DNA of 64,000 bases. It comes from Saccharibacillus kuerlensis DSM 22868 (GTDB lineage: Bacteria; Bacillota; Bacilli; Paenibacillales; Paenibacillaceae). The stretch is taken from NCBI RefSeq assembly GCF_000378145.1, contig NZ_KB899282.1, forward strand, positions 124,001-188,000, given 5' to 3'. The stretch's first letter is position 1; every line of letters starts with the position of its first letter. The notes under the pieces are model-generated. The model was not told where the DNA came from, searched no databases, and worked only from the letters and a program-made list of their open reading frames with translations. Of the stretch, positions 1 to 64,000 are shown piece by piece. The position numbers and the translations under genes were made by a program.

Positions 1-2
1 AC

Positions 3-1031
3 TGGGCACTCGTTCCAATCGCTATCCTGTCTCTGGCTGAACAAGGCTTCGATTACATTCTGCCTATCATGTTCGCCGCCAACTTGGGTCAGGCAGGCGC
101 TACATTCGGCGTATTCCTTCGCTCCCGCAATCCGCAGTTCAAGGCTCTGTCGCTGTCGACCAGCTTCTCGGCCATGATGGGTATCACTGAACCTGCAATG
201 TACGGCGTTAACATGCGCTTGAAAAAACCGTTCGTTTCCGGTCTGATCGGCGGTGCTGTGGGTGGCGCTGTCTACGGATTGTTCCACGTCAAGATCTATG
301 TAATGGCAGGCGGCGCAGGTCTTCCAGGTATTCCGGCTATGATCGGCCCGACATTCGTGTACGGCTTGATCGGTATGGCCGTGGCTTTTGCAGTCGGTGC
401 CGTTGTTACTTTCATCATGGGCTTCCAAGACGTTCCCGTGCCGGCTTCCGAAACAACAGCTGCTGCTGATGCGACTGCTCCAGCTGCATCCAATGAAACT
501 CCAGCGGCCGCATCGGCTGTCGTTGTCCCTGAAGTTGTTCAAATCCGCGACACTGCGCTGTCCAGTCCGCTGACCGGTACAGTTAAAGCTCTCTCCGACG
601 TCGACGACGTTACGTTCGCCGGCGAGTATATGGGCAAAGGCATCGCGGTCGTTCCGAGCGCCGGCGTCGTTACCGCTCCGGCGGATGGCATCGTCAACTC
701 GCTCGCTGTGACCAAACACGCCATCGGCATGCAGACAACAGACGGCGCAGAACTGCTGATCCATGTTGGATTGAATACCGTTCGCCTCAAAGGTCAGCAC
801 TTCAACGTCCTCGTCGAAGAAGGCCAGGCTGTAACGGCCGGCCAACCGCTGCTCACGTTCAACATGAGTGCAATCCGTGCGGCGGGTTACGACCTGACCA
901 CACCGATGATCGTAACCAATACCAAAGAATTCGATGGATTCACCACACTTCACGGCGGTGCCATCGAAGCCGGACAACCGCTGCTGAAGCTTGACGTCGC
1001 GGCTCCGCTGCTCGAAGCTTCAGGCGACTGA
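3..1031 (+). CDS. PTS beta-glucoside-type EIIBCA permease, C-terminal part (5' end outside window)
   Basis: The reading frame is open from the left edge, so the gene is truncated there; 342 codons are visible. The first ~140 residues are the end of a membrane EIIC domain, with the GITEPAMYGVN motif typical of glucose/beta-glucoside/sucrose family PTS permeases. An Ala/Pro/Thr-rich linker follows. The last ~130 residues are a Crr-like EIIA domain (SSPLTGTVKALSDV start) that keeps both key histidines, in TKHAIGM and in the phosphorylated LLIHVGLNTVRLKG motif. The family imports and phosphorylates a sugar, passing phosphate from HPr through EIIA and EIIB. The EIIB domain and the substrate-determining region lie outside the window, so beta-glucoside, sucrose and trehalose cannot be separated. 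A strong terminator follows. Confidence 0.88.
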   Translation, partial: WALVPIAILSLAEQGFDYILPIMFAANLGQAGATFGVFLRSRNPQFKALSLSTSFSAMMGITEPAMYGVNMRLKKPFVSGLIGGAVGGAVYGLFHVKIYVMAGGAGLPGIPAMIGPTFVYGLIGMAVAFAVGAVVTFIMGFQDVPVPASETTAAADATAPAASNETPAAASAVVVPEVVQIRDTALSSPLTGTVKALSDVDDVTFAGEYMGKGIAVVPSAGVVTAPADGIVNSLAVTKHAIGMQTTDGAELLIHVGLNTVRLKGQHFNVLVEEGQAVTAGQPLLTFNMSAIRAAGYDLTTPMIVTNTKEFDGFTTLHGGAIEAGQPLLKLDVAAPLLEASGD

Positions 1032-1108
1032 TTATTCGAATTCGGTTCGCCGGAATCTGCTGATTCGGATCACCGTTTCGGCGCAGACTTCAAATATCTT
1101 CTATAACG

Positions 1109-1164
1109 AAAGCAGCCGATTTTCCAATCCGCTCCGGCGGAAAGAAAATCGGCTGCTTTTTGTT
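1109..1164 (+). terminator. Rho-independent terminator after the PTS gene
   Basis: Perfect 15-bp stem (1109-1123 with 1145-1159, AAAGCAGCCGATTTT and its complement) followed by a T-rich tract. It lies 80 bp after the PTS stop. The opposite strand also has a T run, so it may serve the minus-strand gene ending at 1267 less strongly. Confidence 0.85.
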
Positions 1165-1266
1165 TATTGATGATTTGTCTACTTCATGGAGAAACGATCT
1201 TTCGTCGATACCGGATACCTCGATACGATCAATGTAAGTCAGGCCGCTCTCACTGGCGCTGCCATC

Positions 1267-1767
1267 TTACTTAATCGACTCGCCGACCCACAGTGTTTCG
1301 GTCGCTTTGTCCCATTTGATCGACTCGTCCAAGCCTCTTACGATCACACCGACCGGTACACGCAGTACGCCGCGCTTGAACGTCGGCGATCCCTGCAGCT
1401 TCACTTCTTTGCCATCAACCCAAGCGATTTCGCTGTCGGCAGTCACTTTTACCATATGATCCCCGCGCGTGTACGTATAAGATTTCGTTTTGTTATCCCA
1501 CGAAATTTTCAAGCCTTCAATGTCCAGCTGCTTGATAACATCAGCTGTAGTGTACAGGGTGCTCTTAATGAAGAACGGATACGCGCTCGGCGTTACCAGA
1601 CCATCATTACCGTAGATTTTGGCAGCAGGCTGGGACGATGCCGCTGCTGCAGGAGCAGCTGTAGGAGCGGGAGCAGCTGTCGCTGCAGGCGCAGTCGGAG
1701 CCGCTTGTGCTGCGGAAGCCCCCAATACAGCGGAACCGAGCAGAGATGCGATAAGTATTTTTTTCAT
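1267..1767 (-). CDS. Secreted copper amine oxidase N-terminal-like (stalk) domain protein
   Basis: 166 aa. It begins with a Sec signal peptide (MKKILIASLLGSAVLGASA, likely cut after AQA), then an Ala/Pro-rich low-complexity linker (residues ~23-48), then ~115 residues resembling the copper amine oxidase N-terminal stalk domain that is abundant in Paenibacillus exported proteins (IYGNDGLVTPSAYPFFIKS, VDGKEVKLQGSPTF, VPVGVIVRGL). No enzymatic domain follows, so it is probably a small exported adhesion or envelope protein rather than an oxidase. The start is supported by AGAGGAGG seven bases upstream. It is monocistronic as far as can be seen. The domain family is moderately certain and the biological role unknown. 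Confidence 0.75.
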   Translation of the reverse strand: MKKILIASLLGSAVLGASAAQAAPTAPAATAAPAPTAAPAAAASSQPAAKIYGNDGLVTPSAYPFFIKSTLYTTADVIKQLDIEGLKISWDNKTKSYTYTRGDHMVKVTADSEIAWVDGKEVKLQGSPTFKRGVLRVPVGVIVRGLDESIKWDKATETLWVGESIK

Positions 1768-1934
1768 GGAAAAGTCCTCCTCTATAATAGGTGCGGTTAT
1801 AAGATGCGTTTGAAAAACGCCCCACCTCTATATATAAACCTTCCCAAGCATCATTTAGTTGCAGTTCTGATACTCGCCGGGAAAAGTTTTGTAAGCAGGC
1901 TTGTCCAAAGAATCTTTCCCAGAGGCAAATCCGC

Positions 1935-3041
1935 TTAATCAGGCTTGTTTCCAGCAGAAAGATCATCCACCACCCGAAGTTCTCCCGTGACCGCCGCTCT
2001 CAGCGCTTCACGCTTATCCCCGTGTCCACCGAGCAGCAGTTCCACCGCCGCCTCGCACATCTTCCGCTTATCGACCCGCACGGTTGCAGACAGACCCGCT
2101 CCGCTCTCTGTCGCCTGCTTCAGGCCGTCAAAACCGGCGACTTCTACCGACTGCGGCACAGATATGTCCATCGCCCGCAGCCTTCGGATCAGCAGCAGCG
2201 CAAGGCGGTCGTTTCCACAGAAAAAGGCGGTCGGTATTGCAGCTTCTTGTTGGCCGATTCTACTCTGCAAGTCCGCGGAAGAGGAAGGCCCCATGCCTAT
2301 CCGTTCCAAAAATCTGCCGATCTCCCGCTCGTTCTTCTCTTCGTCGAAATCGCTCGCTTCAAGCAGCGCATGTCTCTCCTCGATCGGCAGTCCCGCTTCG
2401 CGCGTCGCCCGCCAATAGCCAAACCAGCGTTCTTCATGGCTGGTGGTCAGATTAGCCGGTCCGATAAAGCCGATCTTCCGGTGACCTCGTTGGATCAGCC
2501 ATCGCACGGCCGCTTCCGCACCTTCCGTGTTGGCCGATACAGCCGCTGCACACGGCAGGTCGCGATAGTATGAATCGAGCATCACGAGCGGAACGTCGGT
2601 GTCCCAGATCATTTGTGCATACGGCTTGGCAGTAATGCCGAACAGAATGATGCCGATATGCTGCACATCCGTGAACAGTCCCGGCAGGATCAGTCCCTCC
2701 TCCATCTTCCGGTCAATCCGCGCGATCACGGCGTTGCAGCCCTTTGCCCGGATGCTCTCTTCCAGAATCCACAGCATATCGTGAAAAAAGTGAAAGTGTT
2801 CGTTGTCCGTATAACTGACAACCCGCTCCGGTACGAGAACCAGAACATTTCGGCTGCTGCGGGTCGGCCGATCGTCCAGGTCGGTTGTTCCGTAGCCCAG
2901 CTCCTCTGCTGCCGCCAAGACCGAACGCCGAACACTCTCGCTCACGCCTTTTTTGCCCGACAGTGCCAGAGAAACCGCGTTTTTGGAAATCCCCAGCCGA
3001 TTCGCGATATCCTGCATGGATACTTTTTTCGGTCTTGCCAT
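1935..3041 (-). CDS. LacI-family transcriptional regulator
   Basis: 368 aa. An N-terminal LacI helix-turn-helix (VSMQDIANRLGISKNAVSLA, hinge helix near ELGYG) is followed by a periplasmic-binding-protein-like effector domain (for example RGHRKIGFIGP, CGNDRLALLLIRRL, VEVAGFDG). Such proteins bind an operator and respond to a sugar or sugar phosphate. The frame is open 19 codons further upstream, but ATG 3041 is chosen because GGAGGCGAGACT precedes it with good spacing and the protein then starts MARPKKVSM, normal for the family. It is transcribed divergently from the ROK kinase and manA, so it may control those genes and itself. The effector is not known. Confidence 0.9.
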   Translation of the reverse strand: MARPKKVSMQDIANRLGISKNAVSLALSGKKGVSESVRRSVLAAAEELGYGTTDLDDRPTRSSRNVLVLVPERVVSYTDNEHFHFFHDMLWILEESIRAKGCNAVIARIDRKMEEGLILPGLFTDVQHIGIILFGITAKPYAQMIWDTDVPLVMLDSYYRDLPCAAAVSANTEGAEAAVRWLIQRGHRKIGFIGPANLTTSHEERWFGYWRATREAGLPIEERHALLEASDFDEEKNEREIGRFLERIGMGPSSSADLQSRIGQQEAAIPTAFFCGNDRLALLLIRRLRAMDISVPQSVEVAGFDGLKQATESGAGLSATVRVDKRKMCEAAVELLLGGHGDKREALRAAVTGELRVVDDLSAGNKPD

Positions 3042-3058
3042 AGTCTCGCCTCCGCTTG

Positions 3059-3082
3059 ATTCATACTTATATTCATACTTAT
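3059..3082. promoter_or_regulatory. Perfect tandem 12-bp repeat in the LacI/kinase divergent region
   Basis: ATTCATACTTAT occurs twice back to back (3059-3070, 3071-3082), just upstream of the LacI ribosome-binding site and in its probable promoter/leader. A partial third similarity (GTATACTTGAATTCAT) follows. It could be an operator or a simple duplication. It is not the inverted repeat expected for a LacI dimer. Confidence 0.3.
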
Positions 3083-3217
3083 GTATACTTGAATTCATCC
3101 TTACTTAAGCTGCCTGTTTTTCCGTATCGAATTATGCTATGCTGTTGCCATGTTACTTTACATATTTGAATTTCGTCAAGTTCTGTCAAGTAAACTTAAT
3201 AATCGGGAGGCTCAACC

Positions 3218-4120
3218 ATGATCGCAATCGGAATCGACATTGGAGGCACCAAGATTGCAGTAGGACTTGTAGATGAAATGGGAAAAGTGCTGGCACAGCA
3301 GTCGCTTAAGACGGACCCTGCGAAAACGCCGGAGCAGCTGATCGAAGAGACGGCATTGACAGTGAACGCTCTATTGGCCGAGCAGAATATTACACCGGAG
3401 ATGGTCAAAGGCATCGGCGTCGGTGCACCGGGACCGCTTGACGCGAAGAACGGACGGCTCGACTGCCCGCCCAATCTGCCTGCCTGGCACGGATTCGCCG
3501 TCGTCGATGAACTGCGCAACCATTTCGGCGCGTGGCCGGTGCATTTCCAGAACGACGCTACGGCAGCGACGCTGGCAGAAAAATGGCTGGGCGCAGCGCG
3601 CGAAGCGGACAACTTCGTGTTCATTACAATCAGTACGGGGATTGGGGCAGGCATCTATATGCATGGACGCTTGATCACCGGCGCATCCGGCAATGCGGGC
3701 GATGTCGGCTTCATGATGATCGAGCCGGGAGCGGCGGGTACCGAAGGATACTGGGAACAGATTGCTTCGGGAACCGCTATCGCCCGGCAGGCGTCGGAGC
3801 GGCTGAGCCGCCCAGTCGGCACGAAAGAAGCTTTTGAACTGGCCGCAGAGGGTGACTTGCAGATGCGGGAACTGATCGACCTTACGTTCAAGCGCCTTGG
3901 TATGGGCTGCGTCTCGCTGATCAACACGCTTGATCCGGAACTGCTGGTCATTGGCGGCGGCGTGTCGCAGATCGGCGAACCGCTGTTCGAAGCTCTTCGC
4001 GCTTACGTCTCAGAGCATGCATTGAGCCCGGCAGGCCGCCGTACGATTATTGCTCCAGCCGCACTGAGTCAGAATGCAGGTCTAATCGGTGCCGCCTCGT
4101 TGGTCCATCAGACTTACTGA
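3218..4120 (+). CDS. ROK-family sugar kinase homologue lacking the zinc-binding motif
   Basis: 300 aa. It has the N-terminal ATPase phosphate loop (GIDIGGTKIAVGLVD), GVGAPGPLD, the catalytic-Asp region (QNDATAATLAEKWLGAA) and the second phosphate motif (ISTGIGAGIYMHG). ROK kinases phosphorylate glucose, fructose, N-acetylglucosamine or N-acetylmannosamine. Two conserved features are altered. The usual ExGH reads GDVGF, and the CxCGxxGCxE zinc site is reduced to GTEGYWEQ with no cysteine. It may be a zinc-independent kinase branch or have another specificity. GGGAGG precedes the ATG. It is probably co-transcribed with manA 157 bp downstream and faces a LacI regulator, which fits hexose metabolism. 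Substrate not assignable. Confidence 0.85.
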   Translation: MIAIGIDIGGTKIAVGLVDEMGKVLAQQSLKTDPAKTPEQLIEETALTVNALLAEQNITPEMVKGIGVGAPGPLDAKNGRLDCPPNLPAWHGFAVVDELRNHFGAWPVHFQNDATAATLAEKWLGAAREADNFVFITISTGIGAGIYMHGRLITGASGNAGDVGFMMIEPGAAGTEGYWEQIASGTAIARQASERLSRPVGTKEAFELAAEGDLQMRELIDLTFKRLGMGCVSLINTLDPELLVIGGGVSQIGEPLFEALRAYVSEHALSPAGRRTIIAPAALSQNAGLIGAASLVHQTY

Positions 4121-4277
4121 ACAAGTATACTGAACGGATAGGACAAGTCGATCAACAAACGTAAGAAGTACGGCAGTGCGCCAGCAAACATAAAAAGTTC
4201 CGGTGTCTGATCGTACGTTCACTGGGTAATAACACAGCGGGAATACATAGATCACCAAAAAGGGAGTGCAGCAAACC

Positions 4278-5225
4278 ATGAACGAACCGATTTTCCTTAC
4301 CCCCGTTTTCCAGGAACGCATCTGGGGCGGCACCAAGCTGAACACCTTGTTCGGCTACGAGATTCCAAACGACAAGACCGGCGAATGCTGGGCGGTATCC
4401 GGACACAAGAACGGGCAAAGCACGGTACATAGCGGTCCTTATGCGGGTGCCAAGCTGGGCGACCTGTGGAACGATCATCCGGAGCTGTTCGGAGATTCCG
4501 AATCCGACGTCTTCCCGCTGCTGACCAAAATTCTCGATGCTTCCGACGACCTGTCGGTGCAGGTGCACCCGGACGACGCTTATGCGCGGCAGTTCGAGAA
4601 CGGCGAGCTGGGCAAGACGGAATGCTGGTATATCGTCGACGCCGAGCCGGGCGCCTCGATCATCTACGGCCACAATGCGCAGTCGCATGAACAGCTGCGT
4701 TCGATGATCGAAGCCGGACAGTGGGACGAGCTGCTGACACAGATTGAAGTGAAGCCGGGCGATTTCTTCTACGTACCAAGCGGAACGATTCATGCGCTGG
4801 GCAAAGGCATTGTCGTGCTGGAAACGCAGCAGAGTTCCGATACGACGTACCGCGTCTACGATTACGATCGTAAGGATGCGAACGGTCAAGGCCGCGAACT
4901 GCATCTGGAAAAAGCGATCGAAGTAACTTCTGTTCCGCAGTTCTACAAAGGCGGCGCGTACGAGACCGACCGCTTTGAAGGCGTGACGATTACCAAATTC
5001 GTCTCGAACGAATTCTTCACCGTACAGAAATGGGAGGTCGACGGCCAAGCCGAATTCGGTCTCAGAGACGGTTATACGATCGTCAGCATTCTGGATGGCG
5101 AAGGTTATCTCAAGGCAGAAACCGGCGAATATCCGCTGAAAAAAGGTGATCATTTCATCCTTCCTGCAGGATTTGGACCGTATGAAATCGAAGGGAAATT
5201 GACGACCATCTCGTCGTGGGAATAA
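4278..5225 (+). CDS. manA: Mannose-6-phosphate isomerase, class I
   Basis: 315 aa, the same length class as Bacillus ManA/Pmi. It interconverts mannose-6-phosphate and fructose-6-phosphate in the cytoplasm. The zinc site is visible as QVHPDD, GKTECWY and SGTIHALGKG. Other family motifs are FQERIWGGTKL near the N-terminus and ETQQSSDTTYRVYDYDR. An in-frame GTG lies 12 bases upstream, but it overlaps the AGGGAG ribosome-binding site, so ATG 4278 is taken. It follows the ROK kinase on the same strand with no clear terminator between them, suggesting a hexose-phosphate entry operon. A terminator lies 65 bp downstream. Confidence 0.95.
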   Translation: MNEPIFLTPVFQERIWGGTKLNTLFGYEIPNDKTGECWAVSGHKNGQSTVHSGPYAGAKLGDLWNDHPELFGDSESDVFPLLTKILDASDDLSVQVHPDDAYARQFENGELGKTECWYIVDAEPGASIIYGHNAQSHEQLRSMIEAGQWDELLTQIEVKPGDFFYVPSGTIHALGKGIVVLETQQSSDTTYRVYDYDRKDANGQGRELHLEKAIEVTSVPQFYKGGAYETDRFEGVTITKFVSNEFFTVQKWEVDGQAEFGLRDGYTIVSILDGEGYLKAETGEYPLKKGDHFILPAGFGPYEIEGKLTTISSWE

Positions 5226-5289
5226 AGGACAGTGAGAGGTTCGCTGATCTAAAGAACACTGCAGCTTGATTGCAACATTGAAAAGTCCG

Positions 5290-5318
5290 AAGCCGTCCGC
5301 GATTGCGGGCGGCTTTTT
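5290..5318 (+). terminator. Terminator after manA
   Basis: 11-bp stem (5290-5300 with 5305-5315, one G-U pair), 4-base loop GATT, then a TTTTT tract. Confidence 0.85.
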
Positions 5319-5378
5319 GAGATGAACGGATTGCGTTATTCATTGAACCGATCGCGTATCACGGCGCTTTTTCCATGC

Positions 5379-5416
5379 AAAAAAAAGCGTCGAAACGGTA
5401 CCTTCTCCGTTTCGAC
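5379..5416 (-). terminator. Terminator for the minus-strand SDR operon
   Basis: Perfect 10-bp inverted repeat GTCGAAACGG / CCGTTTCGAC (5389-5398, 5407-5416). Read on the minus strand it is followed by GCTTTTTTTT. It lies 42 bp past the SDR stop. Confidence 0.85.
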
Positions 5417-5457
5417 ACTAAGAGTGCTGACTGGCTTAAGCGAAAAGGAAGCCTGAT

Positions 5458-6207
5458 CTACCAGGGCCATTCCCGTCCCTGCCAGTCGCGCATAACAAGC
5501 TCGGTGTCGTCGATCGCATGCGGCTTTTCATCCCATGGCAGGGTACTGCCGAGGAAATACTCCAATGCCGGCTCTGCAGATTCGGACGCCTCCAGCTCCG
5601 CTTCCGTATTGCGTTCACCCGACATATAGGTGCGCAGCCAGCCCGGATGATACAGCCGGAATGTGTAGCCGTCCGGACTAAGCTGATCGAACAGCATTCG
5701 GACTCCCCGGTTCAGTGCGGCTTTGGACATACAGTATCCGAACCAAGCGGTGCGTTCCGCTTTGCCGATACTGCCCGCTTCGGATGACACGTAGCATAGA
5801 CGTTTCAATTCGCCGCGTTCCAGCAGTGGAAGAAACGCTTCGGTCATCCGGATAGGCCCCAGCGAATTAATCTGATACATGCGCAAAATATCGTCGTAAT
5901 CCTGAGGAACACGGATCGAGTCCTCATTCTTGTCCGTGATGACGCCTGCGTTGTTGATCAGCAGATCGATATGCGGAGTCCGTTCTTCTACGGCTGCCGC
6001 CGCAGCCAGTACAGATGAGTCGGAAGATACATCGAGCGGAAGTATGACCAATAGGTCCGGATAGCGACTCTCCAACTCACCAAGCTGCGGCCAGTCCGGC
6101 ATATAACTGCCGGCAAACACTTTCCAGCCTTTTGCGAGCAGTCCTTCGGTCAGTGCAAGGCCCAGTCCGCGGTCGGCTCCGGTGACAACAGCATTACGTT
6201 TGTCCAT
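5458..6207 (-). CDS. SDR-family NAD(P)-dependent oxidoreductase
   Basis: 249 aa classical short-chain dehydrogenase. It has the cofactor loop VTGADRGLGLA (~8-18), the LINNAG motif, catalytic Ser in YVSSEAGS and the YCMSK catalytic tetrad motif. The sequence ends DWQGREWPW, and the upstream paralogue ends similarly (GSRGEEWPF). GGAGGCG supports the start. It lies 15 bp after the paralogue at 6223-7524, so the two are almost certainly co-transcribed, with a ThuA-like gene further upstream. The substrate is unknown. The overall form resembles sniffer/C-factor carbonyl reductases. Confidence 0.88.
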   Translation of the reverse strand: MDKRNAVVTGADRGLGLALTEGLLAKGWKVFAGSYMPDWPQLGELESRYPDLLVILPLDVSSDSSVLAAAAAVEERTPHIDLLINNAGVITDKNEDSIRVPQDYDDILRMYQINSLGPIRMTEAFLPLLERGELKRLCYVSSEAGSIGKAERTAWFGYCMSKAALNRGVRMLFDQLSPDGYTFRLYHPGWLRTYMSGERNTEAELEASESAEPALEYFLGSTLPWDEKPHAIDDTELVMRDWQGREWPW

Positions 6208-6222
6208 GAAGTTCGCCTCCTC

Positions 6223-7524
6223 TCAAAATGGCCATTCCTCGCCGCGGCTTCCTGTCAGCACCAGCCGGCTTTCATCGGCATGCGGATTGGCAAAAAAACC
6301 AGCGGCAAAGCGAGCCGACTCCCCGATCGCCGCTGTCATCGAAGTCATCGGCGGATTGGAACCGGTCGACTTTCCGGTATACGGACTTCCGGCGAAATGT
6401 GCAGACTGTTCGGCCGGCATACCAGGATCGTACATTCGGAATGTGTACCCTTCCCGGCGGAGATCGTTGAACAACAGCTTGGCCTGCATATGCAGCGCCG
6501 TGCGAGCCATTGCACGTCCAATCGGTACGTTTGCGCCGCCCATCGAAATGCTGCCTTCTCGGGAAGTAACGAAGCAGATCCGCTTCAAGCTGTCCTCCCC
6601 ATCCATAAGCGGCAGAATCCCAGAAACGGCTCGCAGCGGCGTGAGCGCGTACGTCTCATAATCGCGCTGCCGCGCCTCTGTCGTATCTTCTGCCGGATAT
6701 TCCGCGCCTGCCAAGACTTGGGCTTCTGCCAGGCCCTCGGATGCGGATGCGGATGCGGATGCGGCGTTTGTCGCACTGATTTCGCTTGTGCCACCGTCGC
6801 TAAGTTCCGAAGTAGACGGATTTGCCGTTTCGATGCGACCTGCATTCAACACGAGCAGATCGATACGTTCTGCGATCTCGGATGTTCTGCGCGCTGCTTC
6901 TTCCAGCGCCTCGGGCCGATTGCCTGCCAGCGGCAAAATATGCATTCGTCCGTGCTCAGGCAGCGGCTCCATACCTTTGGACAAAGCCGACGAACTTTCG
7001 CCATCCGAACGGGACACCTTGGATCCATCACTGGCTTCCTGATTCGGCTCCGTTCCTGCGGCAGTAAAAGCCCCCGACTCATCCGAGGCGTTTCGGTCCG
7101 CTCCGAAAGACAGCGGCTCCGCTTCTTCGGCATATTCTTCGTCCCATTCTCCGCTTTTCGGACGGGCATTGGTTTCCGGTCCGAAAGCGACCGATCCTTC
7201 GAAATCATTCAATCCCGAAGTCCCTGTTCCAGTTGGAATATCGGCATTCTCTCCGATATGTGGTCCGTGTGTCCAACCGCTTGCCGGTGTGTCCTCTTCT
7301 CTCAAATTTGCCGCATCATCCGTTGTTTCCCAACCGTCGTCGCTCGCTCTCTGTTCTGCCAAGCCTGCTTCCTTCCGCTCGCTTGCTCTCGTTTCTGCTG
7401 CTCCGTTCTGCTCCGCTTCCTGCGGATCACCGCCGATGACCGTCCATCCTCTCGATACAAGCTCGCGCCCTAACGCAGCGCCGAACGGTTCGCGCAAATC
7501 CAAAATCCATGCGGTTCTGTTCAT
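6223..7524 (-). CDS. Diverged SDR paralogue, probable pseudoenzyme with long disordered inserts
   Basis: 433 aa. Residues 1-33 and ~193-240 align with the Rossmann fold of the downstream SDR (AWILDLREPFGAALGRELVS, IDLLVLNAG), as do ~286-433 (RICFVTSREGSISMGG, EGYTFRMYDPG). Between them lie two inserts. One is ~160 residues rich in Glu, Asp, Ser, Gly and Ala (34-192). The other, Ser/Ala-rich (~241-285), includes ASASASAS encoded by a GGATGC microsatellite. The glycine-rich cofactor loop is degenerate, and the Tyr/Lys of YxxxK are replaced (IGRAMARTAL aligns with FGYCMSKAAL). Catalysis is therefore unlikely, and a regulatory or partner role to the adjacent active SDR is an inference. AAGGAGGTC supports the start. 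The frame is intact, so it is not an obvious pseudogene. Confidence 0.75.
   Translation of the reverse strand: MNRTAWILDLREPFGAALGRELVSRGWTVIGGDPQEAEQNGAAETRASERKEAGLAEQRASDDGWETTDDAANLREEDTPASGWTHGPHIGENADIPTGTGTSGLNDFEGSVAFGPETNARPKSGEWDEEYAEEAEPLSFGADRNASDESGAFTAAGTEPNQEASDGSKVSRSDGESSSALSKGMEPLPEHGRMHILPLAGNRPEALEEAARRTSEIAERIDLLVLNAGRIETANPSTSELSDGGTSEISATNAASASASASEGLAEAQVLAGAEYPAEDTTEARQRDYETYALTPLRAVSGILPLMDGEDSLKRICFVTSREGSISMGGANVPIGRAMARTALHMQAKLLFNDLRREGYTFRMYDPGMPAEQSAHFAGSPYTGKSTGSNPPMTSMTAAIGESARFAAGFFANPHADESRLVLTGSRGEEWPF
6739..6764. repeat. GGATGC hexanucleotide microsatellite inside the pseudo-SDR gene
   Basis: About 4.3 copies of GGATGC in tandem. On the minus strand it encodes alternating Ala-Ser. 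Whole-unit changes preserve the frame, so the insert length can vary without disrupting the gene. Confidence 0.8.
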
Positions 7525-7606
7525 ATCTTGACCTCCTTCATGTATCTGTTCGATCTTTCGTTCAATAACCGCTCAGATTCGTCTGTCTCGAACTCTGAGC
7601 ATTTAT

Positions 7607-8257
7607 TCACTCTCCTGATTCGGCAGGATCCTGCCTTGCACACCAGTAGAGTGCGTTGCGCAGCAGACGCCCATACATCGGGTGGTTCCAGACTTCAGGT
7701 TCGTGACCTGGCGTCAGCACACATACACGTCCGCGACCGTGAGTGCGCGTCCAGCCGCCCGGCTGTGCGCCGTGCTCCGACACAGTCGTCATGATCAGAT
7801 CAGCGATAGGATCTTCCCATTCCATGAAATAATGTTCGTCATGTACCGTAAATGCTTCGACACCCTGTGCAATTGGATGCCGATTCTCCGGTTGGATCGT
7901 CACTTCGCATGCTTCGGGATGATGAATAAATGCACCGCCGCACAGACGGCGGAATATCTCACCTTCTTCATAACCCGCCGTACCCGCATGTACTGCAAGC
8001 AGTGAACCGCCGCGTTCCACATAATGAACAAACGCCTGCTGCACCTGTTCATTCATCCAGAATGCCTTTTCCTCTTCTGTCTGACTATTCGAGCGGCATA
8101 CAAGCACGACTGGATATTGTTCGAGCTGTCCGGAATCAAACTCTTCCATATTTTCCGTTATCGTAAATGCAAACTCTTCTTCGTTTAGCTTCGCCAGTCC
8201 CTGACGGATTGTCTCCGCCGGATGCCAACGATCTTTACAGATGACCCATACCTTCAT
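7607..8257 (-). CDS. ThuA-like domain protein
   Basis: 216 aa. It resembles the ThuA (trehalose utilisation) class I glutamine amidotransferase-like fold: MKVWVICKDRWHPAET, VVLVCRSN, YVERGGSLLAVHAGTAG (nucleophile-elbow region), HPIAQGVEAF, HDEHYFMEW, GRGRVCVLTPGHE and a C-terminal ALYWCAR. Members occur in sugar catabolism loci, but the reaction is poorly defined. The start is supported by TTAGGAGGAGG. It is 82 bp upstream of the pseudo-SDR and on the same strand, so the three may form one transcript. No signal peptide. Confidence 0.8.
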   Translation of the reverse strand: MKVWVICKDRWHPAETIRQGLAKLNEEEFAFTITENMEEFDSGQLEQYPVVLVCRSNSQTEEEKAFWMNEQVQQAFVHYVERGGSLLAVHAGTAGYEEGEIFRRLCGGAFIHHPEACEVTIQPENRHPIAQGVEAFTVHDEHYFMEWEDPIADLIMTTVSEHGAQPGGWTRTHGRGRVCVLTPGHEPEVWNHPMYGRLLRNALYWCARQDPAESGE

Positions 8258-8519
8258 TTCTTATTCCTCCTCCTAACGGATAATCAGTCCTTCTCGCAAG
8301 CGCTTTCCGCTCTATAAAAATATGATTTATATCCGTTACTATTCGATGTCTGTTTCCAGTGGATATCTGTTTTTACTGAAAGCCTGTTTTTATTGACTGT
8401 CTTTTTTACTAGCCCTATGTAAATTCGGGTATAATTTTGTCTTATCTTCTTAATTAAACGAGAAACGGACAGTTATCTCTTTCGCTCGCGATTTCTTTTG
8501 GAGTTAGTGCAGCGGAATC
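8258..8519. other. Intergenic leader of the ThuA-like gene
   Basis: AT-rich and without a gene. It should hold the ThuA-operon promoter on the minus strand. On the plus strand there is a promoter-like TTGACT, a 17-base spacer and TATGTA near 8392-8420, with no coding gene downstream. Confidence 0.4.
8294..8308. promoter_or_regulatory. Weak cre-like (CcpA) palindrome upstream of the ThuA-like gene
   Basis: The palindrome AAGCGCTT in CGCAAGCGCTTTCCG matches 11 of 14 positions of the Bacillus cre consensus in either orientation. It lies ~40 bp before the ThuA-like start codon. Position and core fit carbon catabolite control, but the flanking match is poor. Confidence 0.25.
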
Positions 8520-8571
8520 AGAAAAAAGCCCGCTTTTCCCCGGAATATCCGGAAAGAAAAGCGGGCTTTCT
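8520..8571 (-). terminator. Long terminator hairpin after the MATE gene
   Basis: 13-bp stem (8525-8537 with 8557-8569, AAAGCCCGCTTTT) capped by a smaller CCGGA/TCCGG hairpin. A TTTTTT tract follows on the minus strand. The plus strand gives a weaker T tract. Confidence 0.85.
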
Positions 8572-8645
8572 TCTTTAGGGGAGCAGCCGCATTGATCGAC
8601 TTTTCAAGCAAGAGTAATATCGGATCGATTGTCTCCTCTTCAAAC

Positions 8646-10067
8646 TTATGAAGAAGGAGCGGTTTGCGGAAGAAGATTCTCTCCCTGCTCCGGTTCGTCG
8701 TGCTGCACAAGCGAATGCTTTTTCCAAACACGGCTCTTCCAGCGCATATACATGACAGCTACCCGAATCCATTCGTCGACGGCAATTGCAAGCCAAATGC
8801 CCGGCAGTCCCATATTGAACTGGAACACAAGCACATAACCGAGCGGTAGGCTGATGCCAACCATCGAGACGAGACCGACGTAAACAGGGAACTTGGCGTC
8901 GCCAGCTGCGCGCAGCGAACCGATGACGATCATGTTAAACGTACGAGCCGTTTCCAGCACAATACTCAGCACCAGCACCTGAGTCGCCATGCGGATGACC
9001 TCCGCATCATCGGTGAAGATCCCGACCAGCGGATGACGCAGCGCAATCACGACCAGATCGACAATTACCGTAATGACGAGAGCGCGCTTCACGCTGCTCC
9101 ACACCTGATGATAAGCGTCTTCCTTGCGATTCGCACCGACGAGGCGGCCGACAATGATCCCTGTTCCGATTGCTACGGCGATGGCGAACAGATAGATGAA
9201 CATGGAAATGTTCGTTGCATACTGCCTTGCTGCCAGTGCCTGAGCGCCCAGGAACGTCGCGTAGAAGAAAAAGGTCATCTGGCACGATTGATACATAATT
9301 TGCTCCAGAGCGGATGGGATGCCGATCTTGAGAATCTTCATGATATATTCGCGCGACAGATTCAGATAGAACTTGAACTGAATGCGCACTTCCATAACCT
9401 GATACAGCATCCATACCAGGAACACTACCGCGACCGCGCGGCTGATCACCGTTGCCCAGGCAGAACCTTGAACGCCAAGCTGCGGGAAGCCCAAATGACC
9501 GAACACGAGCAGGTAGTTGCCGGCCAGGTTCAAAGCGTTCATGCCCAAGGCGACGAGCATCGTTGCTTTGGTCTGTCCGTAAGTTCGGATTGTCGCGGAC
9601 AGCATGTTGATCAGTGCCTGCAGGAAAATCGCTCCGCCGACAACAGCCAAGTAAGAATTGGCGTACATGAGAATATCGCCTTGCAAATTCAAGAGCCTCA
9701 TCAGATTGTGGCCGCAGAGCAGGAAAATTCCGCTCATCACCAAGCCAAGAATCAGATTGAGCGTAATGGAAAGGCCGGAGATCTTGGCCGCTTCATAATG
9801 ATTTCGAGAACCGATATATTGCGCGATAACGATGGCAGCACCGTTACCGACGACTTCGAGAATCAGGATAGCGATCGAGATCACCTGGTTGGCTGCCCCT
9901 ACAGCTGCTACAGCATCGTCCGACACACCGCTGAGCACAAGGGTATCCACGATTCCCATCAGCATAAACAGAAAAACTTCGAGGAAAATCGGCCAGGTCA
10001 AACGGAACAGATTAAACTCTTTCTCCAGCGGTAATTTAGCCGGAGCCGTACCGTTTTTTGCTTGCAT
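8646..10067 (-). CDS. MATE-family efflux transporter
   Basis: 473 aa polytopic membrane protein with about 12 hydrophobic segments in two homologous halves. Family signs include WPIFLEVFLFMLMGIVDTLV at the N-terminus, AAIVIAQYIGSRN, IGIPSALEQIMYQSCQM at the start of the second half, and GIIVGRLVGANR. MATE proteins export drugs or metabolites using a Na+ or H+ gradient. The C-terminal ~35 residues are hydrophilic. Start supported by AAAGGAGGGTGAAGAG. It appears monocistronic with its own terminator. The substrate is not predictable. Confidence 0.92.
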   Translation of the reverse strand: MQAKNGTAPAKLPLEKEFNLFRLTWPIFLEVFLFMLMGIVDTLVLSGVSDDAVAAVGAANQVISIAILILEVVGNGAAIVIAQYIGSRNHYEAAKISGLSITLNLILGLVMSGIFLLCGHNLMRLLNLQGDILMYANSYLAVVGGAIFLQALINMLSATIRTYGQTKATMLVALGMNALNLAGNYLLVFGHLGFPQLGVQGSAWATVISRAVAVVFLVWMLYQVMEVRIQFKFYLNLSREYIMKILKIGIPSALEQIMYQSCQMTFFFYATFLGAQALAARQYATNISMFIYLFAIAVAIGTGIIVGRLVGANRKEDAYHQVWSSVKRALVITVIVDLVVIALRHPLVGIFTDDAEVIRMATQVLVLSIVLETARTFNMIVIGSLRAAGDAKFPVYVGLVSMVGISLPLGYVLVFQFNMGLPGIWLAIAVDEWIRVAVMYMRWKSRVWKKHSLVQHDEPEQGENLLPQTAPSS

Positions 10068-10207
10068 CTCTTCACCCTCCTTTGATCGTTTGTTTCAAAA
10101 CAAACGTATCTTAGCACGGTGACGATGAAAAATCAGCCCTTTTTGCGAAAATTTCCTGAAAATTATATTTCATCCTGTCAAAGCTTCCTTTTTTGGATAT
10201 TCTGGTC

Positions 10208-11389
10208 CTATATCGGCAGGCTTTGCCGTTCTTCGGCCGGCACTTCAAAATGACCTTCAGCGCGCTTAACCTGATTCCGTCCAGCTTGCTTGGCATCATA
10301 CAGCGCGAGGTCGCAGCACTTGTAGATCCGGTCGAGATCCGAACGATCGTCCGGTACAAAGGTAAGCGCCCCAATACTCAGCGTATACGCACCCTCCACA
10401 GCCGCCCGTATGCGTTCGGCTTTCAAGGTGGATTCTGCGACGGAAAGTCCGGGAATCAGAACCGCAAACTCGTCTCCGCCGTAGCGTCCGAACAAATCTT
10501 CCGGCTCCAACTGACGGGAAACGATTTGGCTCATCTCCTTCAGCACCCGGTCGCCGACATCATGTCCATGAGTATCGTTGATTCCCTTGAATCCATCAAT
10601 ATCGAACAGCAAAAAAGAAACGGGCGTTTTTCGCTTGGCGCAGCGACTGAGCATAACGTCCGCTTTTTTCAAAAATGTACGACGATTCCAAATTTGCGTC
10701 AGATCATCAACGCTCGCCAAATAAACCAACTCCTCATCGGCTTTCTGCTTGGCGAGCAGAACAAAGCCCGTATTGCCAAGGATCATCGTCAAATAAGCCG
10801 AGATTGAGAAGAGGTCGTGAGCGACCGGTGCCGACAGCAGAGCGGGCGCGCCCTGCCCAAGCAGCGATGAACCGGTACGAACCAGCATGGCACCGGCAAC
10901 AAAGGTATACAAGATGCCCATTAATCTGCGCAGCGCCGTTCCGCCGGACTTCTTCCGGAGCAGGCGAAGTGCCGGCGGAATAATCAGCAGTGCCGAAAAG
11001 AAAGAAGCTGCGGCAATCCGAAGCACTTCAATATTATGAAAAAAGAGAATGCCGTTAAAAATCAGAATAGCCGCGGATGTAACGCCGATATAGATTCGTG
11101 CCGTTCGCCAGGAGAGCGAACTTTGCAGATTGAGCAGCGCGACCGCTTCAAAAGCCGTTCCGATAAACATAAGCGTATTCGACAGCGAAATGATCGCTGA
11201 GCTGTCCGTATTGATCCGCAGCAGCATGACCGTCCAAGCAGCCGCCTGGATCAGCTTCGCGGTAAAAAATAGAGAAACCGACCTTTCCTTACTTTCACTG
11301 CGGCGATAAGCGCTCAGCAGAATAACCGTAAACACATGACCGCAGATCAACGAAATGTATACCGTCTGCGGATCGAGATGAAAACTCAT
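10208..11389 (-). CDS. Membrane-bound GGDEF diguanylate cyclase
   Basis: 393 aa. Residues 1-~215 are six to seven hydrophobic segments forming a membrane sensor region. Residues ~225-385 are a GGDEF domain with intact metal and nucleotide motifs (FDIDGFKGINDTHGHDVGD, GRYGGDEFAVLIPG, DLALYDAKQAGRNQVK). It should make c-di-GMP from GTP at the membrane. The inhibitory I-site RxxD is absent, the equivalent position reading EPED. No EAL domain. The start lies 22 bp after the GNAT gene on the same strand, so the two are probably co-transcribed. Confidence 0.9.
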   Translation of the reverse strand: MSFHLDPQTVYISLICGHVFTVILLSAYRRSESKERSVSLFFTAKLIQAAAWTVMLLRINTDSSAIISLSNTLMFIGTAFEAVALLNLQSSLSWRTARIYIGVTSAAILIFNGILFFHNIEVLRIAAASFFSALLIIPPALRLLRKKSGGTALRRLMGILYTFVAGAMLVRTGSSLLGQGAPALLSAPVAHDLFSISAYLTMILGNTGFVLLAKQKADEELVYLASVDDLTQIWNRRTFLKKADVMLSRCAKRKTPVSFLLFDIDGFKGINDTHGHDVGDRVLKEMSQIVSRQLEPEDLFGRYGGDEFAVLIPGLSVAESTLKAERIRAAVEGAYTLSIGALTFVPDDRSDLDRIYKCCDLALYDAKQAGRNQVKRAEGHFEVPAEERQSLPI

Positions 11390-11411
11390 AGTGTTTGTCT
11401 CACTCTTCCCT

Positions 11412-11933
11412 TCAGATCGTCAGCCGGCTGATATCCGGCCAGCCCAAAGCAATCTCCGTAAACGTTTCTTCTCCAATACGAATTTCTTTGCGCTCAAGCT
11501 CGACTGCACCCAAACGGACATAAAAATGAACTGCAGGATTTTGCTCAAGCACCCAGACCATCAGCGAGCGATAGCCCCGACGCTGCAGTTCTCCGATCAT
11601 TTTACGGAACATTTCACGGCCGATTCCTTTGCGCTGCTCACTCTGCAGCAGATAAACGGCGTACAGCTCGGCCTCATTCAAGCGCCCGGTTTCCCGGCTC
11701 TCTCCAAAATCGAGAAACCCGCAAATTTGGCCCCGTTCGTTCTCCGCAACCATCACACCTTCGTCACGGTCCGGTTCCATCAGCCGCTTCTCCCAACGGT
11801 TCCAGCGTTCCCCGACAGATAGTGTATTCAGATAAGTGTCTGAAACGATTCCTTTATACGTTGTCTTCCAGCTGTCCACATGCACCTGCGCGATGCCCGC
11901 AGCATCCTCCGGTTTAGCGAATCGTATTCTCAT
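11412..11933 (-). CDS. GNAT-family N-acetyltransferase
   Basis: 173 aa. N-terminal MRIRFAKPEDAAGIAQVHVDSW and the acetyl-CoA pyrophosphate loop region (VYLLQSEQRKGIGREMFRKM, ~95-115) followed by NPAVHFYVRLGAVE are standard GNAT features. A GTG three codons upstream overlaps the GAGGAG ribosome-binding site, so ATG 11933 is chosen. Acceptor substrate unknown. Probably an operon with the GGDEF gene. Confidence 0.88.
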   Translation of the reverse strand: MRIRFAKPEDAAGIAQVHVDSWKTTYKGIVSDTYLNTLSVGERWNRWEKRLMEPDRDEGVMVAENERGQICGFLDFGESRETGRLNEAELYAVYLLQSEQRKGIGREMFRKMIGELQRRGYRSLMVWVLEQNPAVHFYVRLGAVELERKEIRIGEETFTEIALGWPDISRLTI

Positions 11934-12134
11934 CAAGATCACTCCTCTGAAGAAATTCGGGCAGTGCGGATGCTTCTGTCCTGTTAGGTTATCCGCTTTT
12001 GGGATCGGGTGTACGCTGCCTAATTGCTTATTTGTATATGGATGGTATAGGATTCGTCGCCCGCTGTAAAATTCCTGCCTATGCAGAGCAAGTTATTCCC
12101 ATTCGTTTCTTTCCCCAATTTCTTACCGTTTGAT

Positions 12135-12166
12135 TGACAAAAAGCCGCTCATAAAGAGCGGCTTTT
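12135..12166 (-). terminator. Terminator after glgP
   Basis: 11-bp perfect stem AAAAGCCGCTC / GAGCGGCTTTT (12140-12150, 12156-12166) with an ATAAA loop and a T tract on the minus strand, 43 bp past the glgP stop. Also usable on the plus strand. Confidence 0.85.
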
Positions 12167-12208
12167 CAATACTCATTTACAGATGGCTTATTTTTTTCAA
12201 TTCAGCAC

Positions 12209-14668
12209 TTATTGACCTTTATAAATGCCGGAACGACTGCCGGCACCCGCAGGCTTGATACCCCAGATTTCCGATGCATATTCATTAATTGTACGGTCGC
12301 CCGCAAAACGTCCGGAATGCGCAATATTGACGATCGATTTCTCCAACCATTTTTTCGAATCGCGATAATCCATACCGATCTGATTCTGTGTTTCCACATA
12401 ACTTGCGAAATCACGCAGAACGAAATATTCGTCGTTATGACTGAGCAGCGAATGATAGATTGGATCGAAGGTCTGACCATTCTGACAGAACGGGCCAGGC
12501 TGAACCAGCTGATCAAGCACTTTTTTCACACGTTCGTCGCTGTTGTAAATGGCTTGGGCAGAGTAACCGCCGTCACGATAGTACTTCTCTACATCTTCGA
12601 CGCGCAGTCCGAAGAGATACATACCCTCGTCACCGAGCGACTCGTACATCTCCACGTTTGCGCCGTCGAGCGTACCGATCGTCAGTGCACCGTTCATCAT
12701 CAGCTTCATATTGCCTGTACCCGATGCTTCTTTGCCAGCTGTCGAGATCTGTTCGCTGAGATCGGAAGCCGGGATGATTTTCTCTGCCAACGAGACCGAG
12801 TAATTTTCCAGGAAAAATACTTTGAGCAGATCTTTGGTGTCTGGATCATTATTGACCGTGTTGGCAATATTGTTGATCAGTTTGATGATCTGCTTCGCCA
12901 TGTAATAGCCCGGAGCCGCTTTTGCACCGAAAATGAACGTGCGCGGCGTGATCTCAAGCGATGGATTCTCCTTGATCCGGTTGTACAGATCCATAATGTG
13001 CAGAGCATTCAGCAATTGACGCTTGTAAGCGTGAAGACGCTTGATCTGTACATCGAAGATCGAATTTGTATCAACCGATACTCCATGCTTTTTATAAATA
13101 TAGGAAGCGAGACGCTCCTTGTTCTTGCGCTTAACGCTGTAAATCTTCTGTTGGACAACGGCGTCGTCAGCATACTTTAACAGTTCGGTAAGCTGCTGCG
13201 GCTGTGTTTTCCATTCCGAACCAATTGCCTCTTCGATCACATCGGCCAGTTCCGGATTGGCATGCATCAGCCAGCGGCGGTGCGTAATGCCGTTTGTTTT
13301 GTTGTTGAAGCGCTCGGGATACAATTCGTAGAAGTCTTTCATTTCCCGTTTTTTCAAAATATCCGTATGCAGCGCAGCTACGCCATTGACACTGTGGCTG
13401 CCGTAAATAGCCAGGTGCGCCATTTTGACGAAGCCGCTTTCGATGATTGCCATCCGCGATACGCGGTCTTGGTCATCCGGGTACTCCTCCAGCAGCATCG
13501 CACAGAAACGTTTGTTCAGTTCTTCGATAATCATATGAACACGCGGCAGCAGCTCACGGACCATCTGCTCCGGCCACGTTTCGAGAGCTTCGCTAAGAAT
13601 CGTGTGGTTAGTGTAGGACACGGTACGCGTCACGATGCTCCAAGCCTCATCCCAACCAAACCCTTTTTCGTCCATCAGAACGCGCATCAATTCAGGAATG
13701 ACCAGTGTCGGATGCGTATCGTTGATATGAATCGCTACTTTCTCGGCCAGACGGTCATAAGGCAGACGCAGTTTGTCAAACGTCCGCAGCACGCTGTGCA
13801 CGCCAGCGGAGCATAGGAAGTATTCCTGCTTCAAACGCAGCAGCTTACCTTCGTACTGGGAGTCATCCGGATAAAGGAATTCGGATACCGTCTCGACCGA
13901 ACGTTTGTAGTCGAGGAAGTTGTAATAGCTGCCTCCAGGACCGCCGAAGCCTTTCGAAGGATCGGCAGCCGATTCCGCGCTCCACAGACGGAGTGTGTTG
14001 ACGGACGCATTCTCATAGCCGACAACCGGAACGTCATAAGGCACGGCCCAGACGTTCTCGCCGTTTTTCGTCTCGTAGACGAGACGGCCGTTCTCTTCTT
14101 TCGCTTCTACATGGCCCCAAAATTGAACATTTACTTTTTTGTCGCCGCGACGAACTTCCCAGACGTTGCCTTTTTGCAGCCAGTAGTCCGGCAGTTCCAC
14201 CTGGTGTCCATCGATAATTTTCTGCTCAAACAGTCCGTATTTGTACCGGATACCGTTGCCGTGACCGGCATAACCCAGGGAAGCGAGCGAATCGAGGAAG
14301 CAGGCAGCCAATCGTCCAAGACCTCCATTGCCGAGACCGGCATCCGCTTCGTACTCTTCAATGTCTTCCAGATCCCAGCCCAACTCGCCAAGTCCTTCAC
14401 GTACCATTTCCAGTACACCCAGGTTCAGCAGGTTGTTACCAAGCAGTCGTCCCATCAAGAATTCCATGGAGAAATAATAGACCTGACGCTCGCTTTGTTC
14501 AATATAAGCGCGATTGGTTGCCGCCCAATCCTGGCCGATCCGTTCACGAATCATACTGCCCAGCGCTGCATATACATCATCTTCGGTTACTTCATGCACT
14601 TGGCGGCCGGTCTTGCCAACCAACCTCTGCTTGAATTCCCGTTTAAAGTTCTCTTTATTGTTAAACAT
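12209..14668 (-). CDS. glgP: Glycogen/starch/alpha-glucan phosphorylase
   Basis: 819 aa, normal length for GT35 phosphorylases. It releases glucose-1-phosphate from the non-reducing ends of alpha-1,4-glucan in the cytoplasm. Motifs include FSMEFLMGRLLGNNLLNLG, DAGLGNGGLGRLAACFLDSL, THPTLVIPELMRVLMDE, VQIKRLHAYKRQLLN and the pyridoxal-phosphate lysine in ASGTGNMKLMMNGALTIG (~residue 654). The frame is open 14 codons further from a TTG, but ATG 14668 follows AAAGGGG with good spacing and matches the family N-terminus. It is downstream of glgD and glgC on the same strand but separated by ~300 bp with a hairpin. Confidence 0.96.
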   Translation of the reverse strand: MFNNKENFKREFKQRLVGKTGRQVHEVTEDDVYAALGSMIRERIGQDWAATNRAYIEQSERQVYYFSMEFLMGRLLGNNLLNLGVLEMVREGLGELGWDLEDIEEYEADAGLGNGGLGRLAACFLDSLASLGYAGHGNGIRYKYGLFEQKIIDGHQVELPDYWLQKGNVWEVRRGDKKVNVQFWGHVEAKEENGRLVYETKNGENVWAVPYDVPVVGYENASVNTLRLWSAESAADPSKGFGGPGGSYYNFLDYKRSVETVSEFLYPDDSQYEGKLLRLKQEYFLCSAGVHSVLRTFDKLRLPYDRLAEKVAIHINDTHPTLVIPELMRVLMDEKGFGWDEAWSIVTRTVSYTNHTILSEALETWPEQMVRELLPRVHMIIEELNKRFCAMLLEEYPDDQDRVSRMAIIESGFVKMAHLAIYGSHSVNGVAALHTDILKKREMKDFYELYPERFNNKTNGITHRRWLMHANPELADVIEEAIGSEWKTQPQQLTELLKYADDAVVQQKIYSVKRKNKERLASYIYKKHGVSVDTNSIFDVQIKRLHAYKRQLLNALHIMDLYNRIKENPSLEITPRTFIFGAKAAPGYYMAKQIIKLINNIANTVNNDPDTKDLLKVFFLENYSVSLAEKIIPASDLSEQISTAGKEASGTGNMKLMMNGALTIGTLDGANVEMYESLGDEGMYLFGLRVEDVEKYYRDGGYSAQAIYNSDERVKKVLDQLVQPGPFCQNGQTFDPIYHSLLSHNDEYFVLRDFASYVETQNQIGMDYRDSKKWLEKSIVNIAHSGRFAGDRTINEYASEIWGIKPAGAGSRSGIYKGQ

Positions 14669-14969
14669 GGGTGGAACCCCTTTCCCGTTTCGCCGAAACC
14701 GTTCTTGCAACCTTGGACTCGCCGGAGGTTACTGCGTACGATGCGGCGGCGGACGAATGAATAAATTATGATTTGGATTTAAAACGACTCAGCCGTCAAC
14801 ATTATGGTTAGCTCTTATATTTAGATACAAAAAGGTCTTCCACAACCTGGTTCCGAAAGGAACCGGGTCTAGAAGACCTGTGGTTTCGTTTATATATCGG
14901 TAAATTGGCCGGATTTTTTAGAGCTGGGTGAATTGCCGGCCAATCCCGAAATTTGTTAATGATATCCTG
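14669..14969. other. glgP-glgD intergenic region
   Basis: Non-coding 300 bp. It holds the glgD terminator hairpin near 14833-14879 and should contain the glgP promoter on the minus strand. No other clear element. Confidence 0.5.
14826..14879 (-). terminator. Two-level hairpin terminator after glgD
   Basis: The outer stem AGGTCTTC/GAAGACCT (14833-14840, 14872-14879) encloses an inner 10-bp stem around GGTTCC-GAAA-GGAACC (14849-14864). On the minus strand a TTTTT run follows the outer stem. A competing pairing CCACA (14840-14844) with TGTGG (14879-14883) is possible, so it could act as an attenuator in front of glgP. Confidence 0.65.
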
Positions 14970-16073
14970 CTAGATGATGCTTCGTTTCGCGATAACAAAT
15001 GGTCTGCGGGCATCGCCTATCAAAGTGCGATTTGCAGTCAGCTGAACGTCTTTGTCCAGAATGACGTTCTCTATGATTGCCCCCGCTTCGATCACGCATT
15101 TCTGCATAATAATCGAGTTGATGATTTTTGCACCCTTTTCCACTTTTACGCCGCGGAACAGAATGCTACCTTCGACTTCGCCGGCGATCCGGCAGCCGTT
15201 AGCGACGAGGGAGTTGCGTACGTCAGCACCTTCGAGATACTTGGTCGGTGCTTCATACTTAATTTTGGTCTGCACCGGCATATCTTTCGAGAACAGCTGA
15301 TTATATTTTTCCTGATCCAGCAGCTCAAGGCTGTTTTTGTAGTAGCTTTCGACCGAGTTGATTACCGCATGGTAACCTTTATACTCGTAAGCCGCAATCT
15401 TCAGCCCGTTTGGATTTTTCATAATCGCGTCGCGGAAGAAGTAGCTGTCTCCATGCGCGATGCAGTACTCCATCTGCTGCATATACAAATCTTTCTCCAT
15501 AACGAAAATCTCGATATAGACATTGTGATGGCCCTTCTCATTATGAATGCCGGTCACAAAGCCGTCTTCGCCAACGTCGACCCGGAAGCACGGATCATGT
15601 TCCGCTGCCGGAAGATCGATATGCTTGTACACTACTGTCACATCCGCGCCCGATTCCTTGTGATAAGTCGCCAGATCGCAGAAGTCCACTTTGGACAAAT
15701 GCTGACTGCCTGAGTGAACGACGTATTCTCCGGTACTACGATTGAAGAAGTCGCGGTTGTTATGCATATGCTGCAGATCTCCTGCCGAGATGTCGGTCGG
15801 GTCGTTCCAGTCCGGAGGCAGAACGAACAATCCGCCCCGCTTGCGGTCAAGATCCCATGGACGGCCTTCTCCCAAGTGATCGAGCAGCGACCGATATTTG
15901 CGTCGTACGAACAGCGCAATATCTTGTACGCCTGCGCTCATCATGTTGGACAATGCAAAATCGATCAGTCGGTAGCGTCCCGCAAAGGGAACGGCCGCGC
16001 CTGCGCGGAAGTACGTCAGTTCGTTTAACTGGTCCAGCTCGTGGTCTAAATTGATTACACCCATGAGTTTCAT
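14970..16073 (-). CDS. glgD: Glucose-1-phosphate adenylyltransferase subunit GlgD
   Basis: 367 aa, colinear with Firmicute GlgD, the non-catalytic or regulatory partner of GlgC. The nucleotidyltransferase-like N-terminal half has PFAGRYRLIDFALSNMMSAG but lacks the full glycine-rich GGxGxRL loop (NELTYFRAGAAVPFAGRYR instead). The C-terminal ~100 residues form left-handed beta-helix repeats (SLVANGCRIAGEVEGS, KGAKIINSIIMQKCVIEAG). The GlgC-GlgD heteromer makes ADP-glucose for glycogen synthesis. The ATG is preceded by a GGTGG-type site. It is downstream of glgC, separated by ~360 bp of structured repeats. Confidence 0.94.
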   Translation of the reverse strand: MKLMGVINLDHELDQLNELTYFRAGAAVPFAGRYRLIDFALSNMMSAGVQDIALFVRRKYRSLLDHLGEGRPWDLDRKRGGLFVLPPDWNDPTDISAGDLQHMHNNRDFFNRSTGEYVVHSGSQHLSKVDFCDLATYHKESGADVTVVYKHIDLPAAEHDPCFRVDVGEDGFVTGIHNEKGHHNVYIEIFVMEKDLYMQQMEYCIAHGDSYFFRDAIMKNPNGLKIAAYEYKGYHAVINSVESYYKNSLELLDQEKYNQLFSKDMPVQTKIKYEAPTKYLEGADVRNSLVANGCRIAGEVEGSILFRGVKVEKGAKIINSIIMQKCVIEAGAIIENVILDKDVQLTANRTLIGDARRPFVIAKRSII

Positions 16074-16151
16074 GGTTCCACCGTCCCTTTTCTGCTGTCT
16101 TTAATTTGCGTTCTTAAAAATTCCTATTCGTTAGAGAAACTTGAAAGCTGC

Positions 16152-16250
16152 GGGAGAAATTCGTTCAAGCCGCTGTCTCACCCGGAAAGTGGAATGAATC
16201 CAAAAAGGAATCTTTCCGGGTTCAAAGGCGTCTTTCACTGAATTTCTCCC
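16152..16250 (-). other. Nested inverted-repeat element in the glgD leader
   Basis: The outer arms GGGAGAAATTC (16152-16162) and GAATTTCTCCC (16240-16250) pair over 11 bp. Inner arms ACCCGGAAAG (16180-16189) and CTTTCCGGGT (16212-16221) pair over 10 bp. The ~100-nt element lies 79 bp upstream of the glgD start and would be transcribed in its leader. It matches no riboswitch class I recognise, and no T tract marks it as a terminator. A regulatory leader is an inference. Confidence 0.45.
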
Positions 16251-16328
16251 TCCGCTTATGGCTTCACAAGAAAATCGGAGTTTTTTTAAAAACTCAAATA
16301 TTTCATTTCCTGAGTTTGTATGATGAGG

Positions 16329-16456
16329 AAGGCGTATCGCCGTTTACGGCGAACAGCCTCGCCTCTGACCTTTAGTTGGTCAGTAAGGCGTATCGCCGTT
16401 TCGGCGAACAGCCTCGCCTCTGATTTCTACGTAATCAGTAAGGCGTATCGCCGTTT
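16329..16456. repeat. Tandem structured repeat (56 + 55 + 17 bp) overlapping the glgC 3' end
   Basis: Unit 1 (16329-16384) and unit 2 (16385-16439) share AAGGCGTATCGCCGTTT, CGGCGAACAGCCTCGCCTCTGA and a terminal hairpin. A third partial unit (16440-16456) runs into glgC and encodes its last residues. Each full unit can fold into a CGCCG/CGGCG hairpin enclosed by GGCG/CGCC and a second hairpin. That second stem is CTGACC/GGTCAG in unit 1 but CTGATT/AATCAG in unit 2, so both arms changed together. The glgC stop codon lies in the second hairpin of unit 2. Confidence 0.85.
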
Positions 16457-17577
16457 ATCAATAAGATTTCGCTATCGTCTTCGCGGTCGGCGCCGATCAC
16501 AGTTCCGTCAGGAATCACTTTCCCTTGATCTACGATAGCCCGGTGGATGCGCACGTTGCGACCGATCTTCACTTCGGGCATAATGACCGATTCCGTGATT
16601 ACACTGCCTTCGCCGACTTCAACGCCGTAGAACAGCACGGAGCGGTCGATTTCGCCGCGCACGGTACATCCTTCGTTAACGATGCAGTTTTTGAGCTTGG
16701 CATCCGGAGAAATGTACTGGGCAGGCTCGTTCGGGTTCCGCGTATAGATGCGCCATTCCGGATCGTTCAGATTAAGGTCCGGATCATCGTTCAGCAGGTC
16801 CATGTTGGCTTCCCACAGGCTTGGGATTGTACCTACATCGCGCCAGTAGCCTTCGAAAGGATACGCATACAACGACAGGCCGTCAGCCAGCATCTTCGGT
16901 ACAACGTCCTTGCCGAAATCGTGCGACGATTCGGTATCCGGCTTGTCGATGTCTTCTACCAGGTATTTGCGCAGCACGTCCCATTTGAAGATATAGACGC
17001 CCATTGATGCCAACGTGCTCTTGGGCTGCTTCGGCTTCTCGTCGAACTCATAGATGCGGAGATCGTCATGAGTATTGATCATGCCAAAGCTCGGCGCTTC
17101 TTCAAGCTTCACGTTAATGACAGAGATAGAGCAGTCTGCATTTTTTTCTTTATGATAATCAAGCAGTTTGGTGTAATCCATTTTATACACGTGGTCGCCG
17201 GACAGCACCAGCAGGTGCTCGGGATCATATTGATCGATGAATTTGAGATTTCGCGAAATGGCATCGGCCGTGCCTCGGTACCAACTGCTTCCATTTTCCC
17301 GTTCATGCGGTGGCAAAACAAACACGCCGCCGTTTTTACGGTCCATATCCCAATCGCTTCCGACACCTATGTAAGAATGCAGTACGAGCGGCTCGTACTG
17401 AGTCAGCACGCCTACAGTGTCGATACCCGAATTGGTACAGTTGCTGAGCGGGAAGTCGATAATGCGATATGTTCCTCCAAAATAAACGGCAGGTTTGGCC
17501 AAAGATTTCGTCAGCCCTTTAAGTCTCTTTCCCTGTCCGCCGGCAAGCAGCATGGCGATCATTTCTTTTTTCTTCAT
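16435..17577 (-). CDS. glgC: Glucose-1-phosphate adenylyltransferase
   Basis: 380 aa. It makes ADP-glucose from ATP and glucose-1-phosphate, the committed step of bacterial glycogen synthesis. The pyrophosphorylase signature is [20 protein letters not shown]. Other family motifs are [37 protein letters not shown], the substrate-binding FDEKP, and [20 protein letters not shown]. The C-terminal third is a beta-helix ([19 protein letters not shown]). CGAGGAGG supports the start. The last six residues (NGDTPY) are encoded within a repeat unit that continues as a tandem array past the stop, so the C-terminus may have been reshaped by repeat insertion. No glgA or glgB is in the window. Confidence 0.96.
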
Positions 17578-18027
17578 TCAGACGAACCTCCTCGGCAATA
17601 TATACGGCTGTGCGTATGGCGGAACGGTATCCGCAGATGTGTAGATGCCTAAACGGGAATACGAGGAATAACACGACTTGCCAAGATTTAAGAAGGCTTG
17701 ATGTTTCAACAAGATAGACAGAATCAAATCATATAAACATCTTTAACCCTAGCAAGAGGTTTGGAATCGTTAGTTTTCCGAAATTCCAGAAGAAAAAAAA
17801 GGATTAGGACAACAATAGACGAGTGCAAACGATTGAACTGAAAATGACTGAAGAAACTTAATAATCTCCCACCCTATGATACCATATGTTGTAAGATTAT
17901 AAAGGTTTATGTCAGACGTATAAGAAAACGAACATTTACAGCGGCATATGATAAATTTCAGTACCTAAATACAAACAAAGGTTCTATCTTTATAAGATCA
18001 AACTTCTTAAGAAAAGAGGAGATTTTT
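17578..18027. other. Intergenic region between divergent glgC and dinB-like genes
   Basis: 450 bp, AT-rich, without a convincing gene or structured element. It must hold the minus-strand glgC promoter and the plus-strand promoter of the DinB gene. The latter has AAGAAAAGAGGAG before its ATG. Confidence 0.5.
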
Positions 18028-18501
18028 ATGCATCCATGCTGCAAAAGTATATTTGACCAACTGGATATTGCGATAGAGTCGGTACAAGCTTTGATCCGTT
18101 CGTTGAACGAAGAAGAATTGGTCGTCAAAGGGCATCCCAATAAAATGTCCGTCGGCGAACTTCTTGCTCATCTGTCCGTACTCTGTGAGGCGGATTTTCG
18201 AATCGGAGCCGGAGCTTCGCTCGAAGACATGCAGCGTTTCTATGAACAAACAGAGCCTGCCCAGACTCTGCAGGCGCTGGAATCCTCGCTGCTGCAGCAT
18301 TATTCGGCCCTTAAAACAGGCATTGCTTCGCTGACGAATCGAGAATTGGAGCAGCAAACCGTCTCTTATTGGGGCGTGAAATATTCACGTTTCGAATGGT
18401 TGGTGGAAACACTCGCGCATTTCTATCATCATCGGGGTCAACTGCATGCCATGATCGTACATGTCCTGCACAAGAATCCAGAGATAAAGCTGTTTGAATA
18501 A
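18028..18501 (+). CDS. DinB-family (YfiT/DinB four-helix) protein
   Basis: 157 aa predicted all-alpha. Three metal-ligand histidines typical of the DinB four-helix bundle are visible in GELLAHLSVLCEA and FYHHRGQLHAMIVH. Members include putative metal-dependent thiol S-transferases (bacillithiol-dependent) and damage-inducible proteins of unknown reaction. GAGGAG supports the start. It converges with the ykoEDC operon, and the function cannot be narrowed from context. Confidence 0.85.
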   Translation: MHPCCKSIFDQLDIAIESVQALIRSLNEEELVVKGHPNKMSVGELLAHLSVLCEADFRIGAGASLEDMQRFYEQTEPAQTLQALESSLLQHYSALKTGIASLTNRELEQQTVSYWGVKYSRFEWLVETLAHFYHHRGQLHAMIVHVLHKNPEIKLFE

Positions 18502-18553
18502 AATTTACTAATGCATACGATTCGTCCGCTGTACAACAGAGAACGGAGTGTAC

Positions 18554-18586
18554 AAAAAAGCGGACGGACCTCAAGGGTCCATCCGC
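18554..18586 (-). terminator. Terminator overlapping the ykoC stop codon
   Basis: 11-bp stem (18560-18570 with 18576-18586, one G-U) and loop TCAAG, followed by TTTTTT on the minus strand. The 5' arm encodes the last codons of ykoC and the loop contains the TGA stop. Confidence 0.9.
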
Positions 18587-19371
18587 ATATCGCCGAGTCC
18601 GAAGATCGGCAGTTCCTGTGCCAGCAGAAAGGCTGCTGCCGCAGCACAAGCCAGCACCAACAAAACCGCAGCGTCGCTGCGCGTAAACGGTGAAGCATAG
18701 TAATAAGTTCGCTGCTTCCCTGCATCGAAACGCTTGACTTCCATTGCTGCGGCAGTACGCTGGGCACGCCGAATGCTCTGCGCAAGCAGCGGCAGCGCGT
18801 ACAATTCCGGCAGACGAAGCAGCCCCGCAGAACCTGCTCCCGCACCGCGCACGGCAAGCGCTTCGCGTCGAATACGCAGCTCTTCCCCCACCATGGGCAG
18901 CAGACGGATTGAGGCCATGAAGCTGTACGCGTATTTCGGGCTTAATTTCAGACGCTGCATCAGCGCATAGAACAGCCCTGTCGATGAAGTCGTCAGCACG
19001 AAGAGCAGCCCCTGCGAGCCGAAAGCGATCGAGCGAAAACCCAGATGCAAACCGCGGTAGAAGCTTTCTTTGGAGATCGAAATCGGTCCAAATGCCCACC
19101 AGATCTCACTGCCTTTCCCGAACAGAATCATTGTCAGAGACGCCGAAGCCAATGCCAGAGTAAATCCTGCTGCCATCAGAGCCGTTTTCCAGACGGGGTA
19201 TCCCGAACCGACAAACAGCAGCAGTAGAAAAGTACAGGCCAGATAAAAGGACATGTCGATGCGATGTACAAATAGAGTCAGAACAAACAGCAGAACAAAC
19301 AGCAAAAGCTTCAAAGCCGGATTCGCCCGGTGAAGCAGCGTCGTTCGGGACGGCTCGAAAAATTTCTTCAT
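18571..19371 (-). CDS. ykoC: ECF transporter transmembrane T component (YkoC type)
   Basis: 266 aa. It is the energy-coupling EcfT-like subunit that links the ATPase to the substrate-binding YkoE. N-terminal hydrophobic segments (LKLLLFVLLFVLTLFVHRID) and further membrane helices are followed by cytoplasmic coupling helices with the Arg/Ala motif region (RRAQRTAAAMEVKRFD) and a C-terminal membrane segment. The start ATG 19371 overlaps the ykoD stop as ATGA. Longer in-frame openings lie inside ykoD. It is the last gene of a TPP-riboswitch-controlled operon, so the cargo is most likely thiamine or its hydroxymethylpyrimidine precursor. Confidence 0.9.
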   Translation of the reverse strand: MKKFFEPSRTTLLHRANPALKLLLFVLLFVLTLFVHRIDMSFYLACTFLLLLFVGSGYPVWKTALMAAGFTLALASASLTMILFGKGSEIWWAFGPISISKESFYRGLHLGFRSIAFGSQGLLFVLTTSSTGLFYALMQRLKLSPKYAYSFMASIRLLPMVGEELRIRREALAVRGAGAGSAGLLRLPELYALPLLAQSIRRAQRTAAAMEVKRFDAGKQRTYYYASPFTRSDAAVLLVLACAAAAAFLLAQELPIFGLGDMRMDP

Positions 19372-21263
19372 TCCTGTTCCTCCTTCGCAAGCCGTGGGCT
19401 TTCGCCGCGAGAACGGCCTGTCGGCTCCGCCGATACCAGTTTTCCGCCTTCCACTCTCCATATTTGAGTAGCCAGCCGCTCGGCGATCTCCGGTTCATGT
19501 GTAATCATCAGCACGGCGCGGCCGGAAGCCCGAAGCGTCTCACACAGGTCAAGCATTGCGAACGCATTGCGGGCATCCTGCCCGAAGGTCGGTTCATCGA
19601 GCAGCAGCAGCGGTTTGTCCGATACGACTGCCGACGCTACGCTGAGCCGGCGTTTCTGGCCAAGCGAGAGCAAATAGGGATGGCGATCGGCATATTCGCA
19701 GAGACCAAATCCATCCAGACACTGGCCTGCGCGCAGCTCCAGCTCGGCCTCTGTTTCAGGTCCGAGCTGCATTCTACGTCCGAATAGGCCTCGCTTTCTC
19801 GGCAGTGCGGCCTGTGCTTCGCTGCGCAGCGTAAAGGATACCTCGTCCTGTACCCGGTTCGTAACGAACTGGAACTCCGGGTTCTGGAAAACAAAAGCGG
19901 CATGCTTGGCAGCCGTCTCCCGCACGGATCGGCGGCCGACAGGGCGAACACCGCCGTATTCGCACATTCCTTCCTGCGGCAGCAGGCCCATTAGCCCGAG
20001 CAGCAGCGAGCTTTTTCCGGCTCCGTTGGGGCCGGTCAGCGCGATTAGGTCGCCAGGCATGATCGCCGCCTTTTCGACCGCACATACATTCCTGCCGCTG
20101 CGCAGCACTCGGAAGTTCTCCAGTTTCAGCAGTGGCTGCTCCGATTCGGTGCCTACAGACGGTACCGAATCGCCGAGAGCCGGATCTAGAGCGATAGGTG
20201 CCGAAACAGGAGCGACGGAGGCGGAAGCCGAAGAGATAAGATCTGAAGCAGGAGCGACGGGAGTCGGAACCGGAGCGCTGACAACCAAGTCCCGTGCGCC
20301 TAGGCCCGGACTTGCGCTGCCGGCAGCCAATGACGCATCTGACGTATGCGCCGGCCGCGCAGCTCCGTCTCCGCTGCCGCCCGACGATAGCTCACTGCTG
20401 TCCGCGTCCCTGCCGAGAATGTTTCCATAAGCGTCATCCCACGCTTCGGGATACCAGATTCCGTATTCGCGCAGTTCCGCACGATAGCGGCCGAACACGG
20501 TCCTTGCCGGACCGTCGGCCATGATCGAACCGTCGCTTCGGAACAGCACGACCCGATCCACCCAGTCAATGACTTCTTCAATCCGGTGCTCGACGATAAT
20601 TACAGTGCGCTGTCCCGATACGCGGCGCACTGCTTCCCAAATTGTACGCCGTCCTTCCGGATCAAGCAGCGCGGACGGCTCGTCCAGCAGCAGCGTATCG
20701 GGCTGCAGCAGCAGGACCGACGCGAGCGCCAGCCTCTGCTTCATTCCCTGTGACAGACTGCCGATCGGCACGTGCGGATCAGGCAAATTCAGCCCGACCT
20801 CACGCAGCGCAGCTTCGATAAGACCGGTCATTTCTTCCCGCGGTACGGTCAGATTTTCCAGCACAAAAGCCAGCTCTTCGTCCACATAAGGCATGCAGAA
20901 CTGGGTATCGGGATCTTGGAACACGATTCCCGCCGATTCCGGCACTTTCAATCGCTCTGCCTTCATCGGCACTTCCGTCACCCTCGGAATGATTCCGCCC
21001 AGCACTTGGAGCAGTGTCGACTTGCCGCAGCCGCTTGGACCAAGCAGAAGCACTTTTTCTCCTTGGCCGATCTTCAGCGATAAATCTCGGAACAACAGCT
21101 CTGTAACACCCGGGAATTTCAGACGCAGCCCTACGGCTTCCGCGGCATACTCTTCAAACTCTCGTCTGCCCGGTTCCTCCTGCGGATTGCCGTGCGATTC
21201 ATCCCCGTGCTTTTCCGGCTCCGCTCCCCATTGTTTTTCCATTTCCGTGATCCGGCTTTCCAT
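19368..21263 (-). CDS. ykoD: ECF transporter fused double ATPase (YkoD type)
   Basis: 631 aa with two ABC ATPase domains in one chain. The first (~45-280) has Walker A LGPSGCGKSTLL, signature LSQGMKQRLALA and Walker B LLLDEPSALLD. The second (~370-610) has Walker A TGPNGAGKSSLL, signature LSLGQKRRLSVA and LLLLDEPTFGQD. A ~75-residue Ala/Ser/Pro/Val-rich linker (~295-370) joins them. The first ~40 residues are acidic and poorly conserved. AAGGAGCG supports the start. It powers the YkoE/YkoC importer, overlaps ykoC by 4 bp and lies 141 bp downstream of ykoE. Confidence 0.93.
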   Translation of the reverse strand: MESRITEMEKQWGAEPEKHGDESHGNPQEEPGRREFEEYAAEAVGLRLKFPGVTELLFRDLSLKIGQGEKVLLLGPSGCGKSTLLQVLGGIIPRVTEVPMKAERLKVPESAGIVFQDPDTQFCMPYVDEELAFVLENLTVPREEMTGLIEAALREVGLNLPDPHVPIGSLSQGMKQRLALASVLLLQPDTLLLDEPSALLDPEGRRTIWEAVRRVSGQRTVIIVEHRIEEVIDWVDRVVLFRSDGSIMADGPARTVFGRYRAELREYGIWYPEAWDDAYGNILGRDADSSELSSGGSGDGAARPAHTSDASLAAGSASPGLGARDLVVSAPVPTPVAPASDLISSASASVAPVSAPIALDPALGDSVPSVGTESEQPLLKLENFRVLRSGRNVCAVEKAAIMPGDLIALTGPNGAGKSSLLLGLMGLLPQEGMCEYGGVRPVGRRSVRETAAKHAAFVFQNPEFQFVTNRVQDEVSFTLRSEAQAALPRKRGLFGRRMQLGPETEAELELRAGQCLDGFGLCEYADRHPYLLSLGQKRRLSVASAVVSDKPLLLLDEPTFGQDARNAFAMLDLCETLRASGRAVLMITHEPEIAERLATQIWRVEGGKLVSAEPTGRSRGESPRLAKEEQE

Positions 21264-21404
21264 TATTCAGCGCTCCTTCCCGGGACAAGCGCAAGCCTGC
21301 TTAACATCAAGATCCGGCAGGACCGACTCGATGTTTCGGCTTCATGATACCCGCATTTCTGCACGGTATCGCCGATGCCATATCGCAGCGGCTTTATCCC
21401 CTTT

Positions 21405-22016
21405 TTAGCTGTCCAGCGCATCGTATTCCTTGCGGTCTACAGGCTGCAGCGATTGGGTCACGCCGGCTTTTTCCAGCAGCTTCGCCAATCCGTACATCAG
21501 GTATCCGGCAATTACAAAACCGCTGATGGCACGCAGTGTATATTTCAAAATTAGCAGCCAAGTCGCGTACTCCGTCACATAGCCGTAATAAATATCGGCC
21601 AGAAGCGATCCGGCAGCGGCAGCGATTCCCGCCAGCCCCGCTACAAATGCAGTTGCCTTTCGATAACGGAACGCCGCGAATACCAACTCCGCTCCAAGGC
21701 CCTGTACGACACTGTACAGCAGCAGCTGAATACCATAGGCGCTGCCGAACGCGATCTCCAGATGCGCCGCAGCAATTTCTGCAATCAGAGCGACACCCGG
21801 CTTGCGAATCAGCAGGAAGGCCAGTGTCGAAGCAGCGAACCACATTCCGTACACCAATTCATTGGACTGCAGGAATAGCAGCCCCGCTACACTCGATACG
21901 GACGCCCATAAGTGATAGACGATTCCCAATACAAGCGACACGACTACCGTGACCAATACGTCTGTCAATGTCAGCCCTTTGCGGCGTGGAGCCGCTCCCG
22001 AAACCTTTGTACTCAT
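21405..22016 (-). CDS. ykoE: ECF transporter substrate-binding S component, thiamine/HMP type (YkoE)
   Basis: 203 aa with about five to six hydrophobic segments (TDVLVTVVVSLVLGIVYHLW, GMWFAASTLAFLLIRKPG, GIQLLLYSVVQGLGAEL). It matches the YkoE thiamine-precursor S component by sequence and operon. The open frame extends 52 codons upstream, but that part runs through the leader terminator. GGGGAG nine bases before ATG 22016 marks the true start (MSTKVSGAAPRRK). It is controlled by the TPP riboswitch at 22178-22277. No ykoF gene is present in the operon. Confidence 0.9.
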   Translation of the reverse strand: MSTKVSGAAPRRKGLTLTDVLVTVVVSLVLGIVYHLWASVSSVAGLLFLQSNELVYGMWFAASTLAFLLIRKPGVALIAEIAAAHLEIAFGSAYGIQLLLYSVVQGLGAELVFAAFRYRKATAFVAGLAGIAAAAGSLLADIYYGYVTEYATWLLILKYTLRAISGFVIAGYLMYGLAKLLEKAGVTQSLQPVDRKEYDALDS

Positions 22017-22122
22017 CTTTTTAATCTCCCCACTCTTTTTATTTCGGGCTTTGCGGTTCGCAAAGTCCGGTTGCTGCGCTAACGACGATGGTTCGGCCGG
22101 TACGTTTCGGCGCCGCATGCAC

Positions 22123-22166
22123 AAAAAGGCGGCTTTCAGGCATAAAAATGCGCAGAAAGCCGCCTC
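22123..22166 (-). terminator. Riboswitch-controlled transcription terminator of ykoEDC
   Basis: Perfect 10-bp stem GGCGGCTTTC / GAAAGCCGCC (22128-22137, 22155-22164) and a T5 run on the minus strand, between the TPP aptamer and the ykoE ribosome-binding site. This is the expression platform. Confidence 0.92.
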
Positions 22167-22177
22167 GTTCACGGACG

Positions 22178-22277
22178 GATACGAATTCTCTACGCTGGCA
22201 TGATCCAGATCAGATTAACGGTCAGAAGCGGTAAAACGGCTTCAATCTCAGCCCGGCTCGCCCGGACCCCCGTATCG
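22178..22277 (-). ncRNA. TPP (THI-element) riboswitch
   Basis: On the minus strand the conserved aptamer blocks appear in order: GATACGGGGGTCC, GGGCTGAGA, then CTGATCTGGATCATGCCAGC and GTAGAGAA. The closing P1 stem is GATACG (22271-22276 complement) with CGTATC (22179-22184 complement). Between GGGCTGAGA and CTGATCTGGAT lies the variable P3 arm (GAAGCCGTTTTACCGCTTC). It is followed by an intrinsic terminator, so thiamine pyrophosphate should switch transcription off. Confidence 0.96.
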
Positions 22278-22294
22278 TTATGCAGTTGCTTTTT

Positions 22295-22323
22295 AACATA
22301 CACACTTTTTCTCGGAGACGCAA
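22295..22323 (-). promoter_or_regulatory. Candidate sigma-A promoter of ykoEDC
   Basis: On the minus strand TTGCGT (-35), a 17-base spacer and TATGTT (-10). This places the start a few bases before the riboswitch P1 stem. The match is moderate but the position is exactly right. Confidence 0.45.
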
Positions 22324-22383
22324 TAACGAATTTTCGTTCATGCATGTTTATCCTGCCTATACCTGTGACCTATGTATTCACGC

Positions 22384-23361
22384 TTATGATCGCCGCCTGA
22401 CCTCTGGCCGCAAGATCCGCAGCATCATAAGCTGGAAAATCCGGAAAGGCAGACGCCTTTTGAGCGCGGCGAGCAGGGCGGCACGGCGCGGCACGACGTA
22501 GCGGAAACGCCCTCTCCCTCTGCGTCCAAGCGCCAGATCGGCCGCCAATTTCGCAACGTCGCGCGGATCGCCTCCGCTCGCCGCACTGGCGCGCGACATC
22601 TCCAGCATTTGCTTCAACGCGGCTTCGTTCGGTGAATCGTCTGTCCGGTAGATGCCGGCAAATCCTTTTTCCCAAATGTCCGTCTTGTAGGAAGCGGGTT
22701 CAATCACATAAGTCCGGATTCCGTAAGGAGACGTTTCGAGCGCCAGCGATTCGCTAAAGCCTTCAAGCGCAAACTTCGATGAAACGTAAGGTCCGTAGCC
22801 CGGCAGCCCCATTACGCCGCTGACGCTGCTTATTTGCAGGATGCAGCCTCTGCGGGCTTCACGCATGTACGGAAGCACGGCACCGGTCATCGCAATCATG
22901 CCGAATACGTTGACGGCAAACTGTTCGCGCCAACCATCCATCGGAACCTCTCCAATAAATCCGCCCATTGCCGAGCCTGCGTTATTGACGAGAATATCGA
23001 TTCGACCGAATACGTCAAACACTTCTGCTGCCGCTGTACTTACACGTTCGTCGTCGCACACGTCAAGCCGGATCGGGAAAATCAGACTCGACACCGGACC
23101 CGTCCCAAGTGCCTCCAGGTTTCCCAACTGCTCGGCTTGTCCGGAGTTTTTATATGGTTCTTCCGCTGTTCCAACCGACAAGTCCGCTTCTTGCAGCAGG
23201 TCCGCTTCCCGGGCCGCAGCAAACAGTCGATCTGCCGCTTCCGGTCGTCTCATGCCGGCAGCCACCCGTATACCTGCAGCAGCCAGTTCGATACAAATGT
23301 GCAGACCGAATCCACTGGACGTTCCCGTTACGATAGCCGTTCTTTGCTCCTTTTTATCCAT
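22384..23361 (-). CDS. SDR-family oxidoreductase
   Basis: 325 aa. Cofactor loop VTGTSSGFGLH, LVNNAGSAMGGF, catalytic Ser in QISSVSG and YVSSK are all intact, so it should be an active NAD(P)-dependent reductase/dehydrogenase. A ~25-residue extra segment lies between the second and third strands. The C-terminus is a long basic tail (RRAALLAALKRRLPFRIFQL). The start is uncertain. ATG 23361 is used, but upstream TTG codons (23379, 23373) closer to GGGAGTGA are possible. Monocistronic and substrate unknown. Confidence 0.88.
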   Translation of the reverse strand: MDKKEQRTAIVTGTSSGFGLHICIELAAAGIRVAAGMRRPEAADRLFAAAREADLLQEADLSVGTAEEPYKNSGQAEQLGNLEALGTGPVSSLIFPIRLDVCDDERVSTAAAEVFDVFGRIDILVNNAGSAMGGFIGEVPMDGWREQFAVNVFGMIAMTGAVLPYMREARRGCILQISSVSGVMGLPGYGPYVSSKFALEGFSESLALETSPYGIRTYVIEPASYKTDIWEKGFAGIYRTDDSPNEAALKQMLEMSRASAASGGDPRDVAKLAADLALGRRGRGRFRYVVPRRAALLAALKRRLPFRIFQLMMLRILRPEVRRRS

Positions 23362-23625
23362 ACTTCTCTTCAAATACAATCACTCCCGGCTGTCAATTTT
23401 CATTACCTCTTATGTTGTCTTGCTTTACACCTAACTTAAGGAGTGGTAGCGTTAGACTATTACCCGATGACCGTGCAGCTCTTTTTTTAGGCTTTTCCTC
23501 TCTGGTCTCCACTTTGATCGAACGCTGCTTCTCCCCATTTTCATTTACTTCGATTAGAAATAAAGACAGCTTTATTTCTTTTTTTGTCTTTACTTATGTA
23601 AAAAAATGAAAAAGGAGGGTTTATT

Positions 23626-24807
23626 ATGAACAATCTTAACGTTGAACCTGCCGTCTCCGGGCTAAAATCCGTTTTCGTAGGCACTAGTTTCCCTCGTGAA
23701 TGCGGATTAGCCGTGTTCTCGCAGGACATGATGAATGAACTTGCTACATTTGAAGATTTCACTCCTCCAACCATTATCGCAATCGAAGACGGAAGATCAT
23801 ATGCTTACGGCAATGAAGTTATCGGAAAAATCGCTCAAAATAACCTCGACGATTACCTGAATTCCGCAGCCGAACTCAATCGGACGGACACGGATGTTGT
23901 GATTATTCAACATGAATTCGGTATTTACGGAGGAGAAAATGGCAGTTATATTCTTGATTTCGCAGCGGCTCTACGTGTTCCGTTTATCGTGATTTTCCAC
24001 ACTGTACTGGCTTCTCCTTCTGCGGAGCAGCAGCGCATTATGACCGAACTGGCTGCGCTGAGCTTTAAAGTGGTGACCATGGCCCGCAACAAGATGCCCG
24101 ATTTGATCAATATATACGGGATTACGCCCGACAAGATCGAAATGCATCATCACGGCGTGCCAACTGTCCGGACCGAAAGCCGCGAAGCATTGAAGATGCG
24201 TTACGGCTTTCCGCGTCGCCAGATTCTGTCCACCTTCGGATTTTTGAGCCCCGGAAAAGGGATCGAATACGTCATTGAAGCCATGAGCAGCGTGGTCAAA
24301 ACCCATCCGGAAGCCTTGTATATCGTCTGGGGTCGAACGCATCCGGGCATCAAGCGCCGTGAAGGAGAAGTCTACCGGGAAAGTCTGCAAGAACGGGTGG
24401 CGGAACTCCAGTTGGGTGAAAACGTAATTTTTGTAGACAAGCATTTATCGCAGGAAGAAGTCGTTCAGTCGCTGGTCATGTCGGATATTTATTTGACTCC
24501 TTATCTGGGCCAAGACCAAGCCGTAAGCGGAACATTGGCTTTCGGAATAGGCTACGGAAGGGTTGTGATTTCGACGCCGTACCGCTACGCACAGGAAATG
24601 CTGGCGGGAGGAAGAGGACTGCTGGCGGAATTCCGGGATTCGGCTTCACTGGAACGACACATTTTGAGCGTGTTCAATCAGCCGGAACTCAAAGCCGACA
24701 TGGAACGCAAAACGCTTATGCTGGGACGCACAATGCATTGGAACGAAATCGCTGGCGAATATGCGGACCTGCTGCGGACCTGTGCGGCCAAAGGAAGTGT
24801 CATTTGA
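23626..24807 (+). CDS. Family 4-type (GT-B) glycosyltransferase
   Basis: 393 aa. GT-B fold with N-terminal FVGTSFPRECGLAVFSQDMM, acceptor-side IIQHEFGIYGGENG and C-terminal nucleotide-sugar half GFLSPGKGIEYVIEAM, LTPYLGQDQAVSGTLAFGIG and YGRVVISTPYRYAQEM. It resembles GT4 retaining mannosyl/glucosyltransferases. Strong AAGGAGGG start site. Its TGA touches the start of the next gene, and a third gene follows closely, forming a compact three-gene unit with a terminator at the end. Donor and acceptor unknown. Confidence 0.88.
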   Translation: MNNLNVEPAVSGLKSVFVGTSFPRECGLAVFSQDMMNELATFEDFTPPTIIAIEDGRSYAYGNEVIGKIAQNNLDDYLNSAAELNRTDTDVVIIQHEFGIYGGENGSYILDFAAALRVPFIVIFHTVLASPSAEQQRIMTELAALSFKVVTMARNKMPDLINIYGITPDKIEMHHHGVPTVRTESREALKMRYGFPRRQILSTFGFLSPGKGIEYVIEAMSSVVKTHPEALYIVWGRTHPGIKRREGEVYRESLQERVAELQLGENVIFVDKHLSQEEVVQSLVMSDIYLTPYLGQDQAVSGTLAFGIGYGRVVISTPYRYAQEMLAGGRGLLAEFRDSASLERHILSVFNQPELKADMERKTLMLGRTMHWNEIAGEYADLLRTCAAKGSVI

Positions 24808-25916
24808 AAAACATGATGGAGAATGATGCGCTTCCTTTGTCTTATTTGCGCAGACTGACGGACGACACCGGTATTTTCCAACATACAAAATTTGGCGTCG
24901 CCGACCGCTCTCACGGTTATACGTCGGACGATAATGCCAGAGCGCTGATTGCGGCAGTCCTAGCTTACGCAAAGCGGCCAAGCGAAAGCGGCCTGGATTT
25001 GGCACATACTTACCTCTCTTTTTTGTATCACGCACAGAATCCCGACGGAAGCTTCCGTAACTTTATGAATTACGATCGCTCTTTCGCGGAAACGGTCGGT
25101 TCTGACGATTGTCAGGGTCGATGTCTCTGGGCGCTGGGTTCCGCGATTACAGAAACCGGCCTACCGGATAATCTGCAAAACACGTGCAAATATATGTTGG
25201 ATCGCGCTCTGCCGCATCTGGAACAGATCCGTTCACCGAGAGCAATAGGCTATGCTTTGATTGGGCTCACTTCTATCCTGGAATCTCCGGACGCGCTATT
25301 TTACGCTTTTCCTTACATGGACGCCGAGAAACCGAACCCGGACTTTCTGTCAAGAGCACGAATCGAAGCGCTGATTGATGCAATGGCGAACAAGCTCAAC
25401 GATTCCTATACCATTTACCGAAAAGACGATTGGCACTGGTATGAAGATTCTCTGACCTACGGTAACGCCATGCTTCCGTGGGCGATGCTAAAAGTCTCCC
25501 GTCTGCCTGGTAAGGAAGCTTACGCACCAGCGGCTAGAGAAAGCTTGGACTTTCTCATCAAGCAAACGTTTGCCGACGAAGGACACTTCAAACCGATTGG
25601 AAGCGGCGGTTGGTATACGAGAAACGGTACTCCCGCTCTTTATGACGAGCAGCCGATCGAAGCTTCGGAAACGATGTTTGCCTGTCTTGAAGCTTATCGC
25701 CGCTTTGGAGCTCCCGCTTACCACGAGTTCGCAGTACGATGCTATGAATGGTTTCATGGCGCCAATTCGCTCAAGCAGAGCCTGATCGATCCCCAGACGG
25801 GCGGATGCTATGACGGCATTCATGCCCAGGGGCTGAACCTGAATCAGGGTTCCGAGAACATTATCTCTTACTGCATGGCCCAAGCGGTCATTCTTCCCCT
25901 CCCACAAACCGTATAA
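24804..25916 (+). CDS. Alpha/alpha-toroid glycosidase-like protein
   Basis: 370 aa. Repeating helical hairpins with motifs seen in six-hairpin glycosidase-like proteins: SHGYTSDDNARALIAAVL, FLYHAQNPDGSFRNFMNYD, WHWYEDSLTYGNAMLPWAML, EASETMFACLEAYRRFG and ENIISYCMAQAV. Acidic residues in EDSLTY and EASE are catalytic candidates. No signal peptide, so cytoplasmic. The start is uncertain: TTG 24804 overlaps the upstream TGA and lies six bases after AAGGAAG, whereas ATG 24813 lacks a well-spaced site. The translational overlap with the GT4 gene suggests a shared pathway. Confidence 0.75.
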   Translation: MKNMMENDALPLSYLRRLTDDTGIFQHTKFGVADRSHGYTSDDNARALIAAVLAYAKRPSESGLDLAHTYLSFLYHAQNPDGSFRNFMNYDRSFAETVGSDDCQGRCLWALGSAITETGLPDNLQNTCKYMLDRALPHLEQIRSPRAIGYALIGLTSILESPDALFYAFPYMDAEKPNPDFLSRARIEALIDAMANKLNDSYTIYRKDDWHWYEDSLTYGNAMLPWAMLKVSRLPGKEAYAPAARESLDFLIKQTFADEGHFKPIGSGGWYTRNGTPALYDEQPIEASETMFACLEAYRRFGAPAYHEFAVRCYEWFHGANSLKQSLIDPQTGGCYDGIHAQGLNLNQGSENIISYCMAQAVILPLPQTV

Positions 25917-25948
25917 AATGCCGGATCCCAGGAAGGCTGACCTTACCC

Positions 25949-26923
25949 ATGATGAGAACCGAATGGACACCCAAAACATGCGAGGAACTTCTGCAAACTT
26001 ACGTTCCCGCCGAAACGAAAGGCCGCAAACTCCTTTTTGAAGGCGTGGAAGGCCGAGACGTTTACAATATTACCGCTCCCTTTTGGAATGAAAGTGAATG
26101 GTACTTGATCGGCCGCGTCGAAGAACGGGACTCCGAAGATTCAGAGATCATTTTTTTCACGCTCACGGACGGCATCTGGAATCCGAAGCTTGATATGCCG
26201 CGCTTCCGACTGCAGGACCCTTTTATGACCCGGCTCGATAACGAATGGATCATGGGCGGCGTGCAGCTTCAATTTTCAAAAGAAGACGAACATAAAATCG
26301 AAGGCTGGCGAACGGTGCTGTACCGGGGAAGCGTTCTGCACGAACTGACACATGTAAAGTCCGGTCCGTGGAACATGAAGGATATCCGCCTAACTCCACT
26401 GACCGACGGCACCGTCGGCTTCTTCTCCAGACCGTTCGGCGTGGAAGGAAGAGTCGCCGTGATCGGCTTCAATGTGATCGACTCATTCGAAAATTTGTCC
26501 GAAACTATCTTCCTGCACGCTCATCTGTTTCGCGATCAATTCGTGAAAGAAGAATGGGGCGGAGCCAACGAAGTCCATATGCTCGGCAACGGCATTCTCG
26601 GCGTGCTGGGCCATATCTCGAACCGGGACGCTGAAGGCCGGCTTCATTACCATGCAATGACCTTTGCTCTGAACCCTTGGACGCTGGAAAAAACGGAACT
26701 CAAAATTATTGCGGTTCGCAGCGATTTCCCTCCAGGCCCGGCCAAGCGACCTGACCTGGTCGACGTGATCTTCAGCGGAGGATTGACGCGGGAAGACAAC
26801 GGCCGTGCCGTACTGTATGTCGGAGCCAGCGATACCGAAGCATACAGTCTCGACATTCCTGACCCGTTCCTAGAATACGAGCAGCTGCCTGCCGCATCTG
26901 CTGACAGCCGAATCCAAAGCTAA
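25949..26923 (+). CDS. DUF1861-like beta-propeller protein (GH43/GH130-type fold suspected)
   Basis: 324 aa, cytoplasmic. The pattern YNITAPFWNESEWYLIGRVE, RLQDPFMTRLDNEWIMGGV, WRTVLYRG, GPWNMKDIRLTPLTDGTVG and GGANEVHMLGNGILGVLGHI is that of five-bladed propeller sugar-active proteins. It resembles DUF1861 and mannoside phosphorylase relatives. Asp and Glu in LQDPF, KDIRL and NEVHM are candidate active-site residues by position. It is the third gene of the cassette, 32 bp after the toroid gene. An enzyme acting on a glycan made by the GT4 is an inference. Confidence 0.7.
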   Translation: MMRTEWTPKTCEELLQTYVPAETKGRKLLFEGVEGRDVYNITAPFWNESEWYLIGRVEERDSEDSEIIFFTLTDGIWNPKLDMPRFRLQDPFMTRLDNEWIMGGVQLQFSKEDEHKIEGWRTVLYRGSVLHELTHVKSGPWNMKDIRLTPLTDGTVGFFSRPFGVEGRVAVIGFNVIDSFENLSETIFLHAHLFRDQFVKEEWGGANEVHMLGNGILGVLGHISNRDAEGRLHYHAMTFALNPWTLEKTELKIIAVRSDFPPGPAKRPDLVDVIFSGGLTREDNGRAVLYVGASDTEAYSLDIPDPFLEYEQLPAASADSRIQS

Positions 26924-26945
26924 TTTTTTCGGACGAATGCATAAA

Positions 26946-26978
26946 AAAAGACCTCCCATACATTCCGGAAGGTCTTTT
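26946..26978 (+). terminator. Terminator of the GT4-toroid-DUF1861 operon
   Basis: AAAAGACCTCC pairs with GGAAGGTCTTTT (one bulge) around a short loop, ending in a T tract, 22 bp after the stop. Confidence 0.85.
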
Positions 26979-27327
26979 CGTCGTTGCAGGCCGTTACATT
27001 ATGTACACTTTGCGCGTACCACTTGCTGCATACTGCATATATGATCGTTCATTGTAGTATCCAATAGGGTTAGAACCACAGTTCGCTCTGCTCTGCGGCT
27101 TTGACCCGGCGCAAACGATTGCGGAAAATGGCACTGCCCCCGGTGCGCCCCGCTCCGCAGCGAATCCGGCGTCTGATCAGCATAGTTTCTCCTCCTTCCT
27201 CATCCCGGCGCTCTAGCGTCTCAAGGATGAAAGCTAACGAATCATTACCCAAGCGCGTGAGCAATCAAACAGTCAGACAGGCGAAACTATGCATATTGAT
27301 CAAAATATTTAGGGGCGATCGGGAGAA
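26979..27327. other. Intergenic region with one candidate small ORF
   Basis: Apart from the small minus-strand ORF at 27070-27183, this region shows no gene and no clear structured element. Confidence 0.4.
27070..27183 (-). CDS. Candidate 37-aa arginine-rich small protein
   Basis: 37 codons starting MLIRRRIRCGAGRTGG and ending EQSELWF, with nine arginines and one cysteine. The ATG follows a strong AAGGAGGAGAAACT site, which is the main support. It lies between the DUF1861 terminator and the AraC gene and downstream of the latter on the same strand. I do not recognise a family. Chance ORF remains possible. Confidence 0.4.
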   Translation of the reverse strand: MLIRRRIRCGAGRTGGSAIFRNRLRRVKAAEQSELWF

Positions 27328-28113
27328 TCAGCGAATCTCGGATGGGCTCTTGCCCGTATACTGCTTAAATTGGCGGCTGAAAAAGAAAATGTCGCGGTAA
27401 CCGAGCGCTTCCGCCACTTCCGTTACGTTCATACCCGCATGCCCCAGAAGATGTTGAGCGCGCTCGATTCTCATGCGAATAATATAGGACTGCACCGAGG
27501 CGCCGATCAATTCTTTGAATTTGGCGGAAAAATATCTCGGCGACAATCCCGCGCGTGCCGCCAAGTCTTCGACACGGTGCGCGAGACTGGGGTGCTGACG
27601 GACATAGTTGGCCGCCTCGTGTACAACTTCATACAGATGATTGCTTCCCCGGCGCTCCGACGGCTCTTCTCGGTCGCCGCGCAGCAGATGGATCATCATC
27701 TGCTTAAGCAGCAGTTTCGCTTCTTCCTCTGCCGCATAAGTTTCGCTCAATAATACCCGGACATAGCGCGACAGCAAATACTCGAAGTCGACCGTTTCCC
27801 TCAGTTCGCGATAGGCTTCTGGAATATCGTACGTCTCCGCTTCAATATTGAAATGAATGTAAGTCAGCACCAACGGCTTTTGCGGATTGTGCGAAGCGCT
27901 GGTATGATCTCCTGGCCGAAACAGAAAACAGCTTCCTTTTCCGATCTCATGCGGCTCATCGTTCAGCAGCAGCCTTCCTTCTCCGCTCCAAACATAGAAC
28001 AGATCGTAGTTCTGGAGCGGCTGCTCGCGTTTTTGCCATTTCCAACCCGGTTCGCAAGCGATTTTGGCAACGTAGGGCGTCAAAATAAAAGAGGATGGCG
28101 GCACATTTAGCAA
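27328..28113 (-). CDS. AraC-family transcriptional regulator
   Basis: 261 aa. The N-terminal cupin-like sensing domain (LFYVWSGEGRLLLND, GSCFLFRPGDHTSAS) is followed by two AraC helix-turn-helix motifs (VEDLAARAGLSPRYFSAKF and VTEVAEALGYRDIFFFSRQF, ending TGKSPSEIR). Such regulators typically activate sugar-use genes. The open frame extends 20 codons upstream, but TTG 28113, nine bases after AAGGAG, is the best-supported start. It faces the GT4 cassette across ~350 bp but on the opposite strand and convergent, so a regulatory link is not shown. Confidence 0.88.
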   Translation of the reverse strand: MLNVPPSSFILTPYVAKIACEPGWKWQKREQPLQNYDLFYVWSGEGRLLLNDEPHEIGKGSCFLFRPGDHTSASHNPQKPLVLTYIHFNIEAETYDIPEAYRELRETVDFEYLLSRYVRVLLSETYAAEEEAKLLLKQMMIHLLRGDREEPSERRGSNHLYEVVHEAANYVRQHPSLAHRVEDLAARAGLSPRYFSAKFKELIGASVQSYIIRMRIERAQHLLGHAGMNVTEVAEALGYRDIFFFSRQFKQYTGKSPSEIR

Positions 28114-28222
28114 CGGCTCCCGCTCCTTTCTAAAAGTTATGATGGTATAGATGCAAATATGATGCAGACGCAAAAATGTATAGGCTCTAAAATCTTAAAA
28201 GAATTTAAAAAGGTTCAAAAAG

Positions 28223-28960
28223 TCAGTTCTCCTCAGCTTCTTCAACGTCCGCTGCCGACTTCTGGCGGGAACGCTGGGCATCCTGCTCCTTCGTCTCTTC
28301 GTATGTCCACAGCGGAACCTTTTGGTTCGAAAAAAGATCGGAACCGTATTCGGCAGGCTCCACACTTCCCGAAGTTTGGTCCGCATTTTCCAAAGTTCGA
28401 TCCGCTTGAAAAGGTTCTTCCTCCTGCGGAACAAGGACTTCGTCGGCGTGAATTCCGGCGGAATCTTCCTCTTCTCCGGCATCAATCAAGCGATTGTAAT
28501 AATCGTGAATATAGGGACGCCGTCCGCCTTTTTGCACGAAGCGCCAGTCTTTTTCCACATTGATCCGCACCCGGTACAGCATATCCAGCAGCTGCGCCGT
28601 CTCCTGCTGCGACAGTCCGCGAAGCGAGGACTTATCGGCATATTCACCTTCGTCCCGGATGAACAAATATGCCGATTTGCCTTGTTCCGTCGGGTACACC
28701 CGTTTGTCTTTCCGCAGATTCAGAGCTTCACGCTGTACAATCAGTCCTTCGTCCTCCAACTTCTGCAGCGCCCGAGAAGCCGCGGCCCGCTTGACCTTAA
28801 GCCGGTCCGGCACGCTGCCGGCAGGTTCGCCCGGATTCTCGCAGACAAATGTCAGATACAGATGCAGCCCGCGGGACAGCTTCAGATGCTTGAATTCGAT
28901 GCTGCTGATCGCTTCGGAACAGCGGGCGATCGCTTCGATTTCGCGCAGCACTTCTTTCAC
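28223..28960 (-). CDS. MarR-like winged-helix regulator with acidic C-terminal extension
   Basis: 245 aa. Residues ~1-145 fit a MarR-type winged helix (KVKRAAASRALQKLEDEGLI recognition region, QREALNLRKDKRVYPTEQG wing). The last ~95 residues are acidic and low complexity (Glu, Asp, Ser), probably disordered, and unusual for this family. The start is GTG with AAGGAGGTC seven bases upstream. It may co-transcribe with the AraC gene 109 bp downstream. Target genes unknown. Confidence 0.8.
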   Translation of the reverse strand: MKEVLREIEAIARCSEAISSIEFKHLKLSRGLHLYLTFVCENPGEPAGSVPDRLKVKRAAASRALQKLEDEGLIVQREALNLRKDKRVYPTEQGKSAYLFIRDEGEYADKSSLRGLSQQETAQLLDMLYRVRINVEKDWRFVQKGGRRPYIHDYYNRLIDAGEEEDSAGIHADEVLVPQEEEPFQADRTLENADQTSGSVEPAEYGSDLFSNQKVPLWTYEETKEQDAQRSRQKSAADVEEAEEN

Positions 28961-29113
28961 GGCGCAGACCTCCTTGTGGTCGGGAATTCGACTTTCCGTA
29001 GACAGACGATATAATTAAACGCTGTAAGCTTTACAATTTTGCATGCAAAACGAACCAATGACTGACAAACAGCCAAACACTCATTCCCATTATATCAGAA
29101 AGAAGGTTATCTT

Positions 29114-29554
29114 ATGCAATTCCGTATTTTGGAAGTTACAACTGAAGAGCAGCTTCAATTTTGTAGAGATATCCGAGTTACCGTGTTTGTCGACGAACAG
29201 GGAGTACCGCTTGCGGACGAGTTCGATCAATGGGACGCAATCCGTCCGGAAGTCCGACATATTATCGCTTTGGAAGGCGATCGCCCGGCCGGCACGTCGC
29301 GTCTGCGTTTTGTCGACGGATATGCCAAGCTGGAGCGGATTTGCATTCTGCCGTCCTACCGCAAATACGGCCTTGGCCGCCTGCTTCTTGCCAAACTGGA
29401 AGAGCTGGCCCGCGCAGCAGGTGCAGAAAAAGCCAAGCTGCACGGACAAGTACAGGCGGAAGGCTTTTATACCAAACTGGGCTATTCTCGTGAAGGCGGC
29501 GTATTCGACGAGGACGGCATTCCGCATGCGTTGATGGTTAAGCAGCTGGTTTGA
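29114..29554 (+). CDS. GNAT-family N-acetyltransferase (YjcF-like)
   Basis: 146 aa. QLQFCRDIRVTVFVDEQGVP near the N-terminus is typical of the YjcF/ElaA-like GNAT group. The acetyl-CoA loop is CILPSYRKYGLGRLLLAKLE, and AEGFYTKLGYSREGGVFDEDGIPH is the usual C-terminal motif. Start preceded by AGAAGG. It converges with the APH-like gene four bases away. Acceptor unknown. Confidence 0.9.
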   Translation: MQFRILEVTTEEQLQFCRDIRVTVFVDEQGVPLADEFDQWDAIRPEVRHIIALEGDRPAGTSRLRFVDGYAKLERICILPSYRKYGLGRLLLAKLEELARAAGAEKAKLHGQVQAEGFYTKLGYSREGGVFDEDGIPHALMVKQLV

Positions 29555-29558
29555 CGCT

Positions 29559-30596
29559 CTAAGATAATTGAAGAATAGATGAATAACTTTGTTCCAGCAG
29601 AGCGATCGTTTCTTCGGCCGCTCTAATGACGGCAGTCTTGCCTCCTACTTCGATTTCCCGGTTCAAACGGGCTACGCGATCAAACCGAAAAGGAGGCAGT
29701 AGCCGCATCAGCGGCTCAACAACGCTTAGCTCTTCCTTTTTCAGAGGCCTTTCCGACACATATGCTTGAAACAGTTCATGCATTACTTTGTCGCTTGGAG
29801 AATCAGGAGGAGGATAGGAAGCATAGTAGGCCAGGAGTGCACACAATTCTCCGACCAGCACCTCGTCACCCGCAAGGTTCAGATCAAACAAGCCTGCGAT
29901 CTCTCCCCTTTTTCCTCTTGTCATATTGTAAGGGCACAGATCTCCCTGCACCGCAGCTGCCGGAAGTTCCATCCAGATATTTTGTACTTCTGCTCTCCGC
30001 GCATGGTACAATTTTTTTATGCGCTCCAGCAATTCTGCGGGGCATTCTGCACGCTTCAGCGCTCCGATCATCGCCGTAAAGCTTTTCTCGTTCTCATCGT
30101 AATCTCCAAGTTCTTCCGTAGCATTTCCACCGAAAAGACTCCAACTCGTACCGTGACCGAAAAAAATTTCTGTTTCTAGACTTACTCTATGCAGTTGGCC
30201 GAGCAGCATACCGATCAAATGAACATCATTAAGATCGCGGCAGGTAAACTCATCTCCAGCCGCATACTGCTCAAGCGTCGTAAGCCATCGCCTCTGTCCG
30301 TTGTCTAGAACAGCTGAGTACTGCCCCGAGCAGCTGCGCAGCCGTCGAACAACCGGCAATCCTTCTTCAGCCATTGCCTCCGACCATTTCCCTTGTATCT
30401 CCATTTTTTTTGCATTCAGATGTCGAAATCCATACTTACATTCCTCTGGAATCCCTTTGAGCACAAAAACACCCTGAGTTGACTTGATCTTCACTATCGA
30501 ATCACTGCCTGTTCGCAGCATCTCAGCCGGTTCTACGATTTCCAGCCCATATGCTTCGGCGGCATGTGCCAACCAAGTCATTGCCAGATCCGTCAC
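29559..30596 (-). CDS. APH/choline-kinase-like phosphotransferase
   Basis: 345 aa protein-kinase-like fold. ATP-binding strand region VFVLKGIPEE, the catalytic loop AVQGDLCPYN (Brenner motif with His changed to Gln, Asp and Asn kept) and the metal-binding Asp in GLFDLNLAGDE are visible. It resembles CotS/YutH-type spore-associated kinases and aminoglycoside phosphotransferases. The real substrate is unknown. The start is GTG 30596 after GGCGGGATAG. Stands alone on its strand. Confidence 0.82.
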   Translation of the reverse strand: MTDLAMTWLAHAAEAYGLEIVEPAEMLRTGSDSIVKIKSTQGVFVLKGIPEECKYGFRHLNAKKMEIQGKWSEAMAEEGLPVVRRLRSCSGQYSAVLDNGQRRWLTTLEQYAAGDEFTCRDLNDVHLIGMLLGQLHRVSLETEIFFGHGTSWSLFGGNATEELGDYDENEKSFTAMIGALKRAECPAELLERIKKLYHARRAEVQNIWMELPAAAVQGDLCPYNMTRGKRGEIAGLFDLNLAGDEVLVGELCALLAYYASYPPPDSPSDKVMHELFQAYVSERPLKKEELSVVEPLMRLLPPFRFDRVARLNREIEVGGKTAVIRAAEETIALLEQSYSSILQLS

Positions 30597-30817
30597 CCTA
30601 TCCCGCCTCTCTTTTTAACAGAAAACCGTACTCGTCATCTTTATTTCATTCTAGGATAAAAATTCATTGCCGTCATGACTAACCCTCTTTCGCAAGATGA
30701 AAGTTTGATGAAGAAGAGAAAAGCGGTTACAATTCTTCTAATTGCTCCGACTCTACATATCACTTAGCGATAAGCCGCGATTTCCAATACGACGATTGAT
30801 CAATAAGGAGGCTCTCC

Positions 30818-31810
30818 ATGCTGGGAAAAATTAATGCAGATTCTGTCGTTGCAGGCATCGACATGGGCGGCACCTACATCCGGATCATGATTGCCGATCT
30901 TACCGGCCGCGTTAGAGCTTTCGTCAAAACGGATACCGATCTGCCTCCAAGACAGCGGAGCGATACGACTCTTCTGCTTGCCCAAATGCGCGAGGCATTG
31001 GTTCAGGCAGGCTGTGAATCCAGCAATGTTATGTTTCTCGCTGTAGGCGTTGCAGGATTGGACGACGACGAAGATAAATCATGGGCAGAGCGCCTGGCTT
31101 CCGGGTTCGGGCTTGAATGCCCCTGTCAGGTTGTTAACGATGCGATTATCGCTCATCGTGGAGCGCTGACCGGAGGGCCCGGTATTCTCATCTCCTCCGG
31201 TACCGGATCGATTCTGCTGGCTCGGACCGAACGCGGACAATGGCTGCGCAACTATGACTTTGGTCATTACGCCGCCAGCGGAGCCCGTTTCCTCGCCTAT
31301 CAGGCGCTGTACGATGTGCTTGCCGGACGCGAAACACCAGGCGATGGCATCCTTGTACGCGATATGCTGCGCTTCTTCCGAGCCGCAAATTTGCGAGAGC
31401 TGGCCGAGTCCGCCAGTCGAAGCTTCGGGCTTGACCATGATCGGCAGGACCGACTCTTCGGAATGTTCGCACCGGTCGTTACCCGCGAAGCGGAAGCAGG
31501 TTCTCCGATCGCCGTTCGCGTCTGCGATGAAGCGCTGCGGCAGATCGGCGTCGGAGTGGATATGCTGGCCGCTTTCTTTGACGGACCTGATATTCCGATT
31601 TCGCAAACGGGCAGTGTAGCCAGCAGTGACTATTTCCTAAACGGGCTGCAGGAACTGGTCTGCTCCCAGCCTGGCCGCCGTTTTGATTGGATAGAACCCC
31701 GTCTGACCCCAGCTGCCGGCGCACTGCTGATCGCCTATGAATCGCTGGGACTGCCGGCTGGAGACGGCATGCTGAATACGCTGGAGAGCAGTCCCTATGC
31801 CCGGGCATAA
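30818..31810 (+). CDS. BadF/BadG/BcrA-type ATPase, N-acetylglucosamine-kinase-like
   Basis: 330 aa actin-fold kinase. Phosphate-1 motif GIDMGGTYIRIMIADLTG, adjacent VNDAIIAHRGAL (catalytic Asp) and phosphate-2 ILISSGTGSILLAR with GHYAASGARFLAYQAL match the GlcNAc kinase/BadF family. Expected to phosphorylate an amino sugar at C6. Start supported by AAGGAGG. Single-gene unit ending in a terminator. Confidence 0.85.
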   Translation: MLGKINADSVVAGIDMGGTYIRIMIADLTGRVRAFVKTDTDLPPRQRSDTTLLLAQMREALVQAGCESSNVMFLAVGVAGLDDDEDKSWAERLASGFGLECPCQVVNDAIIAHRGALTGGPGILISSGTGSILLARTERGQWLRNYDFGHYAASGARFLAYQALYDVLAGRETPGDGILVRDMLRFFRAANLRELAESASRSFGLDHDRQDRLFGMFAPVVTREAEAGSPIAVRVCDEALRQIGVGVDMLAAFFDGPDIPISQTGSVASSDYFLNGLQELVCSQPGRRFDWIEPRLTPAAGALLIAYESLGLPAGDGMLNTLESSPYARA

Positions 31811-31912
31811 TTGAACGAACCTTTAACATGCAACTCTTTCTCCTCCTGCGGAGTCTATTAAGCATCCCGCAGCAAATGTTTTGTTTAAAGTGATTTTCTC
31901 ATCATTCGCAGC

Positions 31913-31960
31913 AAAAAGCCGTATCCCGCGAAATAATCGCCCCGGATACGGCCTTTTTTT
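31913..31960 (+). terminator. Terminator after the BadF-type kinase gene
   Basis: Stem GCCGTATCC / GGATACGGC (31918-31926, 31944-31952) followed by TTTTTTT, which continues directly into the GCTTTT microsatellite. Confidence 0.85.
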
Positions 31961-32023
31961 GCTTTTGCTTTTGCTTTTGCTTTTGCTTTTGCTTTTGCTT
32001 TTGCTTTTGCTTTTGCTTTTGCT
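31961..32023. repeat. (GCTTTT) x 10.5 microsatellite
   Basis: 63 bp of perfect hexanucleotide repeat immediately after the terminator T tract, between two convergent genes. It encodes nothing on either strand that looks like a protein. It is expected to vary in copy number by slippage. Confidence 0.95.
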
Positions 32024-32103
32024 GACTGTTACTCTGCTTTTTCTCTGCTTTCACTCTCTTTTTCCAACTCTTATATTATTCGAAAAACCATACTTCAGTG
32101 TGC

Positions 32104-32970
32104 CTACTGCTCCAAACCATTCATGAAATATGTGATCGCTTCGGTCATGTCATTCGGCAGCGCTTCAGTTTCCGGAAGCTCAAGCTCTGTATACAAATCC
32201 CGCTCGACCGCCTCTCGATCCCGGCCATGACGCAGTACCAAACGGGCCAACTGCTCGTAACGCCGCACATCGTTATAGAACGCTTCACGTGATACCGGAC
32301 GACCATGCGATTCGACCAGTACGTTTGCACCGTATGCAAAGACAGTATCGAGCAGCGCCAGGAACTTACCCGTCGTATATTTCATTGGACCTCCGTAAAC
32401 GGAAGGCGCCAGCGCGTCACCGAGGAACAATGTTCCTTCCTCTTTGACATATACGACACAGGAATCGGCCGAGTGATCGCCTCCCACATAACGAATTTCA
32501 CAGGTCAGATCGCCCAGTTCGACGTCAATAAAACGTTCGAAAACAATATTGGGTCCTTCTACCCGAATACGGCTCAAATCTCCTTCATACTCTGCAAGCA
32601 TATCGGCTTTGGTGCGCTCGCTAATAACACCTTCCGCGATCAGGCGCTCCAAGGTTTCCCCATTCCATTCCAGTTCTGAGAAATTGCGCAGAATGTTGGC
32701 CGTTTGGCGCTGCGCAATCGTAGGCAGACTCCACTCGGCTAGACCGAAGGAATGATCCCAGTGATGATGCGTCAGCACCATCATATCCGGCGCGCGCACC
32801 CCTTCCTTCTCCAGATATTCGCGGAAAGCCGCGGCATGAACCGCCGAATTCCCACCGTCGATCAGCAGCGTCCGGCTGCTTCCCGCTACGGCGGCCAGAA
32901 GCGGCCGGTCGGTCGTATGCTCGGCGTGCATAACATAAATATGATCACTAATGCGTTCGAATTCGGACAT
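32104..32970 (-). CDS. Metallo-beta-lactamase-fold hydrolase
   Basis: 288 aa. Metal-binding HHHWDH motif (LTHHHWDHSFG), further ligands in GGDHSADS (His), LFLGDAL (Asp) and VESHGRP (His) are all present, so a dinuclear zinc hydrolase is expected. Substrate not defined. The frame opens six codons earlier, but GGAGGGTAAAT precedes ATG 32970. No signal peptide. Followed by the microsatellite between convergent genes. Confidence 0.9.
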   Translation of the reverse strand: MSEFERISDHIYVMHAEHTTDRPLLAAVAGSSRTLLIDGGNSAVHAAAFREYLEKEGVRAPDMMVLTHHHWDHSFGLAEWSLPTIAQRQTANILRNFSELEWNGETLERLIAEGVISERTKADMLAEYEGDLSRIRVEGPNIVFERFIDVELGDLTCEIRYVGGDHSADSCVVYVKEEGTLFLGDALAPSVYGGPMKYTTGKFLALLDTVFAYGANVLVESHGRPVSREAFYNDVRRYEQLARLVLRHGRDREAVERDLYTELELPETEALPNDMTEAITYFMNGLEQ

Positions 32971-33235
32971 ATATTTACCCTCCAGCATACATAGTCAAGA
33001 TGAACAGCCTTTTGCAAATCGAATTTTGTGAACCGATAGATATCGTACACTTTATTTTACCACCCTGCTGCTCTTCCACCAAATGCAAAAGACGCAGCTC
33101 CAAATCGCTTCAAATCCGATTGGGTACAGCATCTAAGGGTAAAAAAACCTATATCGATTATGGAATTACTTAAAATCAAAATTGGAATCAAAATTGAAAT
33201 CAGAATCGAATCAAAATTAAAAAGGGGGAGTCGAT

Positions 33236-34456
33236 GTGCATAACTACTGGAAAAAGCTGTCCGTCCTACTGCTGGCGCTGCCGCTTGCGGCCTGCGGCGG
33301 TCAGACTGGTGCACCTGCCGGTTCGGTGCCCAGCGGGCAATCTCCTGTTCAGATGCCGAATGCAGCGGACGAATTGGATCAGGGAGCCGAAACTAATGAT
33401 GACACAGACGCGGCGGACACCGACAATACGGAAAGTGAACCTACAGCTTCCGGTACAAATGACGCCAGCGTAACCGCGAGCTTAACCGGCGACACGGAAA
33501 CGCTGGCGGACAACCTTGATACACCTTGGGAGATCCAGTTTGACGGCGAGACCGTTTACCTGACGCTTCGCGGCGGCTCGATCGTCAAAGTCGAAAACGG
33601 TGAACAAACCGAACAGTCGATTACGATGAACGCCCGCGTGCTCGAGGAAGGCGAAGCGGGGCTGCTCGGATTTGTGTTGGCACCGGACTTTGCGGATTCC
33701 CGCGAAGCTTACGTCTACCACACCTATGGACGGGATGACGGCATGCGAAATCGGGTGATCCGAATCAAGGAAGATTCTTCCGGATCAAACTGGAGCGAAA
33801 CGGCTGTACTGCTCGATGATATTCCAGGCGCTTATGTACATGACGGCGGCCGAATATCATTCGGTCCTGACGGCATGCTCTATGTAACGACCGGCGATGC
33901 GCAGCAGGAAAGCTCTGCTCAAGATAAGGAGAGCTTGGCGGGCAAAATTTTGCGCATGACTCCAGATGGCGAAGTGCCGGAAGACAATCCGTTTGAAAAC
34001 TCCTATGTCTATTCGTACGGCCACCGCAATTCGCAGGGCATCGATTGGATTGCAGACGGCACAATGTATGCGTCCGAACACGGTCCGAGCGGCAATCCCG
34101 GCGGGCATGACGAGATGAACAAGATCACTCCGGGCGCCAATTACGGCTGGCCTAACGTTATGGGCGACGAGACGGGAGAAGGTCTAACCCTTCCGCTCTA
34201 TCACACCGGCGAGGAAGCGATTGCGCCTTCCGGAATTGCCGCGACGCCCGACGGTAAAGTGCTGGTTGCCAATCTGATCGGCGAAAGCTTAATGGAATTC
34301 GACCCGGCATCGAACGAAATGACTGAAATTCTGAACGACGTCGGACGTATTCGCGATGTAGCGGTCAGGAATGGACAGATCTACGTCATTACAAGTAATA
34401 CCGACGGACGGGGTTCTCCCGGCGAAAGAGATGATCGTCTACTTCTACTGAAGTAG
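33236..34456 (+). CDS. PQQ-dependent sugar dehydrogenase-type lipoprotein
   Basis: 406 aa. Lipoprotein signal (LPLAAC, lipidated Cys ~20), then an acidic Thr/Asp-rich spacer (~40-85), then a beta-propeller of the soluble glucose/sorbosone dehydrogenase family: YLTLRGGSIVKVENGE, LLGFVLAPDF, HDGGRISFGPDGMLYVTTGD, YGHRNSQGIDW and ASEHGPSGNPGGHDE. It should oxidise an aldose outside the cell with PQQ, if the cofactor is available. Start GTG 33236 after GGGGGAG. Tandem with a paralogue. Confidence 0.88.
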   Translation: MHNYWKKLSVLLLALPLAACGGQTGAPAGSVPSGQSPVQMPNAADELDQGAETNDDTDAADTDNTESEPTASGTNDASVTASLTGDTETLADNLDTPWEIQFDGETVYLTLRGGSIVKVENGEQTEQSITMNARVLEEGEAGLLGFVLAPDFADSREAYVYHTYGRDDGMRNRVIRIKEDSSGSNWSETAVLLDDIPGAYVHDGGRISFGPDGMLYVTTGDAQQESSAQDKESLAGKILRMTPDGEVPEDNPFENSYVYSYGHRNSQGIDWIADGTMYASEHGPSGNPGGHDEMNKITPGANYGWPNVMGDETGEGLTLPLYHTGEEAIAPSGIAATPDGKVLVANLIGESLMEFDPASNEMTEILNDVGRIRDVAVRNGQIYVITSNTDGRGSPGERDDRLLLLK

Positions 34457-34597
34457 CACTCAAAACTTTTCTGCTCCTTTTTCTGGCTTTTTTCATTTTT
34501 TCCTGACTTCCATCCATTCTTTTCATGATTTTTTTCCGAAAACGATTAACCACCCAATCACGGGGTAAAAAATTAAAAATGGAGAAGGAGGAAAATC

Positions 34598-35809
34598 ATG
34601 CCTATTCTGAACACCAAAGGAAAAGCATTAACTGCCGCTCTGCTGCTTGCTCTGCCGGTTTCCGCTTATGCGGCGGACCAGCGGGAGGTAGAGCAAACGA
34701 TGGAGCGAGCTTCCGTTCTGACTGCAGAGGCTTCACAACCGGTGCTGCTCGGCGCATCGGTGTCTTCGGCTGCGGAAGCGAACACAACGGTGAAATCTTC
34801 AAGTCTGGTCGATTCGCTGCAAGGCGGTTATGACGCAGCGGCAACAAATCTGAAGGTGCCATGGTCGATGCAATTTGCAGGAGATACCGTTTATATCACT
34901 CAGCGTGGAGGCGGAATCGTCGAACTTAAAAACGGCAAGCAGACCGTGCAGGAAGTTCGCACAAAAAAACCTCTTCGGGTTGTCGGTGAAGCCGGCCTGA
35001 CCGGTTTTGTGCTCGACCCTAACTTTGCGAAAAACAAATATGCCTACATCTATCACGCCTACGAAGAAAAGGGCCAAGGCTTCAATCGAATCGTCAAAGT
35101 CAAGCTAATGCATGGAGTGTGGCGTGAGCAGAAGGAGTTGGTGTCCGGTATTCCGGGCGGACGTATTCATGAAGGCGGACGCTTGGCATTCGGTCCCGAT
35201 GGCATGCTGTACAGTACTTCGGGCGACGCCAACCGGCGCGAGCATTCTCAAGATCTCTCCAGCTTAGGCGGCAAAGTGCTGCGCATGACGAAAAACGGAA
35301 ATGTTCCGAAGGACAATCCGATCAAAAATTCGTATGTCTACGCGTATGGACTGCGCAACTCACAGGGGCTGGCTTGGACATCAAGCGGTACGCTGTATGC
35401 CTCCGACCATGGACCGAGCGGTGCTCCGATCCCGGGCGGCAACGGCGTCGATACGACGGGCCTTGACGAGATCAACATCATTACTCCGGGCGGCAACTAC
35501 GGTTGGCCGGTCATCCAGGGAACCGAGACCGCTCCGGGCATGATCTCACCGTACTATGTGACCGGTGCTGCAGCGATTGCGCCGTCGGGCATCGCGGCAA
35601 CGTCGGATAACAAGATTCTCGTTGCGACGCTGAGAGGCGAAAGCTTGAAGGAATTCGACCCGATCACCAAGACGATGACCGATGTGCTGACCGGTGAAGG
35701 ACGTATTCGCGATGTGGCAGTGCACAACGGCCGAATCTACGTGCTGACCAACAATACGTCGGGCGGAACTCCGGGCCCGAACGACGATCGACTGCTGATT
35801 CTGAAGTAA
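34598..35809 (+). CDS. Exported PQQ-dependent sugar dehydrogenase paralogue
   Basis: 403 aa. Sec signal peptide (ALTAALLLALPVSAYA, cut after AYA) without lipobox, a ~50-residue spacer, then the same propeller as the upstream gene: YITQRGGGIVELKNGK, LTGFVLDPNF, HEGGRLAFGPDGMLYSTSGD, YGLRNSQGLAW and ASDHGPSGAP. A short insertion PGGNGVDTTG interrupts the GHDE-like motif. Strong GGAGAAGGAGG start. Follows its paralogue by 141 bp with no obvious terminator between. One is anchored and one apparently released, which suggests division of labour. Confidence 0.88.
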   Translation: MPILNTKGKALTAALLLALPVSAYAADQREVEQTMERASVLTAEASQPVLLGASVSSAAEANTTVKSSSLVDSLQGGYDAAATNLKVPWSMQFAGDTVYITQRGGGIVELKNGKQTVQEVRTKKPLRVVGEAGLTGFVLDPNFAKNKYAYIYHAYEEKGQGFNRIVKVKLMHGVWREQKELVSGIPGGRIHEGGRLAFGPDGMLYSTSGDANRREHSQDLSSLGGKVLRMTKNGNVPKDNPIKNSYVYAYGLRNSQGLAWTSSGTLYASDHGPSGAPIPGGNGVDTTGLDEINIITPGGNYGWPVIQGTETAPGMISPYYVTGAAAIAPSGIAATSDNKILVATLRGESLKEFDPITKTMTDVLTGEGRIRDVAVHNGRIYVLTNNTSGGTPGPNDDRLLILK

Positions 35810-35857
35810 CAGCAGGCAGCAGCGCAATTTCAAATTCCCGCCTGTACACAGCAAAAA

Positions 35858-35900
35858 AAGCGGCTGGCCCCAATTACGGGGCTGGCCGCTTGGCTTTTTA
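35858..35900 (+). terminator. Terminator after the tandem dehydrogenase genes
   Basis: 14-bp stem with two G-U pairs (35858-35871 with 35878-35891) and a nearby TTTTT. A poly-A run before it gives an equally good minus-strand T tract. Confidence 0.8.
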
Positions 35901-35918
35901 CATACCGGAACGTACAAT

Positions 35919-35967
35919 AGAGCTTGCATCTGGCAGGAGAGCTTGCATCTGGAGAGCTTGCATCTGG
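35919..35967. repeat. 15-bp repeat AGAGCTTGCATCTGG x 3
   Basis: Copies at 35919-35933, 35938-35952 and 35953-35967; the last two abut. They lie upstream of the MurG-like gene. Confidence 0.9.
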
Positions 35968-36023
35968 AAGGCCTGATAACTCTCTTCTTGAAGTATTCGG
36001 CAGCTAGATGATGAAGTTAGTCC

Positions 36024-36050
36024 AATTGCTTGAATTGCTTGAATTGCTTG
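36024..36050. repeat. 9-bp tandem repeat AATTGCTTG x 3
   Basis: Three perfect contiguous copies just before the AAAGGAG ribosome-binding site of the MurG-like gene, so copy changes would alter its leader spacing. Confidence 0.9.
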
Positions 36051-36073
36051 AATAAAGGAGACCTCTATCCGCT

Positions 36074-37174
36074 ATGACTTCAACTTCAAATGTCCGTCTA
36101 TATCAACCTAAACGAATCGTCCTTACCGGGGGCGGATCGGCCGGACACGTCTCGGTCAATCTGGCTCTTATTCCCGTTCTCCGGGAGCAGGGCTGGTCGA
36201 TCGATTATATCGGTTCAGAGAACGGTATTGAAAAAGAATTGATCGCAAATTTGCCCGGCGTTTCCTATCATGCGATCGCCACCGGCAAACTGCGCCGTTA
36301 CTTCTCGCTGCAAAATTTCACCGATCCTTTCCGCATACTGAAAGGCGTTGGCCAATCGCGTCGGTTGATCCGCCGATTAAAGCCATCCGTCGTCTTCTCC
36401 AAAGGCGGGTTTGTCTCCGTGCCTGTCGTTTTGGGCGCCTGGATGAACCGTGTTCCCTCGCTGATCCACGAGTCCGATTATTCGCCCGGACTCGCCAACA
36501 AACTGGCTCTGCCGTTTGCATCGGCGCTCTGCACGACCTTTCCCGAGACCGCCGCTTCGGTCAAATCCGGCAAAGCCGTGCAGATCGGATCAGTCGTCCG
36601 TCCGGAACTGAAGAGCGGCGATGCAGCTCGCGGCCTGCAATTCCTGGGATTCACGGGAAACAAGCCGCTGCTCCTGGCTGCGGGAGGCAGCCTGGGTTCC
36701 CGCGCCTTGAACGACAATCTGCGCCGCAATCTGGATGCTCTGCTTGAACAATTCGACATCGTGCACTTATGCGGCCGGAACGGACTCGATCCGCAGCTTG
36801 AAGATCGCGCAGGGTACCGCCAATTTGAATACGTGAACGAGCAGCTGCCGGACATACTAGCAGCAGTTGACCTCGTATTCAGCCGCGCAGGGTCGAACGC
36901 GATCTTCGAATTTCTGTCGCTGGGCAAGCCCATGCTGCTGTGCCCGCTTGGCCGCAAGCAGAGCCGCGGCGATCAGCTTCTGAACGCGGACTCGTTTGTT
37001 CGTGCCGGCTACGCCGAAGTGATCGACGAAGAGAACTGGAACGACGCTGAGTTTCTTTCGAAACTCGACGTCCTGCAGCGTAAGCGCGACCTTTATATCG
37101 CCCGAATGAATGCTGCTGACAGCGGCGATCCGCTGCAGCAGCTGCTTCGGCAAATCGAAGAAACCGCCAGCTGA
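36074..37174 (+). CDS. murG: MurG-like UDP-GlcNAc:undecaprenyl-PP-MurNAc-pentapeptide GlcNAc transferase
   Basis: 366 aa GT28. Motifs: VLTGGGSAGHVSVNLALIPV (usual GGGTAGHV), SKGGFVSVPVVLGAW, IHESDYSPGLANKLALPFAS, LAAGGSLGSRALN, VFSRAGSNAIFEFLSLGKPM and LLCPLGRKQSRGDQLLNA. The expected reaction makes lipid II at the inner membrane face. It stands alone, not in a division/cell-wall cluster, and belongs to the second MurG type found in some Bacilli. Redundancy or a specialised role (for example sporulation or stress) is an inference. AAAGGAG precedes the ATG. Confidence 0.9.
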   Translation: MTSTSNVRLYQPKRIVLTGGGSAGHVSVNLALIPVLREQGWSIDYIGSENGIEKELIANLPGVSYHAIATGKLRRYFSLQNFTDPFRILKGVGQSRRLIRRLKPSVVFSKGGFVSVPVVLGAWMNRVPSLIHESDYSPGLANKLALPFASALCTTFPETAASVKSGKAVQIGSVVRPELKSGDAARGLQFLGFTGNKPLLLAAGGSLGSRALNDNLRRNLDALLEQFDIVHLCGRNGLDPQLEDRAGYRQFEYVNEQLPDILAAVDLVFSRAGSNAIFEFLSLGKPMLLCPLGRKQSRGDQLLNADSFVRAGYAEVIDEENWNDAEFLSKLDVLQRKRDLYIARMNAADSGDPLQQLLRQIEETAS

Positions 37175-37203
37175 CCGGGAATCACCGTGACCCTAAGGCA
37201 GGA

Positions 37204-37243
37204 TCGGCTCGAAGCATCCCGCAGGCAGGATGCTTCGAGCCGA
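37204..37243. repeat. Perfect 16-bp inverted repeat without T tract
   Basis: TCGGCTCGAAGCATCC pairs with its exact complement over 37204-37219 and 37228-37243 around an 8-base loop. It lies 30 bp after the murG stop and may be its 3' end, but neither strand has a U run. Confidence 0.9.
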
Positions 37244-37304
37244 CGGCAGAAATACTCTAGTCCGCAGGCAGGATGCTTTAAGGCGGCGGCGGAAATGCTG
37301 CATT
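37219..37304. repeat. Imperfect 43-bp tandem direct repeat
   Basis: 37219-37261 and 37262-37304 both begin CCGCAGGCAGGATGCTT and continue with similar GGCGGAAAT-type ends. The first copy contains the 3' arm of the 16-bp hairpin. Confidence 0.7.
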
Positions 37305-37309
37305 TTTCA

Positions 37310-37496
37310 AAATAAGTGCATATGTACAACTATTTCGGAAGAAAAAGGGTCGGACGTTGAAATAAGTGCATGGATACAATTATTTTGAACCAAAAGCAAA
37401 GAAAATCCGAAAAAGAGATTAGTTAAGTGTATCAGCACACTTATTTCGTTAAAAAATACAAAACCTAAGAAAATAAGTGTATATCCGCACTTATTT
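37310..37496. repeat. Array of four 26-bp hairpins (9-8-9 geometry)
   Basis: Units at 37310-37335, 37360-37385, 37421-37446 and 37471-37496. Each has a 9-bp arm close to AAATAAGTG, an 8-base loop and a 9-bp arm close to CACTTATTT. Start spacing is 50, 61 and 50 bp. Units 3 and 4 pair best. Units 1 and 2 have A-A or A-C changes in the right arm. The spacers are unrelated A-rich sequence. Confidence 0.9.
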
Positions 37497-37836
37497 TTAT
37501 TCTGCCGCATATCATCCACTTTCAAATTCATTTCTGATATTCGGATTAGCGCCTATATGCAAATCATCGACTTTTCAAATTAAAACTTTTTCAACACCCA
37601 GGCTCATCTTTTCAAGAGCTTTTTTCAAGAGCTTCTTTCAACACCCAAGTCCAGCTTTCAAATGACTTTTCCAATGCTCCAACCCAGTTTTCAACTTGAA
37701 GTGAAGCAGTTGAACTCAATATAAAGTCGATTCTTAGTTTACTGCACGCCGTAGAATAGGACTTATAGAACGTGTCGCCAAGGCGCCAATGCCACAATTC
37801 TTTCGGTCCTTTCTTTTGGTTCTTCTCCAACGTTTT

Positions 37837-37866
37837 AAAGATCAAGCCAAAAGGCTTGATCTTTTT
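37837..37866 (+). terminator. Orphan plus-strand terminator
   Basis: Perfect 12-bp stem AAAGATCAAGCC / GGCTTGATCTTT (37837-37848, 37853-37864) with AAAA loop and TTTTT tract. The nearest plus-strand gene (murG) ends 660 bp upstream, so the RNA it terminates is unassigned. The minus strand has only a TTTAAAA tail, weak for the DUF1877 gene. Confidence 0.85.
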
Positions 37867-37986
37867 CGTTCGTGACCTATCACTTCAGAAATAAATGATG
37901 CGTTTGGAACAAACGACGCAGTTGCAGCGCAGCTTGCGAAGTGCCTGCAGCTTCGCAAGCTGGTATAGCATCTTCGCCGTACAGAA

Positions 37987-38466
37987 TTAAGTTACATAAA
38001 TCAGCATACCTTCGCCCGCCTCCGCGGCTGAACGGTAATGATTACGCATCGGTTCATAGTAGTCCAGCAGATAATCCAGTTCGCCTTCTTCGTTCCAGTC
38101 CGGAGCCGGATAAACGCCTGATTCGTTCATATCGTCCGGCTCAAAGCCTCTGGCCAGATCTTTCCGCTCTATACTCTCAAGCGCCTCTGCCACGTCACGA
38201 ACCTGATCAGGCGTCAGATACCGCACAATCATATCTTCCTCTTCGCCCTCATTCAGCGGCCTGCCACCCATCAAAGCATCAAACAGAGGCCCTTCACCTC
38301 CATAAGGATCGCCGCAGAGCAAATAATGCAGGCCCTGCCAGGATTTGTCGAGATCCAGCTCTTCGCCTTCTTCTCCGTGTATATAGGCATAGAGATCCTC
38401 TCCTCCATGAATCAACGACGAAAGCCTCTGCTCCGGTATGCGCTTCAAGTGTCCGATCATGCCCAT
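37987..38466 (-). CDS. DUF1877 (YfbM-like) protein
   Basis: 159 aa, acidic, no membrane segment. LDKSWQGLHYLLCGDPYGGEGPL and YLTPDQVRDVAEAL match the DUF1877 family, whose function is unknown. Two in-frame ATGs are close together. The third codon (38466, MGMIGHL) has correct spacing to AAAGGAGGA, while the first lies right against it. Single gene. Confidence 0.82.
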   Translation of the reverse strand: MGMIGHLKRIPEQRLSSLIHGGEDLYAYIHGEEGEELDLDKSWQGLHYLLCGDPYGGEGPLFDALMGGRPLNEGEEEDMIVRYLTPDQVRDVAEALESIERKDLARGFEPDDMNESGVYPAPDWNEEGELDYLLDYYEPMRNHYRSAAEAGEGMLIYVT

Positions 38467-38875
38467 GTCCATTCCTCCTTTTACGTTACCTATCCGCCTG
38501 CCATATGCAGCTATGACGTGAGTCCCGACTTGTAATCTTACTGTACAGGTAAATGTACACGCTGCGCATTCCTCTTGAATCGCTGTCCGCAGAGCGAAGA
38601 CGCTTCACTAAGCAGCTCTAATTTTCAATGGCGCTTGAGGAACGGCGGAAGGCGATACAGCCTGTTAAATGACTTTCCGCACAAAAAGGTAACACGAAAG
38701 CTAAAACATTCGGAATACAGCTTATGCGCACAGAAAAGACATTCGCAAGCGATTTCGGCAAACACCATACACAAACACATAGAAAAACCTTTAGAAATCC
38801 GGGCATTTTCCGTGACGGCACCGGGGGAGGATGCTATAATTGACGCAATTCAGTTTGGAAGGATGACGACTCACA
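38467..38875. other. Intergenic region before the aminotransferase gene
   Basis: 409 bp with no gene or strong structure. A TATAAT at 38835-38840, 36 bp before the aminotransferase start, is a good -10 candidate. The -35 is poor (GTGACG). Confidence 0.45.
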
Positions 38876-40186
38876 ATGAACCCAATGGCTGAACAATGGA
38901 ACGAGAAGATTAAAACGGGAAACGCGCACGTCCATGACATGCTGTCGGGACTCGGACGGGAAATCTATTTCCCAAAAGAAGGCATTTTGAGCCAGTCTGC
39001 CGAAGCGACGGCTCATGCCAAGAAATACAACGCTACGATCGGTATTGCTACAGAAAATGGCGGACCGATGCACTTGAACGTGATTCAGGACAAGCTTTCG
39101 GCCTACAGCCCGAAAGATCTGTACGGCTACGCGCCTCCAGCGGGCAAGCCGGAGCTGCGTGCCGCATGGCGCGAAAAGATGATCCGCGAGAACCCTTCGC
39201 TCGAAGGCAAAGCGTTTGGCAATCCGATTGTCACGAATGCATTGACGCACGGACTCAGTATCGTAGCCGACCTGTTCGCCGATTCGGGTGATGCTATCGT
39301 ATATCCGGACAAAAACTGGGAAAACTACGAGCTGACTTTCGGTATTCGCCGTGGTGCGAAAATCGTCAACTACGAGCTGTTCACGGAAGAAATGAAATTT
39401 AATACGGAAGCGTTCCGCAAAGCGCTGCTGGAGCAAAAAGAAGCAGGCAAAGCCATCGTGCCGCTGAACTTCCCGAACAATCCGACCGGTTACACGCCGA
39501 GCGTACAGGAAGGCGACGAGATTGTCGAAGCTTTGCTCGAAGCGGCGCAAGCCGGCATTAATCTGGTTGTCGTGACCGACGATGCCTATTTCGGCCTGTT
39601 CTTCGAGGAGTCGCTGCATGAATCGCTGTTCGGCAAGCTGGCCGGCCTGCATCCCCGTATTCTGCCGATCAAAATCGACGGCGCGACGAAAGAAGAATTC
39701 GTATGGGGCTTCCGTGTCGGATTCATCACGTTTGCGTCCGACAGCCCCGACGTGCTGGCTGGACTGGAACAGAAAACGATGGGCATGATCCGCGCTACGA
39801 TCTCCAGCGGCCCTCACCCGTCGCAGACATTTGTATTGGACGCTCTGAAATCTCCGGAATTCGAAGAGCAGAAGCAGGAGAAATTCCTGATTATGAAAGG
39901 CCGGGCAAACAAGGTCAAATCGCTGCTCGACAGCGGTAAATATCAAGGCGTCTGGACCTATTATCCGTTCAACTCCGGCTACTTCATGTGCCTAAAGCTC
40001 AATGAAGGGATTCAAGCCGAAGCGCTGCGCCAGCGTCTGCTGCATGAGTACGGTGTGGGCACGATTGCCCTCGGCGAGAGTGATCTGCGTATTGCGTTCT
40101 CCTGCATCGCGGAAGAGAACCTGGAAGATTTGTTCGACCTCACGTATCAAGCGGCAGTCGAGCTGCAGAATGCAAAGACAGAATAA
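38876..40186 (+). CDS. Class I/II pyridoxal-phosphate aminotransferase
   Basis: 436 aa. YAPPAGKPELRAAWREKM, PLNFPNNPTGYTPS, VVVTDDAYFGLFFEES and the lysine region KIDGATKEEFVWGFRVGFIT (cofactor lysine likely in ATKEE) are characteristic of fold-type I aminotransferases of the aspartate/aromatic branch. Amino donor and acceptor are not predictable. It transfers an amino group in the cytoplasm. A GGAAGGATG site lies 12 bases before the ATG, slightly long. Monocistronic with a strong terminator. Confidence 0.9.
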   Translation: MNPMAEQWNEKIKTGNAHVHDMLSGLGREIYFPKEGILSQSAEATAHAKKYNATIGIATENGGPMHLNVIQDKLSAYSPKDLYGYAPPAGKPELRAAWREKMIRENPSLEGKAFGNPIVTNALTHGLSIVADLFADSGDAIVYPDKNWENYELTFGIRRGAKIVNYELFTEEMKFNTEAFRKALLEQKEAGKAIVPLNFPNNPTGYTPSVQEGDEIVEALLEAAQAGINLVVVTDDAYFGLFFEESLHESLFGKLAGLHPRILPIKIDGATKEEFVWGFRVGFITFASDSPDVLAGLEQKTMGMIRATISSGPHPSQTFVLDALKSPEFEEQKQEKFLIMKGRANKVKSLLDSGKYQGVWTYYPFNSGYFMCLKLNEGIQAEALRQRLLHEYGVGTIALGESDLRIAFSCIAEENLEDLFDLTYQAAVELQNAKTE

Positions 40187-40231
40187 GATTGTTTTTGCCA
40201 ATTAACTATTCATTTGTTGAATCAAACAAAT

Positions 40232-40270
40232 AAAAATACCGTCAAGGTCTTGTACCTCGACGGTATTTTT
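40232..40270 (+). terminator. Terminator after the aminotransferase gene
   Basis: 12-bp stem AAAAATACCGTC / GACGGTATTTTT (40232-40243, 40259-40270) with an inner AGGT/ACCT pairing and a T tract. Also valid on the minus strand for the DinB gene. Confidence 0.88.
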
Positions 40271-40278
40271 ACGTTTTT

Positions 40279-40351
40279 CGATTCAGCGACCTTTTTCGAT
40301 TCAGCTGCCTTTTTCAGTTCAGCAGCCTTTTTTCGGTCCAGCGATCTTTTT
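40279..40351. repeat. 18-19-bp tandem repeat x 4
   Basis: Units at 40279-40296, 40297-40314, 40315-40333 and 40334-40351 of the form CGATTCAGCNACCTTTTT with drift. Lies between convergent aminotransferase and DinB genes. Confidence 0.9.
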
Positions 40352-40377
40352 ACCGTGCGGCAAGGCACCCTATTTCG

Positions 40378-40866
40378 TCAGCTTGTTGGCGTCGTCAGCC
40401 TCTCCAGCTCCTTGACCTGCGTCAGATGATGACGGTCATGCCAGATGAAATCTTGCAGGTACTGCTCGGCCTGAAATTTCTGGCCATTCGGTTGAGTGAA
40501 AACTTGCAGATAACGCTCTTCAGACATATTCCCAATTGCCTCCAGAAGCGCCGTTCGAACAGAAAAAGCCCTAGCGGTCAGCTCGCCTGCAGACATCATT
40601 TTGCCTACGGCCGCCGCCTTTGCATTAAACTCCTCATCATCCATAGGCTTTATCGCGGGAGTGTCGCCGACCGTCGTCTTTTTTACCGCATACTCATAAA
40701 AGTAACAGTCCCATTCCACGATATGCGCAACCATCTCTCGAATCGTCCATTTGCCTTCTCCAAGCGGACGATCCCAAAAAGCTTCTCCCTTGCTTTCCAT
40801 CTCGCGTACTTCTCCGATCCATTGTCCAAAATCGTCCAACAGCTTTTCTCTATTACTATTACTCAT
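40378..40866 (-). CDS. DinB-family protein
   Basis: 162 aa helical protein. Candidate metal ligands are in REMVAHIVEWDCYFYEYAV and FIWHDRHHLTQVKELERL, as in YfiT/DinB four-helix proteins. GKWTIREMVAHIVEWD is a typical family start of the second helix. Reaction unknown. AAGGAGCG supports the start. Second DinB protein of the window, not closely similar to that at 18028. Confidence 0.87.
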   Translation of the reverse strand: MSNSNREKLLDDFGQWIGEVREMESKGEAFWDRPLGEGKWTIREMVAHIVEWDCYFYEYAVKKTTVGDTPAIKPMDDEEFNAKAAAVGKMMSAGELTARAFSVRTALLEAIGNMSEERYLQVFTQPNGQKFQAEQYLQDFIWHDRHHLTQVKELERLTTPTS

Positions 40867-40948
40867 CGCCGACGCTCCTTCATGATGGAAATGATCGATC
40901 CGATTATATGTGTATAACTACATTTTCGTTTATGAGAACAGAATAAAG

Positions 40949-40982
40949 AAAAAACCTGGACACCTATGTGTCCAGGTTTTTT
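40949..40982. terminator. Bidirectional terminator near ecsB
   Basis: Perfect 15-bp stem AAAAAACCTGGACAC with its complement (40949-40963, 40968-40982) and CTAT loop. It ends the minus-strand ecsAB operon 46 bp past ecsB. T tracts exist on both strands. Confidence 0.9.
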
Positions 40983-41028
40983 CTAATATATCCAATTTCT
41001 TCACAACTCTCGAATTCAAAAAGCGAAA

Positions 41029-42480
41029 TCAGTCGTCTTCACCCTCCAGCTTGCTCCACTTCCGGGCAGCGGAATTTCTCATCAGCCAGGCCAGTACAAG
41101 AGCCGCTGCGAGCGCGCCGAGTGCCAGCATCGGATTCTCAGGCAGTGTAAGCAGAAACGGCAGCCACATGAAGACGGCGGCGGCGATCAACACGCGCAGC
41201 ATCAGATGCAATCCCGCCCGGCGGCGCGAATCTTCGGGGATAGGATACAGCGACAGCCATAGCGAATCGGAGTGGATACGCCGCAGTCCATTCAGCTGTA
41301 CGCCGATCATGAAGATAAACAAGAGCAGCAGAGCAATACCCAGCCAAGATACGCGGGCCAACAGCAGCAGAATGAAACCGACTACTGCCAAGCGCGCGGC
41401 CATACCCAGCAGATCTCCCCGGATAAACGATTGGGTCAGCAGGAATCGGTAAGCTTCTTCCTGCTTCCACGGGATAGACCTGCCAGCGCCAGACAGCCAG
41501 CTGCGGCGGTATACGCGCGGGTCCTGTGTCGGCACATCGACGAACCAGCCGAGCATTCGCATAGCGCGTCCTGCTTGTGCCCGCTCAACCGCGATCAGAC
41601 GCTCCCACGGCACCCGGTGTTTGGCCGGAATTCGCAGCAGCAGAGCGTACAGCGCCGCACCAATAGCCAGTGACAGTACAGCGTACGGCAGGGTCAGCCA
41701 GAACCAGGACAGCATCGCTGCGGCCGACAGAAGCCAGCGCAGCAGTGCAAAACCATCCGCCTGCCGGGACGATACCATTCGATGCTCCTGCCATGCCCCA
41801 TAAGCGAACAAAAGCTTCAGACCGAGCAGAAGCAGCAGACTTAGCCACAGATTTGCATGATCGTTCGGCTGAACCCGAATATAGATCGGCCAGGCTACCA
41901 ACAGTACCAGCCAAATCAGCAGCAGTTTGTAGACGACTCCACTGCGCCAGGCCGGTGCAAAGTAAGCTCGCATTTTCGTCTCCAGCGGCAGCAGAAATAC
42001 AGTGTCGGCTGACTGCATGTACGTCCGAAAACTGCTCCAGGCCGCAAGCGGAAAGAGCAGCGCCGGCAAAATCCAGCGGATTGGCAGCCCTTCCGGCATA
42101 TCCTGAAGAATGGACGTATACCACGCCGAGAACATAATCAGCAGCAGCAGAACCGTAACGGCAAGGCCGCTCTGGATAATATAAGGCATATAAGGCAGGA
42201 TGCGTCCAAGAAAGACCGAACGCCGCTTGCCGCGCAGCGCGGCCATCCCCTCGGCAGTCATCGGTGCAATTGTGCCGGGCTGCCAAGGCAGGCCGCTTGC
42301 GATCGGAGGTATCCGATCCGAAGCGAAGCGGGCACCTTCCGGCGGAATTCCGCCTCCGCCTTTGGAGACTTCCGAAGGCGTGTGCGCGTTCCGATTCGAA
42401 GAAGTTTCGGCGCTTCCTACTGGGATTTCACCGGATCTGCTTCGCTCCTGGCCGTCCGGCTTATTGTCCGGCCCCGTCAT
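41029..42480 (-). CDS. ecsB: ABC transporter permease, EcsB family
   Basis: 483 aa. Residues 1-~80 are Gly/Pro/Ser-rich and disordered, unusual compared with the ~410-aa EcsB of Bacillus. The rest has about ten hydrophobic segments with EcsB-like regions (FLLPLETKMRAYFAPAW, WKQEEAYRFLLTQSFIRGD, LWLSLYPIPEDSRRR). With EcsA it forms an ABC system that in B. subtilis affects secretion and intramembrane protease activity. The start overlaps the ecsA stop (ATGA). No ecsC follows. Confidence 0.88.
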   Translation of the reverse strand: MTGPDNKPDGQERSRSGEIPVGSAETSSNRNAHTPSEVSKGGGGIPPEGARFASDRIPPIASGLPWQPGTIAPMTAEGMAALRGKRRSVFLGRILPYMPYIIQSGLAVTVLLLLIMFSAWYTSILQDMPEGLPIRWILPALLFPLAAWSSFRTYMQSADTVFLLPLETKMRAYFAPAWRSGVVYKLLLIWLVLLVAWPIYIRVQPNDHANLWLSLLLLLGLKLLFAYGAWQEHRMVSSRQADGFALLRWLLSAAAMLSWFWLTLPYAVLSLAIGAALYALLLRIPAKHRVPWERLIAVERAQAGRAMRMLGWFVDVPTQDPRVYRRSWLSGAGRSIPWKQEEAYRFLLTQSFIRGDLLGMAARLAVVGFILLLLARVSWLGIALLLLFIFMIGVQLNGLRRIHSDSLWLSLYPIPEDSRRRAGLHLMLRVLIAAAVFMWLPFLLTLPENPMLALGALAAALVLAWLMRNSAARKWSKLEGEDD

Positions 42481-43238
42481 TGGATGCCTCCGGCGCCTTC
42501 CGCCCGAACCAGCCGATCGAACATATCTTCAAGCGAAGCGCCCGGCATGTTCGACGCGCTGCGGATATCCTCAAGCGTTCCCTGCACGATAATACGTCCT
42601 TTGTGCAGAATAACGAAGCGGTCGCAATAATTTTCGATCGTCGACAAAATATGCGAGCTGAGCAAAATTGAAGCACCTTCGCGATTCACTTCGACCATAT
42701 ACTCCAGCAGGTCGCGGATACCGAGCGGATCCAGGCCGAGAAACGGCTCGTCGATCACATACAGCGGCGGCCGTGCGATGAAAGCGCACATGATCATTAC
42801 TTTTTGCTTCATCCCTTTCGACAGATGCGAAGAGAGACTGTGCTCCTTATCTTTCATGTAGAAAAGCTTCAACAGACGCTCTGCGCGCTCTTCGAAAACG
42901 GCATGGTCGACGCCATAAGCTCTCGCCGTAAATTCCATATGTTCGCGTACCGTCAGCTCTTCGTACAATACGGGAGATTCCGGTACGAAAGCCAATAGAG
43001 AACGGTAGCGGTCGGGATCGTCTTTCAGCAGAGAACCGCCGATTCGAACCTCGCCTTCCTTGGGCGACATCAGCCCAAGAATATGTTTCATGGTAGTACT
43101 CTTACCGGCTCCGTTAAGACCGATCAGTCCCACCATTTCGCCCGGCCCGACTTCAAAGTCAACGCCGTGCAGCACCGGCTTGTTGACACTGTAACCGCCG
43201 GTTAGCCTTCCTACCTGCAGGATGGCTTGTTCACCCAT
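42477..43238 (-). CDS. ecsA: ABC transporter ATP-binding protein EcsA
   Basis: 253 aa. Walker A GLNGAGKSTTMKHI, signature LSSHLSKGMKQKVMIMCAF, Walker B PLYVIDEPFLGLDPLG and switch His in ILLSSHILSTIENYCD are intact. The strong FVPESPVLYEELTVREH pattern and coupling to ecsB identify EcsA. It energises the EcsB membrane partner. Translationally coupled to ecsB. Confidence 0.93.
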   Translation of the reverse strand: MGEQAILQVGRLTGGYSVNKPVLHGVDFEVGPGEMVGLIGLNGAGKSTTMKHILGLMSPKEGEVRIGGSLLKDDPDRYRSLLAFVPESPVLYEELTVREHMEFTARAYGVDHAVFEERAERLLKLFYMKDKEHSLSSHLSKGMKQKVMIMCAFIARPPLYVIDEPFLGLDPLGIRDLLEYMVEVNREGASILLSSHILSTIENYCDRFVILHKGRIIVQGTLEDIRSASNMPGASLEDMFDRLVRAEGAGGIQ

Positions 43239-43330
43239 GATCCTTCACCTCTTCTATGTCTGATGCGGGCCTGCCGACCGTGCGCCGCAGCGGGCGCCCC
43301 GATCCGGTCAAGCTTCGCCGATCCGCAAAA

Positions 43331-44806
43331 TTACGAAGGATCCTGCGGAGTCCGCTTTTCCTTCAGCCATTTTGGCGCACCCTTGTCTTTGTTCGGCTGC
43401 TTCTTGCTCCCTTTGGGACCGCGTCCGGCAGGCTTGGCTGCCGATTTCGGACGAAGCGCCGAAGCCGCTGCGTCTGAAGAAGTTCCGCCCGCTGCTCCGC
43501 TGCGACCGGCGGCATTTCCGCCTGCCTGGATGCCTGCTTCGCTGCCTGAAGCCGAAGCGGCGCTTCGACCCGGCTTTGCCGGAGCCTTGGTGCCGGTACC
43601 GCGGCCGGCAGACGGCCCTTTCGGCGTGCGGCGCGAACCGCCCGAGCGGCGTTCCTCGGCTTCCGCCGGGTCAAGCACCGCGCCTTCGTACATGGCGCGC
43701 TCTTCAATCTCCGTACCCAGTTCGCGCGAGAATTTGCGCATGATAAACGCCTGGCGATCGGTCACGATCGAGATCGACAATCCTTTGCGGCCCATCCGGC
43801 CGGTCCGGCCTGCCCGATGGACGTAATGTTCCGAATCCGAAGCCGGATCGAGATGCACAACCAGTTCCAGTCCCGGAATGTCCAAACCGCGTGCAGCGAC
43901 GTCGGTTGCAACGAGCAGTCTGAACTTGCCCGCACGGAACTGCGACAGTACGGTTGCACGCGTCACCTTGTCCGAATCGCCATATAGGGTCCGTGCTTCC
44001 AGACCGAGGTGATTCAGCTTCGCTTCCACTTCGGCAATCGTATCCGCCTGATTGACGAACACGATTGCGCGCTCTGGATTATAATGACGCACAATGCGGC
44101 GCAGCGTATCGATCCGGTCGCGCTGCTGACATTCGAAGTACAGATGCTGCGTCAGCTTTACGAGCTTCTGTTCCGGCTCGATGCCGACGTCCACAGGATC
44201 TTTCATTTCGCGGTCGGCCAGCGCACGTACGTCTGGACCCAGCGTCGCCGACAGGAAGATCAGCTGCCGGTCGCGCAGCGCGCCCTTGAGCAGCGAGCGT
44301 ACATCGTCCGCGCCGCCCATTTGAAAAATCTGATCGGCTTCATCCAGTACAATGGTGCGTACTTCATGCAGCTTCAGCTTGCGTGTCGACAGCAGCTCGC
44401 GCAGTCGCCCCGGTGTGCCTACAACCAGATGCGGCCGCTGCCGCAGCTTCTCCACCTGCCGCGCCGCCGAAGCGCCGCCAATGAGTCCGATTGTGCCGAT
44501 TCCCAGCGAAGCGCCATATTTTTCCCCTTCGCGTACGATCTGCATCGCCAGCTCCTGTGTCGGCGCAATCACCAACACCTGGCTCTCCTTCTTGTCGGGA
44601 TCGATCCGCTGCAGCAGCGGAAGCAAATAGGCAAGTGTCTTGCCTGTGCCTGTCTGGGACTGTGCAAGTACATCCCGACCTTCCAAGATATAAGGGATTG
44701 CTTCCGCCTGGATCGGGCTCGGTGTACTGATGCCGTATTCAAGCAGCGCGGCCGTCAGCGCTTCGCCAATGCCGAGCTGCGCAAATTGTTCAATTTCTTT
44801 TGTCAT
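43331..44806 (-). CDS. DEAD-box ATP-dependent RNA helicase
   Basis: 491 aa. All core motifs are present: Q motif (STPSPIQAEAIP), I (AQSQTGTGKTLA), Ia (APTQELAMQ), Ib (TPGRLRE), II (VLDEADQI), III (FLSAT), V (VATDVAARGLDIPG) and VI (HRAGRTGRMG). Residues ~385-491 are a basic, Gly/Ser/Ala/Lys-rich disordered tail likely to bind RNA. Unwinds RNA in ribosome assembly or decay. AAGGTGG before ATG. It lies 92 bp upstream of ecsA on the same strand. Confidence 0.94.
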   Translation of the reverse strand: MTKEIEQFAQLGIGEALTAALLEYGISTPSPIQAEAIPYILEGRDVLAQSQTGTGKTLAYLLPLLQRIDPDKKESQVLVIAPTQELAMQIVREGEKYGASLGIGTIGLIGGASAARQVEKLRQRPHLVVGTPGRLRELLSTRKLKLHEVRTIVLDEADQIFQMGGADDVRSLLKGALRDRQLIFLSATLGPDVRALADREMKDPVDVGIEPEQKLVKLTQHLYFECQQRDRIDTLRRIVRHYNPERAIVFVNQADTIAEVEAKLNHLGLEARTLYGDSDKVTRATVLSQFRAGKFRLLVATDVAARGLDIPGLELVVHLDPASDSEHYVHRAGRTGRMGRKGLSISIVTDRQAFIMRKFSRELGTEIEERAMYEGAVLDPAEAEERRSGGSRRTPKGPSAGRGTGTKAPAKPGRSAASASGSEAGIQAGGNAAGRSGAAGGTSSDAAASALRPKSAAKPAGRGPKGSKKQPNKDKGAPKWLKEKRTPQDPS

Positions 44807-44973
44807 TTCGTCGTTCCACCTTTATGTTCTGTCGTGTCCTTCTTCTTATTATAGGCGGAATCGGGCCAAATCCCAAATGCAAAAACAAAACTTGGACCAC
44901 GTAAAAAAGCGCCTCTCGCCTTCATGGACGAAAGAACGCTTGAGCTGCCGAACTATTTTCTTCCCGTATTTCC

Positions 44974-46209
44974 TCAATGACTGATCGCTTCGTCGATATG
45001 CGACAGATGACGGCTCCGCAGCAGCAGAACGAACACCCCGATTACGACCATAAATGCCCCAAAGTAGAACGGCATTTCCGCATTGAACCAATCCGCCAGC
45101 TTACCGGCCAGGAATGGCGATACCGCGCCGCCCATGAAGCGAACGAAACTGTATGCCGCCGAAGCGGTCGAGCGCTCAACGGGAGCCGATTCCATAACTG
45201 CTGTCGTGATCAGCGTATTGTTGATTCCGAGGAACGCACCTGCCGCGATCACACAGACGATCACGATCGCTGGGCTGTCCATCACCGTGCCGATTGCCAT
45301 CATCAGCAGGTCGACTGCGAACAGCGTCAGCATAACGGCCATCGAACGCACCGTGCCAAACCGGTTTTGGATGCGCGGCGCGACAAACACCGACGTAATC
45401 GCGAGCAGCAGACCCCAACCGAAGAAAACATAACCAAGCCCATGCTCATCCAGCTTCATCACGTAAGGCGAATAAGCCATCAGCGTGAAGAAGCCAAAGT
45501 TGTACAGGAAAGCGACAATGCCGAGGGTCATAAGAGCCGGATAACTCAGCGCCTTGAACGGATCGGACAGTCTGCTGGTCATTTTCGGCTTCGGAATCTT
45601 TGGCAGCAGTACAGTAACGGCCACAAAAGCGAGAGCCATCAGTACGCTTACGCCGAAGAATGGACCTCTCCACGAGATCGAGCCCAGCTCGCCGCCCAGC
45701 AGCGGACCGACCGCAATGCCGAGACCAAGCGCCGCTTCATAGAGGATAATCGCTTTGGCCGTACCGGAAGTCGACAATCCGACGATAGCCGACAGTGCCG
45801 TTGCAATAAACAGCGCATTGCCCAATCCCCAGCCGCCGCGGAAGCCGACAATGCCTCCAATCGTATTCGACGACCCTGCCAGCGCCGCAAACACGACCGT
45901 CAGCATAATTCCGCAGAGCAGTGTTTTCTTGATTCCGATCCGGCTGGAAATGAACCCTGTAATCAGCATAGCCACACCGGTCACAAAGTTATAACTCGTA
46001 AACAGCAGGGATACCTGACTCGGGGTCGCATCCAGCTGCGCAGCGATCGCCGGCAGAATCGGATCCACCAGGCCGATGCCCATAAACGAAATAATGCAGG
46101 CGAACATCACGGCCCAAACCGCCTTCGGCTGCGATAAAAAACTGCCTTCCTTCAGGGTTTTCCCTTCCGGAGGCAGTGATTGAATCCCTATCGGTGCTTC
46201 ATTTTTCAT
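44974..46209 (-). CDS. MFS transporter
   Basis: 411 aa with about 12 hydrophobic segments. Motif A-like GFISSRIGIKKTLLCG after TM2, GWGLGNALFIATALSAIVG, the antiporter motif-C-like GLGIAVGPLLGGELGSISWRGPF, indicate a drug:H+ antiporter-type MFS protein. Substrate unknown. GGAGGGAACAGAAC supports the start. No regulator is linked to it. Confidence 0.92.
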   Translation of the reverse strand: MKNEAPIGIQSLPPEGKTLKEGSFLSQPKAVWAVMFACIISFMGIGLVDPILPAIAAQLDATPSQVSLLFTSYNFVTGVAMLITGFISSRIGIKKTLLCGIMLTVVFAALAGSSNTIGGIVGFRGGWGLGNALFIATALSAIVGLSTSGTAKAIILYEAALGLGIAVGPLLGGELGSISWRGPFFGVSVLMALAFVAVTVLLPKIPKPKMTSRLSDPFKALSYPALMTLGIVAFLYNFGFFTLMAYSPYVMKLDEHGLGYVFFGWGLLLAITSVFVAPRIQNRFGTVRSMAVMLTLFAVDLLMMAIGTVMDSPAIVIVCVIAAGAFLGINNTLITTAVMESAPVERSTASAAYSFVRFMGGAVSPFLAGKLADWFNAEMPFYFGAFMVVIGVFVLLLRSRHLSHIDEAISH

Positions 46210-46355
46210 GTTCTGTTCCCTCCATGCTGACAGTTTGTTCTTCTAAGGCCTGCGCTGTTCCTACACTGTTTATTATTAAAACTTTTACATATGAATATTA
46301 CTACACCGATCTTTTTGCGTCAACGCAAGCTTTTATCGAAAAAACCGTTCCACAA

Positions 46356-46396
46356 CAAAAAACCGCATCTTCGCGACTTATCGCAAATGCGGTCTT
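46356..46396 (-). terminator. Terminator downstream of the small 94-aa gene
   Basis: ACCGCAT/ATGCGGT (46362-46368, 46387-46393) with an inner TCGCGA-type pairing and a T6 run on the minus strand. Confidence 0.7.
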
Positions 46397-46474
46397 TTCC
46401 ATTTCACTGTCTTTATTTATTGCCTTTATTTATTGTCTTTATTTTCTTCTGTCCGTTCTTGACGTTTGTCGCAT

Positions 46475-46759
46475 TCACGTCCCGGGCATGGACTTGAAGT
46501 GATCGATAAACGGACCGGGATCGGTATTGACCGTGTAGGAAAAGACGCCAAGATTTGTGTGCAGATACAGCATCCCGATTTCGCCGCCAATACGCCGATA
46601 AGACATATCGAATACGTGCTTTAGAGGAAATTCCCGGCTGTACGTCGTGATGCGGTCATGATACAGATCGATGGTCCGGTCCGAAATATGACGCCGCTGC
46701 TCTCCTTCGCTCACTTCCCGCTGAACCTGGTAATACGGCTGTGAAGCTACCCATCTCAT
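46475..46759 (-). CDS. Conserved-looking 94-aa protein of unknown function
   Basis: Starts MRWVASQPYYQVQREVSEGE and contains IDLYHDRITTYSREFPLKHV, DMSYRRIGGEIGMLYLHTN and GVFSYTVNTDPGPFIDHFK. The alternating hydrophobic pattern suggests mostly beta structure, similar in style to small PH-like domains, but I do not recognise the family. ATG 46759 is chosen over 46765 because AAGGAGGA lies seven bases away. Upstream of the MFS gene on the same strand but separated by 265 bp and a terminator. Confidence 0.65.
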   Translation of the reverse strand: MRWVASQPYYQVQREVSEGEQRRHISDRTIDLYHDRITTYSREFPLKHVFDMSYRRIGGEIGMLYLHTNLGVFSYTVNTDPGPFIDHFKSMPGT

Positions 46760-46854
46760 CCGCATTCCTCCTTGTTTTTGGCACCGGTTGCCTTCAATCG
46801 TCCCATTTATTCCTGGCTGGGTGCCTTTTTACCGTTATCTTTATCATTTGATCT

Positions 46855-46887
46855 GATCTGGCTTGGATCTGGCTTGGATCTGATTTG
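46855..46887. repeat. 11-bp tandem repeat GATCTGGCTTG x 3
   Basis: Units 46855-46865 and 46866-46876 are identical; 46877-46887 differs by two bases. Flanked by further GATCTGATCT. Confidence 0.8.
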
Positions 46888-46930
46888 ATCTGATCTCTTG
46901 AATCTGTAAGAGTCTCTTATCACTGTAACG

Positions 46931-46985
46931 CAAAAAAAGCCCCGCGAAAACCCATTCCTGTATAGGAAAAGATTTTTACGGGGCT
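46931..46985 (-). terminator. Terminator after the SDR gene at 47065
   Basis: AGCCCCG/CGGGGCT (46938-46944, 46979-46985) enclosing a smaller TTCC/GGAA hairpin, followed by TTTTTTT on the minus strand. Confidence 0.8.
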
Positions 46986-47064
46986 GGCAGCAGTACATCT
47001 TCATCTTCGGCAGTCAGACTCCTCAACTATAAGCAGCGACGATCTGTCCGGCTGTCGTACCGAA

Positions 47065-47838
47065 TTACTTTAAATTCAGAAACCTTCTTGCCAGCTTATC
47101 CGCAGTTCGCGGCATCAGCCCATACAGGCGGATAACGATACCGAGATAACGCGGCAGATCTATCTCATCCCTGCGCGTTTCCATAATTCGCACCATTTCG
47201 CGCGCAACCTTTTCCGGCGGAAGAATAAAACGGCTTACGTTCTGAATGTAACTGCCGCCCGGATCGGCCGTTTCAAAAAACGGAGTGTCAATCGGTCCCG
47301 GATTAATTGAAGAAACGGCTATTCCGCTTCCGTGCAGCTCTTGGCGCAGCGAATTCATAAATCCTAATACAGCGTGCTTGGAAGCCGCATAACCGGCCGA
47401 CTTGGCGGTGGCGAACTTGCCCGCCATCGAAGCAACGGTCACAATCTGTCCGCTTCCGTTACGCCGCATATGCGGCAATACCGCCTTGGTACAGCGTACG
47501 ACGCCCAGGTAATTGACGTTCATGATGCCTTCGTAGTCGGCCAGATCCATTTCTTCAGCGGTCTCAAATCGCCCGTAACCGGCATTGTTAATCAAAATGT
47601 CGATTCGGCCATACTCTTCAATAACTTTAAGTACTGCCGCTTCGACCGATTCTTCACTTCCGACATCAAGCGGGCAAATACCGTGCGGCCCGGGTACGGC
47701 TTCCGCAGCACGGCGAAGTTTTGCTTCCGAACGTGCAGCCAGAATGGGCACTGCACCGCGTTCCGACGCCAGACGTGCTGCAAGCGCTCCGATTCCGCTC
47801 GAAGCGCCTGTAATGAATACAATTTTGTTAGTTAGCAT
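47065..47838 (-). CDS. SDR-family oxidoreductase
   Basis: 257 aa. ITGASSGIGALAARLA cofactor loop, CPLDVGS, ILINNAGYGRFE, catalytic Ser in TVASMAGKFA, YAASKHAV and INPGPIDTPFFE are all canonical. An active NAD(P)-dependent short-chain dehydrogenase with unknown substrate. AAGGAG lies 11 bases before the ATG. Upstream CheX gene is on the same strand 48 bp away, but the functions look unrelated. Confidence 0.92.
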   Translation of the reverse strand: MLTNKIVFITGASSGIGALAARLASERGAVPILAARSEAKLRRAAEAVPGPHGICPLDVGSEESVEAAVLKVIEEYGRIDILINNAGYGRFETAEEMDLADYEGIMNVNYLGVVRCTKAVLPHMRRNGSGQIVTVASMAGKFATAKSAGYAASKHAVLGFMNSLRQELHGSGIAVSSINPGPIDTPFFETADPGGSYIQNVSRFILPPEKVAREMVRIMETRRDEIDLPRYLGIVIRLYGLMPRTADKLARRFLNLK

Positions 47839-47886
47839 AGAGGCGAATGCTCCTTCTAGATTCCGATATGAGTTCGCCTATTCATT

Positions 47887-48345
47887 TTACGAGATCAATA
47901 CTTGAATATCCAGCTCGCCGATTCCATCCATCAACAGCGGAATAGTCAATGCCTTTTCCGGCATAGCTTCCGTAAACGCGTCTCCATGCATAATGTTCGG
48001 AGGCGTAATATCTACAATAACACCTTGATTCGACAGCAAAATTCCGGCATTCCCGCTAATCATGTTACCCAGTTCCGAAATGGCACTCCGACTCATATCG
48101 TCCATCTCCGTAATGGTAAATCCACCCATCATTGCCGAGACGATCCGCATAGCGACCTGTTCATGCAAGCCAAAAATAATGTTACCGCTCAACTGTCCTG
48201 TCATCCCGATTTGGATCCAGATATGGTCATCAATCGGCTTCACGCTTTTCACTGCAAGCGTTCCCGTCGAAGGAGAAATCTGAATAAGCTGCTGAAGTAC
48301 CAGCTTTGCCGATTCCAAAAACGGGTTAATTACTTCCGCCTTCAT
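47887..48345 (-). CDS. cheX: CheX/CheC-like chemotaxis phosphatase
   Basis: 152 aa. Residues KAEVINPFLESAKLVLQQLI and the phosphatase helix motif SAISELGNMISGNAG (Glu and Asn of the ExxN active site) identify a CheX-type CheY-P phosphatase, dimeric in characterised members. It dampens chemotactic signalling in the cytoplasm. The open frame starts 21 codons upstream, but ATG 48345 gives the family start; a GGGAGCG site lies 12 bases away, a long spacing. No other chemotaxis gene is nearby. Confidence 0.88.
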   Translation of the reverse strand: MKAEVINPFLESAKLVLQQLIQISPSTGTLAVKSVKPIDDHIWIQIGMTGQLSGNIIFGLHEQVAMRIVSAMMGGFTITEMDDMSRSAISELGNMISGNAGILLSNQGVIVDITPPNIMHGDAFTEAMPEKALTIPLLMDGIGELDIQVLIS

Positions 48346-48855
48346 AATACACATTCGCTCCCTGCCGCTTAGGTTTTTAGGATCACTTCTGTCGGATAAG
48401 TAGGTCATACGCTCTTCTATCTTAAGTCCTACTATTGATTACCCCAATTATACTCGAGAAACAAAAATAAAGCACCTGAATTTAGCAATTTTTTCTATAC
48501 AAAACCTGTGAGTCCTTAATCCATCACTGTCAGTACCCGGTAGCACCAGGCATAAGACAAATAAAACGCATACTCAAAAAAGAGATTCCGCGTCTCTTGG
48601 CCGGCCAACGTCGAATTTTGTGAAAAATCAGCTCCTTCTATTATCGCCCATAAAGACCTGTTTTTTTACAAGCAGAATCCTATTTCCGGAAAAAACGTGA
48701 CTTTTGTCATGCATTTCTTGTTTTCACTGTCAATTGGGAGTTTTTTTCTGTGTAAAACTGTTTTGGCGAAAATGTCCTTCTCCTTCTTCATTGCTTTTAC
48801 TTTTGTTTTTCCCCTATAATTTAAGGAATCAATACGCGGTGGGAGGAGAAGTTTC
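48346..48855. other. Intergenic region between divergent cheX and lysR genes
   Basis: 510 bp, AT-rich, no gene. Contains the LysR promoter candidate near 48791-48820. No riboswitch or repeat recognised. Confidence 0.5.
48791..48820 (+). promoter_or_regulatory. Candidate sigma-A promoter of the LysR gene
   Basis: TTGCTT (48791-48796), 18-base spacer, perfect TATAAT (48815-48820), 36 bp before the start codon. Confidence 0.5.
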
Positions 48856-49758
48856 ATGAATATGAGTCAGCTGGAGACGCTCGTCACGATCTCGAAAACG
48901 ATGAGCTTCCGCAAAGCCGGGGAACTGCTCAATCTTACACAACCCGCCGTTTCCGCACAGATCAAAAGCCTTGAAGACGAATTCAAAGCCGTTCTGGTCG
49001 ATCGAAGCCAACCGGTTACTTTAACCGACAGAGGTCTTGTGTTTCTCGAACATGCCGAACGAATTCTCTCTATTGTCGAGGAACTGAAACAGAAGATTAC
49101 CGATCTGGAAGAAACGCCTCAGGGTCATATTATGCTGGGTACGACGACTTCGATTGCCATTCAAATTTTACCGCGCGTGCTGTCTTACTTTCAGAATCAG
49201 TTTCCGCTGATCCAGACCAGTATCCAGTCTATGCCTTCTTCACAAATCTACAGTCTGGTCGAAAATGGAGCTGTCGATATCGGCATTGGTTATCTGATTG
49301 AACGCAACCCCGATCTGGAAACATCCATTCTTTATTACGACACTTTTGAACTGGTTGTATCTCCACAGAACGAGTTGGCGCGCAAGAGCAAGATTCGTTT
49401 GGAAGATCTGAAGGATGTTCCGATGATCATGCTGTCTCCCGATACGGTCGGACGCCGCTTTGCCGAGCAGGTATTCAAGGAGCATGGTATTGTCCCGCGC
49501 ATCGCAATGGAGCTGTCGAGCAGCGAAGAAGTTAAGCGAATGGTCGAACTCAATCTTGGCGTAGCGGTCATATCGAAACTCTCGATCTCCAGAGAACGGC
49601 GCCAAGGCTCGCTGCTCGTACTGCCCATAACCGAATTTGAAGCCACCCATCCGGTCGGCGTTATCTATCGCTCCGGCAAGTATTTGAATTCGGCAATGCG
49701 CCAATTTCTGGCCGACCTCAAAGGCATGCCGGAAACGCAGTTTATCGGATCTGAGTAA
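48856..49758 (+). CDS. LysR-family transcriptional regulator
   Basis: 300 aa. N-terminal helix-turn-helix (SFRKAGELLNLTQPAVSAQI with LEDEFKAVLVDR), linker helix and a two-subdomain effector region (GTTTSIAIQILPRVL, VDIGIGYLIER, NLGVAVISKLS). Resembles CysL/CbbR-type regulators. Effector unknown. GGGAGGAG start site. It is followed by a PHP gene on the same strand 78 bp away. Confidence 0.92.
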   Translation: MNMSQLETLVTISKTMSFRKAGELLNLTQPAVSAQIKSLEDEFKAVLVDRSQPVTLTDRGLVFLEHAERILSIVEELKQKITDLEETPQGHIMLGTTTSIAIQILPRVLSYFQNQFPLIQTSIQSMPSSQIYSLVENGAVDIGIGYLIERNPDLETSILYYDTFELVVSPQNELARKSKIRLEDLKDVPMIMLSPDTVGRRFAEQVFKEHGIVPRIAMELSSSEEVKRMVELNLGVAVISKLSISRERRQGSLLVLPITEFEATHPVGVIYRSGKYLNSAMRQFLADLKGMPETQFIGSE

Positions 49759-49836
49759 CTCCCCCTAATATCGTCCGCTAAGATTATTCAAACGATAGAG
49801 CGCTGCTCTAATTACGACAAAAAGGAGAATCGGACC

Positions 49837-50646
49837 ATGAAGTTTGATCTGCATACCCACCATTATCGCTGCGGCCATGCGGACGGCGACATTCGCGATT
49901 ATATCGAAGCCGCAATCCGCGAAGATCTGTCCGTTATCGGTATATCCGATCATATGCCGCATTTGTTCAGCCCGCTTGACTATCCGGCTCCGACAATCGC
50001 CATGTCCAGGCTGGAGCTTGGCGCTTACGTAGAAGAGGTTCTGAAGCTGAAAAAGGAATACGAGAGCCGAATCGACGTGCTGCTCGGCATCGAATCCGAC
50101 TATTTTATCGATCATGAACGCGTGTACCGCGAAGCTATTGAACGTTATCCGTTCGATTACGTCATCGGTTCGGTTCATATCAGCAGCGGCAAAAGCATCT
50201 TCGACCGCAAGCGCTGGGAAGGTTTGTCTACCGATCTGATGATTGAGGCAAAAAAGGAATATTATCGCCTGATTGAAGCTTCTGCCCGCAGCGGTATGTT
50301 CCAAATTCTTGGGCATCTTGATGCCATGAAGGGCTATTATCCGAATTTTGTTGATATTCCCGCGAATGAAGCTGTTGAATCAGCTCTGAAAACGATCGGG
50401 GAATTGGGTCTTGCCATCGAGGTCAATACATCGGGCGGCACCAAATTGTGCGGCGGCTGGTATCCGTCGGATGCGATTCTGGAACGCGCCCTGCACTACG
50501 GCGTCTCAATCTCCTTCGGCTCCGATGCCCATAAGCCTTCCCGGGTCGGCGAAGACTTCGAAGCAGTTGCCGCCAAACTGCGCGATATCGGCTTCAAGGA
50601 ATGGGTGTACGTCAAGGAGCGCAAGCCGGTAGCCGTGCCGCTGTAA
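49837..50646 (+). CDS. PHP-domain phosphoesterase, histidinol-phosphatase-like
   Basis: 269 aa. The four PHP motifs are seen: DLHTHHYRCGHADGD, ISDHMPH, GSVHISSGKS with GHLDAMKGYY, and FGSDAHKPSRVGE. Related to HisJ/HisK histidinol phosphatases, which hydrolyse histidinol phosphate with three metals, but no histidine genes are linked, so another phosphate substrate is possible. AAGGAG start. Terminator follows. Confidence 0.88.
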   Translation: MKFDLHTHHYRCGHADGDIRDYIEAAIREDLSVIGISDHMPHLFSPLDYPAPTIAMSRLELGAYVEEVLKLKKEYESRIDVLLGIESDYFIDHERVYREAIERYPFDYVIGSVHISSGKSIFDRKRWEGLSTDLMIEAKKEYYRLIEASARSGMFQILGHLDAMKGYYPNFVDIPANEAVESALKTIGELGLAIEVNTSGGTKLCGGWYPSDAILERALHYGVSISFGSDAHKPSRVGEDFEAVAAKLRDIGFKEWVYVKERKPVAVPL

Positions 50647-50692
50647 GAAAATCTTCACCGGTCGATTCAATATTTAATATAATCAAAGGGTT

Positions 50693-50737
50693 AAAAGACC
50701 GCATTTTTTCGCTTTCGCGTGAAATGCGGTCTTTTTT
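50693..50737 (+). terminator. Terminator after the PHP gene
   Basis: 14-bp stem AAAAGACCGCATTT with its complement (50693-50706, 50722-50735) and a T6 tract. Confidence 0.9.
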
Positions 50738-50839
50738 AGTCGGATTCAATCTACTCGAAAAATGTCTTAATTCTTAAATTGCGCGGTCCTGCCGCATCGA
50801 GTACAATTTGATTGATTCAGGAGCAGGGAAGGTGATGAT

Positions 50840-52633
50840 ATGAAAAACCGGCTCCGCCTTAAGCATATGCTGCGGCCGGAACGCCTTACGCTCAAGAAGC
50901 GCATCATCCTTATTTTTGCAGCGGGAATTATCATTCCGTTTGCCATTATGACGCTGGTCTCCAATCGTACGATCTCTCTTATTCTCAATGAGAATTTAAA
51001 TTCTGGGGTGCAGAGCAATCTCCATCAGATGCAATTGTCTTTGGAAAATACGATCAGCAACTTGAATCATGTTTCTCAACAACTCGCCTATCCGGGCAGC
51101 GTCGGCAGACTGTTGGAACAGTATTTGGCAGCCGAACTTCCTTATGACCGGGCCGCCTTGATTGAAGAAATCCAGAGTGAGCTCAACCTTATCACTTTTA
51201 CAAATCCATCGACGGGTTTTGTAACCTATTATTTTGAGGACGAAGACAGAATGTTATTTGCCAATGCCGGACCACGAGAACATTTTGATCCCGACAAGCT
51301 GCCGCTTCTCGCAGCATACTACGGCATTTCTTATTACGGTCCGCATGTCAGCAACGATCGCTTCAACGATCAATACGTACTATCCGCACTGCGAGAAGTC
51401 AATTTGCCGGGGCGAGGCTCTGTCTACGTTTATATTGAATCCGGTTTCAAATTGACGCAAAACATTCTGGACAGCGATAATATTGTTAAAACGTCTTCCC
51501 ATTTGATCTTGGACAACGATCAACGCATCGCCTACAGCGAGCAGCCGGAACAATTTGCTAAGAACAGCTTCTTTCGTCCGACAGCCGGTCTCTCTTACAA
51601 AGACGCCGCAGCAGCTCCGACTTCGGGACTCGAAAGCAACTATTATTGGTTTATAGGCACGAGCAACCAGGGATGGAGCATCGTTTCATTGATTCCAAAA
51701 GATGATTATGAATCGGAAAAGCGCCGTTGGCTGCAGATTATGACAATGCTCCTGCTGCTGTTTCTGGCGGTAGGACTGACAACAGCCGGACTGCTCTGGA
51801 AAATGGTTTACAAGCCGCTCAACCAGTTCAACCGCGAAATGAACGATGTGGTTCACAGCCGCTTTGATACCCCTTCGACGCCAAACGGAATTCCGGAATT
51901 TCAAGATCTGCAGCAGCAGTTTCACAATATGAAGAGACAGATTGCCGCGCTTATTCATGAAGTGGAGCAGAAAGAAAAACGCCGCGCGGACCTTGAGGTA
52001 GAAAAGCTGCTGTATCAGATCAATCCTCATTTTCTCATGAACACGCTGGATACGGCACACTGGCTGGCGGTCATTCACGGACAAAAGGAGATCGACAAAC
52101 TGCTGGTATCACTGAATCGGCTGCTCTACTATAACTTGGGCAAACTCGGCCAAGTGTCGACCATTCGAGAAGAAGTGGATTCGCTGCGTCAGTATCTGAT
52201 TTTGCAGCAGATTCGTTACGACTTCGATTTCGATGTCCGGATGCGTGTCGAGGACAAGATACTCGACGTACCGGTACCGCGGTTTATTCTTCAGCCGCTT
52301 GTCGAAAACGCTCTGTACCATGGGCTCGACGATGAAGGGCACATTCAAGTGGATGTCAAAAAGGAAAACGGTTTCATTGAATTGGCGATCCACGATAATG
52401 GCGGCGGGATTTCTGAAGCAGAAATTGAGCGGCTGCTTCGCGAACAGAATGCCGTTCACGAAAAAGTCGGGATGGGAATCGGTATGAATTATGTTAAACG
52501 TATGATTGAATCGTATTATGAAGGAAAGGCTACACTTCATCTGGAAAGCATACCGGGCAAAGGAACAACGGTACGGCTTTTACTGCCCTATGAGGAGGGA
52601 TCGACGGATGTTGAACGTGCTGATCGTGGATGA
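50840..52633 (+). CDS. Two-component sensor histidine kinase, YesM/LytS-type
   Basis: 597 aa. TM1 (~22-44), a large extracytoplasmic region to ~290, TM2 (~295-320), HAMP region and a kinase domain of the His_kinase class with phospho-acceptor QINPHFLMNTLDTAHWL (His ~397), N box LQPLVENALYHGL (~484), DNGGG (~519) and GMGIGMNYVKRM (~544). It senses an extracellular signal, probably a sugar, and phosphorylates the response regulator that follows. The 3' end overlaps the next start by 26 bp. AGGGAAGGTGATG before ATG. Confidence 0.93.
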   Translation: MKNRLRLKHMLRPERLTLKKRIILIFAAGIIIPFAIMTLVSNRTISLILNENLNSGVQSNLHQMQLSLENTISNLNHVSQQLAYPGSVGRLLEQYLAAELPYDRAALIEEIQSELNLITFTNPSTGFVTYYFEDEDRMLFANAGPREHFDPDKLPLLAAYYGISYYGPHVSNDRFNDQYVLSALREVNLPGRGSVYVYIESGFKLTQNILDSDNIVKTSSHLILDNDQRIAYSEQPEQFAKNSFFRPTAGLSYKDAAAAPTSGLESNYYWFIGTSNQGWSIVSLIPKDDYESEKRRWLQIMTMLLLLFLAVGLTTAGLLWKMVYKPLNQFNREMNDVVHSRFDTPSTPNGIPEFQDLQQQFHNMKRQIAALIHEVEQKEKRRADLEVEKLLYQINPHFLMNTLDTAHWLAVIHGQKEIDKLLVSLNRLLYYNLGKLGQVSTIREEVDSLRQYLILQQIRYDFDFDVRMRVEDKILDVPVPRFILQPLVENALYHGLDDEGHIQVDVKKENGFIELAIHDNGGGISEAEIERLLREQNAVHEKVGMGIGMNYVKRMIESYYEGKATLHLESIPGKGTTVRLLLPYEEGSTDVERADRG

Positions 52634-54038
52634 TGACAAGCTTGTGCGCCGCGGCCTTATTTCAGCCATGCCTTGGTCGGAATTCGGACTTCAGGTAGCC
52701 GGTGAAGCCCGAAACGGAGAGAAAGCGCTGGAATTTCTGGAAACCCATGAAGTAGACCTCATGCTTACCGACCTCGCCATGCCCGTAATGTCCGGACTGG
52801 AATTGATGAGGACCGTACGCATTCGGTATCCCCGAATCTTTATCGTTGTGCTGACGCTGCATCAGGATTTTTCCTATATTCAGGAGGCCCTGCGTCTCGG
52901 AGCTATCGACTACATTGCCAAAGTCCAGCTCGAAGAGGAGCGTTTTGAGGAAGTGCTGGAACGGATCTGCTCGCGCATCGATAGTGAGCGGCGCAGGGAA
53001 TCCTCGCCAGGCCATGTTCCGACTTTGGCCGATGCCGACGGCGGATACGCCTTAATTGGTTCGATAAAGACGGAAATCCATACGGCGGCCGAACAGCTGC
53101 CGGCGGCTCTGCGGCGACCCGATCTCACCGTAACACCCGATCTGCATGTTTGGATGGACAGTCAGGAGCCAAATAATGGACTGCTGGAGGAGACGTTGAG
53201 CGATCTGTCGCATCGAACCCGATGCGGCGGCTTGATCAGACTGAGCGGTCTCCGCGGGCGAAGCGTATCCGACATCTCGGCACGTCTTGAAGAATACTTG
53301 TCCGGCGAATGGTTTTATGTACAGCGGCCGGATATTCGCCTGTATACTTTTGACTTGTCCAAACCGGATCCGTTGGCCAGAGAATCGGCAAGCGAGAATA
53401 TTCAGCGCGCTCTTGCCGATTTACGAAAGCGCGGCGCCAAATCAGACTGGCTGCACGAATCCCATGAGTTCGAAAGCTTGTTGGTCGATCTAGCATCCCT
53501 TCGCCTACCGCCCCAACGTCTGCACGGCGAACTTCTGGGTCTGACCTACGTCTGGAATGCGATTTATGAAGCGGCATCCGGCAGCCGTCTGGAAACGCCA
53601 GAACAGGCCCAATCGTGGTTCGAGGCGGAACAAGAGATCCGCAGCATGCGCGAGCTGCTGCGAACCGTACTCGGCCTGCAGCTTTACTCGCACGAAGTAC
53701 GCTCCAGCATAATGCTCGCCGCCGCTCTAGTTCGCGAACGCTTGTCCGAACCTCTGCAGGCGGGACAAATCGCGCGGGAAGTTAATATGAGCCGCAGCTA
53801 TTTCAGCCAATGCTTTCGCGATATGCTGGGCGTCACCTTTAACGAATATGTTCGGCAGCAGCGCATTGCACGCGCCTGCACGCTGTTAGCAGAAACTCGC
53901 AAAACCGTACAGTGGGTCGCCGAGCGTACCGGTTATGCCGACGAGAAATATTTCAGCCGTATTTTCCGTGAGCAGACAGGTATGCTTCCGAGCGAATATC
54001 GTCATCGGTATCTGCAGGAGGAGACGAATGTCCGCTGA
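52608..54038 (+). CDS. AraC-type response regulator, YesN-like
   Basis: 476 aa. Receiver domain with IVDDDKLVRRG and phospho-acceptor Asp ~55 in DLMLTDLAMPVMSG, a ~230-residue middle region of unknown fold, and a C-terminal AraC double helix-turn-helix (AREVNMSRSYFSQCFRDM and VQWVAERTGYADEKYFSRIF). Frame is open upstream inside the kinase gene, but GAGGAGGG precedes ATG 52608. The likely target is the adjacent lplABC-type importer, as in YesMN systems. Confidence 0.93.
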   Translation: MLNVLIVDDDKLVRRGLISAMPWSEFGLQVAGEARNGEKALEFLETHEVDLMLTDLAMPVMSGLELMRTVRIRYPRIFIVVLTLHQDFSYIQEALRLGAIDYIAKVQLEEERFEEVLERICSRIDSERRRESSPGHVPTLADADGGYALIGSIKTEIHTAAEQLPAALRRPDLTVTPDLHVWMDSQEPNNGLLEETLSDLSHRTRCGGLIRLSGLRGRSVSDISARLEEYLSGEWFYVQRPDIRLYTFDLSKPDPLARESASENIQRALADLRKRGAKSDWLHESHEFESLLVDLASLRLPPQRLHGELLGLTYVWNAIYEAASGSRLETPEQAQSWFEAEQEIRSMRELLRTVLGLQLYSHEVRSSIMLAAALVRERLSEPLQAGQIAREVNMSRSYFSQCFRDMLGVTFNEYVRQQRIARACTLLAETRKTVQWVAERTGYADEKYFSRIFREQTGMLPSEYRHRYLQEETNVR

Positions 54039-54106
54039 TTGGGGGGACATTTGTCCGAATCTATGATTTGCGCCGCAAAATTCGTACATTTGCCCCACCG
54101 CTTTAG

Positions 54107-54138
54107 AGACCGCTTTCTATCCTTGAAAGCGGTTTCTT
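54107..54138 (+). terminator. Terminator-like hairpin between response regulator and importer genes
   Basis: ACCGCTTTC / GAAAGCGGT (54109-54117, 54125-54133) with a TTTCTTTG tail. The 3' arm also contains a cre-like and a -35-like sequence. Confidence 0.65.
54123..54137 (+). promoter_or_regulatory. cre-like (CcpA) site upstream of the sugar importer
   Basis: TTGAAAGCGGTTTCT matches 14 of 15 positions of WTGNAANCGNWWNCA and lies 54 bp before the solute-binding protein gene. The same bases can serve as a -35 (TTGAAA) for the importer operon. Confidence 0.45.
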
Positions 54139-54190
54139 TGTGTTAAATTATAGCTGTCTCATCCATCTTCCACAGAAAGAGGGGAATGTC

Positions 54191-55900
54191 ATGAAGCACA
54201 CATTCAAAGCAGCCTGGATTTTTTCCATTTCGGCAGTGCTGGTGCTCAGCGCCTGCAGCGGTTCGGAGCCAACTGCGGAATCGACTGCCAAAGAGACTCA
54301 GACGCAGAATACGGAGCCGGCCGACCCGTACGGACGTTACGAGGAGCCGATGACTATCAACATCGGCATGCAAGTGGATCCAACGGACAAAGATCTGCCT
54401 TCGGGAGATACGCCGCTGGACAATCAGTACACCCGCCAGATCGAGGAGGCGCTGAATATCAAGGTTGAGCATGCCTTCACCGCTTCCGCCGCCAATATGA
54501 GACAGAAGATCAGCCTGGCGATTGCCAGCAATGATCTGCCCGATGCCCTTGTCGTCAACGCTGTAGAGCTTCGGCAGATGGTTGCGGCCGGACAGCTTGC
54601 CGATTTAACACAAGTCTACGAGCGCTACGCTTCGCCGGAAATCAAAGATATTATTGAAAAGACCGACGGTGCCGCACTGAAATCGGTCACGTTCGACGGC
54701 AAAATGTATGCCATTCCAGGTGTTCAGGCCGACGCGGACGGCATTCATATCATGTGGATTCGCCAGGACTGGCTGGACAAATTAGGGCTTGAGCCTCCGC
54801 GGACAATGGAGGAACTGGAGAATGTAGCCCGTGCCTTTGTCGAACAGGATCCCGATGGAAATGGAATTTCCGATACAATCGGCATTTCCGGACCGCAAAG
54901 TGGAGACGGCAAAATGTACGCCAACTTCTTGGAGTCCAAAAACAACCTGTTTGGCTTTGATGCAATCTTCTCAGCTTACGGCGCTTATCCCGGCTACTGG
55001 CTGGACGACGGAAACGGTAATCCGGTCTACGGATCGACTCTGCCGGAAACCAAAGAAGCCCTCTCGGGCCTTCGTGACTTATACGCGAAGGGATTGATCG
55101 ATCCGGAAATGGCCGTACGGGAAGCGTCCGATGAACCGATCATCAATGGCAAATCGGGCATGTTCTTCGCTCCATGGTGGATGGGCTACGGTCCGCTGAC
55201 CAACGCCGTCAAGAACAACCCCAAAGCGAACTGGCAGGCCTACGCGCTGCCGCTGGACGCCGACGAAGCTTTTCGTCCGCATACAGCGACACCTTCAACC
55301 GAATTTGTTGTGGTACGCAAAGATTACGAGCATCCGGAAATTCCGATGAAGATGTTAAACAATCTCTTCAAGAACGAAATGGAAAATACATTTGATCCGA
55401 GCAAAGGCGGACCCGGATTTTACCCACTGCGTGTCGTCTTTGCCCCGTCGGACGAGATCGAATTCACGAACAAAGCCATCAAAGAAGTGCTGGCCGGAAC
55501 GAAAACAAAGGAAGATTACGCGGGCGACCGTTCTTACAAATTGCTTTCTTCCGATTTGGAGAACATCACCAAGATCAAACAGGAACCTTATGACGACTGG
55601 AGCATCGATACTTGGACGCCGGATGCCGACTGGGGTGCATGGACACGAGCCTACTCGATTATGGTTGGCGGCAATCCGCTCGTCGAGACGGAAATGGACC
55701 GGGTAAACAGCATGATTTACGAACAGACACCGCTGATGGAAAGCCGCTGGGTCAACCTCAAAAAAATGGAGGACGAAATGTTCCTCAAAATCGTTATGGG
55801 CGTAGCTCCTATAGAGAGCTTCGATCAATTTGTCGAAGATTGGAAACGTCAGGGCGGCGAACAAATCACACGCGAAGTGGCAGAAGCGCTCCAACAGTAA
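54191..55900 (+). CDS. Extracellular solute-binding lipoprotein, LplA-like
   Basis: 569 aa. Lipoprotein signal with lipobox VLSAC (Cys ~22), then a Thr/Glu-rich tether and a large sugar-binding fold (ASNDLPDALVVNAVELRQMV, TFDGKMYAIPGVQADADG, WIRQDWLDKLGLEPPRTM, GKSGMFFAPWWMGY). Related to B. subtilis LplA and other oligosaccharide-binding proteins of ABC importers with pairs of LplB/LplC permeases. GAGGGGAATGTC supports ATG 54191, 17 codons into the open frame. No ATPase is in the operon, and a shared MsmX-type ATPase is expected. Confidence 0.9.
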   Translation: MKHTFKAAWIFSISAVLVLSACSGSEPTAESTAKETQTQNTEPADPYGRYEEPMTINIGMQVDPTDKDLPSGDTPLDNQYTRQIEEALNIKVEHAFTASAANMRQKISLAIASNDLPDALVVNAVELRQMVAAGQLADLTQVYERYASPEIKDIIEKTDGAALKSVTFDGKMYAIPGVQADADGIHIMWIRQDWLDKLGLEPPRTMEELENVARAFVEQDPDGNGISDTIGISGPQSGDGKMYANFLESKNNLFGFDAIFSAYGAYPGYWLDDGNGNPVYGSTLPETKEALSGLRDLYAKGLIDPEMAVREASDEPIINGKSGMFFAPWWMGYGPLTNAVKNNPKANWQAYALPLDADEAFRPHTATPSTEFVVVRKDYEHPEIPMKMLNNLFKNEMENTFDPSKGGPGFYPLRVVFAPSDEIEFTNKAIKEVLAGTKTKEDYAGDRSYKLLSSDLENITKIKQEPYDDWSIDTWTPDADWGAWTRAYSIMVGGNPLVETEMDRVNSMIYEQTPLMESRWVNLKKMEDEMFLKIVMGVAPIESFDQFVEDWKRQGGEQITREVAEALQQ

Positions 55901-56024
55901 GTACGCGCAGAACCGGGCCGCGTTTTTCCGGATAGACGGAACAAACGCGTCTCGGGCACGCCGGGAGATGGATAAACGGCCATTCTGCATACGATGTTTC
56001 CCGCTTAGAGAGGAGTCTTAACGG

Positions 56025-56915
56025 ATGAGAATCAAAGGATTCGACAAACATTATTATTTGATGCTGCTGCCCGGCTATTTGTGGCTGATCGTATTCAGTA
56101 TCGTTCCCATGTTCGGCATCGTTATCGCTTTCCAATATTTCAATCCGGGCAAAGGCGTATTTCATTCCGATTGGGCGGGCCTGGAGCATTTCCGCTACAT
56201 GTTCGTTCTCAAAGACACCCGCCAAGTTTTCTTTAACACACTGCTCATCGCCGTACTCAAGATTATCGCCCATCTGATCATACCGCTCATCTTTGCACTG
56301 ATGCTTAACGAATTGCGACAGATTGTTCTGAAGCGCTGGATTCAAACCATCGTCTATCTGCCGCATTTTCTCTCTTGGGTTATTTTGGGAGGAATCATGC
56401 TGGACCTGTTTTCTTACAACGGTCCGGTCAACCAGCTCGGTGCGCTGCTCGGCTTCAGCCCTACGCTGTTTTTCGCTAAGGCCGAGCTGTTTCCTTGGTT
56501 GGTCGTCGGCAGCGATGTATGGAAAGAGTTCGGCTTCAATACAATCATTTACCTGGCTGCGCTTACGGGGATCAATCCGGCATTGTACGAAGCGTCCGGC
56601 ATGGATGGAGCCAGCCGCTGGCGAAGTCTATGGCATATCACGCTTCCGGGCATACGTACTACCGCTGTCCTGCTGACCGTACTGAGCTTAGGCAATGTAC
56701 TTAACGCCGGATTCGACCAGATTTTTAATCTATACAATCCGCTTGTCTACTCGACCGGCGATATTATCGATACTTGGGTATACCGGACAGGCCTTTTGAA
56801 TTTGCAGTATGAATTGGCAACAGCAGTGGGAGTGCTCAAATCATTGATCGGCTTCATTCTAATCAGCATATCCTATTATTTGGCTTATCGGTTGATCAAC
56901 TATCGGATATTCTAA
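56025..56915 (+). CDS. ABC sugar transporter permease, LplB-like
   Basis: 296 aa, six hydrophobic segments. LMLLPGYLWLIVFSIVPMFG at the N-terminus and the EAA coupling loop EASGMDGASRWRSLWHITLP identify the inner-membrane permease that contacts the ATPase. AGAGAGGAG before the ATG. 124 bp after the binding-protein gene and 15 bp before the second permease. Confidence 0.93.
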   Translation: MRIKGFDKHYYLMLLPGYLWLIVFSIVPMFGIVIAFQYFNPGKGVFHSDWAGLEHFRYMFVLKDTRQVFFNTLLIAVLKIIAHLIIPLIFALMLNELRQIVLKRWIQTIVYLPHFLSWVILGGIMLDLFSYNGPVNQLGALLGFSPTLFFAKAELFPWLVVGSDVWKEFGFNTIIYLAALTGINPALYEASGMDGASRWRSLWHITLPGIRTTAVLLTVLSLGNVLNAGFDQIFNLYNPLVYSTGDIIDTWVYRTGLLNLQYELATAVGVLKSLIGFILISISYYLAYRLINYRIF

Positions 56916-56930
56916 GCAGGAGGTGCGTTT

Positions 56931-57821
56931 ATGATTCGGGACAGAACATGGGGCTCGCGCCTTACGGATACCGTAATCTTGGTCATACTGATCGTAATCA
57001 CGCTGACCTGCATTCTGCCCATCTGGTATACCTTCTCCCTGTCGCTCAGCTCCAATTCTGCAGCGGCAGCAGGGCAGGTATGGCTGTGGCCGGTCGGATT
57101 CAATTTCAATGCTTATATGCAGATTTTAAAAGACACCCAATTTTTCGGTTCATTCTGGATTTCTATTCAACGCGTTATGCTGGGGGCCGCTCTCAACTTC
57201 ATAGTTGTGCTGCTGATGGCTTATCCGCTGTCACGCAGCTCACAGCAGTTCAAAGCTCGCGGCGTACTGATGTGGATTCTGATCTTCTGCATGCTGTTCA
57301 ACGGAGGCTTGATCCCGCTCTATCTGACCGTCAAAGGACTTGGCTTACTGAACAGCATTTGGGCGCTAGTGCTGGTAGGCGGCGCTCAGACTTTGGTATT
57401 TAACGTGATTCTGACCGTCAACTTCTTCAGGAATTTGCCTAAAGAATTGGACGAAGCCGCATTGGTCGACGGAGCCGGTCCTTGGTACTCGCTGTTCAAC
57501 ATTTATCTACCGCTCGCTGTTCCTGTGCTGGCGACCGTGACACTGTTCAGCATCGTCTATCACTGGAACGAATTTTTGTACGGGCTGATTTTTATGACAC
57601 GCGAGCAGTACTATCCTCTGCAAACGTATATTCAGCAGCTTGTCGTCTCTGTAGATCCGGCTACCATGAGCGAAGATCAATACCGCCGGCTGTCGGAACT
57701 GTCCAACCGGACGCTCGACGCTGCCAAGATTTTTATCGCAATGCTGCCGATCATGGTTGTTTATCCGTTTCTTCAGCGGTATTTTATCCATGGTATTACG
57801 CTCGGCTCGGTCAAAGAATAA
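56931..57821 (+). CDS. ABC sugar transporter permease, LplC-like
   Basis: 296 aa, six hydrophobic segments. ITLTCILPIWYTFSLSLSSN, FNGGLIPLYLTVKGLGLLNS, the coupling loop DEAALVDGAGPWYSLFNIYLPL and the C-terminal YFIHGITLGSVKE are typical of LplC/YtcP permeases. It pairs with the upstream permease to import an oligosaccharide or modified sugar. GCAGGAGG start. End of the operon. Confidence 0.93.
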   Translation: MIRDRTWGSRLTDTVILVILIVITLTCILPIWYTFSLSLSSNSAAAAGQVWLWPVGFNFNAYMQILKDTQFFGSFWISIQRVMLGAALNFIVVLLMAYPLSRSSQQFKARGVLMWILIFCMLFNGGLIPLYLTVKGLGLLNSIWALVLVGGAQTLVFNVILTVNFFRNLPKELDEAALVDGAGPWYSLFNIYLPLAVPVLATVTLFSIVYHWNEFLYGLIFMTREQYYPLQTYIQQLVVSVDPATMSEDQYRRLSELSNRTLDAAKIFIAMLPIMVVYPFLQRYFIHGITLGSVKE

Positions 57822-57836
57822 TATGAAAATCTTCAG

Positions 57837-57865
57837 GCTCCGGAAGTCTTTTCTGGAGCTTTTTC
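57837..57865 (+). terminator. Terminator of the lplABC-like operon
   Basis: GCTCCGGAAG / TTTTCTGGAGC (57837-57846, 57849-57859, two G-U pairs) followed by TTTTTCC. Confidence 0.8.
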
Positions 57866-57883
57866 CTTTTGATCATTTAAAAA

Positions 57884-57917
57884 AAACAAAAAAATGACCC
57901 GGACAAAAGTCCGGGTC
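57884..57917 (-). terminator. Terminator of the GNAT/AAC operon
   Basis: Perfect 9-bp stem GACCCGGAC / GTCCGGGTC (57896-57904, 57909-57917) with an A4 loop and a long T-rich tract on the minus strand. It lies back to back with the importer terminator. Confidence 0.88.
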
Positions 57918-58056
57918 CAATCACTGCTATTTCAAAAGGGGGTCATGTCTTATTTATACCCTATGCATGTTAGAGAACGGTGTCGCTTATATTTCAATTG
58001 TGTAACAAAACCATTTTTTTGCAAAAAAACCGCCTTCGGATGTGCCTTATTCCCTT

Positions 58057-58647
58057 TTAAGTCTGTTGATTCCACTTTTCCCGTGTCAGCATATATACGA
58101 CTACGCCCAATTCGTCGTCCCGACGCTTCACCCCGAAGCCGAATTCAGGTCGGTGCTGTCGTTCCATTCCAATCTTCTCCAATACGCGCAGCGAGGCTCC
58201 GTTTTTGACGAAACAGCGCGCTTGAATACGCTCCAACTCCAAGTGTCCAAAGCCGAACTCTGCCAGTGCAGCTGCCGCTTCCGTAGCATATCCCTGTCCC
58301 CAAAACTCCTGCGACAGCGCAAATCCCAGCTCCGCTTTGCCTCCTCTGGCGTCCCAGCGCTGGAACGAACACAGCCCGACAATCTCTTCTCCTCCGTGCA
58401 AAAACACACCCAAATGCAGCGCACTCAAGCTGCGGTACGCTTCTTCAATCTGTCGGTAAACGCGGTCGGGATTGTCGACACCGAAGGTCCGCCCTGCCGA
58501 AGCGAGATAACGGGTTACTTCGGAATCGGCTGCACTGCGGCTCCAATTGCGAATATCTTCATTGGTCAATATGCGCAGTTCAAGCCGCTTTGTTACAATT
58601 GGCAGCCAGTTCGGCAGACTGCCGGCAATTCGTTCTTTATCCGCCAT
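58057..58647 (-). CDS. GNAT-family N-acetyltransferase (RimJ/RimL-like)
   Basis: 196 aa. VTKRLELRILTNEDIRNWSR, LGFALSQEFWGQGYATEAAAAL (acetyl-CoA binding) and RCFVKNGASLRVLEKIGM are typical of the RimJ/RimL-type branch acting on protein N-termini or small amines. ATG 58647 chosen with GGGGAG nine bases upstream. Co-transcribed with the AAC(3)-like gene 25 bp upstream. Confidence 0.9.
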   Translation of the reverse strand: MADKERIAGSLPNWLPIVTKRLELRILTNEDIRNWSRSAADSEVTRYLASAGRTFGVDNPDRVYRQIEEAYRSLSALHLGVFLHGGEEIVGLCSFQRWDARGGKAELGFALSQEFWGQGYATEAAAALAEFGFGHLELERIQARCFVKNGASLRVLEKIGMERQHRPEFGFGVKRRDDELGVVVYMLTREKWNQQT

Positions 58648-58672
58648 GCTTAGTTCTCCCCTCATTCTTCGT

Positions 58673-59479
58673 TCAACGATACAATTCTAACCAGCGCACT
58701 GCGTAATCGACCATAGCGCGCTGCGGAACCAGCCGACACTCGGCACGGCCAATCCGGCCCGACCGGATCACAGACGCTCGCTCCGTATCGAAATCGGCTC
58801 CCATTCGTTCGAAATCATCCGAATCGAAATTGATATCGCTGAACGATACCCATTCAGGTCCCTTTGTCCCCATCACTTTGGCTCTTGGCCGCAATTCTTT
58901 CTTTCCACGATAAGCTGCCCGGTACTCTCCAAGGTGAAACGAAGTATTCGTATCGTAACCGGTTCCCAGCATCAATACCCAGGCATTCAGCTCATATAGA
59001 CGGGCAAGCGGAGAAGCTTCGCCAAGCCCATAGTCCAGCGGATGATTGTCAGTAATATAGGCGGCCTGCGGTCCTCTGGCCGCAAAGGACAAGTGCGGAT
59101 GGCCGCTGCGCCGTGTACCGCTCTGTTTACGGAATGTTTCGGGAATAGCGCCCATTCCGCGTGTAACAGTAAGATGAGGATCGTAGAGCGGCATCTCGTC
59201 GCGTACCAGATCCCACCAGCGCGGATCAAGCGGAGGACTCATCCAGATCGCCGGGTCGGTGAGATCGGCCGATTGGGTCGGCATAACGAGTGTGCCGTCT
59301 TCCCCAAGCGCATCCTCAAGACCAAGGATAACCGCTTCGGCTCCACCTGCAATCCAGCCTCCGATTGCTTTTAGCGACGAATGTACCAACAGGACAGAAC
59401 CCGGCTTAACACCAAGCGCTCGCGCTTCCTCCGCAATCGATCGTCTCGTATAAGGTCTTTCCGTAATCATCGAATTCAT
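58673..59479 (-). CDS. AAC(3)-family aminoglycoside N-acetyltransferase-like protein
   Basis: 268 aa. GSVLLVHSSLKAIGGWIAGG, DALGEDGTLVMPTQS, RSGHPHLSFAARGP and NTSFHLGEYRA match the AAC(3)/YokD fold. True members acetylate the 3-amino group of aminoglycosides with acetyl-CoA, but many chromosomal relatives have no proven resistance activity. Start is uncertain: ATG 59479 is used although GGAG is 12 bases away; ATG 59470 and TTG 59500 are alternatives. Confidence 0.82.
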   Translation of the reverse strand: MNSMITERPYTRRSIAEEARALGVKPGSVLLVHSSLKAIGGWIAGGAEAVILGLEDALGEDGTLVMPTQSADLTDPAIWMSPPLDPRWWDLVRDEMPLYDPHLTVTRGMGAIPETFRKQSGTRRSGHPHLSFAARGPQAAYITDNHPLDYGLGEASPLARLYELNAWVLMLGTGYDTNTSFHLGEYRAAYRGKKELRPRAKVMGTKGPEWVSFSDINFDSDDFERMGADFDTERASVIRSGRIGRAECRLVPQRAMVDYAVRWLELYR

Positions 59480-59624
59480 GCGCCGTTCATTCTCCTTCAA
59501 TATAGCTTTCGACGTCGCTTCGTCCGTCGCTTTCGATCAGACCCCATGATTGCAGAAGTCTTTACAGTGTAACATGAATCGATACGCCAAGAATTCGAAT
59601 TTTGCTGCTTTGTTTCTGTCGAAC

Positions 59625-59664
59625 GCAAAAAATCCGAGGAGCCCGGCGCAGGCTCCTCGGATTT
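59625..59664 (-). terminator. Terminator after sdhB
   Basis: Perfect 14-bp stem AAATCCGAGGAGCC with its complement (59630-59643, 59651-59664) and a T6 tract on the minus strand, 30 bp past the stop. Confidence 0.92.
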
Positions 59665-59693
59665 GTTTTCCGGTTAAAGATTCCGCCGGTCGT

Positions 59694-60482
59694 TTATTGG
59701 GCGAACCAGCGTGTGAACATACGCTTCGTCGTCTGCTTGTTCAGTTCGGCAATAGACGTTGTCAATGGAATGCCTTTCGGGCAAGCACGTACGCAGTTCT
59801 GCGAATTGCCGCAGCCTTCAATGCCGTCCGTGCCTTCCATCAACGTATCGAGACGGTCGGCAGCATTCATTTCGCCCGTCGGATGGGCATTGAACAGACG
59901 CACCTGCGATAACGCGGCAGGACCGATAAAGTCAGTCTTGTCATTAACGTTCGGGCAGGCTTCCAGGCAGACGCCGCATGTCATGCACTTGGACAGCTCA
60001 TAAGCCCACTGGCGCTTCTTCTCCGCCATGCGAGGACCTGGACCAAGGTCGTAGGTGCCGTCGATCGGAATCCAGGCTTTAACTTTCTTCAGAGCGTTGA
60101 ACATGCGATTGCGGTCGATAACCAGATCACGTACAACTGGGAACGTCGCCATAGGTGCGACACGGATCGGCTGCTCAAGCTGATCGACAAGTGCCGAGCA
60201 GGCTTGACGCGGCTTGCCGTTAATTACCATCGAACAAGCGCCGCAGACTTCTTCCAGGCAGTTCGATTCCCAGCAGACCGGCGCCGTAGTGCCGCCGCCC
60301 GAATTAACCGGATTCCGCTGGATTTCCATCAGGGCGCTGATCACGTTCATACCAGGACGGTAAGGAAGGTCGAACTCTTCGATGTAAGGCTTGCTTTCCG
60401 GTGTGTCCTGACGGGTGATAACAAATTTGACTCTTCTGGCTGTTGTCTGAGTTGTTTGTGGCACGTTTGTTGTTTCCGCCAT
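59694..60482 (-). CDS. sdhB: Succinate dehydrogenase iron-sulfur subunit
   Basis: 262 aa. Three cysteine clusters are present: CWESNCLEEVCGAC with a later Cys (2Fe-2S), CMTCGVCLEACP (4Fe-4S) and CGNSQNCVRACPKGIP (3Fe-4S). It passes electrons from SdhA to the membrane haem subunit SdhC. ATG 60482 preceded by GGGGGA is preferred to the ATG seven codons upstream. It is separated from sdhA by 382 bp, far more than usual. Confidence 0.95.
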   Translation of the reverse strand: MAETTNVPQTTQTTARRVKFVITRQDTPESKPYIEEFDLPYRPGMNVISALMEIQRNPVNSGGGTTAPVCWESNCLEEVCGACSMVINGKPRQACSALVDQLEQPIRVAPMATFPVVRDLVIDRNRMFNALKKVKAWIPIDGTYDLGPGPRMAEKKRQWAYELSKCMTCGVCLEACPNVNDKTDFIGPAALSQVRLFNAHPTGEMNAADRLDTLMEGTDGIEGCGNSQNCVRACPKGIPLTTSIAELNKQTTKRMFTRWFAQ

Positions 60483-60564
60483 GGTCTTTTTTCCCCCATT
60501 CATGTTTTTGGACGACCGCTTGATTGGGAAAGTTTGGCTTGTTTAAAAGACGAAAAAGTTAAGG

Positions 60565-60679
60565 AAAGAGAAGATCGTTTCGATCGCTCGTTGTCTCCAG
60601 GAATTTGAATTGTATTTATAAATGGAATATTCCCGGAGACAAAGGCGAGCGCTGACGCTTCTACACTGATCTTCTCTTT
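60565..60679 (-). other. Nested inverted repeat in the sdhA-sdhB gap
   Basis: Outer arms AAAGAGAAGATC (60565-60576) and its exact complement (60668-60679). Middle arms GCTCG + TTGTCTCC (60586-60598) with GGAGACAA + CGAGC (60635-60650). Innermost GGAAT/ATTCC (60600-60604, 60629-60633). The transcript could fold into a ~115-nt rod. It matches no RNA family I recognise. Confidence 0.7.
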
Positions 60680-60732
60680 CTTTTTTATTCGCTTTAACAT
60701 CCGAACTTTTTACTCAAGCTTTTTATCGGTTG

Positions 60733-60774
60733 AAAAGCGGCTCCGCGTCATACAGATATGACGCGGTCGCTTTT
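60733..60774 (-). terminator. Partial terminator hairpin downstream of sdhA
   Basis: AAAAGCG...CCGCGTCAT pairs with ATGACGCGG...CGCTTTT (60733-60751, 60758-60774), 90 bp past sdhA. The tail TTTTCAACC is short, so it may attenuate rather than stop transcription into sdhB. Confidence 0.55.
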
Positions 60775-60864
60775 ATAAAGCAATGCTGCGGATGATTCGA
60801 AACGCGATCGACCTATAAGTTTTCGTGAAAACTTAATCCGGCCACATGTTTCTTTGAAACATGA

Positions 60865-62610
60865 TCAATCTTTCGAGTAATCGCGGATACGAGGAGGGAT
60901 CAGAGATACGTCGACTTCCTCGTAGGAAATGCTTGGGCCTTCCGGCGTCCAAGCTGCCTTGGTCGTCTTCAGGAACTCTTCGTCGTTCCGTGTTGGGAAT
61001 TCCGGCTTGTAATGCGCGCCGCGGCTCTCGTTGCGCAGAAGAGCGCCCTTGGTCATCGCTTCGGCGAGTTCCAGCATGTTCCAGAGCTGACGGGTAAACG
61101 CGACGCTGGAGTTGTTCCACTGCGCTGTATCCATCATATTGATTTTATGATAGCGCTGTTTCAGCTCCTTAATCTTATTTATCGTCTGTTCGAGCTTGTT
61201 ATTGTAGCGCACGACCGTCATATTGTCGGTCATCCACTCGCCCAGCTCGCGATGCAGGACATAAGAATTCTCCGTTCCCGAATCCATACCCAGCAGTTCT
61301 TTGTATTTCGCTTCGTGCTTGGCACGATCGTTGTCAAACAGTGTGCTGGACAGATCGGCTGCCGACTTCTTGAGACCCTTGATGTACTCGACCGCTTTCG
61401 GGCCGGCCATCATACCGCCGTAGATCGCGGAAACGAGCGAGTTCGCTCCAAGACGGTTCGCACCGTGATATTGATATTCGCATTCGCCTGCGCCGAACAG
61501 ACCAGGAATATTGGTCATCTGGTTATAGTCGACCCACATACCGCCCATGGAATAGTGAACGGCCGGGAAGATTTTCATCGGAATTTTGCGCGGATCGTCG
61601 CCCATGAATTTTTCATAGATTTCGATAATGCCGCCCAGTTTAACGTCGAGCTCTTTGGGATCTTTATGTGACAGATCCAAATAGACCATGTTCTCGCCGT
61701 TGATACCCAGCTTTTGGTCTACGCAGACATTGAAGATTTCGCGAGTAGCGATATCGCGCGGCACCAGGTTGCCGTAAGACGGGTACTTCTCTTCGAGGAA
61801 ATACCATGGCTTGCCGTCCTTGTACGTCCAGATTCGGCCGCCTTCGCCGCGAGCTGATTCGGACATCAGACGCAGCTTGTCGTCGCCAGGAATAGCCGTC
61901 GGGTGAATCTGAATGAATTCGCCGTTCGCATAGTGAACGCCCTGCTGATATACGGCGCTGACCGCCGTTCCCGTATTGATAACGGAGTTGGTCGTCTTGC
62001 CGAAAATAATACCGGGTCCTCCCGTAGCGAGAATAACCGCATCGGAAGCGAAAGTCTTGATTTCCATCGTACGCAGATCCTGCGACGTTACACCGCGGCA
62101 TACGCCTTCATCGTCCAGCACCGCTCCAAGGAATTCCCAGTTCTCGTACTTGGTAACGAGTCCTGCCGCCTCGTAGCGGCGAACCTGCTCGTCAAGTGCA
62201 TACAGCAGCTGCTGACCTGTTGTAGCGCCGGCAAACGCCGTACGGTGAAACTTTGTTCCGCCGAAGCGGCGGAAATCGAGCAGTCCTTCCGGTGTACGGT
62301 TGAACATAACGCCCATGCGGTCCATCAGGTGGATAATGCCGGGAGCCGCATCGCACATTGCTTTGACAGGAGGCTGGTTGGCGAGGAAATCTCCGCCGTA
62401 TACGGTATCGTCAAAATGAATCCAAGGCGAGTCTCCTTCGCCCTTCGTATTAACCGCTCCGTTGATGCCGCCTTGCGCGCACACCGAGTGCGAGCGTTTG
62501 ACGGGAACCAGGGAGAACAACTGTACAGGAACGCCGGCTTCGGCCGCTTTGACGGTCGCCATCAGGCCCGCCAATCCTCCGCCGACAATAATAAGTCCGG
62601 ATTTTGCCAT
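60865..62610 (-). CDS. sdhA: Succinate dehydrogenase flavoprotein subunit
   Basis: 581 aa, family length. FAD-binding IIVGGGLAGLMATVKAAEAG, covalent-flavin histidine region RSHSVCAQGGINGAVN, active-site HPTAIPGDDKLRLMSESARGEGG (split here), SMGGMWVDYNQMTNIPGLFG and HGANRLGANSLVSAIYGG are all present. Oxidises succinate to fumarate in the TCA cycle and feeds menaquinone. It is 17 bp downstream of sdhC. Confidence 0.97.
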   Translation of the reverse strand: MAKSGLIIVGGGLAGLMATVKAAEAGVPVQLFSLVPVKRSHSVCAQGGINGAVNTKGEGDSPWIHFDDTVYGGDFLANQPPVKAMCDAAPGIIHLMDRMGVMFNRTPEGLLDFRRFGGTKFHRTAFAGATTGQQLLYALDEQVRRYEAAGLVTKYENWEFLGAVLDDEGVCRGVTSQDLRTMEIKTFASDAVILATGGPGIIFGKTTNSVINTGTAVSAVYQQGVHYANGEFIQIHPTAIPGDDKLRLMSESARGEGGRIWTYKDGKPWYFLEEKYPSYGNLVPRDIATREIFNVCVDQKLGINGENMVYLDLSHKDPKELDVKLGGIIEIYEKFMGDDPRKIPMKIFPAVHYSMGGMWVDYNQMTNIPGLFGAGECEYQYHGANRLGANSLVSAIYGGMMAGPKAVEYIKGLKKSAADLSSTLFDNDRAKHEAKYKELLGMDSGTENSYVLHRELGEWMTDNMTVVRYNNKLEQTINKIKELKQRYHKINMMDTAQWNNSSVAFTRQLWNMLELAEAMTKGALLRNESRGAHYKPEFPTRNDEEFLKTTKAAWTPEGPSISYEEVDVSLIPPRIRDYSKD

Positions 62611-62627
62611 GTCTGATTAGGTCCCCC

Positions 62628-63296
62628 TTAACCGATCAATGTTTTCAACGTAGTGAATACTTGTGCCGTGTTTGCGAATTCCTCATTGCGGAAAGCGAAC
62701 AGCGACAGCATAAACAGGGCTGTAACAACCACGAACACACCCATGCAAATGTAAGAAGAAATGCGCTGTGCGCGTGGGCCAATTGTAATACCCCAGCTGA
62801 CCAAGAATGCCCACAAGCCATTGGCGAAGTGGAACGTCGTTGCAATTACCCCTATTGTAAAGAAAATAAAATAAGCAGGTTGCGTAACCATCTGATGCAT
62901 CATACCACCGAGATCATCGTGCGTGGCATTTCCGAAAAGAATCTGGAAACGAGTCGTGTACACGTGCCAGACAATGAACACAAACGCAATAATGCCGCTC
63001 ACACGCTGCAGCACATAACGCCAATTGCGTTCCGTGTTGAAATGGCCGATATTCGGCTGCGCCTGGTACGCAATGTAAAGTCCATACACGCCGTGAAAGA
63101 GCAGCGGAAGCCAAATCACAAATATTTCAAGGAAAATAACAAGCGGTAGATCATTGATTCTGGTCACTGCATCTCGGAACCCCTGCTGCCCACCTTCATA
63201 CGCCGCAAAGTTGGTAATTGCGTGAGTGAGAATGAAAAAGCTAAGCGGAATCAGTCCCAATAACGAGTGGATCTTTCTGGCGTAGTAACCTTTCAT
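62628..63296 (-). CDS. sdhC: Succinate dehydrogenase cytochrome b558 subunit
   Basis: 222 aa with five hydrophobic segments, the B-type di-haem anchor of Gram-positive SQRs. Candidate haem-ligand histidines occur in RKIHSLLGLIP, FILTHAITN, LFHGVYG, IVWHVYTT and FHFANGLWAF. Anchors SdhAB to the membrane and reduces menaquinone. First gene of sdhC-sdhA-sdhB. Confidence 0.94.
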   Translation of the reverse strand: MKGYYARKIHSLLGLIPLSFFILTHAITNFAAYEGGQQGFRDAVTRINDLPLVIFLEIFVIWLPLLFHGVYGLYIAYQAQPNIGHFNTERNWRYVLQRVSGIIAFVFIVWHVYTTRFQILFGNATHDDLGGMMHQMVTQPAYFIFFTIGVIATTFHFANGLWAFLVSWGITIGPRAQRISSYICMGVFVVVTALFMLSLFAFRNEEFANTAQVFTTLKTLIG

Positions 63297-63377
63297 CTGC
63301 CGAACCGTCCCCTTTCATGATTCGACATTCCGCCGCCCTTCGAAAGCAAGCTTTCTCCGTACCGCAAAATGTCCTTT

Positions 63378-63391
63378 TTAGAACGTTTTCA
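63378..63391 (-). promoter_or_regulatory. cre-like (CcpA) site in the sdhC leader
   Basis: On the minus strand TGAAAACGTTCTAA matches 13 of 14 positions of TGWNANCGNTNWCA, 82 bp before sdhC. Consistent with glucose repression of the TCA cycle. Confidence 0.4.
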
Positions 63392-63705
63392 TAAATTCCA
63401 CAAGGGAATTTGCCGTTCTGTCGATCCGCCCGCTTAACGTGCGGCGACCCGAGGAATCTGTTCCCCTTTTAGTAAGGTTGTAAACAAAACGGCTACCCTT
63501 TTATGTTACTCCAAAATTTCAGAGAATGGAACCAATATGACAACTTTTTGAAAACAAAAAATTCCTGCTTAGTATATGTAAGCGTGCGTAAAGGTTAACA
63601 TCTTAACAACCATTAAACTCGCTTACCTGCTTTGAATCCCCTGTTGACGCGCCTTAAAAGGCCTTTTGAAAGCCAGGAAAGGAAGCGTTACCATAAAAAT
63701 GCTGC

Positions 63706-63748
63706 AATAAAAAAGGAAACAGACGGCATCTCTGCCCTTTGTCTCCTT
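63706..63748 (-). terminator. Terminator after the Ktr/Trk gene
   Basis: AAGGAGACA / TGTTTCCTT with inner GGCA/TGCC (63713-63748) and a T6 run on the minus strand. Confidence 0.75.
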
Positions 63749-63846
63749 AGCTTATTTTTTGTTCCCAATCCTTGCTCTTTATTCGAAATTGCTAATTTGC
63801 CTCCAAATCGAACATTTGGATATAAATCTTGTTCCCATCGAGTCCT

Positions 63847-64000
63847 TCATTCTCCGATATTGACCACTTCGCGTTCAAATTGATCGATTCGGTCGTTCGG
63901 GCCGGCAATAACCATAATGTCTCCTTCGCGCATTTGGTCCAATGCGGTCGGTGCGATCGTAACGCCGGCTTCGGTACGCAGTGCCACGATCGTACAGCCG
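63847..64000 (-). CDS. Ktr/Trk potassium uptake regulatory subunit, C-terminal end (5' part outside window)
   Basis: The last 50 codons of a minus-strand gene that continues past the right edge. The peptide reads GCTIVALRTEAGVTIAPTAL, then DQMREGDIMVIAGPNDRIDQ, then FEREVVNIGE. This is a TrkA C-terminal (RCK_C) ligand-binding domain as in KtrA/KtrC, which gates the KtrB/KtrD channel in response to nucleotides or c-di-AMP. A cation/proton antiporter with the same domain is possible. Confidence 0.8.
   Translation of the reverse strand, partial: GCTIVALRTEAGVTIAPTALDQMREGDIMVIAGPNDRIDQFEREVVNIGE

Follow-up and report, generated by a model that had tools for sequence, protein, structure and literature searches.

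A single-locus tandem array of covarying hairpin units at the end of glgC

In the window (the whole stretch of DNA analysed, 64,000 nucleotides), the end of glgC runs into a tandem array of units that is lineage-specific and, in the genomes searched, found at a single locus. Judging from covariation beyond chance among the units, the array is a structured RNA element. The reading favoured here, with a probability of about one half, is that of a single-locus, tandemly amplified intercistronic hairpin array that would act as a barrier protecting or processing glgC mRNA; the main rival is an origin of the covariation by template switching. The array is real, of modest scope and apparently undescribed: among the open-access titles and abstracts listed for the genus, the genes and the mechanisms, none contained a description of it.

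Tandem Repeats Finder and a repeat search both recover the array at 16329-16457, which bears out the repeat described in an earlier sequence-only reading of this DNA. The former gives a period of 55, 2.3 copies and a score of 202, the best of 27 rows in the window, and the latter gives two 55-nt copies with 85% identity and a 25-nt core present three times. Because glgC, glgD and the glycogen phosphorylase gene are all on the minus strand, the mRNA sense of the array is the minus strand. The features of the locus are listed below; unit scores are from R1, a covariance model made from 12 units.

16435..17577, minus strand: glgC, glucose-1-phosphate adenylyltransferase (TIGR02091, 464.9 bits, cut-off 424.9)
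16435-16437, minus strand: stop codon of glgC, UGA
16400..16454, minus strand: unit 1 (R1, 62.8 bits; structure by pair counts)
16447-16453 and 16402-16408, minus strand: P1 arms of unit 1, placed by hand from the unit sequence
16443-16445 and 16415-16417, minus strand: P2 arms of unit 1, placed likewise by hand
16433-16437 and 16421-16425, minus strand: P3 arms of unit 1, placed likewise by hand
16344..16399, minus strand: unit 2, complete and non-coding, with P1, P2 and P3 as in unit 1 (R1, 70.2 bits)
16329..16343, minus strand: 3' hemi-unit, in which the 5' arms of P1 and P2 are copied and the 3' half is absent (repeat search and sequence)
16074..16328, minus strand: rest of the glgC-glgD gap, with a dispersed repeat and the glgD ribosome-binding region
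14970..16073, minus strand: glgD, GlgD subunit, the next gene on the glgC strand (TIGR02092, 415.7 bits, cut-off 236.6)
12209-14710, minus strand: glycogen phosphorylase gene

Each unit of about 55 nt can be folded as one long hairpin composed of P1, an asymmetric loop, the short P2 and the inner stem P3. Unit 1 begins at the second base of glgC codon 375 and includes the last codons (NGDTPY) and the stop; the 5' arm of P1 runs from the last base of codon 375 through the end of codon 377, and the UGA lies within the 5' arm of P3. Unit 2 and the hemi-unit are located in the glgC-glgD gap. The sequence-only reading had a partial third unit supplying the last glgC codons and the stop in unit 2: the overlap with the coding end is right, but the supposed partial unit is the 5' part of unit 1, and the stop, which does sit inside a repeat unit, sits in the first one in mRNA register (16454-16400). 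A hemi-unit does exist, but at the other end (16343-16329). The match to the curated glgC model NF003670 covers residues 3-374 only and ends before residues 375-380 (NGDTPY), so the glgC tail lies outside the matched family homology. A 161-nt stretch in mRNA sense folds better than shuffled sequences (z -5.70, 0 of 200), and the opposite strand is likewise stable (z -4.78, 0 of 200), as expected for inverted repeats. At gathering score, the array has no Rfam match, the only match in the whole window being a TPP riboswitch outside the array (22169-22283, minus strand, 55.5 bits, the gathering score being 54.3); when matches up to E 1 are admitted, the gap has one sub-threshold sRNA match only, mainly over its downstream part.

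Arrays of one to seven units are present at the glgC end in nine of the 16 genomes assigned to the genus, the glgC ends having been read in all 16. There are seven units in G003, three in G005 (one interrupted by an assembly gap) and in G010, two and the hemi-unit in G000, one intact and one decayed in G011, and one each in G001, G006, G012, and G013. No array is present in G014, nor in G002, G004, G007, G008, G009, and G015; these last six have a GlgC with 73-76% identity to the window protein. The sequence-only reading had made its proposal depend on further copies in relatives, and these are at hand. A BLAST search of the 16 genomes with the array as query (E<=0.01) finds the glgC end in six relatives and the own genome; a 22-nt match on G001:C5 (E 0.007) was taken as chance. 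R1 has 21 strong matches (E<1e-5) among the best 150 candidates scored per genus genome, all at glgC in the nine array genomes. Among the best 19 candidates scored in each of 295 family genomes, no locus beyond glgC reaches E<1e-5 and the next best has 4.7e-4; at either depth a weak copy might escape. Weaker R1 matches elsewhere in the genus (E 0.006 and worse) were taken as chance after six loci were read; two of these, from G011 and G006, are almost the same in sequence and show a P1-like stem, with no second unit in 210 bases. A second glgC-like gene is present in all 16 genus genomes (e.g., L039, G000:C13:88579-89667), with 46-57% identity to the first, and has no strong R1 match in any of them.

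Between the glgC stop and the GGACGGTG motif that precedes glgD there are 80-476 nt in G000, G001, G003, G005, G006, and G010-G014. In the array-free genomes other than G014, six in all, this distance is 9-11 nt. At 21 further loci (from 80, mostly Paenibacillus), a glgD-like start lies 2-24 nt past glgC in 14, and in the other seven, which the pattern search missed, reading places a start codon within about 10 nt. The gap of G014 is 80 nt and contains a piece that resembles the hemi-unit when read by eye, which makes loss likelier than primary absence; the glgC tree leaves the placement of G014 open.

Three alignments were used for the structure. A1 holds 17 of the 21 units, leaving out the G005 gap unit, the seventh G003 unit, the third G010 unit (identical to the second), and the decayed G011 unit; A2, the seed of the model, holds 12 of these 17, five G003 units having been dropped because MAFFT misplaced their P3 arm; A3 holds all 21 units, 20 of them distinct, aligned through the model. 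In the 12 seed units 96.7% of pair cells are paired. The figures for the 20 distinct units are inflated towards the model, owing to kinship among the rows and to a model-fitted alignment: 97.3% of pair cells are standard, five of 15 pairs have changed on both sides, in 15 such cells (for paired cells, two-sided pairs, and two-sided cells, the shuffles that do as well number 0, 1, and 0 out of 500, respectively), and the covariation score is 0.193 against 0.121 in shuffles, with 0 or 1 of 500 as high. Pairing falls to 18-63% when the 3' arm is slid. Further pair types are no more numerous than in the shuffles, of which 495 of 500 give an equal or higher count.

The paired arm difference from which compensatory change was first proposed (CTGACC/GGTCAG versus CTGATT/AATCAG) was verified, two-sided changes recur in relatives, and a check for random substitutions in the stems found compensatory ones instead. 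In P1, G013 has U-A for C-G, which in glgC is the silent change GGC to GGT, and five G003 units have C-G for U-A, in glgC the silent change GAT to GAC; both are matched in the 3' arm. In P2, two G003 units have A-U for G-C, and in P3 there are swaps of U-A and C-G, including that between units 1 and 2 of the window. Because a block of three was duplicated among the seven G003 units, some changes are not independent of one another; counted by eye, the independent two-sided changes number about six. Uncompensated cells occur at pair 8-75 in three units, at 22-54 in three, and at 10-65 in two. The asymmetric loop between P1 and P2 is kept in every intact unit of A3, with varying letters. When nine single units from eight genomes were folded in isolation, every one formed a single hairpin that has P1, P3, and some pairs in between (z -2.56 to -6.28); for three of the nine, 2-4 of 200 shuffles do equally well. 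In G000, G005, and G010 the P2 predicted in this way is in another register than that of the consensus.

The paired third bases of glgC codons N375, G376, D377, and T/S378 offer a second view of the stem. These codons agree in 108 of 124 same-residue species pairs (0.87), compared with 0.64 elsewhere in glgC and 0.31 (17/54) for the last two codons, whose third bases are outside the counted helices; the value of 0.87 is reached by 1284 of 20000 residue-matched quartets and by 18 of 371 four-codon windows. Tail-codon conservation is suggestive, short of proof, as a sign of constraint on the sequence. The array-free G014 has GGG at codon 376 and TCT at codon 378.

Units are more alike within a genome than between genomes (identity 0.84 over 27 pairs and 0.67 over 163 pairs, respectively, without the G005 gap unit; 0 of 5000 label shuffles), which points to tandem birth and death and not to mobility. 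G005 and G010, sisters in the glgC tree, are each uniform but differ from one another, all G005 copies reading CGCCTTATTGA and all full G010 units CGCCCTACTGA, a sign of recent homogenisation. Of the two G011 units, the intact one resembles the G006 unit and the decayed one the units of G012 and G013, so the array had probably reached two or more units before these species diverged, with copies gained and lost. Unit 1 would derive from the tail codons and stop of glgC together with the beginning of the 3' untranslated region, with later units arising as tandem copies. Gain and loss probably proceeded via slippage or recombination between direct repeats, by which copies in one genome would stay alike.

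A simple consensus scan of six of the nine array loci (the window, L021, L022, L024, L025, and L027, with L023, L026, and L028 left out) found neither a U-tract terminator on the sense strand nor a promoter-like pattern in the sense-strand gap, which in the window is the minus strand between glgC and glgD; glgC and glgD are therefore probably carried on one transcript. On the opposite strand, the window array (16403-16418), L021, and L025 have terminator-like sites, and L022 has two promoter-like ones. An intrinsic terminator was rejected for the six loci, the sense-strand stem having no U-tract. By predicted folding, the array is a stable hairpin at a gene border without a U-tract, as intra-operon protective hairpins are, and the position between the two cistrons fits the stability element suggested in the sequence-only reading, or a processing element. 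Under the barrier reading, hairpins in the shared transcript would form a 3' barrier after cleavage or during decay, and glgC mRNA would thereby outlive glgD mRNA or be uncoupled from it; extra units may keep one hairpin folded while the terminating ribosome melts unit 1. Stalling at the stop codon would also fit the site; the barrier fits several units past the stop as well. Counted against the barrier are the life of G014 without an array, the differing P2 register in three genomes, the three single units that some shuffles equal, tail-codon conservation that is no more than suggestive, the possibility of compensatory change by template switching, and the folds described below in which arms of neighbouring units pair.

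A functionless mutational product is unlikely by comparison but is the strongest of the alternatives. The array would then be a hairpin-prone minisatellite in which slippage alters copy number and template switching copies changes from arm to arm. Strong within-genome homogenisation, the loss of the array in G014, and the weak conservation of the tail codons are all as this would have it, and template switching is proposed, in the part of PMC8794818 drawn on here, as a source of compensatory changes without selection. However, arm-to-arm copying should perfect the hairpin, and the asymmetric loop persists in every intact unit; unit 1 is also intact in all nine array genomes, despite differences of 0.20-0.56 among them at glgC fourfold sites.

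Translation-linked control is a good deal more doubtful. The stem at the stop codon would slow or stall ribosomes terminating on glgC, lowering GlgC or triggering cleavage, and in arrays the ribosome may also set the pairing register. With the stop in P3 and codons 375-377 in P1, the unit is placed for such an effect, and an excerpt of PMC12306157, citing Liang et al. 2015, states that a stem at the stop codon can stall ribosomes and that REPs less than 16 nt from the stop down-regulate translation. In constrained folding with a mock ribosome on the stop, crudely modelled as a blocked stretch, the first 3' arm moves to the arm of the next unit with a probability of 0.83-0.99 in seven of nine genomes, but not in the window genome (0.0) or G013 (0.22). 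For G011 and G012 the second arm entry was used, the first being a false 3' arm inside the 5' arm. The shift is small, since whole-array ViennaRNA folds without a ribosome already have the first 3' arm preferring the 5' arm of the next unit (probability of at least 0.70) in five of nine genomes (G000, G001, G003, G005, and G010). Against this, only five of 15 junctions distinguish pairing within a unit from pairing with the following one, and the own arm fits better in all five, four of which are in G003 and are partly mutual copies. The own-register hairpin is taken as the conserved structure; for a register switch, the less likely idea, the folds and arm comparisons are mixed to negative.

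In that switch, a ribosome ending glgC would cover the 5' arm of unit 1, the freed 3' arm would pair with unit 2, and the shift would run down the array to the hemi-unit, unit number being an evolutionary dial; that the array in this way reads glgC translation and sets glgD output or glgC mRNA stability seems improbable. A source of a small RNA or a processed 3' fragment acting elsewhere, which had also been suggested at first, is very unlikely: the segment between the genes is folded and stable, but the sense-strand gap at the six loci scanned is free of promoter-like and terminator-like sites, and the hairpin loop varies between species, so that no conserved seed is visible. The idea from the sequence-only reading that a mobile structured repeat (REP, MITE, or similar) landed at glgC has the least to recommend it and was rejected for this array, because the hairpin units, repeated as they are, occupy one locus per genome searched: no second locus in the own genome (next best E 0.98 by BLAST and 0.05 by R1), strong matches at glgC only in the 295 family genomes (best 19 candidates each), and no match at E 0.01 among 72,556 plasmid and 50,697 phage records.

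Bacterial minisatellites (VNTR loci) have head-to-tail units, copy-number change, and within-array homogenisation. The glgC array is like them in all three respects; unlike them, its units keep covarying secondary structure across species. The REP/BIME elements of enterobacteria are also palindromic units near stop codons and are sometimes clustered, but with one locus per genome searched the glgC unit is not a many-copy element, and assignment to REP/BIME or another dispersed palindromic element was rejected. Copies of REPs number in the hundreds to thousands and are scattered, according to the excerpt of PMC12306157, while the glgC unit is at one locus and overlaps a gene. Closest to the barrier reading are the protective hairpins of the malE-malF type in PMC5927463, which are stable and U-tract-free, lie between or overlap operon genes, and are likely exonuclease barriers. 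For E. coli, the portion of that paper used here reports U-tract-free hairpins at operon gene borders as protective, with wobble-base conservation; 26 of the 34 gene pairs have their stabilised 3' end just past one. The hairpin is in the downstream gene in 17 of these 26, which counts against the barrier reading, since the glgC array overlaps the end of the upstream gene. The glgC array also differs in being tandem and lineage-specific and in having a stop codon in its stem.

The locus provides a natural series of 0, 1, 2, 3, and 7 units in one species group, with which to study the origin of structured tandem repeats at the end of a coding region, their likeness within a genome, and the upkeep of their pairing. 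Intra-operon decay elements are less mapped in Gram-positive bacteria than in E. coli. If the hairpins set glgC relative to glgD mRNA, unit number would be a dose series for Gram-positive intra-operon decay.

The gap also contains a separate element about 75 bp from the array, a dispersed repeat of about 121 bp that is an imperfect palindrome and is spread far more widely than the array. In the window, R2, a model of this repeat made from nine copies, places copies at 16147-16255 and 60561-60683, both on the minus strand. There is no Rfam match to it in the window at gathering score, and at five other loci a search up to E 0.1 returned a single match, below threshold. R2 has 62 matches in the own genome at E<=0.01 (seven of which, by our own count, repeat a place on the other strand), from one to at least 150 matches per genome in all 16 genus genomes, and matches in 115 of 148 family genomes (E<=1e-5) and in 27 of 299 class genomes (E<=1e-7), all 27 within the same family. 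In a model-fitted alignment of 39 copies drawn from 37 loci, two-sided change is seen at 29 of 36 pairs, with 98.3% of cells pairing; 0 of 500 shuffles score as high. Eighteen loci from six genomes and five genera have a common core like AGGAGCG..AGCGTTCGCCTTTG and AACAGCGA, with freely varying stems. By a crude assignment from long open frames, 27 own-genome loci include nine between co-directional, nine between convergent, and two between divergent frames, six within frames of at least 90 codons (mostly short and doubtful), and one that is unclear. Other loci include L187, L183, and L251, the last from another genus of the family, where four copies stand head to tail at 1501-2079 with a spacing of 151 nt. 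The window contains one further short tandem repeat, a perfect 6-bp repeat of TTTTGC in 11.2 copies at 31957-32023.
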